Origin: a virus
Strand: one strand, 5' to 3'
DNA length: 50,388 bases
Virus record (IMG/VR): IMGVR_UViG_3300023178_004113
Location: 1-50,388 of that record
Shown: positions 1 to 50,388 of the stretch, in pieces
How positions within the stretch are numbered: position 1 is the first letter of the stretch
Layout of the letters: every line of letters begins with the position of its first letter
The notes under the pieces: model-generated
Told to the model about the DNA's origin: nothing
What the model saw: only the letters and a program-made list of their open reading frames with translations
Database searches by the model: none
Program-made: the position numbers and the translations under genes

Positions 1-505
1 CATTGACACCATCAGTTGCGTTTATGGTTAATGAAAATGTTCCAGCGTTCGCTTCTGTAGTGCTTGGTGTAATCGTGAATACATTGTCTGCTTGACTTAC
101 TGTAGCAATACTACCAAGTCCAGAAGTTGAATAAGTCCATGTGAGAGGGAATCCTTCAGGGTCTGTAGAAACTGCTGTAATGACTGTTGGAGTTCCATCT
201 ATAGCAAGTGAATAAGATCCAGAAACGCCAGTAATCGCACTAGGTGAGTCATTCTGTACTGTAGCAATTTTATACCAACCAGAACCAGAATAGAGATAAA
301 GATTGTTATTTGCGGTAACAAATGCCTGATCTCCATCGGACATTCCAGTGGCAGCTATTAGTGCTGCCATATCTGCATAAACAGTAGTACCGCTTGAAGA
401 AGGAGTAGATTGAATATCGCCTGAATCATCAAAGGACAAAATCTGACCACTACTTGCCCTAGCTAACACACCTGCTAAATCTGCTAATCTTCTAACTCTT
501 CCCAT
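1..505 (-). CDS. Tail-fibre/adhesin-like protein, C-terminus cut by window edge
   Basis: 168 codons are open from the ATG at 505 to the window edge with no stop. The N-terminus (MGRVRRLADLAGVL) is unlike the other fibre proteins here, but residues ~70-168 match the Ig/cadherin-like module of the two large LamG proteins downstream: a GSGWYKIA motif, then TDPEGFPLTWTYS, then NVFTITPSTTEA. It is probably a further multidomain fibre protein whose LamG part lies outside the window. The role in host binding is inferred from family and neighbours. Confidence 0.8.
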   Translation of the reverse strand, partial: MGRVRRLADLAGVLARASSGQILSFDDSGDIQSTPSSSGTTVYADMAALIAATGMSDGDQAFVTANNNLYLYSGSGWYKIATVQNDSPSAITGVSGSYSLAIDGTPTVITAVSTDPEGFPLTWTYSTSGLGSIATVSQADNVFTITPSTTEANAGTFSLTINATDGVN

Positions 506-516
506 ATTTTATTCCT

Positions 517-1200
517 TTATCCTAACTTTTTAATATCTAAAAATCCAAAGTCTGGATACATATCTGCATAAACAGGATTTGAACTTGTTCCCATCTGTAA
601 GTACAATTTATTGTTTGCTTGAGTTGCATTTTCAAATACATACAACCCATTCATTTTAATCATCATATCATTATTTGTTAAAAGTGATGTTGGAGGGACT
701 AGTAATTGTTCATCATAACTTCCCGCCCAATCACTACCTGATTCCCCATAAAGGTAAAAATCGTATTTTTTTAAATTACTAGAAGTATTATAAATTTTAA
801 ATTGAATTGAAGCACTAACTTCATATACTCCAGCCGGAAACTGAAATTCTCCATTAGAATTAACTGTTATGTTTATAAGTGTTGGATCATAAGTAGAATT
901 AGTTGGAGTTACAAAAGTAGACCCAGAATTTGCGGATGTAGTTTCAGTCCAACTTCCAAAGTTCTTACCTACATTTTGACTATTTGCAACACCCGAAGGG
1001 GGAGGAGTACTTCCTCCACGATCAAAATAAAATCTTGTCCATTTAGTGCCTAATAAATTATTTATATCTGTTAAATTTGATACGTCACTAGTAAAAGGAG
1101 TAGCCATAGTCCACACTCCCTTTGTACTATTATAAGCATAGGTTACATTAGCTGAAGTATATGTATCTCCATTACTAGGATTGTTTGGAAAATCGGCCAT
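517..1200 (-). CDS. Small fibre-associated structural protein
   Basis: 227 aa from an ATG preceded by a clear GGAAGGAT ribosome site. An upstream in-frame ATG at 1257 lies inside the previous gene and is unlikely. The first ~30 residues (MADFPNNPSNGDTY...YNSTKGVW) are the same module that opens the two large LamG proteins at 1205-4444 and 4489-7626. The rest is Ser/Thr/Asn-rich and beta-like, ending in MYPDFGFLDIKK. It probably assembles on the same virion structure. No enzymatic motif is seen. Confidence 0.8.
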   Translation of the reverse strand: MADFPNNPSNGDTYTSANVTYAYNSTKGVWTMATPFTSDVSNLTDINNLLGTKWTRFYFDRGGSTPPPSGVANSQNVGKNFGSWTETTSANSGSTFVTPTNSTYDPTLINITVNSNGEFQFPAGVYEVSASIQFKIYNTSSNLKKYDFYLYGESGSDWAGSYDEQLLVPPTSLLTNNDMMIKMNGLYVFENATQANNKLYLQMGTSSNPVYADMYPDFGFLDIKKLG

Positions 1201-1204
1201 TATT

Positions 1205-4200
1205 TTATCCTTCCAGGGGTGCCGTTGGTGGTGTGAAAGTGTTAGTATACCGAACATAAGGGCTAAGTCTTAAATCTTGCATGTAGCCATTAAAGTGCAG
1301 CGTGTTGTTAGGTCTCGCACCTATGTAAAGAAATGCATTATTTTCAAATAAAGCACCACCAGTACCACCATTTTGACTTGAACTTCGAACACCATCAATG
1401 TAAATGTATTTAATATGAGCATTTCTAGTTACTGCTATATGATACCAAGTTCCGGCTGTCGGAGTGAAGGCTGTACTGAGAGTATATGCTGTTCCGTGGT
1501 TTGTCATAAATGATATTGTACCCGTACTATCATATCTCATTTCCCACGACCGACTATATGAAAAATCATGAAACTTACTCACCAAAGCTTGTGAAACAGT
1601 AGTGTCTCTGAAATTAAACCATCCTTCCATAGTATAATTACCCCCGCCCCAATTAATTTGATCACACTCTATTCTTGCTGAAGTGCCGTTAAAAAATACT
1701 GAGCTTGAAGATCCAAATGGGTTAGAGTAAGATACTGATGGAGTTCCACTTGCTGTTAAGGTGTGACTATTTCCTGAATTGTCTTGAATAGATGTACCTT
1801 GAGCAGTTAAAAGTTGAGTATTTGCAATTGCCGTTAAGTCAGAAGTAGGAGGTGTAAAATCAGAAGTATATATCGCACTATCAACTATACGAAGATTGGA
1901 CATCCACCCTTTAAAGTAATTAGCTGCAGCATTTGTTGAAGGTCTTCCAATTGTAACATCGTAAGAATGACCAGCTGCTTGAATACCGTACCACGTACCA
2001 GTTGCTCCTAAAGAAGATTTTCCGTTTATGTACAGAGTAACTGTTCCACCAGAAACAACCGCCGCAACGTGAGTCCAAACCGAAGGGGTTATTTTTGCGG
2101 AGCTATTCAATGTTCTCTGATTTCCATCAAAATGATAAAAAAGTAGTTCTCCGCTTCCAACTATTCCAAAGTTAAAATACGTATCACCCTTTCCAAAAAG
2201 AGCTTGGCTATGGTAGTTATTTGATGCCGTTGTTCTAGCTTCATGATAAATCCATCCTTCCATTGTAAAAGTTGCGTTGACGTCATATGTTAAAAGAGAA
2301 GTAGGAGCGGTAAAATAATCTGAACTTCCATTGAAATAGATACTATTTTGTGGATCTGTGCTAAATTTATTTACGCCAGGCATAGAACCAACGCCGAGTG
2401 GTCTAAAATTATCAACTTGTGTACTGTTTATAACAGTAGCTTCTGTACCCTTGATATGTAGTTCTGAACCAGTAGATGATAAAGGTTCTGTAGGTGGAGT
2501 AAAGTTTGATGTGTATCTAGCCGATTTTGATACTCTAAAATCTGATATATAACCTGAAAAATATTCACCAGTTCCCGAGGTGTGTGAGTACGCGCCGAGT
2601 CTAAGATTGCCGGTCATTCCAGTAGGTAATGTAGTTGTAGTTCCTACCGAATTGCCATTATGATATAAGGTAACTGTACCACCATTATTTACGAGAGCGA
2701 TGTGATTCCATTCACCAAAATATAAAGGATGGTTTGATCCGGAATTTATGGTTGGAGAACCAATCCAAGAACTACCATTACCAATGTAAACATATGTATC
2801 TCCCGCTCCTGTTCTGTTCACACTTATAATGATTGTAAAATGTGGCAAGGCGAAATTAGCTATTGTCTGAATACTACTAGTTGAAGTCCTATAGAACCAT
2901 CCTTCTATGGTGAAATCTGTACCTTCCAGATCCAGTGCTGTAGCATCTGTCATATCAACATACTCGTTGCCATCTAAATATATTGACCCTCCGTTTTCAG
3001 TAGCGTCATATGGAAAATGATCAAATGGAGAACGAGCTGATGTATATACATGATGATGTTTCGTGATAGAATGATTACTATTGGATATATCTTTGTTAAG
3101 TACACCTCCGGTTGAACCTAAAAACTTTGTGTTAGATGTAGCTTCTAAAGGTTCAGTTGGAACAGTAATCGAAGCGGATGAAGCATCATAAGGATGAGAC
3201 CCATTTATAAATCTCAAATCTCTCATATGACCTAGATAACCTTCGTCGTTGCCACCACTACCACCTCCCCATAGGATACAATCTCCGGTCTGAATGGAAG
3301 CTGTATAGTTACCGTTGTGTGCTATTCTTGTTCCGTTTAAAAACAATCCAATATTTGTTCCAGATCTACATAATAAAACATGATTCCATTGATACCAAGG
3401 TATGTACTCTGATGAAACAAGTTTTCTATCTAGTGTTCCGTCATCCCAATATGCCGTAATGAAATAACTATTGGCGTAATCTCTTATAATAACTCCCATA
3501 GATTTTGTGTTACTCCAGTTTGGTCCTAAACCAAAGCATCTAGGATAGTTAACGGCAGTACGTGTAGCTTCAACATAAATCCAACCTTCCATTGACCAGT
3601 CACCTGTTCCACCGATATCAAAATCTGAAGATGATGGAGTGTAATATCGTCCACCGTATAAACCACTTTGACCTATATCTTGGCTGTTACCAAAATATGT
3701 ACTATAACCTCCGTGTCTAAATGGACTAAATGAATCAAGTGATACATCTCCAGTAACTGATGTTGTGATATCGTTAGTAGATGAGTCACTTATAATATTA
3801 ATATTTGAGCTAGATCCTGTATTTAAGAATACAATTGTATGTCTGCTATCTTCAATTAAAGTTATAAATTCTAACGTAAAGCTTGATATACTAGTAGAAG
3901 TATTTACACCATCACTAACTGTAAAGGTTAAACTAAATGTGCCTGCATACGCTTCTGTAGTAGTAGGAGTAACTGTAAATACATTATCTGCTTGAGTAAC
4001 AGTGGCTGTTGTACCCCCTCCATTAGTTAGAGATCCGCTTGTAACAGCATAGCTGTAAGTTAATGGTATACCTTCAGGGTCGTTAGCTGTAACAGTAATA
4101 ACAGTTGATGTCCCATCAGTAGCTAGGGTAAATGGTGTAGTATTAGCATTGGCATCTTGCACTGAAGTAATATTAGGGTTAGTATTAACTAATGCTATAC

Positions 4201-4444
4201 TATACCATCCTGAGCCATTAGAAATATATAAAGCATTAGAAGAAGTTACAAAAGCCTGAGTACCTGCAGCTACCCCACTTAAAGGAAGATCACTAGTATT
4301 AGTATAAGTTGTAATAACTCCTCCAATTTTACCGCTAGTTAATATCTTTTCCCAAACACTTTTTGCACTATTATATTGCCAGGCGTTACCGCCTGCTGAA
4401 ATCTGTTGTCCATTACTAGGATTGCTTGGAAAATCTATTGCCAT
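1205..4444 (-). CDS. Large LamG-repeat tail fibre/adhesin
   Basis: 1079 aa. The order is the shared N-terminal module (FPSNPSNG), an Ig/cadherin-like module (~residues 85-195, DPEGIPLTYSYAV), then about four LamG (concanavalin A-like) units. Each unit carries a W.(M/I)EGW(I/F) start, a W.H(V/I)A middle and an FTPPT.PL-type end, and the protein stops right after the last FTPPTAPLEG. LamG folds bind glycans or proteins, and repeated LamG proteins are typical of marine phage tail fibres. It is coupled to the gene at 517-1200, with only 4 bases between stop and start. Confidence 0.88.
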   Translation of the reverse strand: MAIDFPSNPSNGQQISAGGNAWQYNSAKSVWEKILTSGKIGGVITTYTNTSDLPLSGVAAGTQAFVTSSNALYISNGSGWYSIALVNTNPNITSVQDANANTTPFTLATDGTSTVITVTANDPEGIPLTYSYAVTSGSLTNGGGTTATVTQADNVFTVTPTTTEAYAGTFSLTFTVSDGVNTSTSISSFTLEFITLIEDSRHTIVFLNTGSSSNINIISDSSTNDITTSVTGDVSLDSFSPFRHGGYSTYFGNSQDIGQSGLYGGRYYTPSSSDFDIGGTGDWSMEGWIYVEATRTAVNYPRCFGLGPNWSNTKSMGVIIRDYANSYFITAYWDDGTLDRKLVSSEYIPWYQWNHVLLCRSGTNIGLFLNGTRIAHNGNYTASIQTGDCILWGGGSGGNDEGYLGHMRDLRFINGSHPYDASSASITVPTEPLEATSNTKFLGSTGGVLNKDISNSNHSITKHHHVYTSARSPFDHFPYDATENGGSIYLDGNEYVDMTDATALDLEGTDFTIEGWFYRTSTSSIQTIANFALPHFTIIISVNRTGAGDTYVYIGNGSSWIGSPTINSGSNHPLYFGEWNHIALVNNGGTVTLYHNGNSVGTTTTLPTGMTGNLRLGAYSHTSGTGEYFSGYISDFRVSKSARYTSNFTPPTEPLSSTGSELHIKGTEATVINSTQVDNFRPLGVGSMPGVNKFSTDPQNSIYFNGSSDYFTAPTSLLTYDVNATFTMEGWIYHEARTTASNNYHSQALFGKGDTYFNFGIVGSGELLFYHFDGNQRTLNSSAKITPSVWTHVAAVVSGGTVTLYINGKSSLGATGTWYGIQAAGHSYDVTIGRPSTNAAANYFKGWMSNLRIVDSAIYTSDFTPPTSDLTAIANTQLLTAQGTSIQDNSGNSHTLTASGTPSVSYSNPFGSSSSVFFNGTSARIECDQINWGGGNYTMEGWFNFRDTTVSQALVSKFHDFSYSRSWEMRYDSTGTISFMTNHGTAYTLSTAFTPTAGTWYHIAVTRNAHIKYIYIDGVRSSSQNGGTGGALFENNAFLYIGARPNNTLHFNGYMQDLRLSPYVRYTNTFTPPTAPLEG

Positions 4445-4488
4445 TGTCTTATCCTTTTGATACCTTTGTAGGTATAGTATTTTATAAA

Positions 4489-7400
4489 TTAACCTTCAAA
4501 TAAGGCTGTTGGTGGTGTAAAGCTTGAGGTTGTTGCAGGACTTCCATACACATTGTAATTAGAAATTCTTAAATCATTAATATATCCAGCCCACGGAGTG
4601 CCTGGACCAGAACTTCCTAAAGTAAACTGCGTGTCTGGGCTTGAAGTGTTAAGAAGTCCCGTAGACATATTAGCTACTTGAGTACCGTATGTATTTTGAA
4701 GAAATGCTGTTGGATATACTTTAACTCCGTCTAGATATAAAGCAGCAGAAGTTGAAGGGTTACACATATAACACACATGATACCAAGTACTATGAGCAAC
4801 TTTAACAGTTGTTTCTTCATTAAAGAATGTTGAACCTCCGGATCTAACCGTCATTCTTAGTTCATCCGTGTGCCACTGTTGTAAATAAAATATGCTACTA
4901 CCAGAAGTAAATTGCCAAATAATTTTATGAGACAAGCCGTTTACTAATTGAGTGTGCTGAGGATTTATCCAACATTCAATAGTGCATGGACCACTAAATA
5001 AATCTGGGAATCCAGGTCCTCCGTTATTGGCAGAAGGTATAGTAACATAATAATCATTACTAATAGTACTGAAATCTATAGATTTAGTTCCTGCAAACTT
5101 AACTGATGCTGTTGTGCCTACAGCTCCAGTTAATTGCAAAATAGATCTTTGAGACTTATCAACAATAGAGGCGTCTGTGCCTTTAACATGTAAGGTTGAA
5201 CCGGTTGAAGATTGTGGCGCAGTTGGTGGAGTAAAGTCTGATGTGTAAAGAGCGCTTCCGTTTACAAATTTAGCATCACTTATGTGACCATTAAAAGAAG
5301 AATAATTTGATGTTCCTCCAATTCCAATTGGATCAGTATTAGTAAAGCTATAGCTACTATCCCATGATAGATTTGGGTGATTGTACGTTGATAAAGTTAA
5401 ACTTTTTCCATTTAAGAAAATATAAATGTTATTACTGCTATCTCTAGTTATTGCAAAATGATTCCAACTATTTATAGGCATTTCTGTTGTACTACCTATT
5501 CCAGTTTCATTTTGACCGTAGTTTCCTCTATAGAACCAGATCTTTATCCCGTTTTGCCAGCCTGCATTATTAAACCAAAATGCCCAAGCATTCCCAGTTT
5601 GCTGGTTCCAGTTACCGTAAATCTGACCGCTTGTTGAAGTTGGGTATATCCAACATTCATAAGTAAACTCACCGGTTAGATATAATGAACTTGTGCTTGA
5701 AGGTAGTGACAAATAATCTCCAGTTCCATCAAAATATACAGACCCGCCGTGATTGGCCGATGAGTATTCTAAGTTATTAAAGGGAGTAAAGGGTCTTGTT
5801 GAGGTGTTACCGTTTATTGTGATTGAATGACCGTTAGAAGAACCATCAGCTATATATGGCAAGTGACAAGTAAGTAAGGAAGTGTTTGCTATATCGGTAA
5901 GGTGTGTTATTGGTACAATCGAAGAACCAAAAGGTGTGCCAGAAACAACTCTTACATCAGCGACATAACCGTTCAGAGGATATGCGGTACTCCAAGCAGA
6001 GCCTAGGTCGCCTATGTAAAATGCAGAGTTTGTTGGTGTATTTGAAGCACTGACACTCCCTAATGAACTTCCATCCACAAAAAACTCTAAAGTAGAGCCA
6101 TCCCATTGCAACTCTGTGTAATACCATTGCGATGCGCTAACTGACGTTGATGTACCAATAACACTGCCACCTATTTGAGCATACCAATTTCCAGAGCTGA
6201 TAGATACTCCAGTTCTTCCAACGTGCCCTGATGTACCTTGCGCCCAAACCCCACCATCAGTTGTATCCATGAAATAAACCCACGCCGCTACAGTAAAACT
6301 TGTTGTTGGTACTACCTGTGTTGCAGTGGTGTTTAAACTATCCCCCGTTCCATCAAAATAAGTGCTATATCCACCATGCCTATAAGGACTAAACGTACCT
6401 GCTTCAACATCACCATTTACCGTAATTGTATGATTGTTAGTTGATGAATCAGTTATATTATTATTATCTGAAGTATCTGTAACATCGATTAGGGATATAG
6501 TATGCTTACTGTTTGGTATAGAAAATTGTAAGGTAAACCCATTAGAGCTTGAAGCAGTGTTTACGCCGTCACTAACTGTAAACGTTAAATTAAAAGTGCC
6601 TCCATAAGAAGCATTAGTAGTTGGAGTAATAGTAAACTGATTAGTATTAGCGCCTGTACCTTGTACTACTGTTGCAGTAGTACCTCCTCCATTAGTTAGA
6701 GATCCGCTTGTAACGGCGTAACTATAAGTTAGAGGTACTTCTTCAGGGTCGCTAGCAGTTATTGTAATAACTGTAGCTGTCCCACTACTTGACAACACAA
6801 AAGGCGAAACTCCTCCATTAGCATCTTGTACTGAAGTAATATTTGGATTAGTATTTACCAAACCAATAGAATACCACCCACTACCAGTGTTAATATAAAG
6901 CCTATTTGTAGAACTAACATACGCTTGATCTCCTGCATCGTTACCCGATAAAGGCAAAAGATCAGGAGTAGCATAAACTACCACTCCTGATCCGCCTGAG
7001 CCTGAGGTAACATTTGATTGAACAGTATCTATTAAACTAGATAGTGTAGTATAAGTTGTGTAGTCATTAGAAGTTAAAGAGGTATAAGTTGCATAATCAT
7101 TAGAAGAGGCTGTAACATCTAAAACATCTGTATCTCCGAAGTTTACTATTTTAACTTCATCTCCTGTAGATAAAGCTATCTCTACATTAGAACCATCAGA
7201 AGCAATAAAGTCAGATCTTAGTACTCCATTTACCCAAACATTAACTTTTCCTATTGAATAAGAAGCTAAACTTGGAGTACTATTAGCATTAAAAACTACA
7301 TTTCCAGTACTAGTACTTGTATATTCTGCAGAATAATAAGCAGTAGGATACCCTGGACCTGCAGGACCTCTAGCGCCTACAGAGTTTGCCGGTACCCATT

Positions 7401-7626
7401 GAGAGCTAGTACCGTCATTATAGTAAATATAAGTAGTAAGAGATGATGGATCAAACCAAAAATCTCCGGAAGAAGGGTTAGAAGGGGCATTAATACTAGT
7501 ACTAGCACTAACTTGTACTGTAGACGTTATATCCCAGTAACCCGCAGTAGCGTTATATACATAAGTAGTATCATTTACACTAAATGAGTCTCCATTAGAA
7601 GGAGAGTCTGGAAAATTAACGGCCAT
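4489..7626 (-). CDS. Large LamG-repeat tail fibre/adhesin, paralogue
   Basis: 1045 aa. It opens with the shared FPDSPSNGDSF module, followed by a short collagen-like GARGPAGPGYP stretch and an Ig/cadherin-like module nearly identical to that of the next gene (VNTNPNITSVQDAN, DPEEVPLTYSYAVTSG). About three LamG-like units follow, ending DFTPPTAP and SFTPPTALFEG. The DNA of the Ig-like module is also strongly conserved between the two genes, so recent duplication or gene conversion is likely. The ribosome site is AGGAAG. Confidence 0.88.
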   Translation of the reverse strand: MAVNFPDSPSNGDSFSVNDTTYVYNATAGYWDITSTVQVSASTSINAPSNPSSGDFWFDPSSLTTYIYYNDGTSSQWVPANSVGARGPAGPGYPTAYYSAEYTSTSTGNVVFNANSTPSLASYSIGKVNVWVNGVLRSDFIASDGSNVEIALSTGDEVKIVNFGDTDVLDVTASSNDYATYTSLTSNDYTTYTTLSSLIDTVQSNVTSGSGGSGVVVYATPDLLPLSGNDAGDQAYVSSTNRLYINTGSGWYSIGLVNTNPNITSVQDANGGVSPFVLSSSGTATVITITASDPEEVPLTYSYAVTSGSLTNGGGTTATVVQGTGANTNQFTITPTTNASYGGTFNLTFTVSDGVNTASSSNGFTLQFSIPNSKHTISLIDVTDTSDNNNITDSSTNNHTITVNGDVEAGTFSPYRHGGYSTYFDGTGDSLNTTATQVVPTTSFTVAAWVYFMDTTDGGVWAQGTSGHVGRTGVSISSGNWYAQIGGSVIGTSTSVSASQWYYTELQWDGSTLEFFVDGSSLGSVSASNTPTNSAFYIGDLGSAWSTAYPLNGYVADVRVVSGTPFGSSIVPITHLTDIANTSLLTCHLPYIADGSSNGHSITINGNTSTRPFTPFNNLEYSSANHGGSVYFDGTGDYLSLPSSTSSLYLTGEFTYECWIYPTSTSGQIYGNWNQQTGNAWAFWFNNAGWQNGIKIWFYRGNYGQNETGIGSTTEMPINSWNHFAITRDSSNNIYIFLNGKSLTLSTYNHPNLSWDSSYSFTNTDPIGIGGTSNYSSFNGHISDAKFVNGSALYTSDFTPPTAPQSSTGSTLHVKGTDASIVDKSQRSILQLTGAVGTTASVKFAGTKSIDFSTISNDYYVTIPSANNGGPGFPDLFSGPCTIECWINPQHTQLVNGLSHKIIWQFTSGSSIFYLQQWHTDELRMTVRSGGSTFFNEETTVKVAHSTWYHVCYMCNPSTSAALYLDGVKVYPTAFLQNTYGTQVANMSTGLLNTSSPDTQFTLGSSGPGTPWAGYINDLRISNYNVYGSPATTSSFTPPTALFEG

Positions 7627-7629
7627 TAA

Positions 7630-7803
7630 TTATTTTCTTCCTTTAAAACCTTTCTTATTTTTTGAAAATTTATTATTATAAGGTTTTCTATGTTTTTGAG
7701 ACCTAACAGGCTCTTTATCAGGATTATCTGCGTGCATCCATTTATAAATGCCCCAATCTTTTGCAAAATTTTCTAATTGTTTTAAATTATGCTTTTTAGC
7801 CAC
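7630..7803 (-). CDS. Small basic protein, GTG start
   Basis: 57 aa read from a GTG at 7803 that overlaps the end of the upstream gene by 8 bases. A GGGAAC purine stretch lies just upstream. The product is very basic (C-terminal KFSKNKKGFKGRK) and has a W-rich centre (DWGIYKWMHADNPDKEP). It fills an otherwise empty gap between two genes on the same strand, and its stop is 3 bases before the LamG gene start. Function unknown; a later ATG at codon 23 would give only a short peptide. Confidence 0.55.
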   Translation of the reverse strand: MAKKHNLKQLENFAKDWGIYKWMHADNPDKEPVRSQKHRKPYNNKFSKNKKGFKGRK

Positions 7804-8038
7804 TTCCTAGTTCCCTACCAGTTTTTGTAGCTTTAGAGTGATTTTCATCGTAACTTTGTTCTGCAGTAATAGACAATAAGAATCTAGAAAATAAATCTTT
7901 AAGTTCTTCTGTTGTAGGAACTCTTCCAGAATCATATTCCATGCTCATTTCAATATCTGGTATTCTACCAGAAGAGTCTCTTTGCCAGTCATCATGACTT
8001 GAGCTTACTGACATTCTTACATACATTTTAATCTCCAA
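7796..8038 (-). CDS. Hypothetical phage protein
   Basis: 80 aa, acidic, with no recognised domain. It overlaps the endolysin gene upstream by 11 bases and the small basic gene downstream by 8 bases, so it is translated within the same operon. Sequence features are a serine-rich start (MSVSSSHDDWQRDSSG) and a predicted helix (TTEELKDLFSRFLLSI). Confidence 0.7.
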   Translation of the reverse strand: MEIKMYVRMSVSSSHDDWQRDSSGRIPDIEMSMEYDSGRVPTTEELKDLFSRFLLSITAEQSYDENHSKATKTGRELGSG

Positions 8039-8858
8039 ATAATGCGTTAATTGTTTTTGGTCCTGCTATTCCATCAGGAGTAAGACCTTTACTTCTTTGA
8101 AAGGCCATTATAGCTGCTTTAGTTTTAGGACCGTTTATCCCATCAGCTTTTATTTTTAAAGCTGTTTGAATATGTATTAAAGTAGGTGTTGAGGTTGCAG
8201 AGGTAGTTTTTTTAGCGGCAGGAGGAGTTGCTTTTTTCTTAACCCCTAACACTTCTAAGGCGTGCTCATAGTGTTTTTTTCTATCTTCTAAACCAATAGT
8301 TCCACCATTAATAAGTTTAGTTATTTTTACAATATCTTTAGCATCCGCTGCTTTATTTATATTTCTGGAATTCCAATACCAACAAGCGCTTTCTAAAGCT
8401 CCTTCTTTTGTCTGAACATATTTAATTACTTGATCTGTGTCTTTGCCTATAGACTCTCCAAAGGCTGTATAGTTGTTACAACCTGTTAGTTGAATTATAC
8501 CTCTACCTCTAAATCTCCAACCATCTCCAGTTTTTTCACTACCATTTCCCATTCTATTAGCATATACTACATTAGCAATAGCTTCTGGTTTTCTGGCATA
8601 GGCTTTAGAGGATCGATCTCTAAAGTATTTAGTAAATACAGCTTCTAAAGCTGCAGCACTATAGTTTAAATTTTCTTCTAGTACAGTAAAGTTTCTGCTC
8701 TCGTGAGCACATTGAGCTATAAAAGCCGCAACTCTTTCGGGAGTATCAATTTCATATTTAGGTAATATTTCTGTCATAGCTTTATGCCAAACAGAAACTT
8801 CATTGTTTCCTTTACCTATAAGTTCATTTAACATTTCAACGGTAAAATTAAATTTCAT
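8028..8858 (-). CDS. Endolysin: GH19 chitinase-like muramidase with PG-binding domain
   Basis: 276 aa. Residues ~1-200 have the glycoside hydrolase 19 fold used by many phage endolysins: AQCAHESRNF with the likely catalytic Glu near 53, a second acidic pair near 61-62 (EENLNYSA), and GDGWRFRGRGIIQLTG. Residues ~225-276 form a peptidoglycan-binding domain 1 (IQTALKIKADGINGPKTKAAI...DGIAGPKT). It cleaves the cell-wall glycan at lysis. There is no signal peptide, so export would need a holin. A Lys/Ala/Thr/Pro linker joins the two domains. Confidence 0.88.
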   Translation of the reverse strand: MKFNFTVEMLNELIGKGNNEVSVWHKAMTEILPKYEIDTPERVAAFIAQCAHESRNFTVLEENLNYSAAALEAVFTKYFRDRSSKAYARKPEAIANVVYANRMGNGSEKTGDGWRFRGRGIIQLTGCNNYTAFGESIGKDTDQVIKYVQTKEGALESACWYWNSRNINKAADAKDIVKITKLINGGTIGLEDRKKHYEHALEVLGVKKKATPPAAKKTTSATSTPTLIHIQTALKIKADGINGPKTKAAIMAFQRSKGLTPDGIAGPKTINALFGD

Positions 8859-8871
8859 AATATTCTCCTAG

Positions 8872-9432
8872 CTATTTAGAAGCTGCTATCTGCCTAATTA
8901 AATTAGTTTTTATTTTTTCTTTTCCTAAAGATAAAATATCTTTGTCATACTCTAATTTTAAAACAGCTTGATCTTCGAGTCTAGGATTTAATATATTAAC
9001 TCTAAGATGTCGATATATAGATCTCCACACGGTACCATGAGGATTTCCTGCTGATTTTCTTTTTAAATATTTACCCCAATATTGAGCAGCATGTGCTACT
9101 TCATGTAAACAATGTAGAGCAATTTTATCTTCTGTATTTTTTGTATAAATGCTACCTATAATAGGACAATCTTTAAAAGAAGCATATTCATGCACTTTAG
9201 ATACTTGACCTTTTTTTATATTTGTAGTAGCATTCATGGCGATGCTGACACCAGCACCGCCTTTATTTGAATACCATCCTCCTCTTGAAGAAGATCTGCG
9301 CTTAGACCAATCTAATTTATAATAAGCTAATTCAAAGTCGTGAAAGTCTATCAACTTGCAGATCTCTTTAGAAGAGATATTTATATAGTATTTGGCAATA
9401 TTTTCATACTGCTCGATTTCAGAATATTTCAT
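8872..9432 (-). CDS. SprT-like zinc metallopeptidase
   Basis: 186 aa. The key motif is HEVAHAAQYWGK at residues 110-121 (HExxH zinc-binding helix), followed ~17 residues later by HGTVWRSIYRHL, which fits the third ligand region of SprT/SPRTN-type peptidases. In cells such proteins act on DNA-protein crosslinks; the role in phage is unknown. It lies 1 base past its upstream neighbour, in a tight cluster with the endolysin. Confidence 0.65.
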   Translation of the reverse strand: MKYSEIEQYENIAKYYINISSKEICKLIDFHDFELAYYKLDWSKRRSSSRGGWYSNKGGAGVSIAMNATTNIKKGQVSKVHEYASFKDCPIIGSIYTKNTEDKIALHCLHEVAHAAQYWGKYLKRKSAGNPHGTVWRSIYRHLRVNILNPRLEDQAVLKLEYDKDILSLGKEKIKTNLIRQIAASK

Positions 9433-9629
9433 TAATCTTTACTTTCGAACTCTATGATTTCTCCATTAGCGTCTCTAGTAAGAGTGATATATCCTTTTTT
9501 ATTTAGAAAGAGTAAAGATTTATCTACTCCGTTCTCTAAGCCTTCCATGAAGCCTTTTTTATAAGAGTACCAGCTAGCTAAGACAAGCACACTCATATAT
9601 AATACGTCTTTGAACTCAAATAAATTCAA
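9432..9629 (-). CDS. Small single-pass membrane protein, TTG start
   Basis: 65 aa. I place the start at a TTG at 9629 because AAGGAG lies 9 bases upstream and the previous gene stops at 9632. The longer reading from 9674 would overlap that gene by 43 bases. The sequence has one hydrophobic segment (YMSVLVLASWYSY) and a C-terminal tail ending in an acidic stretch. Its place between a small basic protein and lysis-related genes is compatible with a holin or accessory role, but nothing shows this directly. Confidence 0.65.
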   Translation of the reverse strand: MNLFEFKDVLYMSVLVLASWYSYKKGFMEGLENGVDKSLLFLNKKGYITLTRDANGEIIEFESKD

Positions 9630-9631
9630 AA

Positions 9632-9907
9632 CTAAGCTCCTTGTTTTGCGTAAGAAGCTCCTGGCACTTTCCAACCGGCTTGCTGAGCAGGAACACGAAT
9701 AAAAGGTTTATTAGTTTCATTCGTATTAGGATTAGGAATAGTTACCATAACTCGTTTTCCTTGACGCAAAGCTTTCATTTGGTTAATGATACGTTCACCA
9801 GAAGAAAGGTACGCATTACGCATATCTCTACGAATAGCTCCACTAACATTAGAGTGAATTCCCGCAGATACATTACCCTTAGATTTTCCACCTTTTCTTT
9901 TAGCCAT
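9632..9907 (-). CDS. Small basic phage protein
   Basis: 91 aa, strongly basic at the N-terminus (MAKRKGGKSKGN), with IPNPNTNETNKPFIRVP near the C-terminus. It is the first gene after a TTGACA/TATATT promoter at 9939-9966 and has an AGGAA ribosome site. The charge suggests nucleic-acid or virion association; no family is recognised. Confidence 0.75.
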   Translation of the reverse strand: MAKRKGGKSKGNVSAGIHSNVSGAIRRDMRNAYLSSGERIINQMKALRQGKRVMVTIPNPNTNETNKPFIRVPAQQAGWKVPGASYAKQGA

Positions 9908-9938
9908 CTTATGTTCCTTTTTTTAGATTACTATTAAT

Positions 9939-9966
9939 AATATATTATTAAAGGCTAAATTGTCAA
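9939..9966 (-). promoter_or_regulatory. Sigma70-like promoter
   Basis: On the minus strand TTGACA (9961-9966) and TATATT (9939-9944) are 16 bases apart, directly upstream of the gene starting at 9907. The intergenic DNA is otherwise A/T only and shows no other feature. Confidence 0.6.
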
Positions 9967-10012
9967 TTATTTTTTTAAATAATCTAGTAAGGTATATCAT
10001 ACTAAAAGATAA

Positions 10013-10429
10013 TTAGTTATCAATTTCTTGACATACTCTATTTCTTAAATCACTAGAACTAAACCGATGATCACGTTTATTAAAATATAACTCAATTCCA
10101 CGATTACGACACTCATCTTTGCCAGTAAAATCTTTTTGTCTATACTCTTCTCCTAATATTCTTATATCAATAGGATACATATTTATTATGTCTAGTAAAT
10201 CAGCTTCTGTACAGTAGATGATAACCTCGTCTACATATTTTACAGCTCCTAATTGTGCTTGTCTTTCAACTATAGTTTGAATAGGAGAGTTTTTTTCTTT
10301 TCTATCTATAGAAGGATCTACTTGTAAGGCAGCAATTAGCCAATCGCACCGAGACTTAGCCTCTCGTAACATCATTATATGTCCTGCATGTAATAAATCA
10401 AAAGTACTAGCAGTTAATCCTATTTTCAT
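10013..10429 (-). CDS. Cytidylyltransferase-like nucleotidyltransferase
   Basis: 138 aa with the nucleotidyltransferase fold of TagD and RfaE. Motifs are FDLLHAGH near the N-terminus (HxGH nucleotide-binding), ILGEEYRQKDFTG, and YFNKRDHRFSSSDLR near the end (an ISSS/R-type motif). It would activate a phosphorylated sugar or polyol with CTP or ATP. The start at 10429 is chosen because its ATG overlaps the TGA of the small upstream gene (ATGA). A longer reading from 10450 adds only seven mainly lysine residues. It joins the other sugar-nucleotide genes of the window. Confidence 0.78.
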   Translation of the reverse strand: MKIGLTASTFDLLHAGHIMMLREAKSRCDWLIAALQVDPSIDRKEKNSPIQTIVERQAQLGAVKYVDEVIIYCTEADLLDIINMYPIDIRILGEEYRQKDFTGKDECRNRGIELYFNKRDHRFSSSDLRNRVCQEIDN

Positions 10430-10533
10430 TTTTTCTTTCTTTTTTTGCATTCTCTTAGTCCACTAGGCCCTACGATTATTATTGAAATAAGTATGATAAT
10501 AGGACTAATAAATATTATATCTTGTAGTATCAT
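10426..10533 (-). CDS. 35-aa membrane peptide
   Basis: The ATG at 10533 overlaps the TAA of the upstream purS-like gene (TAATG), and the TGA overlaps the next ATG (ATGA), so translation is coupled at both ends. About 20 consecutive hydrophobic residues (IIFISPIIILISIIIVG) are followed by a basic tail (KKRKKK). It is a likely single-pass inner-membrane protein; function unknown. Confidence 0.6.
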   Translation of the reverse strand: MILQDIIFISPIIILISIIIVGPSGLRECKKRKKK

Positions 10534-10757
10534 TAATCCTCTAACTTCTCAATAGTATAATATTCCATTACTTCATTTACTTGAGTTTTAATCATACGTT
10601 CTGCCTCTTCAAAAGAAGAAGCAGAGAACTCTAAAGTTTTACCTATTCTAGTATCTAAAACAGAATCAAAACCTAAAGAGTGAAGAGCATTAGTTACAGC
10701 AGACCCTGCATTATCTAATATTCCTTTATGTAGCATTACAATAGCTCTGAATCTCAT
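10533..10757 (-). CDS. purS: PurS-like subunit of FGAM synthase
   Basis: 74 aa, the usual PurS size. Landmarks of the family are an initial RFRAIVMLHKGILDNAG strand-loop, VTNALHSLGFDSV, and RIGKTLEF. PurS joins PurL and PurQ in phosphoribosylformylglycinamidine synthase, the fourth step of purine synthesis. No purL or purQ is in this window, so it would have to act with host subunits or with phage genes elsewhere. It is 9 bases downstream of the phosphate permease gene. Confidence 0.8.
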   Translation of the reverse strand: MRFRAIVMLHKGILDNAGSAVTNALHSLGFDSVLDTRIGKTLEFSASSFEEAERMIKTQVNEVMEYYTIEKLED

Positions 10758-10766
10758 GGTAAATCC

Positions 10767-11735
10767 TTAACTTACAGGCAATATAATATAGTGAATTGCT
10801 AATACAAGAGCTACTGATGTACCTAATCCTACCATCATTTTACCAAAATCTTTTGCTACAAGAGGAAACACTGACTTAGTTTTTTTCTTATCAAAGTAAG
10901 TTGCCATCGCAAGTTCACGACCTGCTAGTAAGCCAACAAATACCCAAGTTGTTGACATTGGAATGTCATTTAACTCTTTGAAGAAGTATAAACACAACCA
11001 ATAGAATAAGTCAATCAAAGTTGCTGATCGCACGTATCGTGTGTTATGTTTTTCCAAAACAATTTGTTGGATTCTACCACCTCGTTCTCTAAACATAAAG
11101 AACAACCCTGCAACAAATACAACTGAAATCATAACCATAAGGTCTATTGGTACTTGTCTCGGTAAAAACACAGCAATGTTGGCCATATCATGTGATAACC
11201 AAGTCCACCACAAACCACCAGTAGCTACCCACTGAGCAATTCTCCAGAACCGTTTATTATCTTCACTGACAGGTTGAGTTTCATCAAACCATGTACCTGC
11301 ATACTTATTAATACTAAACCAAACTGCATACGCAAATGCCGCTGCGACACCATAACCCATAATAGATTTCATCAACATCTTTTCAAGAACAAATGTACTT
11401 GCAAAGACTGATAGAACCAAGAATGAAGTTGACACTGGAACCCCAAGTCGAGTTAGTGCAACCAAGATTGCAGGAGCAGCAGCATGATACCACTGAACCT
11501 CTTGCCACGGGATTTTGTTTAGTCGTCCGTATGAAATATCCCCACCATTTATACTCCAACCATACCATAGTGTAGCTAGCAGTACTGCTGATGCCGATCC
11601 CCATAAAATTTTGTAGTTGAATCTCTCATTGTTTGATGCCATCCATGTACCGAGAGTTTGTACTGAATCGTTTGCTATAACCGCATACGCAGCAAGTAAA
11701 AAGCCTATTAGACTCCATAACGTAATTAACTCCAT
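10767..11735 (-). CDS. PiT-family inorganic phosphate permease
   Basis: 322 aa, mostly hydrophobic, with around eight predicted membrane segments. Two copies of the PiT signature are visible in inverted-repeat fashion: ANDSVQTLGTW near residues 21-31 with GVPVSTSFLVLSVF near 98-111, and a late DIPMSTTWVFVGLLAGRE. PiT carriers import phosphate or metal-phosphate with protons or Na+. Codon use is richer in C/G-ending and CGN arginine codons than the neighbours, suggesting recent acquisition or different expression. The ribosome site is AAGGAAAAG. Confidence 0.85.
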   Translation of the reverse strand: MELITLWSLIGFLLAAYAVIANDSVQTLGTWMASNNERFNYKILWGSASAVLLATLWYGWSINGGDISYGRLNKIPWQEVQWYHAAAPAILVALTRLGVPVSTSFLVLSVFASTFVLEKMLMKSIMGYGVAAAFAYAVWFSINKYAGTWFDETQPVSEDNKRFWRIAQWVATGGLWWTWLSHDMANIAVFLPRQVPIDLMVMISVVFVAGLFFMFRERGGRIQQIVLEKHNTRYVRSATLIDLFYWLCLYFFKELNDIPMSTTWVFVGLLAGRELAMATYFDKKKTKSVFPLVAKDFGKMMVGLGTSVALVLAIHYIILPVS

Positions 11736-11760
11736 TTACTTTTCCTTAATATTAAAATTG

Positions 11761-12183
11761 TTAGTCACACCAAGAAATTTTTTTACCACCGTCATAACTT
11801 TTAGCTAGTCCTTTTGCAATAATTAACTCTGAGTAAAGTTTTCCGTCTAGGTAAACATTAGATAAAACTCTACCCCCATACTTATCCCATTTTAAATCTT
11901 TAAATTCAATATTTTTAGCAGTTTTAAAAACAGAATTAGCAAATTCTCTTGCTTCTAAAGCTAATTCTTTTTCTTTATCACACTTTCCTTTTATCTCAGG
12001 GGTATCTATTCCTAAAACTCTAATACTCATTTTTTGTAAGCTTTCAGGCAAAGATTCATATATAATATAACAAGTATCCCCATCGTAACAAACTCTATCT
12101 CTATACTCTCTCATTTTTATTTCAGAATATACAGGAGTACCAATAATAATTAATAATAAAGATAATAAATATTTATACAACAC
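11761..12183 (-). CDS. Secreted thermonuclease (SNase-like)
   Basis: 140 aa. A signal peptide (LLSLLLIIIGTPVYS) precedes a staphylococcal-nuclease domain. Expected catalytic positions are present: YDGDT (metal Asp), RVLGIDTPE (Arg, Asp, Thr and Glu) and DKYGGRVL (second Arg). It would hydrolyse DNA or RNA in the periplasm or outside the cell, for example for superinfection exclusion or nucleotide scavenging (inference). It overlaps the methyltransferase gene by 11 bases. Confidence 0.83.
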   Translation of the reverse strand: MLYKYLLSLLLIIIGTPVYSEIKMREYRDRVCYDGDTCYIIYESLPESLQKMSIRVLGIDTPEIKGKCDKEKELALEAREFANSVFKTAKNIEFKDLKWDKYGGRVLSNVYLDGKLYSELIIAKGLAKSYDGGKKISWCD

Positions 12184-12784
12184 TTCTGTGCTCCTCTAAG
12201 GTAAGTCTGTTTTTCCTAAACCACCAAGTAGTATTAGGATACACTTTAATATTGTCTCCACAAGTATCTTTTACAGCTTTAGCTACTTCTTCAAAATCAT
12301 AATCATCTCCAGATATAATTCCTCCCATTTTTATTTTTGGATACCAATGCTCTATATCATCTATTACATCGGCATAGGCATGGGAAGCATCTATCATTAA
12401 AAAAGAAATACTTCTATCTTCATACTGAGAAGCAGCTTCTAAAGAGGTAGCCTTTACAGGATTAACATAGTCTCTAACTTTTGCGGCTGTTAAATTGTCT
12501 TCAAAAACTTTATAAAAATTTCCTCCATGTTGTTTGATAACTTCAAAATGAGGTTCATCACTAAAATCTGATAATTCAAATATATCTACAGCATGAAAAT
12601 TAATTCGCTTACCACTTTCTTTTATAAAAGTACCCATTGCAGCAGTAGACTGTCCTAAAAAACTTCCTAATTCTACAAATAAATCTCCATCTTCTGCATT
12701 AGCAACTATTTCTGAATAAAAATTTATATATCTAGAGTACCCAAATATTTTATGTCCTTTAATTTCAATATAGTGTCCTGACAT
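12173..12784 (-). CDS. Class I SAM-dependent methyltransferase
   Basis: 203 aa. The Rossmann-like SAM site is FVELGSFLGQSTAAMG (motif I), with VDIFEL after strand 2 and FLMIDASHAYADVIDDIEHW as the post-IV region seen in cephalosporin-hydroxylase/macrocin-type (Methyltransf_24) enzymes. GGIISGDDYD is typical of that group, which often modifies sugars. It lies between a UDP-sugar dehydrogenase and a nuclease, so a glycan substrate is likely but unproven. Confidence 0.75.
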   Translation of the reverse strand: MSGHYIEIKGHKIFGYSRYINFYSEIVANAEDGDLFVELGSFLGQSTAAMGTFIKESGKRINFHAVDIFELSDFSDEPHFEVIKQHGGNFYKVFEDNLTAAKVRDYVNPVKATSLEAASQYEDRSISFLMIDASHAYADVIDDIEHWYPKIKMGGIISGDDYDFEEVAKAVKDTCGDNIKVYPNTTWWFRKNRLTLEEHRSVV

Positions 12785-13551
12785 TATAACTCCTTTATAC
12801 TATTATTATACTTTACTGCTTCTTTTAAAATAGAAAAATCTATACCATAATGCTTCATTGAGTATAATAAAGCTGCTGTATCTTTAGGAAAGCAAGCTCC
12901 ACCAAAACCCCTACCGTCATCACCAGGAACTGTAGTATGACTATCACCAATTCTAGGATCTTGCCTAAAAATATTAATCAATTCTTCAAAAGATATATTT
13001 AATTTTTCACAAACATCAAACATTTGATTAGCATAAGCTACTTTTAGTGCCAGAAAAGAATTTCTAAAATATTTAGCTAATATGAGCGTTTCAATATCAC
13101 TGTGCGTACTTATTTGTAAATGAGGCATTGCTTTATAAAAAATAGAAGACCAAAAATCAGTATTATCTCCTGCAAAATACATAATTTTCTGATTTTTAAA
13201 ATCTTCTTTTGCGTTTTTAGCTGTTAAAAACTCTGGAGAAAAGGTTATAGATAATAAAGAGTATTTGTTTCTTAAAAATCTAAACCCTTCTAAGCTCATA
13301 GTTGATTTAATAAGTATAGGTATGTTATGATAACACTCACTTAATACTTTATCAATATAGCTTAAGTCACAGCTTCCATCCTCTTTCTCGGGGGTAGGTA
13401 GGCACAGTATAGCTCCTTCTGCACTTTCAAAATCAAAAACTTTTTTATTATTTATTAAGGGGTCTGAAACATATATAGTGTACTCATGACTAAGGGCCGA
13501 CATGACTGCCGACCCTACAAAACCTACACCGCTCAAAACTAAAGAAGACAT
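12784..13551 (-). CDS. UDP-glucose/GDP-mannose dehydrogenase family protein, short form
   Basis: 255 aa against ~390-450 for the usual enzyme. The NAD-binding domain (GVGFVGSAVMSAL) and central domain (LCLPTPEKEDGS, FSPEFLTA, YFRNSFLALKVAYANQ) are present, with the active-site cysteine in FGGACFPKD. The C-terminal UDP-binding domain is missing. It would oxidise a nucleotide sugar to a uronate for surface glycan synthesis, unless the shortening has changed its role. It overlaps both neighbours by 1 base. Confidence 0.8.
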   Translation of the reverse strand: MSSLVLSGVGFVGSAVMSALSHEYTIYVSDPLINNKKVFDFESAEGAILCLPTPEKEDGSCDLSYIDKVLSECYHNIPILIKSTMSLEGFRFLRNKYSLLSITFSPEFLTAKNAKEDFKNQKIMYFAGDNTDFWSSIFYKAMPHLQISTHSDIETLILAKYFRNSFLALKVAYANQMFDVCEKLNISFEELINIFRQDPRIGDSHTTVPGDDGRGFGGACFPKDTAALLYSMKHYGIDFSILKEAVKYNNSIKEL

Positions 13552-13961
13552 TACAAGTCTCCTTCTTGTCTATTCTCACTATACCATACATTAAAAGAGC
13601 CGTCAGGGTAACGGGCTTCTAGTTTGCTTACATTTTCAGAAATTACCTCATTTGGGTCTAAATTAAGAGCTCTACATGAATTAATCCAGTACCACATAAT
13701 ATCGCCCAATTCTCGTTTAGCGTGAAAAATTGTGTTTTCATCCAAAGGCTTTCCTTGAAAGATACATTTCTTAACGATTTCAGCAAACTCTCCTCCTTCA
13801 CTAGCAATTCCTATAGCTCCTGTTAATAATAAAGAAGGATTTACTCCTTCCATATCGCTTATTGTTTCCATTCTTTTAACCATAGCTCCAAAAGCATTGC
13901 TTTCATTACTGGTTACTTTTTCTACAAAATATTTGTATTTGTTTAAATCGACGTTTTTCAA
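13551..13961 (-). CDS. mazG: MazG-like nucleotide pyrophosphohydrolase
   Basis: 136 aa. MazG metal-binding helices are visible as SEGGEFAEIVKK near residue 54 and KRELGDIMWYW near 83-93, followed by LDPNEVISENVSKLEARYPDG. The family hydrolyses NTPs or dNTPs, and in marine phages is proposed to act on dGTP/dCTP or alarmones. It abuts the dehydrogenase gene with a 1-base overlap. Confidence 0.85.
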   Translation of the reverse strand: MKNVDLNKYKYFVEKVTSNESNAFGAMVKRMETISDMEGVNPSLLLTGAIGIASEGGEFAEIVKKCIFQGKPLDENTIFHAKRELGDIMWYWINSCRALNLDPNEVISENVSKLEARYPDGSFNVWYSENRQEGDL

Positions 13962-14026
13962 TGTTATAACTTTCTAATAATTTAAAGGAGTTTATTTTAT
14001 AACGAGAGCTCCTGATCGTTAATGAG

Positions 14027-14788
14027 TTAGAACTTTAAAGTAGCAGAAATGCTGGGAGATAAATCTTCCGCATCAATGTCATAATTTAATTTAGGTTCGA
14101 TAGCTAACCCTGATAAATCCATTGCGTAAGTAGCTCCAATATTACGCAACATTTCATCTTCATCTCCGTTTACATAAACAGTAATGTCAGACATAGAAGC
14201 ATCTATTTCATAAGCAATAGTTTCTGCTTCTTTACCATAGGTAACTACACCACCATAAGAATCCATAGATATACGAGTACCTAGAGTCCAATTTTCAGAG
14301 TCTAGATCATAATCTACTGCAGCAGTTACAGATAAAGGATCAATGCTTAATGAATGAGATAGAGCAATTGATTCTATTTCTGAAATATCATTTTTATAAT
14401 CTTTAAATTCTAAAGCAACAGATGTTGAGTCTAAAGAAATAATTAAGCTTTCATCCATAGACATATTAGCAATAGTATGCTCACCTTCTGCACCAACCCA
14501 AATATCTCCTTGTTTGCCTAAAGAAGCAGTTACGGGCCCAATAGTAGTTCCAATATTCCATTCGTCTAATGTAAAGTTAGATGCATCTACTGATTCAATG
14601 TTAAAACCTCCAAAAGCAAGTCCTTCAGTCTCAAAAGCTAACCCTAAAGTTGTAGTAGTTTTCCAAGCATCAGAAGAGCCTTCAGATACTTCTACTTCGA
14701 CACTGCCAGATAAAGGATTGGCTAAAGCCGAAAAAGAAATACAGCTAATAGCTGTAGTTGTTAATAAAATTTGTGATAAACGATTCAT
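14027..14788 (-). CDS. Outer-membrane beta-barrel (porin-like) protein
   Basis: 253 aa. The signal peptide (LSQILLTTTAISCISFSALA) has a good AxA cleavage site before NPLSG. The mature part alternates short amphipathic strands (VSATLGKQGDIW, SLSIDPLSVTAAVDYDL, YVNGDEDEMLRNIGATYAM) and ends SISATLKF. A terminal Phe is the classic Bam-recognised signature of outer-membrane barrels. It would sit in the host outer membrane, either changing permeability or masking receptors (inference). The ribosome site is GAAGGAAGA. Confidence 0.75.
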   Translation of the reverse strand: MNRLSQILLTTTAISCISFSALANPLSGSVEVEVSEGSSDAWKTTTTLGLAFETEGLAFGGFNIESVDASNFTLDEWNIGTTIGPVTASLGKQGDIWVGAEGEHTIANMSMDESLIISLDSTSVALEFKDYKNDISEIESIALSHSLSIDPLSVTAAVDYDLDSENWTLGTRISMDSYGGVVTYGKEAETIAYEIDASMSDITVYVNGDEDEMLRNIGATYAMDLSGLAIEPKLNYDIDAEDLSPSISATLKF

Positions 14789-14817
14789 AATAATCTTCCT
14801 TCTATACAGATTTAATC

Positions 14818-15324
14818 TGTTTTTAAATATTTTAATATATTTTTAGGAGAAGTTTCTTTGTAAGGATCTTCAAAAGATCTTACAAGAGTACGACCAGGTT
14901 CTTCTAGCAGTGCTTCTACTAACATATTATTTATAATTATAGTATATCTCCAAGATCTCATACCCATACCTAAGTGTTTTTTATCTACTAACATTCCCAT
15001 TTTTTCAGTAAAAGCAGTAGTACTATCAGCTAAAAATTTTACTTTTTTTATGCCTAGAAATTCTCTCCAGCTTTTCATTACAAAAGAATCATTTACAGAT
15101 AAACAATATACTTCTGATATGCCTAAAGAAATAATTTCATCATAAGCTTTTTCAAAATCAGGAAGCTGCTTAGTAGTACAAGTAGGAGTAAAAGCACCTG
15201 GAACAGAAAAAACAACCACTCTTTTATTCTTAAAAAAGTAGTTGTTAATTATATTAATGTTACCATCATTTGATATTTCTTGTAAAGTTACATTAGGAAT
15301 TATTAGATTAGTATAAGACTTCAT
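14818..15324 (-). CDS. Peroxiredoxin (Prx5/AhpC-TSA family)
   Basis: The start at 15324 follows AAAAGAG and gives about 168-170 aa; a longer reading to 15360 adds twelve unlikely residues. The peroxidatic motif is VPGAFTPTCTTKQLPDF, with Thr and Cys as in Prx5, followed by YCLSVNDSFVMKSWREF and KFLADSTTAFTEKMGM. It reduces peroxides using glutaredoxin or thioredoxin; glutaredoxins are encoded ~10 kb away. The reading frame ends at the stop codon near 14812-14820, just before the porin gene. Confidence 0.82.
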
Positions 15325-15364
15325 TATTATACTCTTTTCATAATATATAATTATAGGCAATTAG

Positions 15365-15553
15365 TCAAGTATAATTTTTTTCTTCTTTAGTCTTTCTTAG
15401 GATATATTCATGGTATCTTTCTTGAAAAGAATTATCCTGATGTACGGGAGCAGTATTGCTCATATAACTTTTCCAATATTTAGATCTATCATTAGTACTC
15501 ATTCTAGTACTCTCATGCTCTTTTATTTTATGTACATAGTGTTTAATATCCAT
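15365..15553 (-). CDS. Hypothetical protein
   Basis: 62 aa, polar and charged, with no recognised motif. It contains TNDRSKYWKSYMSN and a C-terminal ERYHEYILRKTKEEK helix. It is the last gene before the tRNA/RNA region and lies 41 bases upstream of the peroxiredoxin start. Confidence 0.65.
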   Translation of the reverse strand: MDIKHYVHKIKEHESTRMSTNDRSKYWKSYMSNTAPVHQDNSFQERYHEYILRKTKEEKNYT

Positions 15554-15674
15554 TTGTATCTCCTACTAACTTTTTTTAAAAATTATATTGAGATTATTGT
15601 AAACATCTTATTTTAATATAATAACACTATTTTAAGCATATGTTAAATTTTATTTTATAGAGTTTGTATGCAAA

Positions 15675-15709
15675 ATAGCCCTCCTAGTAATTTATACTAG
15701 GAGGGCTAT
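15675..15709 (-). terminator. Very strong 15-bp hairpin, possible terminator
   Basis: Positions 15675-15689 pair perfectly with 15695-15709 around a 5-base A/T loop. In the minus direction only a short T-run follows, so it could terminate the tRNA transcript weakly, protect its 3' end, or be part of the structured RNA at 15711-15838. Confidence 0.5.
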
Positions 15710-15710
15710 A

Positions 15711-15838
15711 GTCGCTCTTTGGAATAATTATCTATATAACCCCCTCAGATAATAGATAAAAACTCAACAAAGTACGACTTACTAATACAACTATTTCTCA
15801 TAGTATAAAGTCCGGAACATACTAGAGAGCGTAGTTGT
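15711..15838 (-). ncRNA. Unassigned structured RNA next to tRNA-Leu
   Basis: There is no gene here. Two further nested foldings follow the hairpin at 15675. In one, 15711-15721 pairs with 15768-15778 (GTCG/CGAC and CTTTG/CAAAG) enclosing TTATCTAT/ATAGATAA (15728-15735 with 15752-15759). In the other, 15787-15793 pairs with 15832-15838, enclosing CTC/GAG and TAGTAT/ATACTA helices. The element lies just downstream of tRNA-Leu on the minus strand. It recalls the stable RNAs C and D of the T4 tRNA cluster in position only. No known family is recognised. Confidence 0.4.
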
Positions 15839-15847
15839 CACGCTAAT

Positions 15848-15934
15848 TGGTAGCCGTGGCCGGACTCGAACCGGCACACCTATAGAGGCGAGGGATTTTA
15901 AGTCCCTTGTGTCTACCTATTCCACCACACGGCC
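15848..15934 (-). tRNA. tRNA-Leu (anticodon TAA)
   Basis: 87 bases with a class II long variable arm. The acceptor is GGCCGTG/CACGGCT with G-U at the first pair, CCA is encoded, the T arm is GCCGG-TTCGAGT-CCGGC, and the anticodon loop is CTTAAAA. It reads TTA codons, which are very frequent in this phage. Confidence 0.93.
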
Positions 15935-16159
15935 ATTTCGTTGTACGATATAAGATCCTTCTGGACTATCTATTGCTAATATTAATTCTTCCCACATTTC
16001 TGGAGTTATACTTAACAAATCTTCAACATGACCGTCTTCATCTACTTGAGTGATATATACAGCATCTTCATAAGTACTTACTACTAAGTCTGGAACAGAA
16101 CCTGTATCATCTAAAATAGTAATAGTAATATCATCGTGTTCCATCTCTACTGTATACAT
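15917..16159 (-). CDS. Hypothetical acidic protein ending inside tRNA-Leu
   Basis: 80 aa from the ATG at 16159; a longer reading would start inside the neighbouring tRNA. It is acidic and beta-rich (MYTVEMEHDDITITILDDTG). The last codons and the TAG stop lie within the first 18 bases of tRNA-Leu, so the mRNA and tRNA must share sequence. No domain is recognised. Confidence 0.65.
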   Translation of the reverse strand: MYTVEMEHDDITITILDDTGSVPDLVVSTYEDAVYITQVDEDGHVEDLLSITPEMWEELILAIDSPEGSYIVQRNGRVVE

Positions 16160-16173
16160 AATAACTTTCTTTC

Positions 16174-16250
16174 TGGTAGGCCCAGAGGGACTCGAACCCC
16201 CAACCAAAGCGTTATGAGCGCTCTGCTCTAACCGATTGAGCTACAGGCCC
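16174..16250 (-). tRNA. tRNA with CAT anticodon, probably tRNA-Ile2
   Basis: 77 bases, CCA encoded, anticodon loop CTCATAA, T arm GGGGG-TTCGAGT-CCCTC. It could be elongator Met or Ile2 (lysidine-modified, reading ATA). C4-G69 and C5-G68 in the acceptor stem, which the bacterial modifying enzyme TilS uses to pick Ile2, are present. The phage uses many ATA codons. I therefore favour Ile2. Confidence 0.85.
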
Positions 16251-16380
16251 TCTTTACTTTTTATAATCAGCTGGAGAGCTTCTGCAGAACTCTCCAGCCT
16301 ATTTGCATCTCACGTGTGCAACAAACGACCTAATGTAGAGGGCCACATCTGCCTAGCACTAGGATTTTTTTGTGCCTATT
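16251..16380 (-). other. Gene-free spacer between tRNAs, with hairpins
   Basis: There is no open frame with a start. An 8-bp GC-rich stem (16271-16278 with 16290-16297) is topped by the palindrome TTCTGCAGAA. TTGCA/TGCAA and CCTAG/CTAGG stems are also visible. It may be processed as part of the tRNA transcript. Confidence 0.4.
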
Positions 16381-16457
16381 TGGTGATCACGGAAGGACTC
16401 GAACCCTCAACCTACTGATTAGAAGTCAGTTGCTCTATCCAGTTGAGCTACGTGACC
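16381..16457 (-). tRNA. tRNA-Arg (anticodon TCT)
   Basis: 77 bases. The acceptor is GGTCACG/CGTGATC, CCA is encoded, the anticodon stem is ACTGA/TCAGT and the loop CTTCTAA. It reads AGA, the dominant arginine codon of the phage genes here. Confidence 0.93.
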
Positions 16458-16603
16458 TTAATTCCTATATCTTTTAACATTTTAGAAGCTAATTTAGTAT
16501 CTTCTATATGTTCAATAGGTAGGTTCTCGTCTGCCCAGACTCTCATTTGAGCTTTTAAATCTTCTACAGATTTTATGGTAAATTTAATTTCTTTTTTCAT
16601 CAT
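16448..16603 (-). CDS. Small hypothetical protein ending inside tRNA-Arg
   Basis: 51 aa from tandem ATGs (MMKKEIKFTI). The TAG stop is formed by bases 8-10 of tRNA-Arg, so the last three codons lie in the acceptor stem. The middle is VWADENLPIEHIEDTKLA. No clear ribosome site is seen, and no family is recognised. Confidence 0.55.
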   Translation of the reverse strand: MMKKEIKFTIKSVEDLKAQMRVWADENLPIEHIEDTKLASKMLKDIGIKVT

Positions 16604-16627
16604 ATAATTATATTACTATTAAAATAA

Positions 16628-17236
16628 CTAACATGCAAGTTTAAATTTACTTTTTAATCTAGATTGATTGGTTCTTTCAACATAATCATCTATCCATTCT
16701 TCAATAGCGGGTACATCATACATATTAGCATCTGAAAGAGGGTCTGTAAATACAAAAGTACCGTCAGCTCTGCTCATTACATTTGCTTCATGCAAATCTA
16801 ATCTACAAGCATCATCCGCATAGGTAGAGCTCCAATCTTCATCAGGATTAAGACCTATAATATCCGCTAAGTCTATAATTTTATTTACTGCACTCTCTAG
16901 CTCTTCAGAAACCCAATCAGGTTTACTATCTCCTTTAACTGCCCAATCAAATACTTGTTCATACAGTTTTAACTGCTTATCTTTTAAAGGGTATAGCTTC
17001 TCTATTCTTACAGTGTAGAACTCATTATAATTATCTACGTACAAACTATGAAATTTTGGAAAATGAATATTTTTTAAATCTGAGATCTCTCTAAGATAAT
17101 ATAAGTAAGGGTCAAAAATATCTCCTCCTATTTTAATTACTTCATCATTGTTGTCAAAAGTTGCGGCATAACAGCCTGATCCTACATAATTCATATTTTT
17201 TAGAGCATTTTTTAAAATTGTGTTAACAGTTGCCAT
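16628..17236 (-). CDS. Protein kinase-like fold protein
   Basis: 202 aa. A glycine-rich start (YVGSGCYAATF) and VIKIG (candidate nucleotide-binding Lys) are followed ~110 residues later by LDLHEANVMSR and FVFTDPL. These fit the catalytic loop (D..xxN) and the metal-binding D of kinase-like folds. It may phosphorylate host proteins, as known phage kinases do, or a small molecule. Its transcript is bounded upstream by the terminator at 17262-17296. Confidence 0.6.
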   Translation of the reverse strand: MATVNTILKNALKNMNYVGSGCYAATFDNNDEVIKIGGDIFDPYLYYLREISDLKNIHFPKFHSLYVDNYNEFYTVRIEKLYPLKDKQLKLYEQVFDWAVKGDSKPDWVSEELESAVNKIIDLADIIGLNPDEDWSSTYADDACRLDLHEANVMSRADGTFVFTDPLSDANMYDVPAIEEWIDDYVERTNQSRLKSKFKLAC

Positions 17237-17251
17237 ACGCTTTCTTTCTAT

Positions 17252-17296
17252 TAAAAAAATAAAAAGGCGCCCAAACTAAGAGTCAGAACGCCTTTT
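17252..17296 (-). terminator. Rho-independent terminator
   Basis: AAAAGGCG (17289-17296 on the minus strand) pairs with CGCCTTTT (17262-17269), followed by a T-rich tract. It closes the structured RNA at 17297-17450 and separates it from the kinase-like gene. Confidence 0.75.
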
Positions 17297-17450
17297 CATC
17301 TACGAGCCATTTCCGAAATAATGGACTTATTCTTTCGCTTGTAGAGTAGCGGTTAAACCGTTTTCTTCGGATAGGATAGTTTAACTTAACCTTTAGTGAT
17401 TTTCTTGTTTACTGGCATCACTTGACCAGCCCCTCATCTTAAACTATTGT
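17262..17450 (-). ncRNA. Structured RNA with pseudoknot and own terminator
   Basis: A gene-free ~190-base stretch directly after the phosphomannomutase-like gene, ending in the terminator above. On the minus strand ATAGTTTAA and TTAAACTAT enclose an H-type pseudoknot: CTGG/CCAG with AGTGAT/ATCACT. Downstream are CGGT-TTA-ACCG, CCATT/AATGG and TCTAC/GTAGA stems. The pseudoknot resembles the one at the 3' end of the phage tmRNA coding piece (GGGCTGGTCA...GCC.AGTAA.CA..GAAAA in both). It could be a small RNA or a 3' stability element; the family is unknown. Confidence 0.55.
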
Positions 17451-18167
17451 TTAAAGAAGAGATAATAAATATCTAGTTTCAGAAGGAGAAGATACTTTAA
17501 ATACTTTATCTTCTTTATTGTTTCTTGTTTCTATTGCTTGAGCTAATGTAAAATCATTACCTCCTTCTTGAGTATCATCACCAAAAAAGAAAATAGGAAT
17601 ATTATCAAAATATTTTATAATCTGACTTTTATCTTTTCCTTCTTGATAAATATCAAACCCTGTCATGCCTGCAACCTGAGCAGTAATTTTATATTTAGCA
17701 CTAAATAAAGAATTAAATGTTGTTGCTAAATTTATTCTTTCCTTAGTTTTCTTATCGTATTCAGAATATAAAAATCTTTGTAACGTTGAAGCATTTCTTC
17801 CAACTATACTAAAATTTAACATACCCGGTCTCTTATCAAAATGAAAGCCTGTTTTATGCTCAAAAGAACTATTATGTAATTGTTTAGTGAGCCAATCTAT
17901 TATTTCAGAAGGAATTTCTAATTCTTGCTTTAAAACTTCTTTTCCTTTATGCCATATTGAGTTTCCTGAGCAGTTAAAACTGTAAGATACAATATTCTCT
18001 AAAAACCAAGAATCTAATTGTTCTTCTGTTTTAACATAATCACTACCCGTAGCTAAATATATATTAAAGTTTGAAATTAATCCTGATATTTCTTCTAGAA
18101 AAAACTTATCAATTTTTTCTCTAGGCTCTGTTAAGGTTCCATCTACATCAAATATTAAAGCAGTCAT
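17451..18167 (-). CDS. HAD-family phosphomannomutase (eukaryotic PMM type)
   Basis: 238 aa, the usual size of eukaryote-type PMM. The nucleophile motif is FDVDGTLTEPR, the cap contains RPGMLNFSIVGRNA, then FDIYQEGKDKSQ and the acidic FFGDDTQEGGNDF, all hallmarks of that HAD-IIB group. It would interconvert mannose-6-P and mannose-1-P, feeding GDP-mannose or heptose-like sugar synthesis. It overlaps the upstream gene by 4 bases. Confidence 0.8.
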   Translation of the reverse strand: MTALIFDVDGTLTEPREKIDKFFLEEISGLISNFNIYLATGSDYVKTEEQLDSWFLENIVSYSFNCSGNSIWHKGKEVLKQELEIPSEIIDWLTKQLHNSSFEHKTGFHFDKRPGMLNFSIVGRNASTLQRFLYSEYDKKTKERINLATTFNSLFSAKYKITAQVAGMTGFDIYQEGKDKSQIIKYFDNIPIFFFGDDTQEGGNDFTLAQAIETRNNKEDKVFKVSSPSETRYLLSLL

Positions 18168-18493
18168 TCATTAACTATCCATAGATCTTCTAAGTATTGA
18201 GCAGTGAATCGTAAAGCTTTTTTAGCGTCTTTAAGAACTACTTCAAACTCTGCACTTTCTGAATCTTGACAATAGTAATACTCATTTAAACAGTCTGACC
18301 AATAATTAACTTCTAATTTCCAATCTTCTAAAGAAAAAGTCGAAGGCGACTCTTCACAATATTCGGCGTAGTTAGCTAATAGTCTAGATAATAAAATGCA
18401 GATAGTTTTATCTGTTGTCCAGGCATCTGGAATGTCTGTTATTATAGTACAGTCTGCATAATCAGTATCTAGATTAGTAATATTAGCTAACAT
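18164..18493 (-). CDS. Hypothetical acidic protein
   Basis: 109 aa, rich in D, E, Y and C (LEVNYWSDCLNEYYYCQD), probably alpha-helical. It shares an ATGA overlap with the PMM-like gene. No family recognised. Confidence 0.7.
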   Translation of the reverse strand: MLANITNLDTDYADCTIITDIPDAWTTDKTICILLSRLLANYAEYCEESPSTFSLEDWKLEVNYWSDCLNEYYYCQDSESAEFEVVLKDAKKALRFTAQYLEDLWIVNE

Positions 18494-18504
18494 AATTTTC
18501 CTCT

Positions 18505-18801
18505 CTACAATATTCCTTCAATAAAAGATTCTACTTCTTTTAAAGCGTCTTGCATAGTGTAGGCAGACACAATTTTCCATTCTTTATCGGTGTCTAGCAC
18601 TAAACTATCATACTCTAAATCTTCTAAAACTTGTACCATTAAACAATGTTTATGTTCTAGCTTATTTTTTTGTCTCGCAAAGCCCATACAATCGCATTGA
18701 TAATGTCCTTTTGTACTTTTGTTAACTGTATAGACTTTAGGATCATCTTCCATATTAACAACTTCAAAATTACTATTACTTAGTTTTTTTACTGCGTACA
18801 T
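18505..18801 (-). CDS. SWIM-type zinc-finger protein
   Basis: 98 aa. The motif YQCDCMGFARQ...EHKHCLMV (CxC then HxHC, 14-16 residues later) fits a SWIM-like zinc site (CxCx(n)CxH with a changed last half). Such small proteins bind DNA or proteins. It is the first gene after a possible promoter at 18828-18856, with GAGG ahead of the start. Confidence 0.65.
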   Translation of the reverse strand: MYAVKKLSNSNFEVVNMEDDPKVYTVNKSTKGHYQCDCMGFARQKNKLEHKHCLMVQVLEDLEYDSLVLDTDKEWKIVSAYTMQDALKEVESFIEGIL

Positions 18802-18827
18802 ATAGTTACCTCTTTATGTTATATTAT

Positions 18828-18856
18828 ATAATAACATTTAATAACTATTTATGCAA
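18828..18856 (-). promoter_or_regulatory. Possible sigma70-like promoter
   Basis: TTGCAT (18851-18856) and TATTAT (18828-18833) are 17 bases apart on the minus strand, upstream of the gene starting at 18801. The DNA is A/T only, so the match is less telling. Confidence 0.4.
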
Positions 18857-18859
18857 CTA

Positions 18860-19369
18860 TTATCCGCATTTTTCTGCTACGCAATAGAAACTATTGTTCA
18901 AGTCATGTCCTTTTGTGACAAAAGTATTTTTCCATATAGTTTGTTTACTTTTAAAGTATTTTATAAATTGAGAAGAAGAAAACATATGATAGTGCTTTCT
19001 ATTATTCCAAGGATTCCAATATTTTTGACTTTTGTGCGGTAAGTACAAAAATAGAATTCCTTCTGTTTTTAATTTTGTATTCCAATAGTCTAAAGCTCCT
19101 ACCCAGTCAGGTAAATGTTCTAGACAATGAGAAGAAAATATATAATCTACGGGGGTAGAAGGTAAAGAATAGGCGTCCCAAGGATCTTCTATATTAACGT
19201 CAATCAAAATAGAATTAGGATAAGACCATTCTTTCTTCATACATCCAATATCATATCCTACCTTTCCAAAACCAATAATTTCTTCTGCAAAAGGTAATGC
19301 AAATCTAGCAGCATTGCCAGTAGCTTGGAACGCAGGATATTTAGTATTTTCAAAAGTTATAGTATTCAT
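18860..19369 (-). CDS. Methyltransferase-like protein
   Basis: 169 aa. A weak motif I (FGKVGYDIGCMKKEW), acidic SILIDVNIEDPW, then PVDYIFSSHCLEHLPDW and LKTEGILFLYLPH correspond to motifs II-IV and VI of Methyltransf_11-type SAM enzymes. The substrate is unknown. It is adjacent (1 base) to the next gene upstream. Confidence 0.65.
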   Translation of the reverse strand: MNTITFENTKYPAFQATGNAARFALPFAEEIIGFGKVGYDIGCMKKEWSYPNSILIDVNIEDPWDAYSLPSTPVDYIFSSHCLEHLPDWVGALDYWNTKLKTEGILFLYLPHKSQKYWNPWNNRKHYHMFSSSQFIKYFKSKQTIWKNTFVTKGHDLNNSFYCVAEKCG

Positions 19370-19717
19370 CTAAACTTTAATATCTATTAAAGAGTTTCTA
19401 TTCTTAAGCATTAAGGCAAATTTTTCTCGTAAGTAAGCTCTTTCTGCAAAAGTTTTATTTTGTATTTTAGAAATATATTCTTGCCACATAAACTGAGTTT
19501 CTTGATATTTTTTTAATATAACCGCAGCACGAGTAGAAGGTTCAACTACTCTTCTTTCTTCAGTTCTTGGTGGCCTTATATTTTCAGCATTAGGAAAAGT
19601 ATGCGCGGTAAAAGGCATATTTTTAGAGTTTCCTTGAACAGACTTATCTCCTTCATTCATAGGCATACTTGAATTTCCTTGAAGCATTTGGGGGGTTTTA
19701 ATTATTGAAGTTTCCAA
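19370..19717 (-). CDS. Hypothetical protein
   Basis: 115 aa. The N-terminal half is disordered and polar (GNSSMPMNEGDKSVQGNS). The C-terminal half is helical (AAVILKKYQETQFMWQEYISK). No family recognised. Confidence 0.65.
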   Translation of the reverse strand: METSIIKTPQMLQGNSSMPMNEGDKSVQGNSKNMPFTAHTFPNAENIRPPRTEERRVVEPSTRAAVILKKYQETQFMWQEYISKIQNKTFAERAYLREKFALMLKNRNSLIDIKV

Positions 19718-19718
19718 A

Positions 19719-20048
19719 TTAATTATCTCCTATTCTAACATCAATTCTTGGAAAAAAGTTAGAATCATAAAAAGTATAAAATTTAGAATAATCATTGTTA
19801 GCATAAAATTTTATAAATATGCTATTACCATAACCTAAGTGCCATTGACATACATCGTATCTAAAATTACAATTCTCAGAACACCAGGTTAATATTTTTT
19901 TCATATTCGGATGTTCTAAGTTTACAAACTTAAGTATCTGGTATTTTACAGGGCTAGAGTCAGATTTTTCTTTATTAAAAGACTTAGTGTATTTATGAGT
20001 TCTGGTAAATTCTAGAAGTTCAATTTCAGAAAAATGTTTTTTTATCAT
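19719..20048 (-). CDS. Hypothetical protein
   Basis: 109 aa, basic N-terminus and aromatic-rich C-terminus (FIKFYANNDYSKFYTFYDSN) with three cysteines around WCSENCNFRYDVC. No family recognised. Confidence 0.65.
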   Translation of the reverse strand: MIKKHFSEIELLEFTRTHKYTKSFNKEKSDSSPVKYQILKFVNLEHPNMKKILTWCSENCNFRYDVCQWHLGYGNSIFIKFYANNDYSKFYTFYDSNFFPRIDVRIGDN

Positions 20049-20068
20049 TTAGTACTCATTAATTAGTG

Positions 20069-20090
20069 GGAGGGCCTTATAAGACCCTCC
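20069..20090 (-). terminator. Hairpin after hsp20
   Basis: GGAGGG/CCCTCC with an inner CTTA/TAAG, between the hsp20 stop and the next gene. There is no long T-run in the minus direction, so it may stabilise the hsp20 mRNA end rather than terminate. Confidence 0.45.
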
Positions 20091-20100
20091 TCGATTTTAC

Positions 20101-20541
20101 TTATCTAGAAGTTATCGCAATAACTTTAGGTTTTTTAGTTTCAGGAATTAATCTTTCTAAAACTACTGTAAGAAGCCCATTATTCATAGAAGCCTCTTTT
20201 ACCTCTATATCGTCTGCTAAAGTAAACTTTCTTGTAAAGCCTCTATTAGCAATTCCTCTATAAATCCAAGATTCTGAACTATTATCAGAAGTTTCTGGCT
20301 TATAAGATATAGAAAGAATATTATCAGTAACTAGCATCTCAATATCTTCTTTAGAAACTCCCGCAAGAGCAATTTCAATTGTATATTGATTATCTACATG
20401 AGTAATATTATAAGGAGGATACCCAGTACTTTGAGCATGGCTGTCTAAGTACTTATTCATTTGATCGAAAAGACGATCAAATCCTACAGCGTAAGGGGTA
20501 AATTTATTAATATCTAGTAAAGAAGTATTTCTCATATTCAT
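20101..20541 (-). CDS. hsp20: Small heat-shock protein Hsp20
   Basis: 146 aa, normal size for IbpA-type proteins. The alpha-crystallin domain runs from ~45 to 135 (TIEIALAGVSKEDIEM, ANRGFTRKFTLADDIEV, NGLLTVVLERLIPE, the last containing the IxI-like tail region). It holds unfolded proteins and is common in T4-like cyanophages and other marine myophages. The gene overlaps the phasin-like gene by 4 bases and shares its leader, which looks like a ROSE thermometer. Confidence 0.9.
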   Translation of the reverse strand: MNMRNTSLLDINKFTPYAVGFDRLFDQMNKYLDSHAQSTGYPPYNITHVDNQYTIEIALAGVSKEDIEMLVTDNILSISYKPETSDNSSESWIYRGIANRGFTRKFTLADDIEVKEASMNNGLLTVVLERLIPETKKPKVIAITSR

Positions 20542-20759
20542 TTTGAAACTCCTTTAACTAAAGATTGTATAGAGTTATTTAAAGACTCTGTAAAAGATTC
20601 TCCAGCTTTTACTACAGACTTAGCAAAGTCTGTTTGTGCATCTATAAAAGAATGCAAGGGTTCAGCTAGACTTTCTTCTTTTATTAAAGTGTCCACACAG
20701 TATTTTTTAGTGTTTTGAAGGGTATCAATTCCCCAATTTGTAATATATGAACTCATCAT
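20538..20759 (-). CDS. Small phasin-like protein
   Basis: 73 aa from the tandem ATG at 20759, preceded by AAGGAG with 8-base spacing. It is amphipathic and helical: SFIDAQTDFAKSVVKAGESF resembles the core helix of phasins (polyhydroxyalkanoate-granule proteins). The match is short, so the family is tentative. It is translationally coupled to hsp20; phasins can act as chaperone-like proteins. Confidence 0.6.
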   Translation of the reverse strand: MMSSYITNWGIDTLQNTKKYCVDTLIKEESLAEPLHSFIDAQTDFAKSVVKAGESFTESLNNSIQSLVKGVSK

Positions 20760-20765
20760 ATTTTT

Positions 20766-20865
20766 TCTCCTTTTTAAAAGCAAGATTTATGAATACAATC
20801 GAATATTTTCGCATTGTATTTTCATAAGTAGTTTCTAATAACTCGTAAGACATTATTAGAAACTA
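20766..20865 (-). promoter_or_regulatory. ROSE-like RNA thermometer in the hsp20 leader
   Basis: Three stem-loops fill the leader. The first is 13 bp perfect (20829-20841 with 20853-20865). The second is AATACAAT-g-CGAA/TTCG-ATTGTATT (20792-20820). The third is short and covers the ribosome site, where TCTTGCTTT pairs with AAAGGAGA across a bulged G (20766-20785). The TTGCT opposite AGGA is the UYGCU motif of ROSE elements, which open on heating. Confidence 0.6.
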
Positions 20866-20870
20866 TAGTA

Positions 20871-20899
20871 AATATATCAAATAATTAAGAGTATGTAAA
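20871..20899 (-). promoter_or_regulatory. Sigma70-like promoter of the hsp20 unit
   Basis: TTTACA (20894-20899) and TATATT (20871-20876), 17 bases apart on the minus strand. The expected start of transcription falls at the base of the first leader hairpin. No sigma32-type site is apparent. Confidence 0.6.
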
Positions 20900-20912
20900 T
20901 AAAAAAGTTAAA

Positions 20913-21206
20913 TTAAACTTCTTCTTTGGGATCAAATTCTTCGTCTTTCTTCCAAATGTCTGGGTCTCCCATACTCTCTACTTTAGTAGTAGTAGTTTTA
21001 GCTGCTGATAGTGTAGCTTTTTTAATAGGAGGAGCTACAGCAGCTATTTTAGCTGCTTCTGCTGCTATATCTGCAGCTTCTTTATCTGCATGCCATCTGT
21101 CCATTAAGCTTTTTGTTAATGACTCACTTGCATCGTTAGCTTTAAGTACTTTTTTTGCTTGCTCTGCAGTAGTTAAATTCTTAATTAAATCATACATAGT
21201 ATTCAT
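20913..21206 (-). CDS. Alanine-rich hypothetical protein
   Basis: 97 aa, helical with an Ala-rich middle (EAADIAAEAAKIAAVAPP), a Thr/Lys linker, and an acidic end (KKDEEFDPKEEV). No family recognised. Confidence 0.65.
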   Translation of the reverse strand: MNTMYDLIKNLTTAEQAKKVLKANDASESLTKSLMDRWHADKEAADIAAEAAKIAAVAPPIKKATLSAAKTTTTKVESMGDPDIWKKDEEFDPKEEV

Positions 21207-21215
21207 CCTTTTATA

Positions 21216-21485
21216 TTAGTCTTCAGTAAAGTTTCTTTCTTTTCTAATAAAATGCCTGCTAACAGTGCCGTCTTCAAATTGTAAATATCCTTGAGCTATG
21301 TCATTATATTCTTCTAGCAGTTCATTACCATGATAATAGTCTTCTAGGGTTAAGTCAAGAAAAGATTGTTTAGATTTACTATCGCCTTGAAATGCAGTTA
21401 GAGTTGCATGATTTTGCTCTGCAAATTCTTTAGCTTCTTTTTTGGTTAGTCCTGAGTCCTCAAACCTTATTATCATTTTCGGCAT
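21216..21485 (-). CDS. Hypothetical protein
   Basis: 89 aa; MIIRFEDSGLTKKEAKEFAEQ at the N-terminus and HFIRKERNFTED at the end. It overlaps the upstream gene by 26 bases. No family recognised. Confidence 0.65.
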   Translation of the reverse strand: MPKMIIRFEDSGLTKKEAKEFAEQNHATLTAFQGDSKSKQSFLDLTLEDYYHGNELLEEYNDIAQGYLQFEDGTVSRHFIRKERNFTED

Positions 21486-21795
21486 TTAAAGTCTCCTCTA
21501 CAAAAGATATTGTATCTAATAAGTGCTTATACCCAATATCAAGAAGATCAAGACCTGGATGATAATTTTTATGTAATCTAAAAATTACTGCTGTAGCTAT
21601 AAAAGATAAAGCTTCTAAATCTTTTAAAGTTTGAGGATTTTCATTAGGGGAATATCCTAATTCTTCTAAAGTCATTAGTGTTTCATAAAATATATCTTTA
21701 CTTATTAGTTTAGCATCATCTATATCAGTTTCTTCGTCTTCATATTGTTTTTTAAGTTGCTGTGTTCTTTCTAAGAAATCAATAACTTCTGCCAT
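21460..21795 (-). CDS. Hypothetical acidic protein
   Basis: 111 aa, helical and acidic (EDEETDIDDAKLIS; DLEALSFIATAVIF). It overlaps the ligase gene by 17 bases and the next gene by 26 bases, so it is in the ligase operon. No family recognised. Confidence 0.68.
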   Translation of the reverse strand: MAEVIDFLERTQQLKKQYEDEETDIDDAKLISKDIFYETLMTLEELGYSPNENPQTLKDLEALSFIATAVIFRLHKNYHPGLDLLDIGYKHLLDTISFVEETLNAENDNKV

Positions 21796-23518
21796 AAGTT
21801 AGTTCTCCTCTCAAGATGTACTTTTTATTTTTCCAGTAGTTTATAATAGGAATATTATACTGCCTAGCTTTAGCTACTTTAGAAGTTTCTTCTCCAGAGC
21901 TAATTAAATAGTCTACATCTTTAGTTACTCTATCTTTTAAAACAATATTAAATTCTTGTAAGTGGTCAGCTAAATCTTGTTTAGTCATATCTAATTTACC
22001 TGATACAGCCACAGATATAGCATTAATAGACTCTTCAACAAAAGTAGAAGCATTTAAGGAGTAGGGTAAATCTTTTACCCATTCTTCATTTATGTCTAAC
22101 CATGCTAATATATTATCTACAGTTTTAGGGCCTATACCATTAATACTTTCGTATTCAATATCTCTTAATCTATCAAAAGAAGGTATTTTTTGAATAATTT
22201 TTTTAGCTGTATTCTTACCCACTCCTGGAATACCTAATGCGCCTAGCACTGAAGAATATTCTTTAGGTCTAGAAAGCTCCTCTAAAACTTTCTCGCCATT
22301 TTTACCCATATCTTCCCAAGGAATTTCTTCTTTAAACAAATCATTAGGATGCGTTAAGTTTAATTTTTGAATCCAAGCAGGCCCTAGTCCTTTAATACCA
22401 AGTTGTTTTACAAAATATTCTACAGACTTATTTCCATCTTTTTCAGAAGTAAAAAGCTTAGGTCCTTCTCTATATAGTTTTAGTCCTAGTTTTTTCTCTG
22501 CATCTGCTACACAAAATCTAGCAAATTTAGATTTAGAAAGAACTTTTACAAACTGAGGAGTAATTTGTCTTTCTATTAGAATTTCATCACCAAGACCTAG
22601 ATCGTGCTGTTCTATAAATTCTATGTTATGTAAAATAACTCTAGAAATAGTAGCATCATCTATGTTTACAGGTTCTACAACTGCAACAGGAGTTACAACC
22701 CCTGTTCTACCTATACTCCAAAAAATATCTTGAATAGTAGTAACAGCTGTCATAGCTCCTCTAATTTTTAGAGCTACAGCGTATCTAGGATATTTTGAAG
22801 TAGTACCTAATAGTCTTTCTCTTTTGTAAGAATTAACTCGATACACTACTCCATCACTGGGATAAGCAGAACAGTCCCAGTTAAAAGGAGAAACAAATCC
22901 AAAATTATGAGAATTTTTAACTCTCTCAGTATAGTCTTCTTCTACTCCTGCTACATCATGAACAATGAATCTTAGTTCTCTGTCTATAATTTCTTCAGCA
23001 TTTTTTATACCAAGAGAGCCGCTTACAAAATTTCTAAAGTTTTGTACATTCTCTTTATCAGTAACTACTTCTCCAATAAAAGTAACAATCTTATTTAAAG
23101 GAGAGATAGAAAAAGGAATAGAAGCAATGTAATCTACTAAATGAGTTACATTCTCTCCAAATTCTCCGTCGCCTCTAGTAAGAGCATGTAACAACTTACC
23201 TTCTTTATCATATGTAACAGATAAGTTAGTACCATCTATTTTTATAGTTTCAACAATAAATTCAGAATCTATTTCTTCTTTTTCATACACTTTTTTTAAA
23301 GAGTACAAAGGGTATGGATGTTTAACTTTACCTTTTGCGCTTCCTACTTTCACAGTAGGGCTTGAAGAATCAGACCAACCTTGTTTATCTTCTAAAGCTT
23401 TTAGCCTGTCATAAAGTTGGTCATACTCTTCGTCTGAAATAATAGGGCTGCTATTATCATAATATAGCTTTGCATGATGTTTGACTGTTTCTAAAAGGGA
23501 GCTATAATCTTGTTTCAT
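21779..23518 (-). CDS. ligA: NAD-dependent DNA ligase without zinc finger
   Basis: 579 aa; cellular LigA is ~670. The order is an Ia-type N-terminus (AKLYYDNSSPIISDEEYD), adenylation domain with the catalytic Lys near 93 (KIDG), OB-fold, helix-hairpin-helix repeats (LGIPGVGKNTAKKI; INGIGPKTVDNI) and a BRCT-like end (VAVSGKLDMTKQDLADHL). The four cysteines of the zinc finger are absent; only two unrelated Cys are seen. It seals nicks during replication or repair. It has its own strong promoter. Confidence 0.92.
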   Translation of the reverse strand: MKQDYSSLLETVKHHAKLYYDNSSPIISDEEYDQLYDRLKALEDKQGWSDSSSPTVKVGSAKGKVKHPYPLYSLKKVYEKEEIDSEFIVETIKIDGTNLSVTYDKEGKLLHALTRGDGEFGENVTHLVDYIASIPFSISPLNKIVTFIGEVVTDKENVQNFRNFVSGSLGIKNAEEIIDRELRFIVHDVAGVEEDYTERVKNSHNFGFVSPFNWDCSAYPSDGVVYRVNSYKRERLLGTTSKYPRYAVALKIRGAMTAVTTIQDIFWSIGRTGVVTPVAVVEPVNIDDATISRVILHNIEFIEQHDLGLGDEILIERQITPQFVKVLSKSKFARFCVADAEKKLGLKLYREGPKLFTSEKDGNKSVEYFVKQLGIKGLGPAWIQKLNLTHPNDLFKEEIPWEDMGKNGEKVLEELSRPKEYSSVLGALGIPGVGKNTAKKIIQKIPSFDRLRDIEYESINGIGPKTVDNILAWLDINEEWVKDLPYSLNASTFVEESINAISVAVSGKLDMTKQDLADHLQEFNIVLKDRVTKDVDYLISSGEETSKVAKARQYNIPIINYWKNKKYILRGELTYGRSY

Positions 23519-23539
23519 TGTTGCCTTTCTTATACATAT

Positions 23540-23568
23540 AATATATAGTAATTATGATTAATTGTCAA
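23540..23568 (-). promoter_or_regulatory. Consensus sigma70-like promoter for ligA
   Basis: A perfect TTGACA (23563-23568) and TATATT (23540-23545) with a 17-base spacer, 22 bases ahead of the ligase ATG. The -35 box overlaps the stop of the small membrane gene. Confidence 0.7.
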
Positions 23569-23705
23569 GGTAATTTATTTAATTCTTCTCCTAAAGAGGT
23601 TAAAAGGCTAAAGGCATCAGTACTAAGAACTAATAAGTATTGTACCCCTATAAAAGATACACTAAGACAAATAACTAACATACCTGTTTTTACATAAATA
23701 TTCAT
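23565..23705 (-). CDS. 46-aa membrane protein
   Basis: The ATG overlaps the TGA of the upstream gene (ATGA). The product has a hydrophobic segment (TGMLVICLSVSFIGVQYLLV) and a short polar tail. Coupling and an uninterrupted frame argue that it is real; function unknown. Confidence 0.6.
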   Translation of the reverse strand: MNIYVKTGMLVICLSVSFIGVQYLLVLSTDAFSLLTSLGEELNKLP

Positions 23706-23914
23706 CCGCTTATATATCCTTCTTTAGGTCTATACCAGGTTTTTTGTTGGTGAATTCTACCTAATAATTCTTGAATTTCCATCATTTCTTCTTTTAGTTT
23801 ATCTGAGGTTTCTCCTTGAGCAATAGCTAGCCCTCTACGTCCCGCTTTTGCTCGTAGGGCTTGTTCTATTATTTCAATGTCTCTTATGCCTAAGTCAAAT
23901 TTTTTAGTATACAC
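23702..23914 (-). CDS. Small helical hypothetical protein
   Basis: 70 aa; a coiled region (IEIIEQALRAKAGRRG...LKEEMMEIQELLGRI) ends in the conserved-looking KTWYRPKEGYISG. No family named. It is followed by the 46-aa membrane protein with a 4-base overlap. Confidence 0.7.
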   Translation of the reverse strand: MYTKKFDLGIRDIEIIEQALRAKAGRRGLAIAQGETSDKLKEEMMEIQELLGRIHQQKTWYRPKEGYISG

Positions 23915-23918
23915 CGTA

Positions 23919-24413
23919 TTAACCTTTTTTAGTTAGATAATCTCTGAAATCAAAATTATTAGTATCTAAAAATTCTGTAAACTCAGCAGAGTCTTCCCAC
24001 TCTAAAGAATAGCCTAGATACGATTCCATATCTTTTTTATCTGATTTTGCAATAGGGTGTTTCAAAACTAAAGATTCTTTTTTGGGATTGTTTACTTCTT
24101 TATAAACTTCTTCCCACGACATAGAATATGCTTTTTCCTTACCTACTCTTTCAGAAAGTTTTTCTCTAAGTTTAAGTTTACTTTTTAACGAGCCTGTAGC
24201 TGTAGTATTAATTTTAGGCTCAGGATCTTCTACCGTATAAGGTTTTTCATTCTCTGTTACATAATGATAGGTAAGAGGTTCTTCTTCTTTAGGATGTTGA
24301 GAGTCAGCCCAATAGTAAATGCCACTAGTTACTTTCGAAGTAAAACTAAAAATAGCTACTAGAGGCAGAATTACAAAAAATATTAAAATAAAAGCAGTAA
24401 ATATGTTTTCCAT
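23919..24413 (-). CDS. Membrane-anchored hypothetical protein
   Basis: 164 aa. One N-terminal membrane segment (FILIFFVILPLVAIF) is followed by a charged soluble part. It is the first gene after a probable promoter at 24420-24448. No family recognised. Confidence 0.7.
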   Translation of the reverse strand: MENIFTAFILIFFVILPLVAIFSFTSKVTSGIYYWADSQHPKEEEPLTYHYVTENEKPYTVEDPEPKINTTATGSLKSKLKLREKLSERVGKEKAYSMSWEEVYKEVNNPKKESLVLKHPIAKSDKKDMESYLGYSLEWEDSAEFTEFLDTNNFDFRDYLTKKG

Positions 24414-24419
24414 AATATA

Positions 24420-24448
24420 ATATTATATAATTTTAAAGGTTTAAGCAA
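24420..24448 (-). promoter_or_regulatory. Sigma70-like promoter
   Basis: TTGCTT (24443-24448) and TAATAT (24420-24425), 17 bases apart on the minus strand, directly upstream of the ATG at 24413. The -10 box is very near the start codon, so the leader would be tiny. Confidence 0.4.
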
Positions 24449-24461
24449 TAATTAAATATAG

Positions 24462-24692
24462 TTAGATTGTTTTTAAGTATTGATCTAATTCTCTGTAACC
24501 TCCTATAGCAATACCATCTATTTCTATTTGAGGAAGGGTCTTAGCTTCTGGAAATTTTTTTAATAACTCTTCTTTAGTATAGTCTTTGTCTAAAACAAAT
24601 TCTTTATATTCTAAATTTTTTATAGATAGAATATTCTTGGCTCGTACACAATAATTGCAGTTATTTTTTGAATAAATAATTATATTTTTCAT
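24462..24692 (-). CDS. Glutaredoxin
   Basis: 76 aa, the size of Grx3-type glutaredoxins. The dithiol site is NNCNYCVRAK (CxxC), the cis-Pro motif is TLPQI, and IGGYRELDQYL closes the glutathione site. It reduces disulfides and probably recycles the phage peroxiredoxin or ribonucleotide reductase. It overlaps the oxygenase gene by 4 bases. Confidence 0.88.
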   Translation of the reverse strand: MKNIIIYSKNNCNYCVRAKNILSIKNLEYKEFVLDKDYTKEELLKKFPEAKTLPQIEIDGIAIGGYRELDQYLKTI

Positions 24693-25315
24693 CTTACTGC
24701 CCCAATCATTGAGAATTGAGAGATAGTATACCTACCTTTGTTTTTATCTGTTACTTCTTTCATTTTTACTTCAGTTACTTGGTGTTTCATGTAAGAAGGA
24801 AATATTACTGCTCTATTAGGTACGCATTCTATAACCCCTGCAGTAGTATTATCTTTGTTTATTAAAATTAAATCTCCTCCTTCAAAAGATTTTGGTATGT
24901 CATATAGCCAAGTAAGCATAGTAATTGTAGCAGAGTCAGAGTGCGCTTCATAATAAGCAGCTTCTTCATAATAACTTACTAAACAGTCATGAGCATTGCA
25001 ATCAAAAAGATATGAATAAATGTTATCTTCAGATGCTAACTTTTCTAGAATATTGCTGTGATAGAGATTAATAGAAGATTTTCCTATAAAACTCGTATTA
25101 AATTGTGAAAAAACATCACTAAGAAAAGCAGCCCTATTATTTTTTAAAGGATTTCCCTCTTTATCCTTTGCAGTTCCTGACTTTTCTGGTTCTAAAAGGT
25201 AAGGAGTCATAAATTTACATTCTTCTAAAGCCTTATCATATTCTTCGGGAGAATACCAGTTATCCATAACTAAAGCATAATTACAATCTACTTTTATCTT
25301 TTCTACTATTTTCAT
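24689..25315 (-). CDS. 2OG-Fe(II) oxygenase (prolyl-4-hydroxylase-like)
   Basis: 208 aa. The double-stranded beta-helix iron triad is visible: YYEAHSDSATITML (HxD), VIFPSYMKHQVTEV (distal His), then GRYTISQF with the 2-oxoglutarate-binding Arg. FEGGDLIL between them is typical of P4Hc proteins. The substrate is unknown. The gene is common in marine T4-like phages and here sits among redox genes. Confidence 0.82.
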   Translation of the reverse strand: MKIVEKIKVDCNYALVMDNWYSPEEYDKALEECKFMTPYLLEPEKSGTAKDKEGNPLKNNRAAFLSDVFSQFNTSFIGKSSINLYHSNILEKLASEDNIYSYLFDCNAHDCLVSYYEEAAYYEAHSDSATITMLTWLYDIPKSFEGGDLILINKDNTTAGVIECVPNRAVIFPSYMKHQVTEVKMKEVTDKNKGRYTISQFSMIGAVR

Positions 25316-25485
25316 TTTCTACTTTCTCTATGTATAAATTTTATATCACAATACTTACATACTACAAACCCTTTAAAAGGTACTCTGTAATAAGTAATAG
25401 GATGATCGTTGTTATCTCCAGAACATTTTACAATATCTTCATCTGTATATTCTATACGTTCTTCGTATCCTTCAACTCTATTCAT
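25312..25485 (-). CDS. Small CHCC-type zinc-finger protein
   Basis: 57 aa, overlapping both neighbours (8 and 4 bases). VKCSGDNNDHPITYYRV followed by FVVCKYCDIKFIH gives C..H..CxxC spacing as in the zf-CHCC (NDUFS6-like) family common in alphaproteobacteria. It probably binds zinc. The role in phage is unknown. Confidence 0.65.
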   Translation of the reverse strand: MNRVEGYEERIEYTDEDIVKCSGDNNDHPITYYRVPFKGFVVCKYCDIKFIHRESRK

Positions 25486-25747
25486 TTTTTAAAATACCTT
25501 CAATAAGTTTTTTAGCAGTTTGAATAGAGTTTATATATTCTTCATTTATATAAATTATTGGAAGAGTAAAAAAATTTCTCTTGTATAAAGACTCTACTTC
25601 TTCTAAGGTGACATCGTGTCTAATTTGAGGCCAATTTATATCTTTTACTACATAGTTTTTAAAATCTAAATTTTTTTGTTTACAATATAAGACAAAATCA
25701 TTAGAAGCTATGCAGCTAGGGAGAGAATATACTTTTAATTTTAACAT
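25478..25747 (-). CDS. Glutaredoxin-like protein with single active Cys
   Basis: 89 aa with a thioredoxin-like fold: the start LKVYSLPSCIASND has CxxS instead of CxxC, and FFTLPIIYINEEYI provides the cis-Pro. It would be a monothiol-type relative or a binding protein. It is adjacent to the Prx-like gene with a 7-base overlap. Confidence 0.65.
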   Translation of the reverse strand: MLKLKVYSLPSCIASNDFVLYCKQKNLDFKNYVVKDINWPQIRHDVTLEEVESLYKRNFFTLPIIYINEEYINSIQTAKKLIEGILKNE

Positions 25748-26166
25748 TTTACATTAAAGTCTCGATAAGATATTTTATTATTAAAAATTTCTACTTCTTG
25801 ATATTGAGGTAAATAAGCATTAAAAGTTTTGTCCCACGATAAAAGATTTAAATAGTTACAAAAATCTTTATTTCCGTCAGGGAGCATTTTTATGTTTTTT
25901 ATATTTAAATCAGAGGCCCATTGATTCATAACGAAAGAATCATTTACACAACAACAATAGACATTATCATAATCATAATTCTTTACTTTAGAATCATAAG
26001 ATAAAATAGTATCATTATCTATATAGGCTCCTTTTAAAAAAATAATCAAACTTTTATTATTATTAAATAGGTCATAAGCTGTAGGGGTCAACCAACTACC
26101 TGCTCTTCGTATATAAAAAGTAACATTATTACTTTTTTCTAATAACAAGGGTTTCTTCATGCACAT
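25741..26166 (-). CDS. Degenerate peroxiredoxin-like protein
   Basis: 141 aa. CCCVNDSFVMNQWASDL aligns with CLSVNDSFVMKSWREF of the peroxiredoxin at 14.8-15.3 kb, and MLPDGNKDFCNYL with its FLADSTTAFTEKM. The peroxidatic PGAFTPTC motif is replaced by LKGAYIDNDT, with no Cys or Thr. It is therefore probably not a peroxidase. A second ATG two codons in (26160) is an alternative start. Confidence 0.6.
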   Translation of the reverse strand: MCMKKPLLLEKSNNVTFYIRRAGSWLTPTAYDLFNNNKSLIIFLKGAYIDNDTILSYDSKVKNYDYDNVYCCCVNDSFVMNQWASDLNIKNIKMLPDGNKDFCNYLNLLSWDKTFNAYLPQYQEVEIFNNKISYRDFNVKC

Positions 26167-26626
26167 AATCTCTGCCAGAAAAAAAAGAATATGTTTCTAT
26201 TTTATTAGAAAACTCTTCTAAAAGATCTAAATCTAAAGAAGAAGTAATAATAAGACCTCCGGGCTTGACCTCTTTCAATGCGAGTTTAAAACATTCTTCT
26301 TTATGTAGGTCTTCACTTATAGTTAAAACATCAAAAATACAAGAAGGATACTTTTTTATACTATTTACATAATCTTCTTTATCATAAGTTATTTTTATAT
26401 TATTTATATTTTTAAATGACATAAACTCTTTTATCACATTAAAAGAAGCTAAATTAGACTCTACTAAACATAAAGAATATGCTCTTCGTGCTAACCAGAA
26501 GGTAGAGTCGTCTTGTCCCCAGCTATAAATTAATTTATTTGAGTTTTGTAAATGATCTATAATTAGTTGTTCTACTTCTGAAGGATAAACAGAATAATTA
26601 TAGGTTTTTTCATTTATTTTCTTCAT
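26129..26626 (-). CDS. SAM-methyltransferase-like protein
   Basis: 165 aa. The Rossmann pattern is weak: LCLVESNLASFNVI (after strand 2), FDVLTISEDLH, and LKEVKPGGLIITSS (motif before strand 5). There is no clear glycine-rich loop, so activity is uncertain. It overlaps the fusion gene by 17 bases and the Prx-like gene by 38. Confidence 0.5.
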   Translation of the reverse strand: MKKINEKTYNYSVYPSEVEQLIIDHLQNSNKLIYSWGQDDSTFWLARRAYSLCLVESNLASFNVIKEFMSFKNINNIKITYDKEDYVNSIKKYPSCIFDVLTISEDLHKEECFKLALKEVKPGGLIITSSLDLDLLEEFSNKIETYSFFSGRDYVHEETLVIRKK

Positions 26627-27407
26627 TAATTATTTTCCTTCGCTCAATATCTGATTCTATACAAGTATTTCCATATTGTACTTCAAGTATGTGAGCGTCA
26701 GAACTACCAGTATTAGTAGTTAAATGCCAAGTATTAGAAGGTATTACAAAACTAGTATTTTCTTCTAATATTTGAATTTGCCATTGACCGTTGGGATATT
26801 CTAATTCTATCTGTACAGAACCTTCTAAAATATACCAATGTTCTGATCTATGTATGTGTTTTTGGTCGGATAAACTACACCCCGGCTTGATAACAAGTTC
26901 TTTTATTTTTTGACCTATTCTAGGTTGTTTGTCATCTAATACTCTCCAGTAGCCCCAGTCTCTAATTGTTTTATCAGTCTTCCAATTATCTAATATCCAG
27001 GAAGAGCTATTAAGTTTATTATCTCCCCCTACTCCCCACTTAAATTTGACCCAAGGGGTTTTACCATAAATTTTCTCTTCAGGAGTATTTCCTTGATTTC
27101 GATCTCCTCCGTTGGCAAAAATAATACTATTATCATGGGTCATGTTTAAGGTTTTGTGTATAGCATTATTAGCAGTATCGTCATCGTCATTAAAACTAAT
27201 GACCCTACTTACAAAACTTAAATTTTCTAATATTTCTTTTCTTTCCTCCCAAGACATAAATGGTTTGCCTTTTTTTCTAGACAACCATTTATCGCTATTA
27301 AGACCTACCACTAAATTAGTTCCTAATTTTTTAGCTGCTTTTAGATATGCTATGTGTCCAGAGTGTAAGGGATCAAAACCTCCAGTAACTAATACTATAT
27401 CAGCCAT
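26610..27407 (-). CDS. Nucleotidyltransferase-cupin fusion for sugar nucleotides
   Basis: 265 aa. Residues 1-~140 form an RfaE/TagD-like nucleotidyltransferase (TGGFDPLHSGH, then MSWEERKEIL). Residues ~165-255 form a cupin like the C-terminal part of mannose-1-P guanylyltransferases (HIHRSEHWYILEGSVQIEL; VIPSNTWHLTTN). The fusion suggests activation and isomerisation or epimerisation of a phosphorylated sugar by one polypeptide. This arrangement is unusual. Confidence 0.75.
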   Translation of the reverse strand: MADIVLVTGGFDPLHSGHIAYLKAAKKLGTNLVVGLNSDKWLSRKKGKPFMSWEERKEILENLSFVSRVISFNDDDDTANNAIHKTLNMTHDNSIIFANGGDRNQGNTPEEKIYGKTPWVKFKWGVGGDNKLNSSSWILDNWKTDKTIRDWGYWRVLDDKQPRIGQKIKELVIKPGCSLSDQKHIHRSEHWYILEGSVQIELEYPNGQWQIQILEENTSFVIPSNTWHLTTNTGSSDAHILEVQYGNTCIESDIERRKIINEENK

Positions 27408-27410
27408 GAA

Positions 27411-27680
27411 TTATCCTTTACAAATATCTAGTATATTTCTAATTTGCATTTCTTTTTCATCAAGCTGTTCTTGATTTTGTTTATGTAGTACTGTAGCAGC
27501 TGCTCTAACAGCAGTAGATTGTAATCCATATTCGTCTTTTAGGTGTTTTACTCTTTTATTTATTTCTTCTCTGGAACTTTCTATAGCTCCTAAAAAAGAT
27601 ACAATAATATCTATTTGTTCTGCTACATCTTCTGGATCAATAGCTTTAATAACTTTATTTGTTTCATCACTTTTAGGCAT
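27411..27680 (-). CDS. Coiled-coil hypothetical protein
   Basis: 89 aa, helical, with heptad-like REEINKRVKHLKDEYG and QEQLDEKEMQIRNIL. The helix-turn spacing loosely recalls GapR-type (DUF2312) DNA-binding proteins of alphaproteobacteria, but the match is weak. Confidence 0.65.
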   Translation of the reverse strand: MPKSDETNKVIKAIDPEDVAEQIDIIVSFLGAIESSREEINKRVKHLKDEYGLQSTAVRAAATVLHKQNQEQLDEKEMQIRNILDICKG

Positions 27681-27690
27681 GATTTTTTCC

Positions 27691-28086
27691 TTATTTTGCA
27701 GGTTTATACACTATTTTTGCTAGTTTAAAAAGAAAAATACCTATTTTTCTTCTAATTCTATGAGATAACTTATTGTTTTTAGTATTTATAAAAGAAATTA
27801 GTTCTCCTATAAACATTCTAACATCTAAAAGAGTTACATTACTATCTATGTATATATAAACATATTTACCTTTTATAATAGGTTTATATTTTTTAGTTTT
27901 TATATGTTTAAACATAGTTATTAAGTTGTCAGGAGCGTGTATTTTTAAATGAGTCCAACTTTCTCCAGACAGCTGCTCTATTTGAAATTTTCCTAGCTTT
28001 TCTAAATTTCGTACTAAATTTCTAGCAACTATTTCTCGATCTATTTCTTTAGGTTCTTCTATATTTCTAAATATATACTTATTCAT
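27691..28086 (-). CDS. Hypothetical basic protein
   Basis: 131 aa from the ATG at 28086, chosen for the AAGGAT site and because the upstream gene ends at 28097. A basic C-terminus (HRIRRKIGIFLFKLAKIVYK) may be membrane-associated. SGESWTHLKIHAPDN and YVYIYIDSNVTLLDV are beta-like. No family recognised. Confidence 0.65.
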   Translation of the reverse strand: MNKYIFRNIEEPKEIDREIVARNLVRNLEKLGKFQIEQLSGESWTHLKIHAPDNLITMFKHIKTKKYKPIIKGKYVYIYIDSNVTLLDVRMFIGELISFINTKNNKLSHRIRRKIGIFLFKLAKIVYKPAK

Positions 28087-28096
28087 AGATTTATCC

Positions 28097-28369
28097 TTAA
28101 AGATCATTATCGTGAATATATAGTTGAAGTAGGGCATAATGAAGAATTTTCATTAAATCTTTTCTAGCATCTTCTGCAGTACCTTTTTTTCCATATCTAT
28201 TAGAATATTTATCTATACTGCCCATACAAAAACCAGTTCCGTGTCCTCTACTCATAATAACTTCTGTAGATTGAAAACCCCCATTAGAATAATGTTGGTC
28301 ATAAGTAGAATCTACATAGTTTCTAAATTCTTCTATATATAAGTCTTCATTAAATTTATAGTCAATCAT
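28097..28369 (-). CDS. DUF3310-like phage protein
   Basis: 90 aa. The pattern TYDQHYSNGGFQSTE, GHGTGFCMGSIDKYSNRYGKK and DLMKILHYALLQLYI matches the small DUF3310-type proteins found widely in phages. Function is unknown. Its stop overlaps nothing; its start overlaps the UvdE stop by 1 base. Confidence 0.7.
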   Translation of the reverse strand: MIDYKFNEDLYIEEFRNYVDSTYDQHYSNGGFQSTEVIMSRGHGTGFCMGSIDKYSNRYGKKGTAEDARKDLMKILHYALLQLYIHDNDL

Positions 28370-29436
28370 TATAATGCAACTAGAGGCTCCCCTGCTAGCT
28401 CCTCTTCTTCTTTAATAAAATTGTAAAAACCAAGTACTGCAACTTCTTTGTGTTTTGCTTCAATATCAAAATCTGCGTATTGAAGCATAGGAACATGATT
28501 AGCCATAAGTTCTTCATCCCAAAAAACCTCGGAGTGCGCATTTGGTTTCATCCAATAATCTGGATTTTCAATAGGAAAAGATTGAGAAACGTGAAACAAA
28601 GGCCTAACTCCTTTCCAAGATTTTACTGCTTCAATAAAATATTCGTGAGTATAAGTAATATGTTCTATTTCTCTTATTTTTCTATTAACTGTCTTATCGC
28701 CTAAAAATACTTTTTCAGTTTCTTTCATTCTGTGACAAGCATAGTGGTGTGTGTCAAGACAACATCTAATAGGAATTATTTTAGATAATTCAATAGTGTG
28801 TTCAATATCGTATCCGTTTGGTTTATCTTCATTTTCTACTGTTAAACACTGTTGTGCATAGTCAGAAAGATAGGGAAAGTTAGTTGCAAACCGTTTAATA
28901 CCGTCTGAGTGTTTTCCTCCATAAAGACCTTGTAAATGAATATTCATTACAAAATCTTTAGCAGGAAGATTCATTAAACTTCCGTACAACGCATGATATT
29001 CTAAATCTTTAATAGAATTTTCAACTACTTCTGCTTTGTTAGAGGCTAATACTGTATATTGCCCTGGGTGAACACTTAGACGTACTTCATGCTTTTTAGC
29101 TAGGTTACCACATTCTTGTAAGATTGCACATATATCATCCCAAATTTCTTCATACCAAGGCTTAGTAAAATCTAAAGTATAACAAGGAAACAGCTCAGAA
29201 GAAATTCTCCAAGCTCTTAAGTTTTTAGGTTGGGTAGGAAAATAATTTTTTAATACAGATAAAAGCTGCATACAGTTAAATATAGCTTTTTGTTGTACTC
29301 TTTCTTTACCCCCTTCTTTAAGAGCGTAGGTTTTAGTAGTAGTTCCAAAGTTATAAGCTTTAGCTTTGTTTTTATCGTGAAATTGACAACACTGAGCAAT
29401 TCGCCAATCTTGGCTAGTTTGATTAAAGTATTCCAT
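28369..29436 (-). CDS. uvsE: UV-damage endonuclease UvdE
   Basis: 355 aa from the ATG at 29436 (AGGA site 7 bases ahead). It is a TIM-barrel enzyme of the UVDE family: LRAWRISSELFPCYTLDF, RLSVHPGQYTVLASN, and TVENEDKPNGYDIEHT with RCCLDTHHYACH provide the metal His/Glu residues. It nicks DNA 5' of UV photoproducts and abasic sites, suited to a surface-ocean phage. It has a consensus promoter. Confidence 0.88.
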   Translation of the reverse strand: MEYFNQTSQDWRIAQCCQFHDKNKAKAYNFGTTTKTYALKEGGKERVQQKAIFNCMQLLSVLKNYFPTQPKNLRAWRISSELFPCYTLDFTKPWYEEIWDDICAILQECGNLAKKHEVRLSVHPGQYTVLASNKAEVVENSIKDLEYHALYGSLMNLPAKDFVMNIHLQGLYGGKHSDGIKRFATNFPYLSDYAQQCLTVENEDKPNGYDIEHTIELSKIIPIRCCLDTHHYACHRMKETEKVFLGDKTVNRKIREIEHITYTHEYFIEAVKSWKGVRPLFHVSQSFPIENPDYWMKPNAHSEVFWDEELMANHVPMLQYADFDIEAKHKEVAVLGFYNFIKEEEELAGEPLVAL

Positions 29437-29461
29437 AGTTTTTCCTATATAATTATACTTT

Positions 29462-29490
29462 ATATTACTAAATAAGTAAGTATATGTCAA
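29462..29490 (-). promoter_or_regulatory. Consensus sigma70-like promoter for uvdE
   Basis: A perfect TTGACA (29485-29490) and TAATAT (29462-29467), 17 bases apart on the minus strand, 26 bases ahead of the ATG. Confidence 0.68.
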
Positions 29491-29500
29491 ACTAATTGTG

Positions 29501-29854
29501 TCATTGAGAATCTCCAGGAGACACTCTATAATTGTCTTCTACGCTATCAGGAGTACTAACTTCTAATATAGTTCCTTCTTTTATACATTCTAGTTGGTGA
29601 GGACTACAAGGTTCATTATGCCAAGTATCTCCTTGTTTTAAATGGTTGCTTATCTTAGAAGCATCAAAAGTATTTAACCAGTGAACAATAAACTCTCCTT
29701 CTAAAACATACCAACTTTCTTCTTTCTCTTTATGAAAGTGCATAGAAAACTTTGCACCCTCATTAAATTTCATTAATTTACCGCAATACTTATCGTTAGT
29801 AGCCCAAATAAGTTCGTGTCCCCATCCTTTTTTTACAAAACCTTCAAGTCTCAT
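29501..29854 (-). CDS. Cupin, mannose-6-P isomerase-like
   Basis: 117 aa, single cupin domain: KGWGHELIWA, then FSMHFHKEKEESWYVLEG (metal His pair and Glu) and WHNEPCSPHQLE (second motif). It is similar to the cupin of the fusion at 26.6-27.4 kb. It overlaps the HldE-like kinase by 11 bases, so it probably acts on the same sugar phosphate. Confidence 0.75.
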   Translation of the reverse strand: MRLEGFVKKGWGHELIWATNDKYCGKLMKFNEGAKFSMHFHKEKEESWYVLEGEFIVHWLNTFDASKISNHLKQGDTWHNEPCSPHQLECIKEGTILEVSTPDSVEDNYRVSPGDSQ

Positions 29855-30641
29855 TTAATGCTCTTTCTATGTCTGTTTTAGTTATTACATATGTTCCAAA
29901 ATGTTCTACAGAATAAGAAGCTAATTTATTAGCTAAGTCTATAGAATCGTGAATAGATTTATAAGTGTTAAAAATAGCTAAGGCAGCTAAAAATACGTCT
30001 CCTGCTCCTGTAACATCGTGTACTTGTACAGACTTAGGTTTTGAATGAACTCCTTCACAAAAAGATCCTTCAGAACCTAGAGTTACTATTTTAGTAGCTG
30101 TTATAGGTAAATTATAGCTTTGATTATCTTCTTCTTCGTTTATTTTTATAATAGAAAAAGGAAAACAACTTAAATCTTCTTTTTTACTGTCTACATATAC
30201 TTTATATTTAAATTTTTCACAAATTATTTTAGCAGCTTCTGGGGAAATTAAACCTTTACAGTAGTCAGAAATAATTACAGCATCAAAATCATTATTATTT
30301 ATAATCTCTAATTGTTCTTCAGTTAAATGAGCTACCGAATCGTTTATATCTTCTCTTAATAATTGTTGATTTGATTTATTATCTATAAAACGTCTTTTAA
30401 TTATAATATCAGTATTAGTTAATAAAGTTATAGAATTGTTTCCACAAAAAGATTCTACGTTCTTTTTAACATTAGCCGCCATTCCTTCTACGCTAAAACT
30501 AGAAGAATAGTTTATTATAGGTACGGGAGCTTCTGGCGATATTCTTTTAACACTACCTAGTCTGTACTCATCTTTACAAGACTCGCCTATTATTAATATT
30601 TTTAATGACGTCAGTTGTTGAGTATCTAATGTCTCTCTCAT
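29844..30641 (-). CDS. PfkB-type sugar kinase (HldE N-domain-like)
   Basis: 265 aa; the kinase half of bifunctional HldE is ~310. Hallmarks: SVKRISPEAPVPI near the N-terminus, GMAANVKKN (substrate GG-like motif), and DVTGAGDVFLAALA with the catalytic Asp near the end. It would phosphorylate heptose-7-P or a related sugar at C1. The start overlaps the adenylyltransferase gene by 68 bases. No nearer start is available without losing the fold. Confidence 0.8.
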   Translation of the reverse strand: MRETLDTQQLTSLKILIIGESCKDEYRLGSVKRISPEAPVPIINYSSSFSVEGMAANVKKNVESFCGNNSITLLTNTDIIIKRRFIDNKSNQQLLREDINDSVAHLTEEQLEIINNNDFDAVIISDYCKGLISPEAAKIICEKFKYKVYVDSKKEDLSCFPFSIIKINEEEDNQSYNLPITATKIVTLGSEGSFCEGVHSKPKSVQVHDVTGAGDVFLAALAIFNTYKSIHDSIDLANKLASYSVEHFGTYVITKTDIERALNET

Positions 30642-30981
30642 AAAATATAACTTTCTTTACAAAATCTTCACCTACAATATTTTTATGCTTATATTCTTCT
30701 CCTATAACTAGTAAATCCGCATTAAAAACTTCGAATATAGAACATAATTCTTCATCAGAATCAAAAGGTAAAACTGCTGACACAGGTTTTAAAGCACTTA
30801 CAATTTTAGAGCGCACTGCTAAACTATTTATAGGTCTATCAGCACCCTTATTTTGTTTAACTCTTTCATCAGTATCTAGACATACAAATAATCTATCTCC
30901 TAAACTAGAAGCATAATTAAGTAAATCTATATGTCCTGGGTGTAATATATCATAACACCCATTAGTGAAAACTGTTATCAA
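30574..30981 (-). CDS. HldE C-domain-like adenylyltransferase
   Basis: 135 aa. The nucleotidyltransferase motif FTNGCYDILHPGHIDLL is followed by KGADRPINSLAVRSKI and LVIGEEYKHKNIVG. Together with the next gene it reconstitutes HldE, split and in inverted order (adenylyltransferase first). The product would be an ADP- or CDP-activated heptose for LPS. Confidence 0.8.
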   Translation of the reverse strand: MITVFTNGCYDILHPGHIDLLNYASSLGDRLFVCLDTDERVKQNKGADRPINSLAVRSKIVSALKPVSAVLPFDSDEELCSIFEVFNADLLVIGEEYKHKNIVGEDFVKKVIFYERDIRYSTTDVIKNINNRRVL

Positions 30982-31375
30982 TAAAAAACCCGTAAGATTT
31001 ATAATTTATAGTTAATTCAGTATTGATTACTATAGTTTCTTTAGTAATGATTAGATCATTCATAGTATCATAGTTTAAATTAGGAAAATAAGAGTGGTTT
31101 AAATAAAATCTAAAATCCATAAAATTGTAGCCTATAGTAGGAATAGAAACTCCTGTTGGTGTTCTTTTAAATCTTTTTAAATATTCTGCTTGAACAATTT
31201 TATCTAATCTTTTTAGAATACTAAAATCTAAAGTAGTCCATTCTAAGGCGGAAAAAATTACTGTATTTTTTGGTATCTCTCTTAGAGCAAAAACACCTAC
31301 ACCGTGAATCGGTGAAGGTGCTAGAGTACAGAAAGCACTATTAAATGCTTCTAATGTTAAATGAGAAGTAGACAT
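30962..31375 (-). CDS. SET-domain protein
   Basis: 137 aa, the size of a minimal SET domain. SPIHGVGVFALREIPKNTV is the SET-N region, FYLNHSYFPNLNYD corresponds to the NHSxxPN motif, and ELTINYKSYG to the ExxxDY-like motif with Asn for Asp. SET proteins methylate lysines. The target is unknown (host or phage protein). It overlaps the adenylyltransferase by 20 bases. Confidence 0.72.
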   Translation of the reverse strand: MSTSHLTLEAFNSAFCTLAPSPIHGVGVFALREIPKNTVIFSALEWTTLDFSILKRLDKIVQAEYLKRFKRTPTGVSIPTIGYNFMDFRFYLNHSYFPNLNYDTMNDLIITKETIVINTELTINYKSYGFFIDNSFH

Positions 31376-31377
31376 TT

Positions 31378-31962
31378 TTACATATTTATTTCAATTATTT
31401 TATCTGAAGCAGCTATTTCATGAATCTTAGTCATATGAATTTGTTCAATATAAAAATGTTCTTTAACTAAATTCATTTCTTCTGCTAAATTAAGAATCAT
31501 CATTGCATAATGCTGTGCTTTATTAACGGCATCATCATCCGCAGCTCCCATAGCAATAATTTGTTTTTCTACTTTGAAAAATAAATCATGTAACATAGCA
31601 GCTTCTACAATTAAATGAATCATATCTGTTTTATCTTTTATTTCAGAATATAATTCTTGAGCTGCAGGACACATATCAAAGTGTTTAGTTAAATATTCTC
31701 CAACTTGTACTTGATTATCAGAAGTGTCATGTACTTTAGAGACAGTATCGTCTGTATGCAAACTTGCAGACTCCATATGAATTAAATAGTCTCTTGAACT
31801 ATTCATATAAGCAGAACACAGAGCTAATTTATTAGTCCACCAAGTAGGTAAAGACATTTCTGCTTCTAAGGGTAGCGCGGATAGAATTTCTTGAGCGTCT
31901 TCAATAATTACATTACACATTTTACGAGAAGATGCTACGTCTGAATGTCCATCTTTTTTCAT
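31378..31962 (-). CDS. Conserved phage protein, possibly structural
   Basis: 194 aa. The N-terminus (DGHSDVASSRKMCNVIIEDA, SLPTWWTNKLALCSAYMN) resembles a protein seen in marine T4-like phages, sometimes reported with virions. The C-terminal half is helical. Function unknown. Confidence 0.68.
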   Translation of the reverse strand: MKKDGHSDVASSRKMCNVIIEDAQEILSALPLEAEMSLPTWWTNKLALCSAYMNSSRDYLIHMESASLHTDDTVSKVHDTSDNQVQVGEYLTKHFDMCPAAQELYSEIKDKTDMIHLIVEAAMLHDLFFKVEKQIIAMGAADDDAVNKAQHYAMMILNLAEEMNLVKEHFYIEQIHMTKIHEIAASDKIIEINM

Positions 31963-32318
31963 TTTCTTGGACCTCCTTTTTTAGGTGACTTTTTAGATCC
32001 TCCAGGACCTGCCCATAACTCTTTTCTTGCCCAGTAGTTAGCAGAAAATTTATCATCTTTAGTTAATTTTCCAGACTTATCTCTAATTCCGGCACTTCTT
32101 TGTAAATAATTTTTACGTGCTTCTTCTGAGTAGTTATGTCCATAATCTTTATGGCCAAACTTAACTACTTTTATTTCATCGCCTTTTTTTGCCAACACAA
32201 CTTGTTTATGTTTAGAGCTAGAAGTATTTCTTTTTGGCTTGTTAAATCCAGGATAAGTTTCACCTCTATATTCTATTTTTCCACTAGGTAGTCTTCTAGC
32301 GTCTTTTGTTTTTGCCAT
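31959..32318 (-). CDS. Conserved basic phage protein
   Basis: 119 aa, basic. ARRLPSGKIEYRGETYPGFN, VVKFGHKDYGHNYSEEA and DKFSANYWARKELWAGPGG look like a compact conserved domain, with a Lys/Gly-rich tail. Such proteins occur across marine phages next to other small basic genes. Role unknown. It overlaps its neighbour by 4 bases (ATGA). Confidence 0.7.
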   Translation of the reverse strand: MAKTKDARRLPSGKIEYRGETYPGFNKPKRNTSSSKHKQVVLAKKGDEIKVVKFGHKDYGHNYSEEARKNYLQRSAGIRDKSGKLTKDDKFSANYWARKELWAGPGGSKKSPKKGGPRK

Positions 32319-32401
32319 GATTATCTCCTTATCTTATCATAAATTAACTCAAATACCAAGATAATAATTAATTTTTTAAACACTACTTAGTACAAACTTT
32401 A

Positions 32402-32698
32402 TTAATCTAGTGTTTTTGAATGAGTTTCAAGTTGTTTTAGTCTATGATCAATGTCTTTAATTTTTAGTACCGCTCCGTTAGGAAGTTTTTTCTCCCACGC
32501 ATCTGTGGGTTGTTGTAGCCATGTCCATCCCCAGCGGGTTACTAAATAATCTACTGTCTTATCTACTTTAGAATAAAACCAAAGTCCTAATCTTGTAGTA
32601 CTCATGTAAGTTACAAATATAGCACCAAATATGCTGCCAGCAAGAGCTGTATAAATCCATAGCCTATCACTAGCCATGCGCTCGATCATTTCCCACAT
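32402..32698 (-). CDS. Small membrane protein
   Basis: 98 aa from the ATG at 32698, just after the TAG of the previous gene. One membrane segment (IYTALAGSIFGAIFVTYM) and a soluble tail containing a short coiled coil (DIDHRLKQLETH). Function unknown. Confidence 0.65.
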   Translation of the reverse strand: MWEMIERMASDRLWIYTALAGSIFGAIFVTYMSTTRLGLWFYSKVDKTVDYLVTRWGWTWLQQPTDAWEKKLPNGAVLKIKDIDHRLKQLETHSKTLD

Positions 32699-32699
32699 A

Positions 32700-32867
32700 C
32701 TATTCTGCTTTCCAAATAGTCCAAGCACCCCAGGCTATAGCAGCATAAGCTATCAATGCCATAGGCATAATAATCATAATAATTCCTGCAGCTATTAAAG
32801 CTGCCCCATCCCAAGAAGTTCTTTCTTTTGATCTTTCTTTAGTCCAAGAAATTGTTTTAGAAATCAT
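32700..32867 (-). CDS. 55-aa membrane protein
   Basis: The start at 32867 follows GGGAGAAG; the longer reading overlaps the next gene. A basic N-terminus (KERSKERTSW) and a 30-residue hydrophobic segment (LIAAGIIMIIMPMALIAYAA). Function unknown; coupled to the 98-aa membrane gene. Confidence 0.65.
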   Translation of the reverse strand: MISKTISWTKERSKERTSWDGAALIAAGIIMIIMPMALIAYAAIAWGAWTIWKAE

Positions 32868-32878
32868 ATTACTTCTCC

Positions 32879-33106
32879 CTATTTTTTTGACTTTCTTTTC
32901 TTTCCAGAAGAAGTCACAGACCATTTTACCATTTTACGGCCTTTTTTCTTGGTAGCTTCTTGTTTTGATATTCTTGAAGCTACAGCTTTAGGTCTACAAG
33001 CGGGATAATTTCTTTTATCTTTTTTTCCTGATCTTCCGCAAGGTTTACCTGTTTTAATATCGATCCACTCTTCTGAAAACCATTTACCTAATCCGCCCTT
33101 AGCCAT
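32879..33106 (-). CDS. DUF5872-like basic phage protein
   Basis: 75 aa. GKWFSEEWIDIKTGKPCGRSG and YPACRPKAVA are typical of the small basic DUF5872-type proteins of marine phages and bacteria. The C-terminus is Lys-rich. The 8-base overlap with the upstream gene argues for coupling. Confidence 0.72.
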   Translation of the reverse strand: MAKGGLGKWFSEEWIDIKTGKPCGRSGKKDKRNYPACRPKAVASRISKQEATKKKGRKMVKWSVTSSGKKRKSKK

Positions 33107-33275
33107 TTTTATTTCTCACTTTATTAGTAGGGGCACCTTTCCATTTTCCGCCTTTAGCTTTGTACCACTTAGCAGCCCATGCATTTGCATACGCTGAAGG
33201 ATATACTTTAAATTTCTTTTTTGCTTCTGTTTTAGCTCTAGACCAAAGACGGGGATTTGTAGGAGTTGCTGCCAT
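33099..33275 (-). CDS. 58-aa conserved basic phage protein
   Basis: MAATPTNPRLWSRAKTEAKK followed by FKVYPSAYANAWAAKWYKAK and GGKWK. This short sequence type is common in marine phages. It is very basic and aromatic-rich. The stop overlaps the next ATG. Confidence 0.7.
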   Translation of the reverse strand: MAATPTNPRLWSRAKTEAKKKFKVYPSAYANAWAAKWYKAKGGKWKGAPTNKVRNKNG

Positions 33276-33285
33276 TTTACATTCC

Positions 33286-33966
33286 TTATGTTGGTTTTAT
33301 ATAGTATCCTTTTCTAATATCAGATAAGTAACCATTAGCTGAGTATAAAAAAGAATCTTCATGTAAATTATCAATAAATTCTAAGTTACTATATTCTGAG
33401 TAATCTTGTCCTTCCCAAACAGGAATTATTTTTGTTCCTATAGGCAGATTCCAAATATGATCATTACCGCTTCTAAGATGTACTTCAAATATATTATTAC
33501 CTTTAGATTCTACATTTAAGTATTTTTCAGTTTCTATCTCATTAAACCACTCAGGAAGAACAAAATTATTTGAAACAACTTCCCATTCTTTAAAAGTAAC
33601 TAAGTTTTCTTCTGTAGTGTGGGTGCCTACCATAGTGCTAAAAGGTTCCCATTTATTATTAAGCTTAATAAAATCAATACTATAGTGTAATCCCTCAAGC
33701 CATTCGCACCAAAAATATCCTGGGGGTATATATTTATGGGCTATCATATCTCTAGTATGGATTGAGGGATCTAAAAATTTTTTGTGTGCTCCTATGCCCA
33801 TACCGTATAAATTATATATAGGTCTTATAATATAATTACCTTTTTTAGAAATAGGTACTCCTGCGGGGCCACATCTATACCCAAATTTTAAAGCTAATTC
33901 TAATTTATTAAATAACCATCTTAAATTAGGATACGCTTTCCAGGCTTGGTAATCTTCTTCTATCAT
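33286..33966 (-). CDS. Hypothetical phage protein
   Basis: 226 aa from the ATG at 33966, right after the TAA of the upstream gene. Landmarks are LALKFGYRCGPAGVPI, YIIRPIYNLYGMGIGAH and VGTHTTEENL. No family is assigned. It forms a pair with the next gene and both look enzymatic rather than structural. Confidence 0.65.
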   Translation of the reverse strand: MIEEDYQAWKAYPNLRWLFNKLELALKFGYRCGPAGVPISKKGNYIIRPIYNLYGMGIGAHKKFLDPSIHTRDMIAHKYIPPGYFWCEWLEGLHYSIDFIKLNNKWEPFSTMVGTHTTEENLVTFKEWEVVSNNFVLPEWFNEIETEKYLNVESKGNNIFEVHLRSGNDHIWNLPIGTKIIPVWEGQDYSEYSNLEFIDNLHEDSFLYSANGYLSDIRKGYYIKPT

Positions 33967-33967
33967 G

Positions 33968-34663
33968 TTATTCTTTGTGTGGAGCATTAAAAAAGCTCTT
34001 TACTCCATTATGTCTTTTTTCTATAAAATGACTATGATCTTCTTTTTCTAAAGAATCAATTCTATCGTAAAATTGTAAAACTGCTAAAGGATCATTTCTT
34101 TTGAAAAAATATTTTTTAAAAGTTGTTTTTTCAAAAAACACTATAACATTTAATAGATTTGGACCAGTAATATCCCCGCTCTCCCATATTCCCGGACTAA
34201 CGTGATAATTTTGATATTTCCACATTAGGGGATTTATAAAAATTGCTTTATTTTCTTTTTCTGTTCTTAGTGATAAGTTTAAATTAAATTTAACTATAAA
34301 CCAATTATCTGAAATATATTTCGGAGCTTGTTCAGGAGGGTGTACATTCATAAGCACATCTTTATTGGACCCTTTAAAAGTACAACCATCTTCTCTTATA
34401 TCTAATATTGCGTCACAAGGAAACTTTAATAGTATAGAATTAGAAAAATGCTTATTTACCGCAGGACAACTTTTTATTGTACTAAAGCTTTCATAACTAT
34501 ATAAAAGGTGGTCTGGGCAAGTATCAATAAATTCATATTTATTAACTTTATCAAAGATAATCGGAGAAGTATCTAGAAACCATTTTGGTTTTCTTCCCAC
34601 CTCTAAAATATCTTCAATGTTAGTTCCAATATGTTTATGAACATAGTCATAATATAATTTCAT
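33968..34663 (-). CDS. Hypothetical phage protein (DUF6065-like)
   Basis: 231 aa, with KSCPAVNKHFSNSI and FINPLMWKYQNYHVSPGIW, and FFKRNDPLAVLQFYDR. It resembles the DUF6065-type proteins of marine viruses, but I cannot confirm this. Function unknown. Confidence 0.6.
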   Translation of the reverse strand: MKLYYDYVHKHIGTNIEDILEVGRKPKWFLDTSPIIFDKVNKYEFIDTCPDHLLYSYESFSTIKSCPAVNKHFSNSILLKFPCDAILDIREDGCTFKGSNKDVLMNVHPPEQAPKYISDNWFIVKFNLNLSLRTEKENKAIFINPLMWKYQNYHVSPGIWESGDITGPNLLNVIVFFEKTTFKKYFFKRNDPLAVLQFYDRIDSLEKEDHSHFIEKRHNGVKSFFNAPHKE

Positions 34664-34679
34664 TAAATAGGCTTTTCTA

Positions 34680-34811
34680 TTATTTTTTCTTTTTCATTTT
34701 TTTAAGAATTGCTTTTTGAAGTGCTGGGGGTAGTTTTTTCTGAGCAGCTGTAAGTCCTTTTTGCTCGGTCTTTTTCTTTTCTGTTTTTTTCTTTTTTGTG
34801 TGCATAGCCAT
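34680..34811 (-). CDS. 43-aa lysine-rich protein
   Basis: MAMHTKKKKTEKKKTEQKGL, then TAAQKKLPPALQKAILKKM. GAGATAG precedes the ATG. Very basic; nucleic-acid binding is plausible, unproven. Confidence 0.55.
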   Translation of the reverse strand: MAMHTKKKKTEKKKTEQKGLTAAQKKLPPALQKAILKKMKKKK

Positions 34812-34820
34812 AACTATCTC

Positions 34821-34952
34821 CTATTTCTTTTTTTTCTTTTTGTATCCACTGGCATAAGCAGCTCTTGCTTGTTTTAGAGCTGCTTCTTTAGTTTTATAAA
34901 CTTTACCTGTAGATCCCCATTTATAACCGCCTTTTACTTTTTTAACAGGCAT
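34821..34952 (-). CDS. 43-aa conserved basic protein
   Basis: The start at 34952 has AAGGAG 7 bases upstream; a longer reading would run into the Cys-rich gene. MPVKKVKGGYKWGSTGKVYK then ARAAYASGYKKK, a small sequence type repeated in many phages. Function unknown. Confidence 0.65.
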   Translation of the reverse strand: MPVKKVKGGYKWGSTGKVYKTKEAALKQARAAYASGYKKKKKK

Positions 34953-34962
34953 AATATTCTCC

Positions 34963-35115
34963 TTAAAATGCATGACTTTCTGCAGGATTATCTGGCCAGT
35001 CTTCTTTAGAACAAATACACTTAGTACATACATCATTTATACAATTGGAACAGTCTGGAGCATAACAATGACATCTGTGCTCACAAGACTTACAATATCT
35101 TTCTTCACTTATCAT
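34963..35115 (-). CDS. Cys-rich small protein
   Basis: 50 aa with nine cysteines between residues 8 and 35 (CKSC, CHC, CSNC, CTKC pattern), suggesting two or more zinc or Fe-S sites. It overlaps the previous gene by 4 bases (ATGA). No family recognised. Confidence 0.6.
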   Translation of the reverse strand: MISEERYCKSCEHRCHCYAPDCSNCINDVCTKCICSKEDWPDNPAESHAF

Positions 35116-35261
35116 TCTTTTTCCTTTGTATAAAAATAGCTATCATAAATACCATTAAAAGCTGCGTACATTTTAGGAGTTATTTGAGGATATTCTCTCT
35201 GAGCTTTTTTAATACTAGCTATTAACGACCTCTCGCGAGGTAATAGATTCAACTTTTCCAT
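35112..35261 (-). CDS. Small hypothetical protein
   Basis: 49 aa from the ATG at 35261; it overlaps the phoH end by 47 bases, and a longer reading (to 35303) overlaps further. The sequence is RERSLIASIKKAQREYP then ITPKMYAAFNGIYDSYF. Start uncertain. Confidence 0.5.
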   Translation of the reverse strand: MEKLNLLPRERSLIASIKKAQREYPQITPKMYAAFNGIYDSYFYTKEKE

Positions 35262-35904
35262 TTGTAAAAGCTTTTTTAATGGGATACGGCGTTTCTTCTG
35301 CATATAAATACCTCATAATCTCTTTAACAAGTGGACTTCTTACTATGTGATCACTAGTAAAGTTTAAGAAAGTTACTAGTTCTGATTCTTTTAACTTAGA
35401 AGATGCCCATTTTAATCCATTATTATTAGTAGGTAAATCCGATTGTAATAAATCTCCCGTAACACAACATTTTATATTTTTTCCAAAACGAGTTAAAAAC
35501 ATACTCATTTGTTTTTTTGTAGTATTTTGAGCCTCGTCCAGTATAATAAAAGAATTAGAAAAAGTCCTGCCTCTCATATAAGCTAAAGGTACTGCTTCTA
35601 TAATATTAGAGGCTATCATTCTTTTTATTTCTTTAGGATTATATATTTCAGAAAAAATTCCAATTATAGGGTCCATAAAAGGATTTATTTTTTCTTCTAG
35701 TGTTCCAGGAAGAAAGCCTATATCTTCTGTAGCTACAACAGGTCTGGTTATAATAATTTTTGATATTGTGCCTCTTTCTAAAAAGTTTAGTGCAGAGTTA
35801 CACGCTACATATGTTTTTCCAGTTCCTGCAGCTCCCGTAAGAAAAAGTAAATCATACTTTTCTATTAGTCGATAGTATTCTTGTTGTTTTAAAGAGTTTT
35901 TAAT
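35215..35904 (-). CDS. phoH: PhoH-like ATPase with apparent ATT start
   Basis: 229 aa. Walker A is LTGAAGTGKTYVA and Walker B FIILDEAQNTT, with CVTGDLLQSD after it, as in PhoH. The first ATG (35676) lies after Walker A and would destroy the enzyme. No ATG, GTG or TTG occurs between it and the last upstream stop. ATT at 35904 has AAAGGA seven bases ahead and overlaps the TAA of the exonuclease gene, so an ATT start is the simplest reading. Confidence 0.82.
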   Translation of the reverse strand: MKNSLKQQEYYRLIEKYDLLFLTGAAGTGKTYVACNSALNFLERGTISKIIITRPVVATEDIGFLPGTLEEKINPFMDPIIGIFSEIYNPKEIKRMIASNIIEAVPLAYMRGRTFSNSFIILDEAQNTTKKQMSMFLTRFGKNIKCCVTGDLLQSDLPTNNNGLKWASSKLKESELVTFLNFTSDHIVRSPLVKEIMRYLYAEETPYPIKKAFTNGKVESITSREVVNS

Positions 35905-36592
35905 GTGTAAGTCCTTTCTGCTGAATATAAAATGAACGAACTCTATGTTTTAATTCAGGTATAAAATTAACTACTTTACCTGTAAAACATTGAACTTCTT
36001 TTTCATCTACGCCGATTACAATAGAAAAATCATTTATAGCAGTATTAAATAAATAATTATGTGCTACGGCGTACGCAGTAGCTTGAATGTAATAATTTTT
36101 AATTTGAGAAGAATATTTTTTCTTTTTAGAAGTTTTAAAGTCTATTATCGATAATACTCCATTCCATAATCCTATTCCATCTACTCTACCTGCAAATTTT
36201 AATTTAGGATGCCAAAGAGGTATTTCTTGAGCATACGGAGTAAAGTTATTTCTATCACATTCTCTTATAATATCTCTGGCAAGTTGTTTTATTTTTGTAG
36301 GTTCTTGAGAAAGTCCAGAGCTGATAAACCAATTTTTAAAATTTCTAGATTCTTGTAAATAATATTTTTCAATATAATCGTGTACTGCTGTACCTCTATC
36401 AGTAGCTTCTTTAGATATTCTATTAGCTTCTTCTTCTCCTACTCTTTCTTTCCATTTTTGTAAAAAAGAGTTATTAGAGGTTGATCCTAAGATAGTTGTA
36501 ATGCTAGGATATTCTCCATCGGGAGTTTTATAAACTCGACCTGATTCTTTATCTATATTATATGCTTCTAAACACTTAGAATAATCAAACAA
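35900..36592 (-). CDS. Cas4/MGME1-like PD-(D/E)XK exonuclease
   Basis: 230 aa. RGTAVHDYIEKYY near residues 68-80, FAGRVDGIGLWNG and IIDFKTSKK contain the Asp, Asp and Lys catalytic positions of the family. YPSITTILG at the N-terminus is typical of phage relatives. It probably processes DNA ends during recombination or degrades host DNA. Overlaps: 3 bases with phoH, 8 with the next gene upstream. Confidence 0.8.
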   Translation of the reverse strand: MFDYSKCLEAYNIDKESGRVYKTPDGEYPSITTILGSTSNNSFLQKWKERVGEEEANRISKEATDRGTAVHDYIEKYYLQESRNFKNWFISSGLSQEPTKIKQLARDIIRECDRNNFTPYAQEIPLWHPKLKFAGRVDGIGLWNGVLSIIDFKTSKKKKYSSQIKNYYIQATAYAVAHNYLFNTAINDFSIVIGVDEKEVQCFTGKVVNFIPELKHRVRSFYIQQKGLTH

Positions 36593-36917
36593 TTTTAAAA
36601 CTTTCTCTTAGTGATTTAGGCTTTTCTCTTAAAAAATTATCTTCTTTTAATATAGCCATCCACATTTGCCATATTTCTTGTGCTTTTAAAGTATCTTCTT
36701 TAGATTTTGCAGGCAAGTCAATCCCGTTTATAGTGCTTAAAAAAGCAGAGGCTAAAAACAAGTTTGCAGAGCCAATTTCTCTAGATTCAGTTTCTTCATC
36801 TGAAATACGTCTTGGTTCTACTAGTTCTAAATTACTTTCTTGAATATTATCTTCGCTGTAAACATCCATAGGTGGAGAAGATAATAAATATTTTAATAGT
36901 TCTTTTTCTTTTTTCAT
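36585..36917 (-). CDS. Hypothetical protein
   Basis: 110 aa, acidic middle (SDEETESREIGSAN) and helical C-terminus (EIWQMWMAILKED). It overlaps the exonuclease gene by 8 bases and touches the next gene by 1. No family recognised. Confidence 0.65.
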   Translation of the reverse strand: MKKEKELLKYLLSSPPMDVYSEDNIQESNLELVEPRRISDEETESREIGSANLFLASAFLSTINGIDLPAKSKEDTLKAQEIWQMWMAILKEDNFLREKPKSLRESFKIV

Positions 36918-37225
36918 TATGCTTTATTTATTATCTCAATGACTGTATATATAAAACCAGTGATTGCTAATATTAAAGAACCTACAAACATGAGAGTTTT
37001 TAAACTTACTTTACTAGCCGATATAGTCTCGTGTATTTCTTGAATTCTATTATTGCTTTGCACTATACTATCATTTAAAGCAGACAAAGATTGACTAATA
37101 TGAATATATCTTTCCGCACAAACGGCTTCGTGAGCTACAAGATCACTTTTAGTTTTTTGAGTTCTCTCGTGAAGCCAATTAATATTTTTTTTAATTTCTT
37201 CTGCTGTATCAGATTCTAAATTCAT
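36917..37225 (-). CDS. Coiled-coil, tail-anchored membrane protein (XhlA-like?)
   Basis: 102 aa from the ATG at 37225. A soluble coiled coil (RYIHISQSLSALNDSIVQSN) is followed by one C-terminal membrane segment (LMFVGSLILAITGFIYTVI). This layout fits XhlA-type haemolysin/holin accessory proteins. It is next to a secreted cell-wall hydrolase, which supports a lysis role by inference. Confidence 0.55.
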   Translation of the reverse strand: MNLESDTAEEIKKNINWLHERTQKTKSDLVAHEAVCAERYIHISQSLSALNDSIVQSNNRIQEIHETISASKVSLKTLMFVGSLILAITGFIYTVIEIINKA

Positions 37226-37270
37226 TATTAATTTTATCAAACGTTTGTTGTATTAGTCAATCTTAATTTT

Positions 37271-37741
37271 TTATTTTTCCCATCTGTATAAATGATGTAT
37301 GCCTATCGTTACTGTTTTTGATAGCTTATCTTTCCAAAAAGGGTTAACTGCTTTACTATGATAGTGCGTTGAATTTTTTGTCACGTCTGATATTTTTCCT
37401 GAGATTAACGCTTTAGCGAGCTTAAAAGATTTTTCTTTAGCTCGCTGATCTTTCATAGTATCGGGATACTTGTCACAGTACCAACTAAACTGGCACTTAT
37501 ATAAAATAATTTTATTATTTTTATCTTTACGAGCTTGAGTTACAACTTTACAAATAGTATTTGGATATCTAGAATCTTTTACTCTATTTAAAGTAACATT
37601 ACCAACTGCTATTTGTCCTTTTGTTGATTCTCCTCTAGCTTCGTGATATATATTTTTTGCTAAACATTCTACTTCTTTACTAGTATCTGCCATTACGCTA
37701 GTGCTGGCACATAGGAGAAAAATATGTAGTCCTTTTATCAT
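37271..37741 (-). CDS. Secreted SleB-like cell-wall hydrolase
   Basis: 156 aa with a signal peptide (GLHIFLLCASTSVMA). The SleB/CwlJ hydrolase 2 domain shows LAKNIYHEARGES (catalytic Glu), GQIAVGNVTLNRV, CQFSWYCD and THYHSKAVNPFW. It cleaves peptidoglycan and can reach the periplasm by itself, making it a second lysin besides the GH19 enzyme. The start overlaps fpg by 44 bases. Confidence 0.82.
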   Translation of the reverse strand: MIKGLHIFLLCASTSVMADTSKEVECLAKNIYHEARGESTKGQIAVGNVTLNRVKDSRYPNTICKVVTQARKDKNNKIILYKCQFSWYCDKYPDTMKDQRAKEKSFKLAKALISGKISDVTKNSTHYHSKAVNPFWKDKLSKTVTIGIHHLYRWEK

Positions 37742-38537
37742 CTAATATTACCTTAGTTATAGCATTCCCATTAGGATCTACTTTTTTGTTATAAACTAAG
37801 TGTTTAGAGCCGCTATAAGACCCTTCAACACCGTACAAATCTTTATACGTTCTAATTGTTGAGCCTCCTGTTTTATAAGACTCTGTTAAAATTTTAATTA
37901 TAGCTCCGTGTAGCCGTATCAGATCGTTGTCTGATAGGTCAGATACGCTATTATAGGGAGAAATGCCAGATAAATATAGAGATTCACTTTTGTATATGTT
38001 ACCTATACCACTAATGTATTTTTGATTCATTAAAAAACTTACAATACTTTTATGGTTATATTTTCTTGCTATTTCTACAAAATTTTTTACGCTACAAGGA
38101 TTATTTAACATATCTGGGCCTATAGAGTCCAATTTTTTATTTAAGATATTTCTATCGTTTACAAACTTTAGCGTTCCGAAGTTCCTAATATCTGAGTAGT
38201 ATAAGTCTAAATATTCTATAGTATTATAATAACTTTTAGTAAGGGAGAATAACACCCGAGAATGAGTATCTTTGCTTAGAGAGTATCTGCCGCTCATTCC
38301 GAGAGTACAAAATAAAAACCATTCATTTTCAAATTCCCACCAAATAAATTTCCCTTTATTATATACTCCCTTAATTAAAAGAGCGCTTCTTTCCAAAGCG
38401 CTCATGAAATCATGGTATCCATCTGGAACACGTTTTATGTATCGTCCAGACATAGGTATGGTATCTTCGAGAAAAGAGCCACTAACTATGCTATGCAGCT
38501 GTCTCGCGACTCTAGTTACTTCAGGTCCTTCAGGCAT
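37698..38537 (-). CDS. mutM: Formamidopyrimidine-DNA glycosylase without zinc cysteines
   Basis: 279 aa, normal Fpg length. MPEGPEV carries the catalytic Pro2/Glu3; LGMSGRYS and the helix-two-turn-helix QKYISGIGNIYKSE are present. In the C-terminal finger the usual PCxxC...CPxC has become DPNGN...SPMC: three of four zinc ligands are gone, as in zincless NEIL-type enzymes. It excises oxidised purines. Confidence 0.88.
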   Translation of the reverse strand: MPEGPEVTRVARQLHSIVSGSFLEDTIPMSGRYIKRVPDGYHDFMSALERSALLIKGVYNKGKFIWWEFENEWFLFCTLGMSGRYSLSKDTHSRVLFSLTKSYYNTIEYLDLYYSDIRNFGTLKFVNDRNILNKKLDSIGPDMLNNPCSVKNFVEIARKYNHKSIVSFLMNQKYISGIGNIYKSESLYLSGISPYNSVSDLSDNDLIRLHGAIIKILTESYKTGGSTIRTYKDLYGVEGSYSGSKHLVYNKKVDPNGNAITKVILDDKRTTYFSPMCQH

Positions 38538-38856
38538 TTTTAAACCAATAATCTTTAGAATGATGACTTGTCCATAAGTATTCTACCTGAAGTCTCTTGA
38601 GCATTTCATTTAACTCTTGACATTCATTAATAATTTTGATACACTCGTTAGTAAATATAACAAACATATTTTTGGAATAACAACCCTTAGCCCCATAAGC
38701 CTCTTCGGGCTTCGTGTACAAATACTTTTTATAAAAGGTAGGATTATTCATTTTTAAGAGCAGTGGCTTTAATAGTTTTCTAAGTTCCTCAATGGACTCA
38801 TGACTATTATTTAGAATTACACGGATAACATTTAAATCTTGTTGATATTTATTCAT
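38530..38856 (-). CDS. Hypothetical protein
   Basis: 108 aa, helical, with YLYTKPEEAYGAKGCYS and a terminal WTSHHSKDYWFKN. It overlaps fpg by 8 bases and the next gene by 1. No family recognised. Confidence 0.62.
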   Translation of the reverse strand: MNKYQQDLNVIRVILNNSHESIEELRKLLKPLLLKMNNPTFYKKYLYTKPEEAYGAKGCYSKNMFVIFTNECIKIINECQELNEMLKRLQVEYLWTSHHSKDYWFKNA

Positions 38857-39095
38857 TATACTATTAACCTACTTGGTTTAGAGTTTTTCCAAAAATCAGA
38901 TTCATTATAGTATCTAGTTTTTTCTAGTGAATCTAAAAAGTTATTTATTTCCTGAGCTTTACGTTTCCACAGTTTTTCTTTTAATGGAGAGTCTATAGCT
39001 TCTTCTCTCAGAATGTTCATTTCTGAAAGTGCTTCATTCGGATTCCATTTAACTATAGATAAACATCGGCTCAATTCATTTTGATAGTCTTTCAT
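38856..39095 (-). CDS. Hypothetical protein, first of leftward operon
   Basis: 79 aa, helical and charged (EALSEMNILREEAIDSPLKE). Directly downstream of the divergent region, with a promoter at 39125-39153. No family recognised. Confidence 0.65.
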   Translation of the reverse strand: MKDYQNELSRCLSIVKWNPNEALSEMNILREEAIDSPLKEKLWKRKAQEINNFLDSLEKTRYYNESDFWKNSKPSRLIV

Positions 39096-39124
39096 ACCTT
39101 GTACCTAGCTATTGTTGTAAATTA

Positions 39125-39153
39125 ATATTAGCATGAAAAATTGTAAATGGCAA
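39125..39153 (-). promoter_or_regulatory. Sigma70-like promoter, leftward, at strand switch
   Basis: TTGCCA (39148-39153) and TAATAT (39125-39130), 17 bases apart on the minus strand. It lies in the only divergent intergenic region of the window (39096-39173). A matching rightward promoter for 39174 is not obvious. Confidence 0.55.
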
Positions 39154-39173
39154 GAATAAAATTAAATTAAAAT

Positions 39174-39455
39174 ATGTCTACTCTAAAAAAGTGTCAGACT
39201 AATAGGAGAAATAAGTTGAAAAAGGTTATAGGATACTTTAACAAATCTAATAAGATCTACGTGCAAAGAGAACTGCTTAGCCTGCAAAGTTTAGGAATTG
39301 CTACAGAAAGTGTAGACAGTGTAACGCTAGCAAAACCTATTAAAACTCCTATGTTTGTGGTAACTAAAAATAATGGAATATTATCCAAGTTAAGAGGTAA
39401 ATATGCTTCTGGATATTTATCAAATTGGATTCGTAATTATATAAAGGTAAATTAA
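39174..39455 (+). CDS. Hypothetical basic protein
   Basis: 93 aa, basic (QTNRRNKLKKVIGYFNKSNK). The first rightward gene, overlapping the bS21 gene by 1 base, so the two are co-translated. No family recognised. Its charge and position suggest a role connected to ribosomes or RNA (inference). Confidence 0.65.
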   Translation: MSTLKKCQTNRRNKLKKVIGYFNKSNKIYVQRELLSLQSLGIATESVDSVTLAKPIKTPMFVVTKNNGILSKLRGKYASGYLSNWIRNYIKVN

Positions 39456-39721
39456 TGAAAATAAGTATAAAAAAATATAATAATGATGTATCAAAAGCAT
39501 ATAAAATTATGATGCGCAAATTAAATGCAGATGGTTATTATGCTGATGCTAAAAGAGGAAGTTATTATATTTCTAAATCAGAAAAACTTAGAGAAGCAAA
39601 AAAAGCAGGTAGAGCTAGATACAAAAAAGCAGAAGCTAAAAGACAAGCGCTATTAGAAAAGTTAGAAAAAAAGGCAGGTTACTCTAAGAAGCAAAAAAAT
39701 AGACCAAACCCCAAATCCTAA
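39455..39721 (+). CDS. rpsU: Ribosomal protein bS21 homologue
   Basis: 88 aa. The bS21 pattern is clear: an N-terminal strand, VSKAYKIMMRKLNADG, YYISKSEKLREAKKAGRARY and a Lys/Ala helix. bS21 sits near the anti-Shine-Dalgarno end of 16S rRNA and affects initiation. Phage copies are known from pelagiphages and may retune host ribosomes. It is close to the tmRNA gene. Confidence 0.8.
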   Translation: MKISIKKYNNDVSKAYKIMMRKLNADGYYADAKRGSYYISKSEKLREAKKAGRARYKKAEAKRQALLEKLEKKAGYSKKQKNRPNPKS

Positions 39722-39734
39722 ATTTAATTTTTTA

Positions 39735-39763
39735 TTGCTAACTATAGTTTTTAGTGTTATTAT
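39735..39763 (+). promoter_or_regulatory. Sigma70-like promoter ahead of tmRNA region
   Basis: TTGCTA (39735-39740) and TATTAT (39758-39763) with a 17-base spacer, between bS21 and the next small gene. It could drive the two small genes and the tmRNA. Confidence 0.45.
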
Positions 39764-39795
39764 TAACCATAATATAATAAAAAAGAGTAAATAGG

Positions 39796-39966
39796 ATGAG
39801 AACAGAAAAATTATCAGATGATGATAAGCAACAATTACTGCTAGCAGCAATAGAAAAGCTTTCCAAAAGTCCTATTAGTTTTGTTCGATATAAAAAACCT
39901 AGTCGATTTAATAGATTAAAAGCTTATAATGAAAAAATGAGCAAGAAGCTAGCAGAGAGGAAATAA
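39796..39966 (+). CDS. 56-aa hypothetical protein
   Basis: Start ATG after TAGG; the product is helical and basic (ALLLAAIEKL-like middle, FNRLKAYNEKMSKKLAERK end). It shares strand and spacing with bS21. No family recognised. Confidence 0.55.
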   Translation: MRTEKLSDDDKQQLLLAAIEKLSKSPISFVRYKKPSRFNRLKAYNEKMSKKLAERK

Positions 39967-39968
39967 AG

Positions 39969-40085
39969 ATGAATCCTAAAAATGGAGTAATTCCTCACGC
40001 TCTTTCAAAAGCATGGAAGAAAGCATTAAAACAACTGTCTAATAAGAAACAAAGACAAAAAGGAAAAAAAGAGGCTGCTACATAG
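39969..40085 (+). CDS. 38-aa basic peptide
   Basis: It starts 3 bases after the previous stop; sequence HALSKAWKKALKQL then a Lys-rich tail. The last 19 bases form the left arm and loop of the hairpin at 40067-40093. Weak evidence beyond frame and spacing. Confidence 0.45.
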   Translation: MNPKNGVIPHALSKAWKKALKQLSNKKQRQKGKKEAAT

Positions 40086-40093
40086 CCTCTTTT
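40067..40093 (+). terminator. Terminator-like hairpin before tmRNA
   Basis: Ten perfect pairs (40067-40076 with 40084-40093) around a 7-base loop, ending in TTTT. It may end the bS21 transcript or form the 5' flank of the pre-tmRNA. Confidence 0.55.
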
Positions 40094-40411
40094 GTAAACT
40101 GTGAAACAACGCATAATACATACTGGACTGCGGGGCAGTACCGCACAGCTCCACCAAAAACACACTTCGCCTATCTGCATAGTAGGTGTGGTGCAGCACA
40201 CAACTCCTAATCGAGCCAAGAAAGTGTGTTTTTGATGGGGCTGAAATAGGATCGACAGGTGTGTGAGTGAAGTGGAGTTTACCGTGTTGACCTACGTTAT
40301 TCGGTCAAACTTTATAATTGCAAACGATAACTTTGCACCATCTAATTACGCTCTTGCAGCATAATTAAGAGGGCTGGTCACTTGCCTAGTAACAGAAAAG
40401 TGACACATTAT
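40094..40411 (+). ncRNA. ssrA: Circularly permuted two-piece tmRNA
   Basis: The acceptor piece comes first: T arm TGCGG-GGCAGTA-CCGCA (40129-40145), acceptor strand CAGCTCC (40146-40152), A, then CCA (40154-40156). An ~80-base intervening loop closes with a perfect 12-bp stem (40156-40167 with 40222-40233). The coding piece starts GGGGCTG at 40237, pairing with CAGCTCC, then TAGGATCGACAGG. P2 (40259-40265 with 40117-40123), a PK1-like GTTGACC/GGTCAA, the tag frame and a 3' pseudoknot follow. End positions are approximate. tmRNA rescues stalled ribosomes. Confidence 0.9.
40320..40364 (+). other. tmRNA tag reading frame
   Basis: GCA resume codon then 13 more codons and TAA, giving ANDNFAPSNYALAA. 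The ANDNFA start and ALAA end match alphaproteobacterial proteolysis tags recognised by ClpXP. The tag therefore should still target products for degradation. Confidence 0.9.
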
Positions 40412-40424
40412 TTTGATTAACACT

Positions 40425-41021
40425 ATGAAAGTATATTCTGCCTCCAAAGCTATTACTGAATTTTCTATAGATTCTTCTAATATAATAGACGCCTCCACAA
40501 TATTTATTGTAAAAGATGAAAAATATGGAATTTCCCTAGGTAAAAACAACATTATACTTTCTGCTTGTGTTATTAACTGCGCAACTGGTTACCGAGAAAG
40601 TACTGTTATAGGTAACAATAATTATATAGGTCCTAGTACTACTATTAATAGTGATACTCTTATAGGCAATAATAATACTATAACAGGTTGTTGCTACTTA
40701 GGTTTTCATAGTGTTATTCAAAATAATGTTTATATAGAATATAATGCACATATTCAAAATTATTCAACAGTAGGAAGTTATTCTTTTATAGGTACGTTTT
40801 CTCCTATAATTAAAGATGTAAAACCTTTTTGTAAAGTGTTTGGCAATCCTTCTAAGATTAGAGGCACACACCGCTCTTCAGATTTTAGAAAAAGGTTTAA
40901 TGAAACGCAAAGACAAGAAATAGAAGCTTTTGTTAAAAACGATATAGAACCTACTGATCCTTATTTAATAAGTATAATTGATGAATATAGAAATTTTTCA
41001 AGAAAAAAAGTAACACAATGA
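40425..41021 (+). CDS. LpxA-like hexapeptide acyltransferase
   Basis: 198 aa. A left-handed beta-helix is shown by repeated I-G-N-N/I-x-x hexads (VIGNNNYIGPSTTI, LIGNNNTITG, SVIQNNVYI), then SFIGTFSPIIKDVKPF and KVFGNPSKIRG, as in LpxA/sugar N-acyltransferases. It would acylate a nucleotide sugar. The ATG follows the tmRNA by ~15 bases with no ribosome site; a TTG at 40413 is less likely. Confidence 0.75.
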   Translation: MKVYSASKAITEFSIDSSNIIDASTIFIVKDEKYGISLGKNNIILSACVINCATGYRESTVIGNNNYIGPSTTINSDTLIGNNNTITGCCYLGFHSVIQNNVYIEYNAHIQNYSTVGSYSFIGTFSPIIKDVKPFCKVFGNPSKIRGTHRSSDFRKRFNETQRQEIEAFVKNDIEPTDPYLISIIDEYRNFSRKKVTQ

Positions 41022-41791
41022 TAGTTATCTACCGAGCTTCAGAAGCAAATAAATCTCCAGGAAGTGTATCAGACGGATCAGAAGATAAAGCTAGATGGAA
41101 CGGAAAAAAGAAAGCAGAAATATTTAAAAAGTGCTGGCTTTCTTTACAACAAGACTTAGAAGGTTGGGACGATAAGATAATTGTTCTTGCAGACAAAGTA
41201 TCTGAAGAAACTAAAGCTTGGATGACAGATACTTGTATTATTCCTAGTAAATTAGAAATTAGAGATATTCCTGCTAGAACAGATGTTCCTCCACTAGGCT
41301 ATCATCCGTATCCTCAATATCATCCAGTTACTATTAACACTTGTATTCCGTTAATGGAAACATTAATAGAAATAGCTCAAGAAAATCCAGAAGAATTAAT
41401 TTATCTTTGTGAAGACGATTACCTTCATACTAAAACAGCTATAAAAACTATGAAAAATGTTTTTAAGGCTGGGTATGAAGGTTTTTATTTACCCTACGAT
41501 TACCCTGATAGGTATTTTGATAGAGATAAAAGTGTTGAAGTTCTTATAGGCCCTGACTGTCATTTAAAAACAGTGGCTAGTGCTACACTAACTTTAGCGG
41601 CTAAGGGTAAAACATTTTTACCTTTTAAGTTTTCTATTCTACAAGCAGGATTATTTTCAGATGATTCTTGGACATGGAAAGCGTTTAGACAGAGTGTAGC
41701 AGTATGTCCTTTGCCTGGAACAGCGACTCATTTACAAGATAATTGTATAACGCCCTTAATAGATTGGAGCGAAGTATGGAATCAGTGGTAA
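41018..41791 (+). CDS. Glycosyltransferase-like protein
   Basis: 257 aa. An EDDYLH motif near residue 130 (DxD-like), preceded by a hydrophobic strand (ELIYLC), with VASATLTLAAKG and LPGTATHLQDN later, fits viral/phage GT-A-like proteins. It overlaps the LpxA-like gene by 4 bases and the epimerase by 16 bases. Confidence 0.6.
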   Translation: MIVIYRASEANKSPGSVSDGSEDKARWNGKKKAEIFKKCWLSLQQDLEGWDDKIIVLADKVSEETKAWMTDTCIIPSKLEIRDIPARTDVPPLGYHPYPQYHPVTINTCIPLMETLIEIAQENPEELIYLCEDDYLHTKTAIKTMKNVFKAGYEGFYLPYDYPDRYFDRDKSVEVLIGPDCHLKTVASATLTLAAKGKTFLPFKFSILQAGLFSDDSWTWKAFRQSVAVCPLPGTATHLQDNCITPLIDWSEVWNQW

Positions 41792-42807
41792 TAACTGGGT
41801 CTGCCGGATTAATAGGTAGTCATCTATGCTATAAATATTTAGAGCTAGGGTATAGAGTAATTGGAGTAGATTCCTTAATAGGCGGATATATTACTAATAT
41901 GCCTAAGCACAAAAACTTTTTTTATTATGCAGTAGACATTTTAGATTGTACAGAGCTATCTTCTATTATGGGTATTTATAATCCTTCTTTAGTAATACAC
42001 TGTGCAGCCTTAGCGCATGAAGGATTAAGCGTATTTTCACCTAAAAAAATAGTTGAAAATATATATGCAGGCACTGCTTCTGTGTGCAGCGCTGCTATAA
42101 GTAGTAAAACTCCCATATTTATTAATACTACTTCAATGGCCAGATATGGAGAAGGCTCTCCTCCTTTTGAAGAAAATCACGTTCCTAATCCTGTAGATCC
42201 TTATGGCTTAGCCAAACTTCATGCAGAACAACACTTAAATTTGATGAGTGACATTCATGGAATAAAAGTATTTCATATGGTTCCTCATAATGTTTGCGGT
42301 CCGCATCAGTGTTATAGTGATCCTTTCAGAAATGTTATGAGTATTTTTGCTAATCTTATTTCAAAAGATAAACCAGTATTTATTTATGGTGATGGAACTC
42401 AAAAAAGATCTTTTTCTCATGTAAAAGATTGTGTAGACGCTTTTGTAACTATGTACAATAAAAGAGACAGTATTAATAGTAAAGAAGTATTTAATATTGG
42501 TCCTAGCCACGGAACTGAAACAACAATTCATGATTTAGCAGAAAAAGTAGCAAAATACTTTAACAAAAAAGTTAAAATAAATTTCGTTCCTGAAAGACCT
42601 AGAGAAGTAAAAAACGCATGGGTTTCTACTAACAAAGCAGAGTCTGTATTAGACTATAAAGCGGATACAGACATAGAAGAAACTATAAGAGACACTGTAA
42701 TGTGGATGAAGAATCAACCAACTAGAGACTTTGATTATCACATTGATTTAGAAATTGTAAATGATAAAACCCCTAAAACTTGGACAGACAGGCTATTTAA
42801 TAAATGA
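41776..42807 (+). CDS. NAD-dependent sugar epimerase/dehydratase (extended SDR)
   Basis: 343 aa from the ATG at 41776 (GGAG upstream). The NAD site is TGSAGLIGSH; catalytic Y-x3-K is in DPYGLAKLHAEQ; YGDGTQKRSFSHVKDCVDAF is typical of GalE/UDP-sugar epimerases. It makes or modifies a nucleotide sugar for the following glycosyltransferases. Confidence 0.87.
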   Translation: MESVVITGSAGLIGSHLCYKYLELGYRVIGVDSLIGGYITNMPKHKNFFYYAVDILDCTELSSIMGIYNPSLVIHCAALAHEGLSVFSPKKIVENIYAGTASVCSAAISSKTPIFINTTSMARYGEGSPPFEENHVPNPVDPYGLAKLHAEQHLNLMSDIHGIKVFHMVPHNVCGPHQCYSDPFRNVMSIFANLISKDKPVFIYGDGTQKRSFSHVKDCVDAFVTMYNKRDSINSKEVFNIGPSHGTETTIHDLAEKVAKYFNKKVKINFVPERPREVKNAWVSTNKAESVLDYKADTDIEETIRDTVMWMKNQPTRDFDYHIDLEIVNDKTPKTWTDRLFNK

Positions 42808-43814
42808 CAAACAAGTACGCACTATTTTTTAACAGCATGGCTTTTGGAGATACCTTATTTGGTATAAATTCAGCTAGAAGATTTAAAGAACATAACCCAG
42901 ATTGGAAAATTGCTTTTACTGTAAGAGGCAATTTTAATTTAACTACTAACGATGGTAGAACTGGCATGTTAGAAGCCTTAGAAGTTTATGCAAAACAGCC
43001 TTGGATAGACGCAGTAGGATATTTGCAGTGGGACCGAGAAGGTAATGTGACAGATATAGTGCTTAATGATGAAGAGTTAAGAAGAAAAAATCCTGACTTA
43101 TTTATTCCTCAAGAAAAATGGTGGACTGATTTTGGGAATAACAAAAGTAATAATTACCATATTAAAGATCATATTCCAGAAGAAGCATTAGAAGATGGAA
43201 ATTTAGAGCTATTTGTTGAGTCAAAAAAAATAAAAGATAATATACTAAGAATAGGTATGAGCGGCCCATTAGATTGGAACAGAAAATTACAAAATGAACA
43301 ATCTCGTGCAGACGTTATTTTAGGATTACAAAATATTCTAAGTGAAAGAAAGATTAAAGCTGAGATAAATATGTTTGGAGTAGAAATGCGTAATTATACT
43401 CTGTATCAGAGTTTATGTGTATTAAATACTCAAGACGTGTTTTTAGGGCCTATTGGATCTTTACATCATGCTTCTGCTGCCCTAGACGTAGATACTATCT
43501 CTATACCTTCGGTGTTTCCTGTGGTTTTGGATACTCCTGCTTTTTATTCTACTAAAGGAAATCACTTAAATGTAGAACATAGAAAAGAAAATCATTGTGG
43601 AGTGCCAGAGACAAAATGCGTAGGACAAAAACTCTATAAAAATAGAGATACCGACCCTAGAACGGGGCAAGAAGGGCCTTTTGCTTCTTTAGGCTTTTGG
43701 CCTAGAAAGTGTCCTCATACAGAATCAGGGTGGTCTTGCACAAAAACTGTTTTAGCACAAGACATAATAAATAGTTTTGAAACGTGGTTAGATAATTATT
43801 ATGACAAGTCTTAA
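42804..43814 (+). CDS. GT9/heptosyltransferase-like protein
   Basis: 336 aa. An initial ALFFNSMAFGDTLFG and a late FLGPIGSLHHASAALDV correspond to the N-terminal loop and GGP/H..AA region of heptosyltransferase-like GT-B enzymes. A Cys/His-rich end (HCGVPETKC, CPHTESGWSC) is an unusual addition that may bind metal. Confidence 0.62.
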   Translation: MTNKYALFFNSMAFGDTLFGINSARRFKEHNPDWKIAFTVRGNFNLTTNDGRTGMLEALEVYAKQPWIDAVGYLQWDREGNVTDIVLNDEELRRKNPDLFIPQEKWWTDFGNNKSNNYHIKDHIPEEALEDGNLELFVESKKIKDNILRIGMSGPLDWNRKLQNEQSRADVILGLQNILSERKIKAEINMFGVEMRNYTLYQSLCVLNTQDVFLGPIGSLHHASAALDVDTISIPSVFPVVLDTPAFYSTKGNHLNVEHRKENHCGVPETKCVGQKLYKNRDTDPRTGQEGPFASLGFWPRKCPHTESGWSCTKTVLAQDIINSFETWLDNYYDKS

Positions 43815-45252
43815 TCCTATTATCATAGTTCCTTATTTATTTGAACAAGAAATTCAAGAGTTAAAAAAGTCATTAGGCTGGCAGCTCGAATATGAATTTT
43901 GGCAAGATTTAGGGCATATAGGTAGCGATATGGCCTACCAGTATCTATGGAATAAACATAAAGATAGAGATGTGATAATTCTTCACGCAGATATGTTACC
44001 CTTACCAGAAGATACTCAAAATAAATGGTATACAGATCTGATCGATACTGTAAATAAATATCCAGAAGCTGATATATTTGGTATGAAACTTTTATACCCT
44101 CAAAAAACAGAAAATGATAAGTATATCATACAGCACGCTGGTGGGAGATTTAGTAAAAATGGTGAAGCAGTACATTTCGGAGGAGGACTTAACCTCTTTG
44201 ATGGAAAAGCAAATCAAGAATTGGAAATCGATGAGGGCCAGTACGACAGCGTACGAGAGGTTGCCTGGGTTACGATGGGCGGAGTTTACCTCAAAGCTTC
44301 TGTGCGCCATTCCGTTGGTAATTTTGATCCTGCTTTTTATTGGACTTACTATCGTGACGTGGATTGGTGTCTTTCTGCCCGTCGCGCTGGTCATAAAATT
44401 TATCAAACAGGCATACCGCTCCTTCATTTTGAAGGGAAAGATAACAAAAGATTAATAGCTCAAAATCCCAATTTACAAGAAAAATGGTCTATAAATAGAG
44501 AAATATTTATGGAAAAATGGTCAGGCAAAAAAGAATTTAAAACCTTAGATATGCTTGTAGAGCCTAAAAATATGAAAGAGAAACCCGTGAAAGAAATTAT
44601 AAAAGAGTCTAGCCCTCCACCAGAGTTTACTATAGAAACTATTAAAGGTCTTTATGAATATGCGTGTGCAAAAGAATCTGATATAAATGAGCATTTACCT
44701 ATTTTACAAGAATATGCTAATAAATGTGAGCATGTTACTGAGCTAGGAGCAAGAGGGGGTAATAGTACAATAACTTTTTTAGCCTCTGAAGCTAAAAAAT
44801 TTGTATCTTACGATTATCAGTATGAAACACCAGAGCCCCATTTAGAAGAAGATGTAAATACTTTAAAATTTATAATTAATTCTGCTAATAAAATAGGTAT
44901 TAATGCTTCTTATGTAGGAGCTAATGTTTTAGACGTAGAAATAGAACAAACAGATTTACTTTTTATAGATACTTGGCATGTATATTCTCAATTAAAAGAA
45001 GAATTAAGACTCCATGCAGGAAAAGTTAATAAGTATATAGCTTTTCACGATATTCACACTTTTGGAGAAGTAGGAGAAGGATACCCCGATAAAGACCCGT
45101 ATCACCCTACTAGAAATCAATTTACTAGTGGAGAAGGTATTCGCCCTGCCATAGATGAATTCTTAGAAGAAAATCCTGACTGGTCTATAATATACGAAAC
45201 AAAAGCTAATAACGGATTGATGATAATAGAGAAAAATAAGGCTGATACATGA
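43801..45252 (+). CDS. GT2-like glycosyltransferase fused to a methyltransferase-like domain
   Basis: 483 aa. N-terminal ~240 residues: GT-A features (VIILHADMLPLP, GGVYLKASVRHSVGNFDPAFYWTYYRDVDWCLSARRAGHKI as the GT2/GT7-like acceptor loop; ~20 residues quoted as separate parts). C-terminal: VTELGARGGNST (SAM motif I), SYDYQY, and LLFIDTWHVYSQLK as in Methyltransf_24. Codons change to CGN-rich between ~44190 and 44440. Confidence 0.75.
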   Translation: MTSLNPIIIVPYLFEQEIQELKKSLGWQLEYEFWQDLGHIGSDMAYQYLWNKHKDRDVIILHADMLPLPEDTQNKWYTDLIDTVNKYPEADIFGMKLLYPQKTENDKYIIQHAGGRFSKNGEAVHFGGGLNLFDGKANQELEIDEGQYDSVREVAWVTMGGVYLKASVRHSVGNFDPAFYWTYYRDVDWCLSARRAGHKIYQTGIPLLHFEGKDNKRLIAQNPNLQEKWSINREIFMEKWSGKKEFKTLDMLVEPKNMKEKPVKEIIKESSPPPEFTIETIKGLYEYACAKESDINEHLPILQEYANKCEHVTELGARGGNSTITFLASEAKKFVSYDYQYETPEPHLEEDVNTLKFIINSANKIGINASYVGANVLDVEIEQTDLLFIDTWHVYSQLKEELRLHAGKVNKYIAFHDIHTFGEVGEGYPDKDPYHPTRNQFTSGEGIRPAIDEFLEENPDWSIIYETKANNGLMIIEKNKADT

Positions 45253-46070
45253 GAAAAAAAAGCGTAATAAGTTTAATTTCATATGATGCATCATATTTAC
45301 CAGAATCTATTAGTACCTACTACGATTATGTAGATGAAATTATTCTCGGATTAGATAAAGACAGAATATCTTGGAGTAGAAATAAATTTTCTTTTGATGA
45401 AGAGGCTCTTTGGAAAGAATTAAGTAAAATAGACGGAGACAATAAAATTGAAGTTGTTGAAGGAAATTTTCATAGAAGCGCTGTTCCGATTGAAAACGAT
45501 AATCACGAAAGAAATTTTTTAAAAGAGCATTGCTCTAATGACTGGATATTTAGCTTTGATGCGGACGAAATGCTTGTAAATGCAGATGACTTTTTTAATA
45601 AGTTTTGTCCTATCGTAGAAAATTATGATGTTGATTTAATGTTCTACTGGATCTTACCTTATAAAAGAGTAGGAGACAATGAAATATTAGTTATATCAAA
45701 AGAAGATAGAAAAACACTTCCTAACAATGAAGTACAAGGATTTACTACTTTTAAACATAATACATTTAATTATTGTAGATGGACTAATAATCAAAAAAGA
45801 GTTCAATCCCCCTTAGCAATACTTCATTGGAGTTTCTGTAGACCAGAAACTGAGTTAGATTTAAAAATCAATAATTTTGGTCATAGCATAGAAAGTAAAC
45901 AAGATCCTTTTTATGATATTCAAGCTAAAGTAGATATAAACAACTATACACAGTTAAAAAACTTTAAAACTAGTAATATGGGACCTCAGTGGGAATCCTT
46001 GCTAAAAATTCCAGAAAAAGAATTATTAAATTATTGTAAAGAACAAGCGGTGCTTATGTATGAAAAATAG
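45249..46070 (+). CDS. GT2-family glycosyltransferase-like protein
   Basis: 273 aa. FSFDADEMLVNADDFF carries a DxD metal motif; the start SVISLISYDASYLPESI and HERNFLKEHCSNDWIF are typical of GT2 proteins with a short N-domain. The sugar is unknown. Overlaps of 4 and 11 bases with the neighbours place it in the glycan operon. Confidence 0.72.
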   Translation: MRKKSVISLISYDASYLPESISTYYDYVDEIILGLDKDRISWSRNKFSFDEEALWKELSKIDGDNKIEVVEGNFHRSAVPIENDNHERNFLKEHCSNDWIFSFDADEMLVNADDFFNKFCPIVENYDVDLMFYWILPYKRVGDNEILVISKEDRKTLPNNEVQGFTTFKHNTFNYCRWTNNQKRVQSPLAILHWSFCRPETELDLKINNFGHSIESKQDPFYDIQAKVDINNYTQLKNFKTSNMGPQWESLLKIPEKELLNYCKEQAVLMYEK

Positions 46071-47193
46071 TATGAACATAGAAATTATAGGAAAATTTTA
46101 CGATAACCATTCTCTTTCTATAGTAAATAGATATTTAGCGCTAGAGCTTTCTAAGTATGGTAAAATATTTATATCTCCAATAGATAGTTTTAATGCAGAG
46201 GCTAAAGTAGATAAAAAAATTCTAGAGGCGTTAGAAAAACTACGCCCCACTAAAGAAGATACAGCTGTTCCAAATATTCAAATTAGACATACTTATCCTC
46301 CTATTTGGAGGTGGCCACACTCTAACGACACTAAAGTAGTATATATTCAGCCTTGGGAGTTTACAAAAGTACCTTTTGAATGGCAATATAAGTTTGAAAC
46401 TTTTGCAGACGCACTAATAACTTTTACACGATGGACAGGCGCAGTATATCAAGAAGGAGGCATAAACCCTGAAAGGCTTTTTTGTATTCCTATTGGTTAT
46501 GACCCCGATACCTTTTATGTAGATAGAGAAACTCCTAAAAGAGATAATTATACTTTTCTCTTTGTAGGATGTGATCAATATAGAAAAGGATTTGACATTT
46601 TATTAAAAGCATGGGCTAACGCTTTTAAAAAAGAAGATAAAGTAGAATTAATAGTAAAAGATACCCCTCAAGTATACGGTAAAACTACTTTGCAAGAACA
46701 ACTAATTAAATTACAATATACAAATAATCTTGCAAAAATTACTTATATAGACGATGCTTATTCTGAAAAACAAATGGCAGATTTATATAGAAATGTTGAT
46801 GTACTAGTTCATCCTTATAGAGGTGAAGGATTTGGAATGCCCGTACAAGAAGCAATTGCTTGTGGTACTATTCCTTTAGTTACTGGAGGAGGCTGTACTG
46901 ATGAATTTGTTACAGACTATAAAATACAGTCTTCTCAAAAACTTGTTGATATAAATACCATTTTTGCAGGAAAACCAGGAGATAGTTTTAATTTAATGGG
47001 ATCTCATACCTGGTTAATCGAGCCTGATGTTACTGATTTAATTCAAAAATTAAAGATGCTATATGATACAAAGAAAAGAGCTATTCCTAAGAGTAGTCGA
47101 ATAAAAAATTGGGAAGAAGTAGGCGCTATGTATAATACTGCACTTAAACAAATACATGAGTATCCCAAAATAAAGAGAGTTCATGGAAATTGA
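46060..47193 (+). CDS. GT4-family glycosyltransferase
   Basis: 377 aa, GT-B fold. VGCDQYRKGFDILLKAW and VLVHPYRGEGFGMPVQEAIAC (E-x7-E motif) are hallmarks of GT4. It uses a nucleotide sugar, perhaps GDP-mannose made through the PMM-like enzyme (inference). An internal ATG five codons in (MNIEII) may be the true start. Confidence 0.85.
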   Translation: MKNSMNIEIIGKFYDNHSLSIVNRYLALELSKYGKIFISPIDSFNAEAKVDKKILEALEKLRPTKEDTAVPNIQIRHTYPPIWRWPHSNDTKVVYIQPWEFTKVPFEWQYKFETFADALITFTRWTGAVYQEGGINPERLFCIPIGYDPDTFYVDRETPKRDNYTFLFVGCDQYRKGFDILLKAWANAFKKEDKVELIVKDTPQVYGKTTLQEQLIKLQYTNNLAKITYIDDAYSEKQMADLYRNVDVLVHPYRGEGFGMPVQEAIACGTIPLVTGGGCTDEFVTDYKIQSSQKLVDINTIFAGKPGDSFNLMGSHTWLIEPDVTDLIQKLKMLYDTKKRAIPKSSRIKNWEEVGAMYNTALKQIHEYPKIKRVHGN

Positions 47194-47470
47194 TTTAGGA
47201 TTTGTAGGATATATAACCGAAGACAAAGCTATAAAAATAACTATAAATGAGTTCAGAGGTCAAGAGTATATTCATATAAGAGAGTATATGAAAGATGGAG
47301 ATACTGGTAATTGGTTTCCTACTAAAAAAGGATTGGCCTTAAGACCCGAATTTGTTGATATGGCAGCGCATTTATTAGATAAAGCTGGAGACATATTAAC
47401 TCAAACATATTTGCAAAGAATAAATAATAATAAACAACTAGAACTATTCAAAGATGAAGGAGAATCTTAA
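47183..47470 (+). CDS. PC4-like ssDNA-binding protein
   Basis: 95 aa. KITINEFRGQEYIHIREYMK and WFPTKKGLALRPEFVDMAAH match the PC4/p15 domain (INxFRG.x.IRE...PTKKGL). PC4-like phage proteins bind single-stranded DNA and can affect transcription. The C-terminus is acidic. It overlaps both neighbours slightly. Confidence 0.75.
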   Translation: MEIDLGFVGYITEDKAIKITINEFRGQEYIHIREYMKDGDTGNWFPTKKGLALRPEFVDMAAHLLDKAGDILTQTYLQRINNNKQLELFKDEGES

Positions 47471-47784
47471 TGGCTACTAAGTCAAATAAAGCTTGGAGTG
47501 ATGAAGAAGAAGAAATTTTAAAAACGCTATACGTAGACAAGGGGTTAGACGTTTATGATGTAGCAGATCACTTTAAGAAAGGACACAGAAGCGTAATAAG
47601 CAAGCTAGTCCAAATGAAAATATATAGAAAACCCGAAGAAGAAAAAGAAGATAAGCGTAGCGTAAAAACTATGATTAGAGATATAGAAGAAATATTAGAA
47701 ATTGAAATAGAAGGTCTAAACCTAACAAAAAAAGCAAATTTAGAGTTGCTTGTTGATGCCTTAAAAGGTAAGATAGTTACATAA
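47470..47784 (+). CDS. Myb/SANT-like DNA-binding protein
   Basis: 104 aa. WSDEEEEILKTLY followed by VYDVADHFKKGHRSVISKLVQM is one Myb-like helix-turn-helix. The C-terminal half is acidic and helical. The same module is repeated in the protein at 47962-48657. Probably a regulator or DNA-organising protein. Confidence 0.7.
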   Translation: MATKSNKAWSDEEEEILKTLYVDKGLDVYDVADHFKKGHRSVISKLVQMKIYRKPEEEKEDKRSVKTMIRDIEEILEIEIEGLNLTKKANLELLVDALKGKIVT

Positions 47785-47860
47785 GATAAAAATTACAAAT
47801 TATACGAAATAGTAAGTTATAAAATAACAACCAAAAAACAAAAACAATTTCATATTTTTC

Positions 47861-47889
47861 TTGCTAATTATACTTATATTTGATAATAT
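47861..47889 (+). promoter_or_regulatory. Sigma70-like promoter for HTH-repeat gene
   Basis: TTGCTA (47861-47866) and TAATAT (47884-47889), 17 bases apart. The leader that follows (~70 bases) holds a GAAAC/GTTTC stem and a strong AGAGGGG ribosome site. Nothing else is seen in the 177-base gap. Confidence 0.6.
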
Positions 47890-47961
47890 CATCTTATCGA
47901 AACAAAAAGTTTCACATTTATTAATAACACAATACATTTGAAAAACCAGAGGGGAATAAAA

Positions 47962-48657
47962 ATGGCAAAATTCGAATATACTGAAGACATGGTTGCTCGT
48001 ATGGAGCAAGTATGCGCAGGCGGCATTACAGAAGATACAATCATTGCACTTTGCGATGAATTTGATTTTCCACGCCGGTCTGTAACTGCGAAACTTCGTA
48101 AACTTGGTTACGATGTTCCGACAAAACCTAAAGCAGCTCCTGCATTTGATGCAGATGAAACAGCGGCTTTAACGTCATTTCTAGAAAGCAATAGCGGTGT
48201 TCACACTGCAGAAGAAATTGCTGCTCACTTCAGTGGTGAGTGGGGTCGTGAAGTTACTTCTCGTCAAGTAAACGGCAAGGCTCTTTCCCTAGAAATGACT
48301 GCTCATATTAAACCAGCAGAGAAAAAAGTAGCTCCACGCACCTATTCAGAGGCGGAAGAAGCACAGATTTCTGACATGGCAAGTTCAGGAGCCTTCCTAG
48401 AGGATATTGCAGAAGCCCTTGGCAAATCTGTAAATTCTATTCGTGGAAAGCTTCTCTCTATGCAGCTTAAAGCACCTCAGCGTGATAAAAAAGCAGCTAA
48501 GAGTGATTCTTATGAAGGAATCGAAGACATGGCTAGTTCTATGAGTGTTGCAGAGTTAGCAGAACAATTTGGGAAAAGTGAGCGCGGTGTAAAAACTGTA
48601 CTAACTCGTCGCGGTATTTCTGCAACAGATTATACTCCAAAAGCTCTCGAAGCCTAA
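47962..48657 (+). CDS. Multi-HTH-repeat DNA-binding protein, probably abundant
   Basis: 231 aa from the ATG at 47962. It contains up to four related helix-turn-helix units (EDTIIALCDEFDFPRRSVTA; AEEIAAHFSGEW; LEDIAEALGKSVNSIRGKL; VAELAEQFGKSERGVKTVL). Codons are clearly different from neighbours (CGT Arg, more C/G-ending), and the gene has its own promoter, strong ribosome site and terminator. It looks like a highly expressed nucleoid- or transcription-associated protein. Confidence 0.8.
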   Translation: MAKFEYTEDMVARMEQVCAGGITEDTIIALCDEFDFPRRSVTAKLRKLGYDVPTKPKAAPAFDADETAALTSFLESNSGVHTAEEIAAHFSGEWGREVTSRQVNGKALSLEMTAHIKPAEKKVAPRTYSEAEEAQISDMASSGAFLEDIAEALGKSVNSIRGKLLSMQLKAPQRDKKAAKSDSYEGIEDMASSMSVAELAEQFGKSERGVKTVLTRRGISATDYTPKALEA

Positions 48658-48684
48658 GAGATATAAGAAATAACTGCAATAACT

Positions 48685-48714
48685 GGCACGACAATTAATT
48701 GTCGTGCCTTTTTT
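48685..48714 (+). terminator. Strong Rho-independent terminator
   Basis: A perfect 12-base inverted repeat (48685-48696/48697-48708) followed by TTTTTT, 28 bases after the HTH-repeat stop. Confidence 0.9.
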
Positions 48715-48729
48715 ATGGAAAAAGAAACA

Positions 48730-49050
48730 ATGAGTAGTAACGATAGTTCTTTTTTTCTTCATAATTTACCTGATAAAGTATTACAAGATATTTTAAATTT
48801 ATCAGGAGAAGAAAAATTTGCGTATTTTAACAACTTAATTAAAAGATTCTACCCAAACGTAGATACTGTTGAAGAGTTTGATAAATTATTAAAAGCATAT
48901 AATGCTAGTTTTGCTTTAGAATATATTTTTAGAAATGATGAAGAGATAGGAGAAGCTTTTACTTGTATATATACTAAAACTGGACTAGTTAGAGAGTTAG
49001 AAAATGATTTATATTTTATGATGGAAGAGTATAAGTATCAAATTAATTAA
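48730..49050 (+). CDS. Hypothetical protein
   Basis: 106 aa from the ATG at 48730, preceded by GGAAAAAG; an ATG at 48715 touches the terminator T-run and is less likely. Acidic and helical (DTVEEFDKLLKAYNASFALE). No family recognised. Confidence 0.65.
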   Translation: MSSNDSSFFLHNLPDKVLQDILNLSGEEKFAYFNNLIKRFYPNVDTVEEFDKLLKAYNASFALEYIFRNDEEIGEAFTCIYTKTGLVRELENDLYFMMEEYKYQIN

Positions 49051-49058
49051 ATTATATA

Positions 49059-49087
49059 TTGACACTTAGAGTATATTATAATATACT
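49059..49087 (+). promoter_or_regulatory. Consensus sigma70-like promoter
   Basis: A perfect TTGACA (49059-49064) and TATACT (49082-49087), 17 bases apart, 27 bases ahead of the next ATG, which has GGAGA. Confidence 0.7.
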
Positions 49088-49113
49088 AATATTAAATAAT
49101 TATGGAGATTTAA

Positions 49114-49869
49114 ATGGTTGTAAAAAACTTAGAAATTCCCGAAGCTAAGATACGTCAAGCTCTTTGGATGATTAAAACTAAAAAAACTAAGAAATCTATT
49201 TGCGAACATTTAGGTATTCCGTACAATACAAAAAGATTAGATACTATTATTAATGATTTTCTTGAAAAAGAAGAAAGAGTTGTACGACTAAAAAAGGCTG
49301 CTAAAAACAAAACTTTTAGTGAGTCAGAAAAGAAAAGCATAGCTAAAGAATACCAAGATGGTGAAAGTATCAGTGCTATTGCGCAAAGAAATTATATATC
49401 TTCTCAAAAAGTTAAGTCTTTTTTATTAGAACTAGGAGTCCCTATCCGTTCTAGAAAGAAAAGTGCGCCAGCTCAAACAGACCATGTAGTGCAAGATTTA
49501 GATATTAGATTTTTAAAAGGTGATAGAGTTTTTCACGGTCCTACTAATTCTTTTGCTACTATTGAACAATCTTTAGATGAAGAATATATTGAATATTTAC
49601 AACAAGGTATTCAAAAATATGTAGAAATAGTTCCTTTTGATTATAAAAAGTATTCAAATCCTATAGAGGATGTTCATTTTAATATTTATTGGATATTAGA
49701 AGATGGAAAAAGCTGGAAGCTACCTGCCCTAAAAAATCATATTAAATCAGTATTAAAGCATATTGAAGATTATGGACGAGAAAGTTATCATCTATGGATA
49801 GAAGGTGATTATGCACATCAAAGAATGTTTGTTCCTCGTCATGAATTATTTCCTGTAATTAAAAAATAA
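49114..49869 (+). CDS. HTH-domain phage protein
   Basis: 251 aa. N-terminal: a helix-rich DNA-binding region (KKSICEHLGIPYNTKRLDTI; EYQDGESISAIAQRNYISSQ, resembling resolvase/Hin-type HTH). C-terminal: a mixed domain (FLKGDRVFHGPTNSFATIEQ; SYHLWIEGDYAHQRMF). It is probably a regulator. It abuts the helicase-like gene. Confidence 0.7.
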   Translation: MVVKNLEIPEAKIRQALWMIKTKKTKKSICEHLGIPYNTKRLDTIINDFLEKEERVVRLKKAAKNKTFSESEKKSIAKEYQDGESISAIAQRNYISSQKVKSFLLELGVPIRSRKKSAPAQTDHVVQDLDIRFLKGDRVFHGPTNSFATIEQSLDEEYIEYLQQGIQKYVEIVPFDYKKYSNPIEDVHFNIYWILEDGKSWKLPALKNHIKSVLKHIEDYGRESYHLWIEGDYAHQRMFVPRHELFPVIKK

Positions 49870-50388
49870 ATGTCAGTAGATTTACAAAAGTTGGCCTTAA
49901 AAAGGCTGTTAACAACTCAGAGCCCTGATTTTTTTAATAAGCTTGTGAATAAATACTTCACAGGTAATAATCTTGTGCTATTTAGAAAAATAAACAATTT
50001 CTATACTAAAAACCTTAGAATTCCTTCTATACAGGAGTTCTATGAAATTCAAAAACAAGAAAGTTCTAAAGCTTATCTTAGAACTGAGCTAATGGAAGTC
50101 TCTTTAGAGGGTGAAAACTCTATAGAGTCTAATTTTATATCTTCACAGCTTCAAGACTATTATATTAGAGAAGAAACTATTAGTTTCATAGATAAATTTA
50201 TAGATGACTTAGAAAATTTAGAACAAACAGAAATCATAGATAAAATACAAGAACATATTTTGTCTGTTCAAAAATTTATTCCTGAAGGTGAAGAGCTTTT
50301 TGATGTGGCAACTATTGAAACAGTTCCGCAAGAAGATAATTTTGTTATGTTTCCTAGCGGTTTGAGTACTGAATTTGATGCAACAAAT
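49870..50388 (+). CDS. Probable DnaB-type replicative helicase, 5' part
   Basis: 173 codons open to the window edge. The N-terminal region (MSVDLQKLALKRLLTTQ, FFNKLVNKYFTGNNLVLFRK) has the helical layout of phage gp41/DnaB N-domains, and NFVMFPSGLSTEFDATN resembles the TGFxxLDxxTGG segment that leads into the RecA-like core. The Walker motifs would lie beyond the edge, so this stays tentative. Confidence 0.55.
   Translation, partial: MSVDLQKLALKRLLTTQSPDFFNKLVNKYFTGNNLVLFRKINNFYTKNLRIPSIQEFYEIQKQESSKAYLRTELMEVSLEGENSIESNFISSQLQDYYIREETISFIDKFIDDLENLEQTEIIDKIQEHILSVQKFIPEGEELFDVATIETVPQEDNFVMFPSGLSTEFDATN

Follow-up and report, generated by a model that had tools for sequence, protein, structure and literature searches.

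The window analysed here, meaning the whole stretch of 50,388 nucleotides, is a 50-kb virus fragment from IMG/VR that carries phage families of the PhoH, exonuclease, NAD-dependent ligase, endolysin and helicase types. A circularly permuted, alpha-type tmRNA gene lies at positions 40094–40411. This gene had been proposed in an earlier, sequence-only reading, which named a covariance-model search as the way to check it. ARAGORN predicts a permuted tmRNA at 40063–40455 with the tag ANDNFAPSNYALAA, and two Rfam models match above their curated cut-offs: RF04321 (tmRNA_permuted) at 40094–40364 with 124.6 bits against a cut-off of 47, and RF01849 (alpha_tmRNA) at 40031–40407 with 115.9 bits against a cut-off of 50. 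The anatomy read directly from the letters agrees with these predictions, and the permuted tmRNA is not a chance match. The features of the locus are as follows.

40067..40093, + strand: hairpin of 10–11 bp just upstream of the acceptor piece; aligned by the alpha_tmRNA model to its 5' hairpin
40094..40156, + strand: acceptor piece of the permuted tmRNA (sequence, ARAGORN, Rfam; the alpha_tmRNA model starts at 40031)
40129-40145, + strand: T-arm TGCGG-GGCAGTA-CCGCA (read from sequence)
40146-40152, + strand: 3' acceptor strand CAGCTCC (read from sequence)
40153, + strand: discriminator A (read from sequence)
40154-40156, + strand: CCA (read from sequence)
40156..40167, + strand: 5' arm of the closing stem, 12 bp, pairing with 40222-40233 (sequence, fold)
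40157..40236, + strand: intervening segment (IVS) of 80 nt, presumed to be removed on maturation; the putative cargo slot
40168..40221, + strand: body of element W, a hairpin CGCCTAT..GTAGGTG followed by a hairpin CTC-CTAATC-GAG (sequence comparison, fold)
40222..40233, + strand: 3' arm of the closing stem (sequence, fold)
40237..40411, + strand: tmRNA coding piece, starting with the 5' acceptor strand GGGGCTG (ARAGORN, Rfam; 3' end approximate)
40237-40243, + strand: 5' acceptor strand GGGGCTG (read from sequence)
40320..40364, + strand: tag frame ANDNFAPSNYALAA*, GCA...TAA (ARAGORN)
41018..41791, + strand: conserved phage gene of 257 aa, function unassigned; used as the query for fetching relatives, with a tmRNA upstream of the homologue in most

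The order of the parts is the one claimed earlier, as the acceptor strand, discriminator and CCA (40146–40156) precede GGGGCTG (40237–40243). The two acceptor strands form 7/7 pairs, and pair 3 is G3-U70, the alanine identity element. The perfect 12-bp stem and the gene's own tag, both part of the same reading, were likewise recovered, the former in sequence and fold and the latter as a frame with the ANDN...ALAA pattern and a stop. The IVS is defined as the segment between the two tmRNA pieces, which maturation should remove; together with the flanking acceptor strands it folds at −41 kcal/mol (z −5.1), a value equalled by 0 of 200 shuffles. The hairpin upstream of the acceptor piece doubles as a terminator-pattern match on the − strand, and a promoter scan around the tmRNA gene stayed at about shuffle level.

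The tmRNA belongs to the phage, as its neighbours are phage genes and related phages have kept it. Relatives were collected as 29 virus contigs encoding a homologue of the 257-aa neighbour protein, and in most of them ARAGORN or Rfam finds a permuted tmRNA upstream of this gene; among the remaining contigs there are two or three in which the fragment stops or diverges before that place. This conserved position beside a common neighbour upholds the claim that the tmRNA is phage-encoded. No SmpB gene was found in the 50-kb fragment, so that host SmpB is probably used. As the sequence-only reading supposed, the tmRNA may replace or boost the ssrA of the host, or help to clear stalled ribosomes during takeover. 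Elsewhere the window encodes three phage tRNAs, for Leu, Met and Arg, as well as a DNA glycosylase of the Fpg-like type, and the tmRNA is followed by a series of genes for sugar modification, among them a hexapeptide transferase, an epimerase and glycosyltransferases (15848–16457, 37698–38537, 40413–47193).

Phage-encoded permuted tmRNAs are known as a kind. Two-piece tmRNAs have been published in Methylophilales phage Melnitz and in marine phages of its cluster, and 53 of them, 50 from marine or aquatic phages, were counted when phage genomes were surveyed (PMC9004378). Similar to the window, Melnitz is a T4-like marine myovirus in which no integrase was found and which encodes a circularly permuted tmRNA of the alpha type with a tag of its own. 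The DNA similarity is nevertheless low (70% over 43% of the query), and the glutamine riboswitch reported in Melnitz (PMC9004378) has no counterpart in the window at Rfam cut-offs. The window also shares gene order, tRNA-like domain, tag and closing stem with the alphaproteobacterial permuted tmRNAs (RF01849/RF04321). The sequence-only reading had missed that the kind is already published and that the unusual part is the IVS and not the tmRNA. In Melnitz it holds an unannotated 54-aa frame, whereas in the window it holds element W; furthermore, the alphaproteobacterial IVS is usually short and without a filling ORF, whereas phages often have a longer IVS that can be exchanged and carries cargo.

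The bacterial control comprised 76 alphaproteobacterial permuted tmRNAs, phage-looking bin contigs having been excluded. Their IVSs are 2–57 nt long with a single exception of 165 nt, and an IVS-filling ORF occurs in 0 of the 76, although short chance frames do occur. A second long bacterial IVS escaped the extractor and was inspected by eye; it is rich in repeats. The two alphaproteobacterial genomes with long repeat-rich IVSs are L239, which the extractor missed, and L240, in whose IVS it found no ORF. In contrast, phage IVSs reach about 500 nt, and among relatives their length and content vary even between nearly identical tmRNAs. The ORF test covered phage IVSs of 90 nt or more, 63 after removal of redundancy, an IVS being counted as filled when an ATG frame covers at least 60% of it. 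An ORF fills 41 of these 63, compared with 7.1 expected from dinucleotide shuffles and 8 on the antisense strand, and a Shine-Dalgarno-like site accompanies 32 of the 41; the first scan alone had found a filling ORF in 36 of 104 unique phage IVSs. Many of the ORFs begin shortly past the closing stem, with the Shine-Dalgarno site and ATG directly behind it, and finish within or close to the fixed motif TTTTTGATGGGGCTGAAATAG. About one-third of the long phage IVSs are without an ORF, which structured elements account for only partly, and no ATG frame is present in the 80-nt IVS of the window itself.

Five contigs in bacterial bins (L157, L163, L164, L165, L168) resemble phage DNA with tmRNAs, which is a caution for surveys of tmRNAs in metagenome bins; L164 and L168 also have ORF-filled IVSs. 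Nested tRNAs were rejected as a general kind of IVS content, with 3 canonical T-arm motifs against 1.7 expected from shuffles and no tRNA called there by Rfam. A tRNA-like T-arm adjoins the closing stem in the IVSs of L041, L075 and L165, weakly above chance, and these motifs are possibly decayed tRNA genes.

The coding status of the IVS ORFs was probed in four families, represented by 7, 27, 40 and 17 distinct sequences, using only codons that lie inside the IVS. The dN/dS values are 0.14, 0.10, 0.13 and 0.09, compared with 0.5–4.5 in shifted frames; consequently, the substitution pattern marks the IVS ORFs as real genes and indicates that these four families are under strong purifying selection. 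When the families were followed in the virus collection, a strict test placed 12/12, 47/72, 66/80 and 34/52 relatives within a tmRNA IVS. Several of the relatives outside this test are in tmRNAs that it missed, and others stand free between ordinary phage genes. Such free-standing homologues of the mini-ORFs occur in L301, L310, L316, L317, L323, L330, L335, L341, L415, L444 and L472, and the L310 copy ends in ATGGGGGCT, which resembles the start of a tmRNA coding piece. Two further layouts were observed. In L396 (1420–1840) a mini-ORF of family A3 lies just upstream of a tmRNA whose own IVS is short. In L470 (1000–2140) an acceptor-piece remnant and a mini-ORF, without a coding piece, lie several hundred nucleotides upstream of a complete permuted tmRNA, for which the beta type is the best older model; the layout looks as if the gene had been duplicated.

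Ten IVS ORFs were compared with protein families. The ORF of L092, which has a close copy in L009, matches Pfam DUF6356 (5e-12); Pfam gave no other match above cut-off and no homing endonuclease family for the ten, and 0/10 matched PHROGs. The three ORF families searched against cultured phage genomes found no match there. Among 34 first-scan ORFs, 16 contain a segment whose hydrophobicity would suffice for a membrane helix. The cargo-bearing loci are nearly all metagenomic contigs, and the sole cultured example with an ORF is Melnitz, which is without diverged relatives for a selection test. Its 54-aa frame has a Shine-Dalgarno-like site and is equalled in 0 of 200 shuffles.

The content of the IVS is also exchanged as a whole. 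L125 and L128 are 98–99% identical over 3 kb on each side of IVSs of 94 and 30 nt, respectively. The mature tmRNA regions of L041 and L061 are identical, while the IVS is 93 nt without an ORF in the former and 132 nt with an ORF in the latter; in L137 and L142 the mature regions are 99% identical and the IVS ORFs are unrelated. These alignments indicate that phages almost identical on both sides of the IVS swap its whole content. At a simple guess, the cargo could move by recombination in the conserved flanking sequences. A further candidate set of swaps (L037, L048, L053) was dropped, as L037 and L048 align throughout at 90%.

The window's IVS is loaded with an RNA rather than an ORF. Comparison of copies indicates that the 80-nt segment holds a conserved structured RNA, element W, that is absent from Rfam, where it has no above-chance match except to tmRNA. 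Of the 36 distinct copies found, 25, counting that of the window, lie in phage tmRNA IVSs, and 11 are free-standing. The closing stem occurs in 16 sequence versions, with 8/8 pairs in 15 of these, and the hairpins vary with compensation between copies, the second one in the versions TTA/TAA, TAT/ATA and TTG/CAA. The loop CTGCA of the first hairpin is complementary to a downstream TGCAG, which suggests a possible pseudoknot; CTGCA and TGCAG are invariant among the copies, both sides being fixed by the search pattern. The free-standing copies follow a terminator-like GGGGCTTTTTTT (L476, L479, L480, L486, L490, L491, L504, L522, L534, L546 and L550). In L479, the copy that was scanned, tRNA genes lie directly behind the element, and the sequence after the other copies looks similar. 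By description, the free-standing element resembles RNA C and RNA D of phage T4, small stable RNAs of unassigned function next to phage tRNA genes, which in T4 do not lie in a tmRNA.

The reading that very probably fits the locus is that of a T4-like marine phage with an alpha-type permuted tmRNA in which the IVS, in phages, serves as a cargo slot for small genes and structured RNAs. ORF families under selection, whole-content swaps and element W together lead to this interpretation. Host tRNA-processing enzymes would cut the transcript into an acceptor piece and a coding piece, and the two pieces would act with host SmpB as in trans-translation, as expected from family membership. Since the IVS is discarded, the tmRNA should tolerate its replacement, and in phages the segment has become a slot; it holds a small protein gene in about one-third of the sampled phage permuted tmRNAs and a structured RNA in others. 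Cargo ORFs would be translated from the tmRNA precursor, while element W or other cargo RNA would be set free by tmRNA processing. A stronger version, namely a dedicated slot in which cassettes are exchanged, processing releases the RNA cargo, translation of the protein cargo is coupled to maturation and cleavage turns some messages into substrates of their own tmRNA, is doubtful at present.

The phage could instead have picked up an ordinary host-derived ssrA in which the spacer has no consequence and the length of the IVS reflects neutral filler. Bacterial permuted tmRNAs have an IVS too, a few of them long and repeat-rich, and for the Melnitz tmRNA the published interpretation was acquisition from an alphaproteobacterium (PMC9004378). 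Filler would, however, not be expected to show the strong purifying selection and the ORF counts far above shuffles described above, nor homologous ORF families that recur in many tmRNAs and in free-standing form, nor an element W that recurs with compensatory stem changes. This explanation is therefore improbable overall, and for the ORF-bearing class of IVSs it is already disfavoured. Far less credible still is a duplicated attachment site of the prophage type, in which the phage carries ssrA as its own integration site. While ssrA is a common integration site (PMC9004378, PMC11915505), the gene in the window is whole, with both ends, and is surrounded by phage genes in a synteny conserved in related virus contigs; no integrase was found in the 50-kb window, which makes a relic of an attachment site unlikely.

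A different proposal adds to the cargo slot rather than opposing it. Here the cargo ORF would be translated only from the unprocessed precursor, and the cleavage that makes the 5' end of the coding piece would strip the stop codon from the +10 class of ORFs, whose product would become a non-stop substrate of the interrupted tmRNA in a self-limiting switch (compare arfA). Consistent with this, 11 of 34 ORFs stop at a TAG that lies within the coding piece, at +10, and 13 at a TGA 4 nt before the cleavage site, and the Shine-Dalgarno site and ATG just past the closing stem in many IVSs point the same way. Against it, IVS ORFs use all three frames of TTTTTGATGGGGCTGAAATAG, and in family A2 several copies have lost the +10 stop, so that the ORF extends to +34 or +52. 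Because the +10 stop is not kept in this family, its position looks opportunistic and a designed non-stop ORF is given little weight; such coupling is tentative and rather unlikely.

The cargo slot has partial parallels in other tmRNA genes, described in the 2025 tmRNA database paper (PMC11915505). One case is recorded there of a permuted tmRNA, in GCA-2688965, with a tRNA-Ala gene in the intervening sequence, and another permuted tmRNA has a repetitive element in this position. GCA-2688965 resembles the phage loci in having a second gene within the IVS; its cargo is a tRNA in one case, whereas the phage cargo consists of protein genes and an undescribed RNA in many phages. The same paper describes group I introns in tmRNA genes, some with homing endonucleases. 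These also nest a protein gene in a removable part, but in the phage loci this part is the permutation spacer rather than a group I intron, and 0/10 ORFs matched homing endonuclease families. No mention of protein genes in the tmRNA intervening sequence was found in the searched passages of that paper, and a limited search of other full-text literature in open-licence papers found no report of them in a tmRNA IVS.

What the slot contributes is an arrangement without a report in the literature searched, in which protein-coding genes under selection are nested in a ribosome-rescue RNA gene, within its removable spacer. It helps to explain the wide length variation of phage permuted tmRNA genes. 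The slot also reveals tiny phage protein families with no PHROG match, three tested ones being without a cultured-phage match, and a structured RNA of unassigned role, element W, that occurs near phage tRNA genes as well. As Melnitz is in culture and has a candidate ORF in its IVS, the idea can be tested directly.

Two minor observations concern other tmRNAs of the set. For L089 and L105 the tag that ARAGORN predicts, ANDNALSNVTFVDFSAPVTAVNEDFALAA, is unusually long at 29 aa, and in L097 a manA RNA (RF01745, 5624–5830) lies directly downstream of the phage permuted tmRNA.
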